DNA from: Bryobacterales bacterium
Lineage (GTDB): Bacteria > Acidobacteriota > Terriglobia > Bryobacterales > Bryobacteraceae
DNA length: 11,319 nt
Direction of reading: 5' to 3'
NCBI GenBank assembly: GCA_003139735.1
Contig: PLGA01000108.1
Location: 6,130-17,448 of the forward strand
This document shows positions 1-11,319 of this stretch, piece after piece. Positions within the stretch are counted from its first letter, which is position 1. Each line of letters opens with the position of its first letter. A model generated the notes under the pieces. The model saw nothing but the letters and a program-made list of their open reading frames with translations, was not told where the DNA came from and did not search any database. Both the position numbers and the translations under genes were made by a program.

Positions 1-203
1 GCCGCGTTGATGCGGACGATCCACAGCGAGCGGAACTCGCGTTTCTTGTTCTTGCGGCCGACGTAGGCGAATTTCAGGCCGCGCTCCACCGCTTCCTGGG
101 CCGCGCGATTCAGCTTGCTCTTGGTAAGAAAGTACCCGGAAGCGCGTTTGAGCGTCTTAACCCGGGCGTCCTTGCGGTGGGTTCCTCGTTTGACTCTAGG
201 CAC
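1..203 (-). CDS. rplT: 50S ribosomal protein L20, N-terminal part
   Basis: L20 binds 23S rRNA early in assembly of the large ribosomal subunit. The visible 67 codons begin [20 protein letters not shown] and continue through a GYFLTKSKL stretch to [14 protein letters not shown], all typical of the basic N-terminal half of L20. The gene runs off the left edge, so about the last 50 residues are missing. The start is a GTG at 203-201. An ATG at 210-208 is out because its frame meets a stop after four codons. An AAGGAG ribosome-binding site lies 7 nt upstream of the GTG. It follows rpmI on the same strand after an 81-nt gap, the usual rpmI-rplT order. That gap contains the perfect palindrome GGCACGTGCC (244-253) but no clear promoter, so cotranscription with rpmI is likely. 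Confidence 0.95.
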
Positions 204-284
204 GTTTCATCTCCTTTTTGGTGGCTTCATCGATGGCGGATCGGGCACGTGCCACGCGCACCGTCCACTCGGATGGCCGGTCCC

Positions 285-479
285 CTAATAGGGGATCATG
301 CGTTTCAGAACTTTCTGATCCGCCTTGTCGGCCACTACGCTCTCATGTAACTTCTTCTTGCGCTTGTGCGGCTTGGAAGTCAGGATGTGCCGTCCAAAGG
401 CGTGATTACGCACGACTAGGCCCGTCCCGGTCTTCTTGAACCGCTTAGACGCACCTTTGTGTGTCTTGAGCTTCGGCAT
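285..479 (-). CDS. rpmI: 50S ribosomal protein L35
   Basis: L35 is a small, very basic protein of the large ribosomal subunit. The 64-residue product has the family length and the landmarks [20 protein letters not shown] near the start, a central [13 protein letters not shown], and a C-terminal KVLKRMIPY. The ATG is preceded by an AGGGA ribosome-binding site about 6 nt upstream. rplT follows. A 6-bp hairpin (TCCCCT/AGGGGA, 281-295) overlaps the stop codon. It has no T-run after it, so it is more likely a processing or attenuation structure than a terminator. The usual upstream partner, infC, is not present; the preceding gene is a cysteine desulfurase. Confidence 0.95.
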
Positions 480-519
480 AGATATTCCCTGGATCTTATC
501 GTACAGGTAAGACTCGTTG

Positions 520-528
520 ATTATAGCA
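520..528 (-). promoter_or_regulatory. Extended -10 promoter for rpmI-rplT
   Basis: On the minus strand the gap between the cysteine desulfurase stop and rpmI contains TGC-TATAAT, a perfect sigma-70 -10 hexamer (520-525) with an extended-10 TG. No good -35 hexamer lies 16-18 nt upstream, as expected for extended-10 promoters. Transcription would start near 513, giving a leader of about 33 nt before the rpmI ATG. A 10-nt palindrome, CCGGGCCCGG (535-544), lies just upstream and could mark the end of the preceding transcript. Confidence 0.6.
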
Positions 529-548
529 CGGCTTCCGGGCCCGGTTGG

Positions 549-1709
549 TCACGCCGGCGCCAGGGCGCGCAGTTTGCGGACGGCTTCGATCACCTGACAG
601 GCCGCATCGTCCACTTCGTCTTCCGTATTGAAGCGGCCCAGGCCGAAGCGCACCGAGGAACGTGCGGACTGCTCGCCAATGCCGAGGGCGCGCAGCACGT
701 GGCTCGGTTCCACGGAGGCGGAGGAACAAGCCGAGCCGGTGGAGAGCGCCACGCCGGGAAGGCTCAACAGGAGAGCCTCGGCGTCCACGCCAGCGAAACT
801 CATGTTCAGATTGCCGGGCAGGCGATGCTCCATCGACCCGTTCACGGCCGTCCCGTCAAGCGCGGATTCGAGCCTGGCCTTCAGCCGGTCGCGCAAAGCC
901 CGAACGCGGTCGGCTTCCCGCTCCATCTCGCGGGCGCAGATGGCGCAGGCTTCGCCGAATCCCACGATGCCGGGCACGTTCAGGGTGCCGGAGCGCATTC
1001 CGAACTCGTGGCCGCCGCCATCCATCTGCGCCGGCAGCAGAACCCGCGGATTGCGCCGCCGCACATACAGCGCGCCGACGCCCTTCGGCCCGTACATCTT
1101 GTGTGCGCTGAGAGACATGAGGTCGATATTGTCTTCGTTTACGTCCACGGCGATCTTGCCGAACGCCTGGGCCGCGTCGCAGTGAAACAGCACGCCCGTT
1201 TCGCGGCAGATGGCGCCGATCTCCCGGAACGGTTGAATGACGCCGATCTCATTGTTGGCGGCCATCACGCTCACCAGCACGGTATCGGGGCGGATGGCTG
1301 CCCGGAGTAGGTCGAGGTCGAGCAACCCGTCCCGGCCGGGAGCCAGAATGGATGCCTCGGTCCCGGATTGTTGCAGCCGGCGGACTGGATCGAGCACCGC
1401 CCGGTGTTCCGTGGCCATGGTGACGAGATGACTCCCTTTGGAGCGGTAGGCCTCCATGACGCCTTTGATGGCCAGGTTGTCGGATTCGGTTGCGCCGCTG
1501 GTGAAGACGATTTCGCGCGGCGCGGCGCCGGCCAATTCCGCTACCCGCCTGCGCGCCAAGTCCACGGCCTTTTCGGCTTCCCATCCAAAGCCGTGGCTGC
1601 GGCTGGCGGCATTGCCGAACCGCTCGCCGAAAAACGGCAGCATGGCCTCCAACACGCGCGGATCCACTGGGGTGGTGGCGTGATAATCCAGGTAAACCGG
1701 TTTGCGCAT
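549..1709 (-). CDS. iscS: Cysteine desulfurase, IscS/NifS family
   Basis: This PLP enzyme removes sulfur from cysteine, carries it as a persulfide and gives it to Fe-S assembly or tRNA thiolation. The 386-residue product follows E. coli IscS closely. It starts [18 protein letters not shown], has [15 protein letters not shown] (69-83), His102 near the PLP ring, [10 protein letters not shown] (176-185), the Schiff-base lysine in [10 protein letters not shown] (Lys204), and the persulfide cysteine in [20 protein letters not shown] (Cys328, same number as in E. coli). It ends at RALAPA, about 18 residues short of E. coli IscS, and so lacks the C-terminal tail that contacts IscU. No iscR, iscU or hscA lies beside it. 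The ATG at 1709 has no strong ribosome-binding site. It is divergent from the ClpS-like gene. The family is certain; the IscS name is less so. Confidence 0.93.
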
Positions 1710-1718
1710 AGGCGCCGC

Positions 1719-1747
1719 TTGACGCGGGGGAGTCTCGATTTCATTCT
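1719..1747 (+). promoter_or_regulatory. Possible sigma-70 promoter for the ClpS-like gene
   Basis: TTGACG (1719-1724) is followed after 17 nt by CATTCT (1742-1747). The -35 is good and the -10 weak (3 of 6). Transcription would begin near 1754, after the earliest in-frame ATG at 1751, which supports a later translation start. Low confidence because of the poor -10. Confidence 0.3.
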
Positions 1748-1813
1748 CCCATGCGGTTGTGGGGCGGCGCGCAAATGGCGCATACTGGTCAATGCCGGAT
1801 GGGCCCGGCGCGC

Positions 1814-2137
1814 ATGGCGAAGCCCTCGGTCGCTCCCGAAACGGAAGTCGTGGAACGGGACCAGATGGTCCCGCTTTACCAGGTGGTTCTCCTGGACGAC
1901 GACTATCACACCTACGATTACGTCATCGAGATGCTGCAGAAGATCTTCATCTTCACCTTCGACCAGGCGTACCGGCACGCCGAGGAAGTGGACCGCTACA
2001 GCCGCACGGTGCTGATCACCTGCGAATTGCGCGAAGCGGAGTACGCGCGCGACCAGATCCACTCGTACGGTCCGGATTGGCGCCTGCCGCGGTCGCAAGG
2101 GTCGATGTCGGCGGTGATTGAGCCGGCGCCACAGTGA
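1814..2137 (+). CDS. clpS: ClpS-like ATP-dependent Clp protease adaptor
   Basis: ClpS proteins bind the N-domain of ClpA or ClpC and deliver substrates, classically N-degron proteins, to ClpP. From the ATG at 1814 the product has 107 residues. An unstructured N-terminus of about 20 residues is followed by a full ClpS fold: [20 protein letters not shown] (22-41), KIF, a central helix ending [14 protein letters not shown] (57-70), and [10 protein letters not shown] at the end. The usual N-D-D-Y-T-P-M pocket reads D-D-D-Y-H-T-Y, and the His that follows Val in E. coli ClpS (His66) is Asp60. Substrate choice therefore probably differs from classical ClpS. In-frame ATGs also occur at 1751, 1775 and 1799. 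None has a convincing ribosome-binding site; 1814 was chosen because it leaves the usual short N-terminal extension. No clpA is adjacent. Confidence 0.8.
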
Positions 2138-2148
2138 TGGGTGGCGGT

Positions 2149-2225
2149 TGGCAGGCGGAAGCGCCTGCCCCACTGGCGTGCAGGTCCCGCGCCAGCAAGG
2201 TGGGGCAGACGCTTTCGTCTGCCAC
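2149..2225. repeat. Palindromic intergenic element A (divergent hairpin pair)
   Basis: The element lies between the convergent ClpS-like and DUF6249 genes. It holds two copies of one hairpin unit in opposite orientation. On the minus strand is GTGGGGCAG followed by a closing stem (2150-2173), and on the plus strand the same head and stem (2200-2223). Each has a perfect 8-bp stem: GGCAGGCG/CGCCTGCC with loop GAAG (plus-strand reading), and GGCAGACG/CGTCTGCC with loop CTTT. Between them sits a weaker TGGCG/CGCCA hairpin (2174-2194). The copies differ mainly at one stem pair, G-C against A-T, a compensating change. GTGGCGGTT (2141-2149), just before the element, also occurs in element B. There is no T-run, so it is not a classical terminator, though it could still act on the 3' ends of both genes. 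Confidence 0.75.
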
Positions 2226-2246
2226 TTCGAGCAATCGGGCCCAACG

Positions 2247-2729
2247 CTAGCACTGGTCGGCGCCCAGTTTCCGCGATGGGTCGGTGTAGTAGAACGCCAG
2301 GTAAGCCAGTCCGACGGCAAAGGGAATGAGGCCCAGCAAGGCGATAGTCGTCGGCGGGCCTTGGGTCCTGTCGGCCTGGTCCTTTTCGACGATTTGCATG
2401 GCTTGATCGAGCGGAATATCGAGGTTGTGGGCGAGTTGACCGGCTTCATACGCCTTCGACACGGACGATTCGTGTCGCTGCGAGGTCGACGAAATGCCGA
2501 ACAGGCAGATGGCCAACGCCGCCCCGGCGAGGCTCCAGATCAAGCCGCGAAGCAGGTAGACGCGCGGCGACCAGGGGGCAGGCTCGGGCGTCGAAGGGAC
2601 TGGGACTCCTTTTTCGAGCGCCGTCATGCGCTCTTTGTGCAACAGTTGCTGCTGGTAGCCCCGCGCGAACAGCACCACCAGGGTCACGGCCAGGGCGCAC
2701 ATCAAGAGGAATCCAGGGAATTCTGCCAT
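2247..2729 (-). CDS. Small three-helix membrane protein, DUF6249-like
   Basis: Function is not known. The 160-residue product has three likely membrane segments (about 5-22, 59-80 and 127-148). The first is followed by a cytosolic HKERMTALEKG stretch (31-41), typical of a small membrane family I know as DUF6249 that is often found beside ECF sigma factors. A charged loop of about 45 residues joins helices two and three. The ATG at 2729 was chosen because AAGGAG lies 9 nt upstream. In-frame ATGs at 2750 and 2786 would lie at or before the predicted transcription start (about 2747). The gene is divergent from the ECF sigma gene and appears to share a two-way promoter with it, so it is a likely direct target of that sigma factor. 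The family name is from memory; the membrane topology is clear. Confidence 0.75.
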   Translation of the reverse strand: MAEFPGFLLMCALAVTLVVLFARGYQQQLLHKERMTALEKGVPVPSTPEPAPWSPRVYLLRGLIWSLAGAALAICLFGISSTSQRHESSVSKAYEAGQLAHNLDIPLDQAMQIVEKDQADRTQGPPTTIALLGLIPFAVGLAYLAFYYTDPSRKLGADQC

Positions 2730-2753
2730 TTTTCGTTTCTCCTTGCCCATTAA

Positions 2754-2779
2754 GACCGGCGATTTGGCGGGAATGTTTC
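2754..2779 (-). promoter_or_regulatory. ECF-type promoter for the DUF6249-like gene
   Basis: On the minus strand, GAAAC (2779-2775) is followed by exactly 16 nt and then CGGTCTTAA (2758-2750). This fits the general ECF pattern of a G(G/A)AAC -35 and a CGTC/GTCTAA-like -10. Transcription would start near 2747, giving a leader of about 18 nt that carries the AAGGAG site. The -35 is one half of a 14-nt palindrome shared with the opposite promoter. Confidence 0.65.
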
Positions 2780-2786
2780 GAAACAT
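2773..2786. promoter_or_regulatory. 14-nt palindrome supplying both -35 elements
   Basis: ATGTTTCGAAACAT is a perfect inverted repeat in the middle of the 87-bp gap between the two divergent genes. Each half supplies a GAAAC -35 element for one direction, and the two are back to back with no bases between them. It could also be an operator for a dimeric regulator, but the matching CGGTCT at equal distance on both sides favours the promoter reading. Confidence 0.65.
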
Positions 2787-2808
2787 CGGCGCGATCCGTG
2801 CGGTCTAA
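2780..2808 (+). promoter_or_regulatory. ECF-type promoter for the sigma/anti-sigma operon
   Basis: GAAAC (2780-2784), 16 nt, then CGGTCTAA (2801-2808). This mirrors the minus-strand promoter in sequence and spacing and implies that the sigma factor activates its own gene. The expected transcription start, about 2811-2814, is only a few bases before the ATG at 2817. The mRNA would be leaderless or nearly so, which fits the absence of a ribosome-binding site. Confidence 0.65.
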
Positions 2809-2816
2809 ATAGATCT

Positions 2817-3326
2817 ATGGAGGAAGAGTTCGAGCGGATTGTCCGCGAATATCGGGACAAGATCTTCCGCCTCGCCTTTTCCATGCTGGGAGACCGGGCC
2901 GCCGCGGAGGAAGCGGCGCAGGACGCGCTGGTGCGGGTGTGGAAAGGACTGGCCGGCTTCCGCTCCGAATCGTCGCTTTCCACCTGGATCTATAGCATCA
3001 CCCGGAACGCCTGCCTGACGGCGCTTGCCCGCGGCCGCCTGCGCACCGCGTCGCTCGAAGATCCGGCCCCCCGCCGCGAGGTGGAACGGCGCGCCACCGC
3101 CGGCTGGTTCGCGGCTGCGCCTCCGGATGCGGCCGCGCTTCTCGACCGGCTGCCGGCCAAGTACCGGCAGGTGGTGGCGCTTTTCTACATGCAGGAAAGA
3201 TCGTACGATGAGGTAGCGAGTATGCTCGGCCTGCCTGTGGGCACGGTGAAGACATACCTGTTTCGCGCCCGGAAAAGCCTGGCGGAAGAGATGGCAAGCG
3301 AGCGCGTCCGGAAAGGAGGGGCGTAA
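2817..3326 (+). CDS. ECF RNA polymerase sigma factor
   Basis: This is an alternative sigma-70 factor of the ECF group, which directs RNA polymerase to stress-type promoters. The 169-residue product has region 2 at about 5-72, with AEEAAQDALVRVWKGL (30-45) and STWIYSITRNACL (55-67). A linker follows (73-103), then region 4 with LPAKYRQVVALFYMQ (112-126) and the helix-turn-helix SYDEVASMLGLPVGTVKTYL (129-148). There is no extra C-terminal domain. The ATG at 2817 lacks a ribosome-binding site and lies inside a short palindrome (ATAGATCTAT, 2809-2818); near-leaderless translation is likely. The stop overlaps the anti-sigma start by one base (TAATG), so the two are translationally coupled. Autoregulation is inferred from the upstream promoter. 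Confidence 0.95.
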   Translation: MEEEFERIVREYRDKIFRLAFSMLGDRAAAEEAAQDALVRVWKGLAGFRSESSLSTWIYSITRNACLTALARGRLRTASLEDPAPRREVERRATAGWFAAAPPDAAALLDRLPAKYRQVVALFYMQERSYDEVASMLGLPVGTVKTYLFRARKSLAEEMASERVRKGGA

Positions 3327-3646
3327 TGGCCTGCCCGGATTTCGAAGACCTGGTACGCGGCGGCGCCGGCGATCACGCCGCGCACTGCGAGGCGTGCCGC
3401 GCGCTGCTCGACGCGCTGGCCGATGTGGATGCCACGTTCGACGCGGCGTTCGCGGGCATCTCCGCGCCGCCCAGCCTGGCTGCGGAAGTGCGCGCTCGTG
3501 TGGCACGGGAATTTCCCTTGCGGCGGCCGTCGCTGCTGCCGGAGGTGCTGGATTTCATCGGCTGGGCGGCGGTGTTCGCCTTGGCGGCGATTCTGCTGCC
3601 CCGTTTCCTGCCGCTGCTGAACGCAGCGATAGCCAGCCTGAGCTAG
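3326..3646 (+). CDS. Zinc-finger anti-sigma factor, membrane-anchored
   Basis: This is the likely anti-sigma partner of the preceding ECF factor, holding it at the membrane until a signal arrives. The 106-residue product opens MACPDFEDLV and has the ZAS zinc motif H-x3-C-x2-C at His17, Cys21 and Cys24. A helical linker follows, then one hydrophobic segment at about 77-97. Only some nine residues follow that segment, so there is almost no periplasmic sensor part. Signal sensing would have to come from the membrane segment, the zinc site (Cys3 may be a fourth ligand) or another protein, of which the divergent DUF6249-like protein is a candidate. The start is fixed by GGAGGG a few bases upstream of the ATG and by the TAATG overlap. 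Confidence 0.88.
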   Translation: MACPDFEDLVRGGAGDHAAHCEACRALLDALADVDATFDAAFAGISAPPSLAAEVRARVAREFPLRRPSLLPEVLDFIGWAAVFALAAILLPRFLPLLNAAIASLS

Positions 3647-3651
3647 TTCTT

Positions 3652-3756
3652 TTGTGGGGCAGCTTGCCAAGCTGCGCGCGGCCCAGTGGGCACCCCGGCC
3701 AATCGGCGCACGTGGCGGTTAACAACCGCCACGCAGGATGGCATCCTGCCCCACAA
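3652..3756. repeat. Palindromic intergenic element B (convergent hairpin pair)
   Basis: The element lies between the convergent anti-sigma and cytochrome b genes. It is bounded by an 11-bp inverted repeat, TTGTGGGGCAG (3652-3662) and its complement (3746-3756). Each end carries a hairpin: GCAGCTT-GCC-AAGCTGC on the left, and, read on the minus strand, GCAGGAT-GCC-ATCCTGC on the right. The loops are identical, but the inner three stem pairs are completely exchanged with pairing kept. Between them is a perfect 10-bp hairpin, CGTGGCGGTT-AAC-AACCGCCACG (3711-3733). Its GTGGCGGTT also occurs next to element A. A further GTGGGG head on the minus strand (3762-3767) abuts the cytochrome b stop codon. 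It may act as a two-way transcription barrier or mRNA 3' end. Confidence 0.78.
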
Positions 3757-3766
3757 GCGCGCCCCA

Positions 3767-5404
3767 CTACTCCGGCAGCGCAAACAAATACGTCGTCAGA
3801 TTGTCCAGATCCTTGGGCGAGAACTTGAAGGGCGGCATCATGCTGCCGGGCGAGAGCTTGGCGGGATCGGCGAAGTGCTGCTCCACCCAACTGCGGCTGC
3901 GGCGCTTGGAAAGTCCGTTGAGTGCGGGGCCAAAGCTCGATCCCATGCCGTTCACCTTGTGGCAGGAGCCGCAATCGTTGGCCTGGTAGACGAGCGCGCC
4001 CTGGGTGGCGAAATCGGGCGCGTCCTGAAGCGAGGTGGCGTTACGGGGATTCAGCCTCAGCAGGAAGGCCGCCAGCGAGTTCAACTGCGCGTCGCTGAGC
4101 CGGATGGCAGGCATGGAAGTGCCTGGGCGCACCAGTCCCGGCTGCTTGAAATGATGGATCATCCATGCGGCGTCCCGGTGAATCGAGGTTAGGGTGAGAT
4201 CCGGACCCAGCTTCGAGCCGCCCTCGCCAACGGCGTGGCAGGCGACGCAGTTCTCCTGGCGGAAATAGGCAATGCCGGCCAATTCTTCCGGCGACAGTTG
4301 CATCCAATCGGTCGGGCCGGAGTAATCGATCTCGGCCGCCGGCGCCGGGGCAGGCTTGGTGGCGACGGCCATGGCCGTCAATCCCGTCCAACCGATGGCC
4401 GCCAGCGCGACAAACGCCATGGCCGTGGTGCGGCGGGTGACTTTCAGCATCTTGCCGCGGTCGATGAAGGGGACCAGAATCAGCGCCATCACCGCCAGAC
4501 CCGGCAACACCACGCTGCCGACCACCTCGAGCGGCCCGGTCATCAGCTTCAAGGTTTGGAACAGGAACAGAAAATACCATTCGGGACGCGGGATATACGT
4601 GGTGTCGGAAGGGTCGGCCAGTTGCTCGAGCGGGACCCGCACGGCCACCGCCATGGTAAACAGAACCGCGAACGCGATGAAAATGGCGATGGTGTCGCGG
4701 AAAACCTGGCCCGGGTAGAACTGCTTCTTCGGCAGCATCTCATCCCCCGGCACGGGCGTCACGCCGTGTTTGCGAACCAGAAAGACATGCAGGGCGATCA
4801 GCGCAAGCGTCAGCGGCGGCAGCACGATCACGTGCATGACGAAGAAGCGCGTGAAGGTGACCACCCCAACGGCGCCGCCTCCGCCGAGCAGCCGCGAAAG
4901 ATAAGGCCCCAGGATGGGCGCCGATCCGGCGATTTGGGTCACCACCACGGTCCCCCAGTACGCCCGGTTGTCCCACGGAAGCAGGTATCCGGTCATCCCG
5001 TATCCCAGAGTCACGAGCAGCAATACCACGCCGGCCATCCAGGTGGCCTCGCGCGGCTTCTTATAAGCGCCGTAGAGGAACACCTGGATCAGGTGCAGCG
5101 CCACCACCACGATCATCATGCTGGCGCCCCAGTGGTGCAGACCGCGTATCAGGCGGCCGCCCGTGAGATCGGTCAGGATGTAGCGCAGGCTGTTATAGGC
5201 CTCGCCGGGGGTGGGCGCGTAATTGATGGCCAGCAGCACGCCGGTGAACGCCTGTACCAGGAACAGGAACACGGCCACGCTGCCGAACGCCTGGCGCCAG
5301 CCGCTCGATGCGGGGATCTCTTCGGCGAGGAAGTGGCGCAGGGCGGTTTGGACCCCGGTGCGCTGGTCCAGCCACTCGGCGACTCCTTCCCAGTCGGGTT
5401 TCAC
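3767..5404 (-). CDS. Cytochrome b fused to a diheme cytochrome c
   Basis: This is the quinol-oxidising core of a bc/b6f-type complex, moving electrons from quinol through two b hemes and probably out through its own c hemes. The 545-residue product joins three parts. A b6-like part (about 35-212) has heme ligands His90 and His104, then His191 and His206. A subunit-IV-like part (about 230-350) has the Qo motif PEWY (274-277). Two c-type domains carry C386-VA-CH and C478-GS-CH, with likely Met ligands at 431 and 522/523. The 14 residues between His191 and His206 match b6, not mitochondrial b (13). Leu47 replaces the cysteine that binds heme c-n in b6f. Seven membrane helices would put the c domains in the periplasm. 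The start is GTG in a GTGA overlap with the Rieske stop. Confidence 0.92.
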   Translation of the reverse strand: MKPDWEGVAEWLDQRTGVQTALRHFLAEEIPASSGWRQAFGSVAVFLFLVQAFTGVLLAINYAPTPGEAYNSLRYILTDLTGGRLIRGLHHWGASMMIVVVALHLIQVFLYGAYKKPREATWMAGVVLLLVTLGYGMTGYLLPWDNRAYWGTVVVTQIAGSAPILGPYLSRLLGGGGAVGVVTFTRFFVMHVIVLPPLTLALIALHVFLVRKHGVTPVPGDEMLPKKQFYPGQVFRDTIAIFIAFAVLFTMAVAVRVPLEQLADPSDTTYIPRPEWYFLFLFQTLKLMTGPLEVVGSVVLPGLAVMALILVPFIDRGKMLKVTRRTTAMAFVALAAIGWTGLTAMAVATKPAPAPAAEIDYSGPTDWMQLSPEELAGIAYFRQENCVACHAVGEGGSKLGPDLTLTSIHRDAAWMIHHFKQPGLVRPGTSMPAIRLSDAQLNSLAAFLLRLNPRNATSLQDAPDFATQGALVYQANDCGSCHKVNGMGSSFGPALNGLSKRRSRSWVEQHFADPAKLSPGSMMPPFKFSPKDLDNLTTYLFALPE

Positions 5405-5910
5405 GCCGGGCTCCCGGAGGACGGGCGCAGGCCGCCGAGCAGCAGCTTACCGCCCTCGATCCTGGTTTCGAAACGATCGAGGCTGCGCGGCGCCGGTCCG
5501 GAGAGGACCTTGCCATCGAGCGAGAACACCGAGTTGTGGCAAGGGCAGACGAATTCGTCCTTGCTCTCCTCCCAATGGTAAGCGCACCCCAAATGGGTGC
5601 ATTGAGGGCCGAACGCGGTCACGCTCCGGTCGGGATTCTTCACCACCCAGGCCGTGCCCTTCTCGCTGACCACCTTCCACCCATCGACGCGGTTGCGCCG
5701 GAACACCATCTCCACGGGCTGATTGGGCGCGAGACTGGCCACGTCGCCGGCCTCCACCCATTGGCTGTTCTGGCGGGACTTGGGCGAAGAAAACAGGTAG
5801 ACCAGAGCGGGCGCGCTCAATGCCGCGCCGATGATTCCGCCGATGGCATAGATGGCGCCGATATAGAACCGGCGGCGCGTCGGTCCTTCCAGCTCAGGCG
5901 ATTGGGACAC
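5401..5910 (-). CDS. Rieske iron-sulfur protein of a bc/b6f-type complex
   Basis: It takes the first electron from quinol at the Qo site through a [2Fe-2S] cluster. The 169-residue product has both cluster boxes. CTHLGC supplies Cys104 and His106 plus disulfide Cys109. CPCHNSVF supplies Cys122 and His125 plus disulfide Cys124. A conserved SGPAPRSL stretch follows (137-144). The N-terminus has TRRRFYIGA (11-19) and a hydrophobic segment to about 40, a twin-arginine signal-anchor as expected for a Rieske protein exported folded. It is the first gene of the operon and overlaps the cytochrome b-cc gene by 4 nt. The start is GTG at 5910; the nearest purine-rich site, GAGGGG, is about 12 nt away, so the start is probable but not certain. 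The 111-bp gap upstream must hold the operon promoter, but I see no convincing hexamers there. Confidence 0.95.
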   Translation of the reverse strand: MSQSPELEGPTRRRFYIGAIYAIGGIIGAALSAPALVYLFSSPKSRQNSQWVEAGDVASLAPNQPVEMVFRRNRVDGWKVVSEKGTAWVVKNPDRSVTAFGPQCTHLGCAYHWEESKDEFVCPCHNSVFSLDGKVLSGPAPRSLDRFETRIEGGKLLLGGLRPSSGSPA

Positions 5911-6021
5911 AGTTCAGCGTAACCCCTCATGTTGCGTGCAGAAGCGCGTCGGGCCGAGCCGCGAACGTAAGAGAGCGGTAAATCTATAGAGTATGCAAAG
6001 CATCGAAAGGTTGCGGGAAAC

Positions 6022-6498
6022 CTATCGCAGTTCTTTGCTCGATGCCGTGGCCGGCTCCGCACCATCGTTGGCCCGGGTGACCATGGTCTGGTCCGAGAAG
6101 AAGGTGCGGTTGCCGGTGGTCCCGTATGTCTCGGGGTTGGCGTTTATGGTGTAGCCGCTTTGGTTGCCCGTGACGGTAAATTTGTACCCGCTTTTCACGC
6201 CGGCGGCAACGGTGGCATCGACCAGGTCCGCGGCGGCCGGGCTGGCGGCGCCGCTTTGGGGGGGGCCGAGCTCCGTCAAGGACGTCGCGAAACGGCCGTA
6301 TTGAGACTGATACTGGACCTGCACCTCGTGAATGGTCCTGATTTCCGAAATAGCCTGTGTCTCGTTCGCGAATTCCTTGGCCTTATTGAACTTGGGTACA
6401 GCCATCGTAATGATGATGAGAATGATCGATATCACGATCAGCAGTTCGATCAGGGAGAAGCCCCGCCGCGCGGTGGTTGCTGTTCTTCGGTGACGCAT
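6022..6498 (-). CDS. Type IV pilin-like / pseudopilin protein
   Basis: This is a structural subunit of a type IV pilus or type II secretion pseudopilus. The 158-residue precursor has a short basic leader (1-13) ending in Gly. Then come FSLIELLIVISIILIIITMA, the class III signal, cut by prepilin peptidase before Phe14 and with the conserved Glu at mature position 5, and a hydrophobic helix to about residue 33. The amphipathic helix continues with KFNKAKEFANETQAISEIRT and a GspG/PilA-like QYQSQYGRF. The C-terminal part is small and Gly/Ala/Thr-rich, with no calcium or disulfide motif that I can recognise. The ATG at 6498 has an AAAGGA site upstream. No pilus assembly genes are nearby, so it is a stand-alone pilin gene; I cannot tell pilus from secretion use. 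Confidence 0.9.
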   Translation of the reverse strand: MRHRRTATTARRGFSLIELLIVISIILIIITMAVPKFNKAKEFANETQAISEIRTIHEVQVQYQSQYGRFATSLTELGPPQSGAASPAAADLVDATVAAGVKSGYKFTVTGNQSGYTINANPETYGTTGNRTFFSDQTMVTRANDGAEPATASSKELR

Positions 6499-6608
6499 AC
6501 TGGTCCTTTGACGCTCTTATTGTATGACGCGGCAAGGCGGCCCGGCGTGCAGAGTGTTCGGGTATCATGAACATAGGGGGGTTGCCAGCTCCGCCACAAA
6601 GGACGCCC

Positions 6609-6818
6609 ATGAACATCGATCAACGTCTTGAAGCCCTCACGCAAACCGTCGAACTCCTTGCCGCCATGCAGGTGGACAACGAGAAGCGATGGGAGAAGCG
6701 CTGGGCGGAAATCTCCACGGCGCTCCAGCAGGACGGCGAACACATCCGCGCCCTGGTGCGCGTCGCCGAACTACACCACGAGCGATTATCCCGCCTCGAA
6801 GACCAGTCGCGGGGTTGA
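6609..6818 (+). CDS. Small coiled-coil protein of unknown function
   Basis: I do not recognise a named family. The 69-residue product is almost wholly helical and highly charged. Leu, Val and Ala recur at heptad-like spacing in MNIDQRLEALTQTVELLAAM and again in the last third (RALVRVAELHHERLSRLEDQ). Similar short helical proteins are, from memory, common as uncharacterised genes in acidobacteria. The ATG at 6609 was chosen over 6567 because AAAGGA lies 5 nt before it. The stop (6816-6818) falls inside a TTGACT that may be part of a promoter for the next operon. It could form homodimers or bind a larger partner; no function can be inferred. Confidence 0.6.
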   Translation: MNIDQRLEALTQTVELLAAMQVDNEKRWEKRWAEISTALQQDGEHIRALVRVAELHHERLSRLEDQSRG

Positions 6819-6841
6819 CTTTTCCGAGCCCGAAAATCCGA

Positions 6842-6847
6842 TATACT
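6842..6847 (+). promoter_or_regulatory. Upstream -10 candidate for the aminotransferase-pckA operon
   Basis: TATACT (6842-6847) matches the -10 consensus at five of six. The nearest strong -35, TTGACT (6815-6820), is 21 nt away, too far; TTTTCC (6820-6825) is at 16 nt but poor. The resulting leader of about 58 nt would include the AAGGA site before the aminotransferase. Confidence 0.35.
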
Positions 6848-6859
6848 GTTTCTAATCCC

Positions 6860-6889
6860 TTGAGCGGAACGCCCGGGGACCAGTATACT
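6860..6889 (+). promoter_or_regulatory. Downstream sigma-70 promoter candidate for the same operon
   Basis: TTGAGC (6860-6865), 18 nt, TATACT (6884-6889) gives four and five matches to consensus. Transcription would start near 6896, on top of the AAGGA at 6893-6897. Messages from this promoter would then lack most of the ribosome-binding site, which weakens the case or suggests leader choice by promoter. Confidence 0.4.
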
Positions 6890-6911
6890 CCGAAGGACGC
6901 GTGATTGGCCG

Positions 6912-8132
6912 ATGAGCTTAAGTCAACTGGCAAGATCCATTAACGAGTCGCCCACCTTGAAGCTGAACGAAACCGCCGCTTTGCTCAAAGATAAAGGCGA
7001 ACCCGTAATCCACCTGGGCGGGGGCGAGCCGAAGAGCAAGGCCCCCATCGACGCCATCGTGAGCTGCACGGCGCTGCTCCGTACCGGCGACGTGAAGTAT
7101 ACCCCCGCGGACGGCATTCCGGCGCTCAAGAAGGCCATTATCCGATACACCGAGGAGCATTACGACCGCCTGGTGCCGCCGGAGAACGTGATCGCATCGA
7201 GCGGCGCCAAGCAGTCCCTTATGGTGCTGCTGCACGCCATTCTCGATCCCCAGGAGGAAGTCGTCTATCCCGCGCCGTACTGGGTCAGCTACCCGGAGAT
7301 GGTGAAGATCGCCGGCGGCGCGCCGATCGCCGTGACCGCGGCCGACGGCGGTTTTCAGCCCACCGTGGATGAGATGGCGCAAGCCATGGGGCCGTATACC
7401 AAGGCCGTCATTCTCAATAGCCCCAACAATCCTTCCGGGGTGGTCTATTCGGACGAGTTCGTGGCCGGCGTGATGGAATTGTGCGAGCGGCGGAACCTGT
7501 ATCTGATCATGGACGACACTTACAACCGCCTGATTTTCGACGGCCGCACTCCCACCAATTGCTACCGCTTCAGCAAGGACCTGACCATCGACAGCTCCAA
7601 GCTGGTGGTGATCAATTGCGTGTCGAAGATGTATGCCATGACGGGCTTTCGCATCGGCTGGACGATCGGCGCCAAGGACTTGATTCGCGCCATGACCAAC
7701 ATCCAGTCGCAGGAGACTTCGGGGCCGGCCGCGCCTTCGCAGTGGGCTGCGGTGGGCGCGCTCACCGGTGTGCAATCGTCGATTGAAAGCCTGCGGCTCA
7801 CGCTCGAGAACAACCGCAACATCATGATGACCCGCCTTGAAGCGTTCAACGGCGTAAAAACCGTGAAGCCGGGCGGCACATTCTACTGTTTTCCGGACTT
7901 CAGCGCGTACGAAAAAGACTCGCAGAAACTGTCCCGTTTCCTGCTCGACAAAGTCCGCGTGGTCACCGTCCCCGGCAAGGAATTCGGCATGGATGGCCAC
8001 CTCCGGTTAAGCTACTGCGGGACGCCCAAGGAAGTCACCGAGGGCATCGAGCGCATCAAGTGGGCGCTCGACCCGACCGCGCCCAACGAGTTGTACCTGG
8101 GCAACCGCAAGATCGTGAGGGACTGGCAATGA
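6912..8132 (+). CDS. PLP-dependent aminotransferase, class I/II (probable aspartate aminotransferase)
   Basis: It transfers an amino group between an amino acid and a 2-oxoacid; aspartate with 2-oxoglutarate is the likely pair, giving oxaloacetate. The 406-residue product is a complete fold-type I aminotransferase. It has YTPADGIPALKKAI (63-76), SSGAKQSL (96-103), the NSPNNPSG motif (169-176) with Asn173, Asp201 and Tyr204 near the PLP, Schiff-base Lys239 in CVSKMYAMTGFRIGW (236-250), phosphate-side Arg247, and the carboxylate-binding Arg365 in HLRLSYCG (363-370). This is the Thermus AspC-like subgroup, but exact substrate cannot be read from sequence. The ATG at 6912 has AAGGA about 14 nt upstream, rather far. 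The stop overlaps the pckA start (ATGA), which supports oxaloacetate as the shared metabolite. Confidence 0.93.
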   Translation: MSLSQLARSINESPTLKLNETAALLKDKGEPVIHLGGGEPKSKAPIDAIVSCTALLRTGDVKYTPADGIPALKKAIIRYTEEHYDRLVPPENVIASSGAKQSLMVLLHAILDPQEEVVYPAPYWVSYPEMVKIAGGAPIAVTAADGGFQPTVDEMAQAMGPYTKAVILNSPNNPSGVVYSDEFVAGVMELCERRNLYLIMDDTYNRLIFDGRTPTNCYRFSKDLTIDSSKLVVINCVSKMYAMTGFRIGWTIGAKDLIRAMTNIQSQETSGPAAPSQWAAVGALTGVQSSIESLRLTLENNRNIMMTRLEAFNGVKTVKPGGTFYCFPDFSAYEKDSQKLSRFLLDKVRVVTVPGKEFGMDGHLRLSYCGTPKEVTEGIERIKWALDPTAPNELYLGNRKIVRDWQ

Positions 8133-9769
8133 ACCCGCTTCTGGATATCACCACGCCGGCGCAGGCCGAAGCCGGCAAGCTGGCCAGTGTTTACGGTCTG
8201 CAAAACCACGGCTTGACCAACCTGCACCGGGTCTACTGGAATTTGTCCAGCGCGTCGCTGTACGAAGAGATCGTCTTTCGGGGCGAGGGGCGCATTTCGC
8301 ACCTTGGCCCGATGGTGGTGAATACCGGGAAGCACACCGCGCGCTCCGCCGCCGACAAGTTCGTGGTCCGCGAGCAATCGACCGACGGCCACGTCTGGTG
8401 GGGCGATTACAACCGCCCGTTCAGCCCCGAAAAGTTTAGCGCGCTGCTGGCGCGCATGCAGGGATTTCTGCAAGGCCGCGACGTCTTCGTGCAGGACTGC
8501 TATGCCGGCGCCGACCCGGACTTCAGCATGCCCATCCGCATCATCACGGAAAAGGCCTGGCACAGCCTCTTCGCGCGCAACCTGTTCATGAAGATCCGCG
8601 GCACGGAGGAGTTGGCGCACCACGTGCCGGAGTTCACCGTGATTTGCGCGCCCTCGTTTCAGGGTTCCCCCATCATCGACGGTTCGCGCACCGAGACGTT
8701 CATCATCCTGAATTTCACGCAGCGCCTCGCCATCATCGGCGGCTCCAACTACGGCGGCGAGATCAAGAAGACCATCTTCACGGTGCTCAACTTCCTGCTG
8801 CCGCTCGATGGGGTGCTGACCATGCACTGCTCGGCCAACGTGGGGAACGATGGCGATGTGGCCCTCTTCTTCGGCCTTTCGGGCACCGGCAAGACCACCC
8901 TATCGGCCGACCCTTCGCGCCACCTGATCGGCGACGACGAGCATGGCTGGAGCGAAAACGGCGTCTTCAATATCGAGGATGGCTGCTACGCCAAGGCGAT
9001 TCGCCTATCGGCCGAGGCCGAGCCGCAGATTTACGCCTGTACGCGCCGCTTCGGCACGGTCATGGAAAACGTGCCGCTCGATCCGCAGACGCGACGGTTC
9101 GACCTGAACGATGACACGCTCACGGAAAACACGCGCTGCGCCTATCCGCTCGATTACATCGACAACCATTGGCCGTCGAAGATGGCCGGGCATCCGCGCA
9201 ACGTCATTTTCCTGACTTGCGACGCCAGCGGAGTGATGCCGCCCATCGCACGGCTGACGCCCGACCAGGCCATTTACCATTTCATCTCCGGCTACACCAG
9301 CAAGATCGCCGGAACCGAGATCGGCATGGGTACGGAGCCGGAAATCACCTTCAGCACGTGCTTCGGTGGTCCGTTCATGGTGCACCACCCCTATACCTAC
9401 GCCGGCATGCTGAAAGCGCGGCTATTGAAGACGGGCGCCACCTGCTGGCTGGTGAATACCGGCTGGACCGGCGGCCCGTTCGGAATCGGCAAGCGGATCA
9501 GCATCCGGCACACGCGCGCCCTGCTCGACGCGGCGCTCACGGGAAAGCTGGCCGGCGTAACCTACGAAGCCGACCCGGTCTTTGGCTTCGACGTTCCCAC
9601 GGAGTGCCCCGGCGTTCCGGCGCAGATTCTCAACCCGGCCAACACCTGGTCCAACCGTGAGGATTACGACCGCAAATACCGGTCCCTGGCGGCCCGCTTC
9701 ATCGAGAACTTCAAACTGATGGCCGACGGGTGTCCGGCGGAAGTGGTGAAATCGGGCCCGCGGCAATAG
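8129..9769 (+). CDS. pckA: Phosphoenolpyruvate carboxykinase (ATP)
   Basis: It converts oxaloacetate and ATP to PEP, CO2 and ADP, the first committed step of gluconeogenesis. The 546-residue product has the ATP-type landmarks: VNTGKHTARSAADKF (64-78) with substrate-binding Arg72, YGGEIKKT (208-215) with metal-binding Lys214, His233 in MHCSAN, the P-loop GLSGTGKTT (249-257), the kinase-2 LIGDDEHGW (266-274) with Asp270, and ENTRCAYPL (333-341) with Arg336. Length is normal for the family (about 540). The ATG at 8129 overlaps the aminotransferase stop as ATGA, and GAGGGA lies 6 nt before it, so coupled translation is expected. An in-frame extension upstream exists but lies wholly inside the aminotransferase gene. 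The stop TAG runs straight into a GTGGGG-headed hairpin. Confidence 0.97.
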   Translation: MNPLLDITTPAQAEAGKLASVYGLQNHGLTNLHRVYWNLSSASLYEEIVFRGEGRISHLGPMVVNTGKHTARSAADKFVVREQSTDGHVWWGDYNRPFSPEKFSALLARMQGFLQGRDVFVQDCYAGADPDFSMPIRIITEKAWHSLFARNLFMKIRGTEELAHHVPEFTVICAPSFQGSPIIDGSRTETFIILNFTQRLAIIGGSNYGGEIKKTIFTVLNFLLPLDGVLTMHCSANVGNDGDVALFFGLSGTGKTTLSADPSRHLIGDDEHGWSENGVFNIEDGCYAKAIRLSAEAEPQIYACTRRFGTVMENVPLDPQTRRFDLNDDTLTENTRCAYPLDYIDNHWPSKMAGHPRNVIFLTCDASGVMPPIARLTPDQAIYHFISGYTSKIAGTEIGMGTEPEITFSTCFGGPFMVHHPYTYAGMLKARLLKTGATCWLVNTGWTGGPFGIGKRISIRHTRALLDAALTGKLAGVTYEADPVFGFDVPTECPGVPAQILNPANTWSNREDYDRKYRSLAARFIENFKLMADGCPAEVVKSGPRQ

Positions 9770-9792
9770 TGGGGTCGGGCCTTTTGGCCCGC
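9769..9792 (+). repeat. Single GTGGGG-headed hairpin after pckA
   Basis: GTGGGG (9769-9774), beginning in the last base of the pckA stop, is followed by CGGGCC-TTTT-GGCCCG (6-bp stem, 9776-9791). It resembles the units of elements A and B but has GTGGGGT in place of GTGGGGC and stands alone. There is no T-run after it, so it is at best a weak terminator or 3' stabiliser. The rest of the gap to 10007 is GC-rich with no gene that I can support. Confidence 0.45.
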
Positions 9793-9986
9793 GATGACGC
9801 CTTCCGGCGACATCAGCCGGGCGAAGCCATGCCGGTCAGGCGCGCGACCCGTCGCAACCGCGACCACCCCGGAGCCTCGTTAGGGGCCTCCGCAGGGCAG
9901 GGGCGCCGGCGGTACGCGAGAACCGCGCAATCGACGCGGGAAGCAGCTTGCATCGCAAAGCCCAGCCGTCCGCTGCCGTGTGGGGA

Positions 9987-9992
9987 TAGAAT
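9987..9992 (+). promoter_or_regulatory. -10 candidate before the NYN gene
   Basis: TAGAAT (9987-9992) matches the -10 consensus at five of six, 15 nt before the ATG at 10008. No -35 lies at 16-18 nt; TTGCAT (9948-9953) is too far away. The GAGGAA ribosome-binding site lies after it and would be transcribed only if initiation were very close. Confidence 0.25.
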
Positions 9993-10007
9993 CGAATTGA
10001 GGAACCG

Positions 10008-10883
10008 ATGCATCTCGTGTTGTCCACCATCTGGTCCACAGCTGTTTCAGGAGTATCCTCGCTCTTCTTTGCGCAGGTCGTCCACAGCCCGCACGCCGGG
10101 ACGCCGGAGACCTCATACCTTTTCATCGACGGTGCCTACCTCCGCAGGCGCTACATGGATTGCATGAGGGAGCTTCTCGGCGTCGAAGGAGAGATCGATT
10201 TTATGCGTCTGAAAGGCGGCGCATCGAAGGCGTTTTACTACGATTGCCTTGACGATATCCGAAGGGACAAGGAAGGCGAAGCCGATTTCAGAAAAAGAGT
10301 GGAAGGCCAGGAAAGCTTTTTCAACGCGATAAATGCGCTACGCGGCTATCACGTCCGCTTGGGAACGCTCACCGGATCATACAAGAAAGTGCGTCAGAAG
10401 CAGGTTGACGTCCTGCTGGCGGTCGAAATGCTGACCCATGCCTTCCACAAGAACATGTCACAAGCGACGTTGATAGCCGGCGATCTCGATTTCAAGCCGA
10501 TAGTAGATAACCTGATCCAGCATGGCACATTTGTAACCGTGCTCTACGATCCCAGCTCTGCGGCAAGGGAGCTTTACTGGGCCGCGGACGCCGGGAAAGA
10601 GATTACTCTCCTGGACTTGTATAGCTGGAGCACTGATCGCTTCAGAAAGCGGAACCCTATACCGCAGGAGGCGAGTCCATCGCAGCCGCCGCTAGGGGCG
10701 CAGCGAATCCGGGATGGCCACTTCGAAGGCCAGAGCATATCTCTCTATCGATCCCCGGATTGCCACATCCTGCTTGCGGACACCGTTCGGTCCCTTTCCC
10801 GATTAACGGTTACGGGGAAGGATCCAGCCCTCTTGGAGCGGTACTTCGCTATGAGATACGGACCGATAGACTGGAGCAGCTAA
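10008..10883 (+). CDS. NYN-domain protein (PIN-like, LabA/DUF88 type)
   Basis: NYN domains are PIN-like folds that usually cut or process RNA. The domain spans about 36-205 of 291 residues. It starts TSYLFIDGAYLRRRY with Asp41, has KQVDVLLAVEMLTHAF with Asp134, and AGDLDFKPIVDNL with Asp159 and Asp161. These four acidic residues fit the metal-binding set of the fold. Residues 206-225 look like a linker, and 226-291 form an extra C-terminal part that I do not recognise. The first 35 residues (MHLVLSTIWSTAVSG...) do not look like the rest and are not typical of the family. Yet no later ATG, GTG or TTG precedes the domain, and GAGG lies 5 nt before this ATG. Codon use (AGA, AGG and ATA are frequent) and lower GC than the neighbours suggest acquisition by transfer. 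Confidence 0.82.
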   Translation: MHLVLSTIWSTAVSGVSSLFFAQVVHSPHAGTPETSYLFIDGAYLRRRYMDCMRELLGVEGEIDFMRLKGGASKAFYYDCLDDIRRDKEGEADFRKRVEGQESFFNAINALRGYHVRLGTLTGSYKKVRQKQVDVLLAVEMLTHAFHKNMSQATLIAGDLDFKPIVDNLIQHGTFVTVLYDPSSAARELYWAADAGKEITLLDLYSWSTDRFRKRNPIPQEASPSQPPLGAQRIRDGHFEGQSISLYRSPDCHILLADTVRSLSRLTVTGKDPALLERYFAMRYGPIDWSS

Positions 10884-10984
10884 TGGATGGCTGTAGCTTC
10901 CAGGCTGCACGTCCTCCTGCCCTCCCGGCCCGGTGCCCCCCGGGCTCCGCACTGCTGGCATTGAAGCCGCAGCGCCCGCCATCG

Positions 10985-11218
10985 ACCGTACCCTTTGAAA
11001 ATCAGCCAAGAAGCGTCTTCTGCGCCGTCGCCAGCGTCAACCAGCAGCGCGAACGCAGCCGCCGAATCCGGCATGGTCCGATGAACGCCGTTCATCAACA
11101 TCAACTCGCCTAAACCACGCCGCTCGAAGCGCCGGTCCGCGGCAAGCCGTCCAATAAGAACCGCTGGCAGGGTCGGATAGCCTGGCAACCGCTTCGTTTC
11201 ATCGGCTGGAAGGTCCAC
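10985..11218 (-). pseudogene. Remnant of a GNAT acetyltransferase (TacT-like toxin type)
   Basis: The minus-strand reading contains DLPADETKRLPGYPTLPAVL, then IGRLAADRRFERRGLGELML, which is the centre of the GNAT toxin family that acetylates charged tRNA: strand beta4 and the acetyl-CoA loop. The loop's usual Gln/Arg is Glu (ERRGLG). A weaker match continues as ALLVDAGDG to KGYG, where the family has a FY-x-x-YGF motif. About 80 N-terminal residues are missing: a stop lies five codons before the GTG at 11218, and a 12-nt tandem repeat lies nearby. The reading frame continues to 10880, but residues after KGYG do not resemble the family. Neither an N-terminal half nor a DUF1778-type antitoxin is visible before the window ends. 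The rest of 10884-11319 holds nothing I can support. Confidence 0.6.
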
Positions 11219-11244
11219 CAGCCCGCCCGGTCACCGAAACCTCG

Positions 11245-11268
11245 GGCCCGCCGGGGGGCCCGCCGGGG
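11245..11268. repeat. 12-nt tandem repeat, two copies
   Basis: GGCCCGCCGGGG occurs twice in direct tandem without mismatch. It lies just upstream of the surviving GNAT coding stretch, where the normal N-terminal half of such a gene should be. It may be a replication-slippage product in decaying sequence. Confidence 0.7.
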
Positions 11269-11319
11269 ACATCCATGATAAGGGTTTGTCAAGAGGAAAC
11301 AGAACTCTCCCTGCACTCG

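Follow-up and report, generated by a model that had tools for sequence, protein, structure and literature searches.

Mirrored ECF promoters between a sigma factor operon and a divergent DUF6249-like gene recur across related loci, with promoter arms that covary with residues of the sigma factor

Introduction

ECF (group IV) sigma factors are short proteins, of about 170-200 amino acids, that contain sigma regions 2 and 4. Autoregulated operons of an ECF sigma factor and its anti-sigma factor are known, for example those of sigmaE and sigmaW, and a zinc-binding anti-sigma factor is recognized by an HxxxCxxC motif and a transmembrane (TM) segment in a protein encoded downstream of the sigma gene. 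In general terms, ECF promoters that are autoregulated or divergent belong to a familiar type, and ECF sigma factors are mentioned together with divergent or bidirectional promoters in the literature, as for HrpL in Pseudomonas syringae.

Bidirectional promoters in a stricter sense, as described by Warman et al. (PMC12825309), share a -10 element, the commonest distance between their start sites being 18 bp; the class is defined there by start sites that lie on either side of, or within, the shared -10, and separate divergent promoters are not counted as bidirectional.

The stretch of DNA analysed here, hereafter the window, is 11,319 nucleotides of a contig from a Bryobacterales genome (a MAG with 661 contigs, 5.28 Mb in total and 82% completeness). 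The original prediction placed, between an ECF sigma gene and a divergent membrane-protein gene, a two-way ECF promoter built on one palindrome. We compared this gap with those of related loci in several sets of genomes, considering gene order, the distance between the two promoter arms and the residues of the sigma factor.

Methods

Profile A1, applied to 237 genomes of the same family, gave 19 genomes with a clear orthologue (at least 192 bits, the next match scoring 152). Further sets comprised 396 genomes drawn from the phylum, the class of genome G385 (149 and then 193 genomes), the class of genome G320 (119 genomes) and the order (257 genomes), genomes overlapping between some sets. A 'gamma set', the order of genome G874 (396 genomes, of which 60 matched at E<=1e-42), was reached via the G874 locus L037, whose contig is titled Gammaproteobacteria; a LexA-like protein among the neighbours of L037 fits that title. 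Loci were sorted by the position of the DUF6249-like gene, using a profile built in this analysis, and L101, whose DUF6249 match lies far downstream, was grouped with loci lacking one. Distinct-locus counts leave out repeats of one place, L258 (its sigma factor is identical to that of L242) and L216 (too little upstream sequence).

Results

Paired promoters in the window

The 14-nt palindrome ATGTTTCGAAACAT at 2773-2786 consists of two abutting -35 elements, one GAAACAT per strand. The plus promoter, which faces the sigma gene, occupies 2780-2808, with the -35 GAAAC at 2780-2784, a 16-nt spacer and the -10 CGGTCTAA at 2801-2808; the minus promoter, facing the DUF6249-like gene, occupies 2750-2779 on the opposite strand, with GAAAC at 2779-2775, again 16 nt, and the -10 CGGTCTTAA at 2758-2750. 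GAAAC-N16-CGGTCT spans 2780-2806 on the plus strand and 2779-2753 on the minus strand, CGGTCT lying at 2801-2806 and 2758-2753 respectively, exactly as the original prediction had described. Its further claim, that two such matches are unlikely by chance, held as well: GAAACN{15,18}CGGTCT occurs twice in the window, against a mean of 0.04 over 200 shuffles of it, only one of which reached two matches. Scored with a matrix trained without the window's clade, the plus arm reached 20.0 and the weaker minus arm 18.7. An Rfam scan of the window returned no match, and a search of plasmid records with the gap (2700-2860) found no copies.

The flanking genes

The plus-strand gene at 2817-3326 encodes a protein of 169 amino acids with Sigma70_r2 (63.7 bits) and Sigma70_r4_2 (63.1 bits), which scores 95.1 bits against TIGR02937 sigma70-ECF (cut-off 42.9) and has the composition and length of an ECF (group IV) sigma factor; it carries T146 in the region 4 helix and R49 in the region 2 loop. 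Because its ATG lies only 8 nt after the -10, as judged against typical ECF start distances, the sigma mRNA is probably leaderless. The sigma side of L065, L008 and L072 resembles this short layout from -10 to ATG, and the DUF6249 side of the window has a Shine-Dalgarno-like leader.

The adjoining gene at 3326-3646, also on the plus strand, encodes a probable membrane anti-sigma factor of 106 amino acids, in which HAAHCEAC (HxxxCxxC) and one hydropathy-predicted TM segment are the sequence features of a zinc-binding anti-sigma factor, the binding of zinc and of sigma being putative. A Pfam search with this product gave no match and NF052375 was matched weakly (21.2 bits against a cut-off of 100). 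Over the 93 loci for which arms were tabulated (see below), the downstream ORF has HxxxCxxC in 43, a TM-bearing ORF is present in 83, and no ORF was found in 6.

On the minus strand, 2247-2729 encodes a membrane protein of 160 amino acids with three hydropathy-predicted TM segments and the signature HxERMxAxEKG (given also as HxERMAAIEKG) after TM1; its structural model is all helical (mean pLDDT 90.5, pTM 0.65). We call it 'DUF6249-like' because its score against PF19762, 28.8 bits, is under the gathering cut-off of 33 and so falls short of family membership, yet all 33 of 33 aligned relatives, the window's copy included, match that family at E<=0.01. The most likely start of this gene is the ATG at 2729, since the upstream alternatives, at 2750 and 2786, respectively overlap the minus -10 and precede it; a putative Shine-Dalgarno-like AAGGAG lies at 2739-2744 on the same strand.

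Two inverted repeats with 25-nt arms containing GTGGGGCAG/CTGCCCCAC, at 2149-2224 and 3652-3756, flank the module and resemble a dispersed intergenic repeat. Beyond them, as read from translations, a minus-strand ORF (3767-5404) fuses a cytochrome b-like region to a C-terminal region bearing two CxxCH motifs, and is adjoined by a Rieske-like gene (5401-5910).

The mirrored pair follows the divergent gene order

A mirrored promoter pair was found in 92 of 96 distinct loci in which the DUF6249-like gene is divergent, in none of 15 in which it is co-directional, and in one of 76 with no such gene found nearby, the matrices behind these scores having taken their seed words from the window's clade and part of their training from the very loci being scored, with leave-one-out in 23 loci only. 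The exception without a DUF6249-like gene is L176, where the match starts 187 nt from the beginning of the contig. Two of the divergent misses, L202 and L211, yielded no pair, and a third, L254, scored 9.6, below the cut-off of 10. The fourth, L013, is a start-site artefact, its match already beginning ahead of the promoter; L013 and L071 are one place, positive under the latter name, so that the corrected count is 93 (L071/L013 is absent from the 93 rows of the arm counts that follow). Shuffled controls gave 0 of 935 at the cut-off of 10 and 2 of 935 at 8, and in the leave-one-out comparison each of the first 23 loci beat its own 60 shuffles.

The pair was fitted in all 18 loci of a second clade, and in the gamma set it was present in 53 of 58 readable loci, against 0 of 560 shuffles. 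Among 90 other ECF upstream regions only L083 and L090 scored at least 10; both have a divergent, weakly matching DUF6249-like gene (E about 1e-5) and they sit together on a long branch on the window's side of the sigma tree. Six of the seven matches from the class of G320 (L135-L140) had no mirror pair. The same mirrored pair appears to recur in related loci of two phyla, the second being represented through the contig titled Gammaproteobacteria. The original prediction would have been undone by orthologous gaps that did not keep the GAAAC and CGGTCT blocks; the promoter blocks are kept.

The arms stand at variable distances

The two arms are separated by 0-128 bp over the 93 loci, with gaps of at most 6 bp in 10 loci, of 10-34 in 71 and of at least 38 in 12. 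Abutting arms occur in four loci only, the window, L007 (=L065), L008 and L072, which together form the window's four-member clade. At any gap each arm holds 16-17 nt between -35 and -10 (one arm of one locus has 14), and the window's own -35 word, GAAACAT, also serves as -35 in relatives with separated arms such as L066, L069 and L010. The palindrome ATGTTTCGAAACAT arises because two of these extended -35 elements touch head to head. The base before GNAAC is consistent with this: it is T in 160 of 178 arms at gaps above 0 and C in 8 of 8 arms at gap 0, in which the base is fixed by the arm facing it. What is conserved is not the palindrome, since the arms lie 0-128 bp apart and touch in one clade only; on the sequence evidence the palindrome is the tight end of a series of gaps rather than a founding element common to all, and the phrase 'built on one palindrome' does not extend beyond these four loci as a general description.

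The same measurements bear on two other explanations of the gap. A palindrome midway in a divergent gap has the classical form of an operator, and the perfect 14-nt palindrome of the window, in just that position, might be read as the binding site of a dimeric transcription factor, with the promoters being something else. We regard this as highly improbable, since the half-sites abut in 4 of 93 loci, elsewhere stand as much as 128 bp from each other, each still 16-17 nt from its own -10, and have letters that follow the recognition helix of the sigma factor (see below). A competitive switch, in which abutting -35 elements admit one polymerase and the sigma and DUF6249 transcripts are mutually exclusive, is unlikely as the general arrangement. 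Steric exclusion would be plausible where the -35 elements touch, at gap 0, and exclusion is described for shared -10 promoters of E. coli by Warman et al. (PMC12825309); against it, gaps of 10-34 bp (71 loci) or 38-128 bp (12 loci) are the common state, and with only 10 of 93 loci at 6 bp or less exclusion is not a conserved feature. The polymerase competition proposed in the original prediction is accordingly not supported as a general consequence and is at most a feature of the tight forms; it may operate within the window's gap-0 clade.

Among the first 41 loci many gaps lay at 0, 10-12, 21-24 and 31-34, with others at 3, 14, 15, 18, 25, 26 and 38. Helical phasing as a strict rule was rejected when the gamma set filled 17-20 and 27-29. 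Periods near 10.5 gave R values of 0.55 in the window's phylum and 0.36 in the gamma set (top periods 5.25 and 10.5); R at 10.5 falls to 0.26 without gaps above 60, and with distinct gaps counted once the naive p values were 0.16 and 0.03. Path-disjoint contrasts (27 pairs) gave V 0.27 with a naive p of 0.024, and restriction to differences of at most 40 (23 pairs) gave p 0.07, or 0.014 against a jitter null. At most, these distances hint at a bias towards whole helical turns.

Both arms track residues of the sigma factor

The two arms of a locus are alike in each of three respects. Their -35 elements are of the same class in 90 of 93 loci (GAAAC/GAAAC in 69, GCAAC/GCAAC in 21, mixed or odd in 3), a count favoured to some degree by the use of one matrix for both arms of a locus; their spacers are equal in 86 (16/16 in 57, 17/17 in 29, unequal in 7); and the -10 base after GT is the same in 89 (C in both arms in 45, A in both in 44, other in 4).

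These letters vary with the protein. All 70 loci whose plus arm has A as the second -35 base carry T at residue 146; where that base is C (23 loci), residue 146 is A in 12, S in 5, N in 5 and T in one, this last being L237, which has mixed arms and a GAAAC minus arm. L071 (=L013) has S146 and likewise mixed arms, GAAAC on plus and GCAAC on minus, and these two loci with unlike arms are possible intermediates of a specificity switch. For the -10, the 45 loci with a GTA-type plus arm carry D (44) or N (one) at residue 49, and the 47 with a GTC-type plus arm include 33 with R and 4 with D; in the one remaining locus the plus-arm base is T. When columns 146, 49 and 51 are left out of the tree, the -35 state changes four times for the plus arm and three times for the minus arm, as against 3-4 changes for residue 146 and about 21 when the -35 labels are shuffled; each arm switches its -10 state five times, and residue 49 (scored as D/N or not) changes twice. 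The independent switches are few; those of residue 146 and the -35 coincide well, and the link between residue 49 and the -10 is looser.

The loci with a co-directional DUF6249-like gene upstream of the ECF gene (L015, L018, L019, L087, L088, L089, L091, L092, L095, L103, L104, L110, L119, L225 and L231) were not used in matrix training, and some are close relatives of each other. Their best one-way site upstream of the DUF6249-like gene has GCAAC in 12 of 13 loci where residue 146 is S or A (L015 has GCCAC); the two loci that combine T146 with D49 both show GAAAC together with GTATCA. No more than 5 of the 15 sites exceed the best of 40 shuffles, and that of L089 scores below zero. Since the matrices favour GCAAC and GAAAC words, the weight of this comparison lies in the choice of A or C. 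With a one-way candidate promoter before the DUF6249-like gene, these loci are perhaps a one-way form of the same module.

A conserved promoter precedes the sigma gene, and its -35 and -10 covary with the sigma factor's own residues, as would fit autoregulation. Conservation in the divergent loci and covariation of the arms with residues 146 and 49 lend good support to the central proposal of the original prediction, that of two full ECF promoters, one per strand, for this sigma factor. The sigma factor might conceivably read one arm only, with the other arm serving another sigma factor of similar specificity, and the genome does encode further ECF sigma factors (a search of G000 with this one gave 21 matches, counting its own gene). 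This is very unlikely given that the arms belong to one class in 90 of 93 loci for the -35 and 89 of 93 for the -10, both tracking the residues of this sigma factor.

Search for a wider regulon

Scans covered close consensus forms in the window's own genome (the 82% complete MAG) and its three nearest gap-0 relatives. GAAACN16CGGTCT occurs at five places in the own genome, two of which are the arms, against three for a reversed control; the remaining matches, L001, L002 and L003, showed no convincing promoter setting on inspection. GAAACN{17,18}GGTCTNA gave 15 matches over the four genomes, 7 of them arms, leaving 8 others against 12 in the control. A scan with spacers of 16-17 returned the two arms plus L182 and L183 in the own genome; the three relatives, where spacers are mostly longer, gave no match. 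Beyond the arms, close consensus matches in these four genomes showed no excess over control, and the regulon which the original prediction had hoped to read from such a scan did not emerge. A self-contained circuit is the simplest reading; weaker or degenerate targets may be present.

Discussion

Given a conserved divergent pair with arms that track residues 146 and 49, the gap is very probably the sigma factor's own two-way autoregulatory promoter, through which the DUF6249-like gene would be induced together with the sigma/anti-sigma operon. Under this mechanism the ECF sigma factor, once freed by the membrane anti-sigma factor, would bring polymerase to two mirror-image promoters; from the plus arm it would transcribe the sigma/anti-sigma operon as feedback, and from the minus arm the DUF6249-like membrane protein, so that both sides would be induced together. 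The DUF6249-like protein might in turn feed into the sensing or damping of an envelope signal. Transcription from both arms, the anti-sigma function, co-induction and this role in signalling are all proposed from the arrangement and content of the loci.

A more ambitious reading would make this a phylum-crossing and nearly closed sigma/anti-sigma/DUF6249 module in which promoters and DNA-reading residues change in lockstep and the distance between arms prefers whole helical turns, holding the bound polymerases at a set relative face, with the window as the zero-turn state. We consider this reading, taken as a whole, unlikely.

Through the comparison, what began as a single unusual palindrome becomes a conserved regulatory layout of which about 93 natural cases are available. 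The loci suggest that DNA recognition in this ECF group follows a readable code, in which residue 146 corresponds to the second -35 base and residue 49 to the -10 base after GT, and, with two copies of the presumed sigma target per locus, they lend themselves to testing predictions of ECF specificity made from sequence. A further outcome is a tie between DUF6249, a family of unknown function, and ECF signalling. In the open-access literature searched, we did not find a conserved mirrored module with a visible specificity code; no open-access paper was found to contain both 'ECF sigma' and 'DUF6249', and DUF6249 alone led there to plant-kinase work only.

Several described systems share parts of this layout. 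Operons of the sigmaE and sigmaW type likewise consist of an ECF sigma gene that is preceded by a promoter of its own class and followed by a membrane anti-sigma candidate; they differ in that here a second, mirror promoter faces a divergent DUF6249-like gene and the arrangement recurs across two phyla. The best match among solved structures in a sequence search was Bacillus subtilis sigmaW (PDB 5wuq), whose residues aligned with 146 and 49 are T and D, and the sigmaW consensus, TGAAAC / CGTA, fits the residue-to-base code of these loci. In contrast to sigmaW, which is a global stress regulator, the sigma factor of the window showed no wider regulon in the close-consensus scans of four genomes. 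The promoters of Warman et al. (PMC12825309) resemble the window in supporting divergent transcription from a short pseudo-symmetric stretch, and differ from it in that the window has its -35 elements inside and its -10 elements outside; with separate outer -10 elements at 2750-2758 and 2801-2808, the window lies outside the bidirectional class as defined there and is instead a pair of divergent promoters set back to back.
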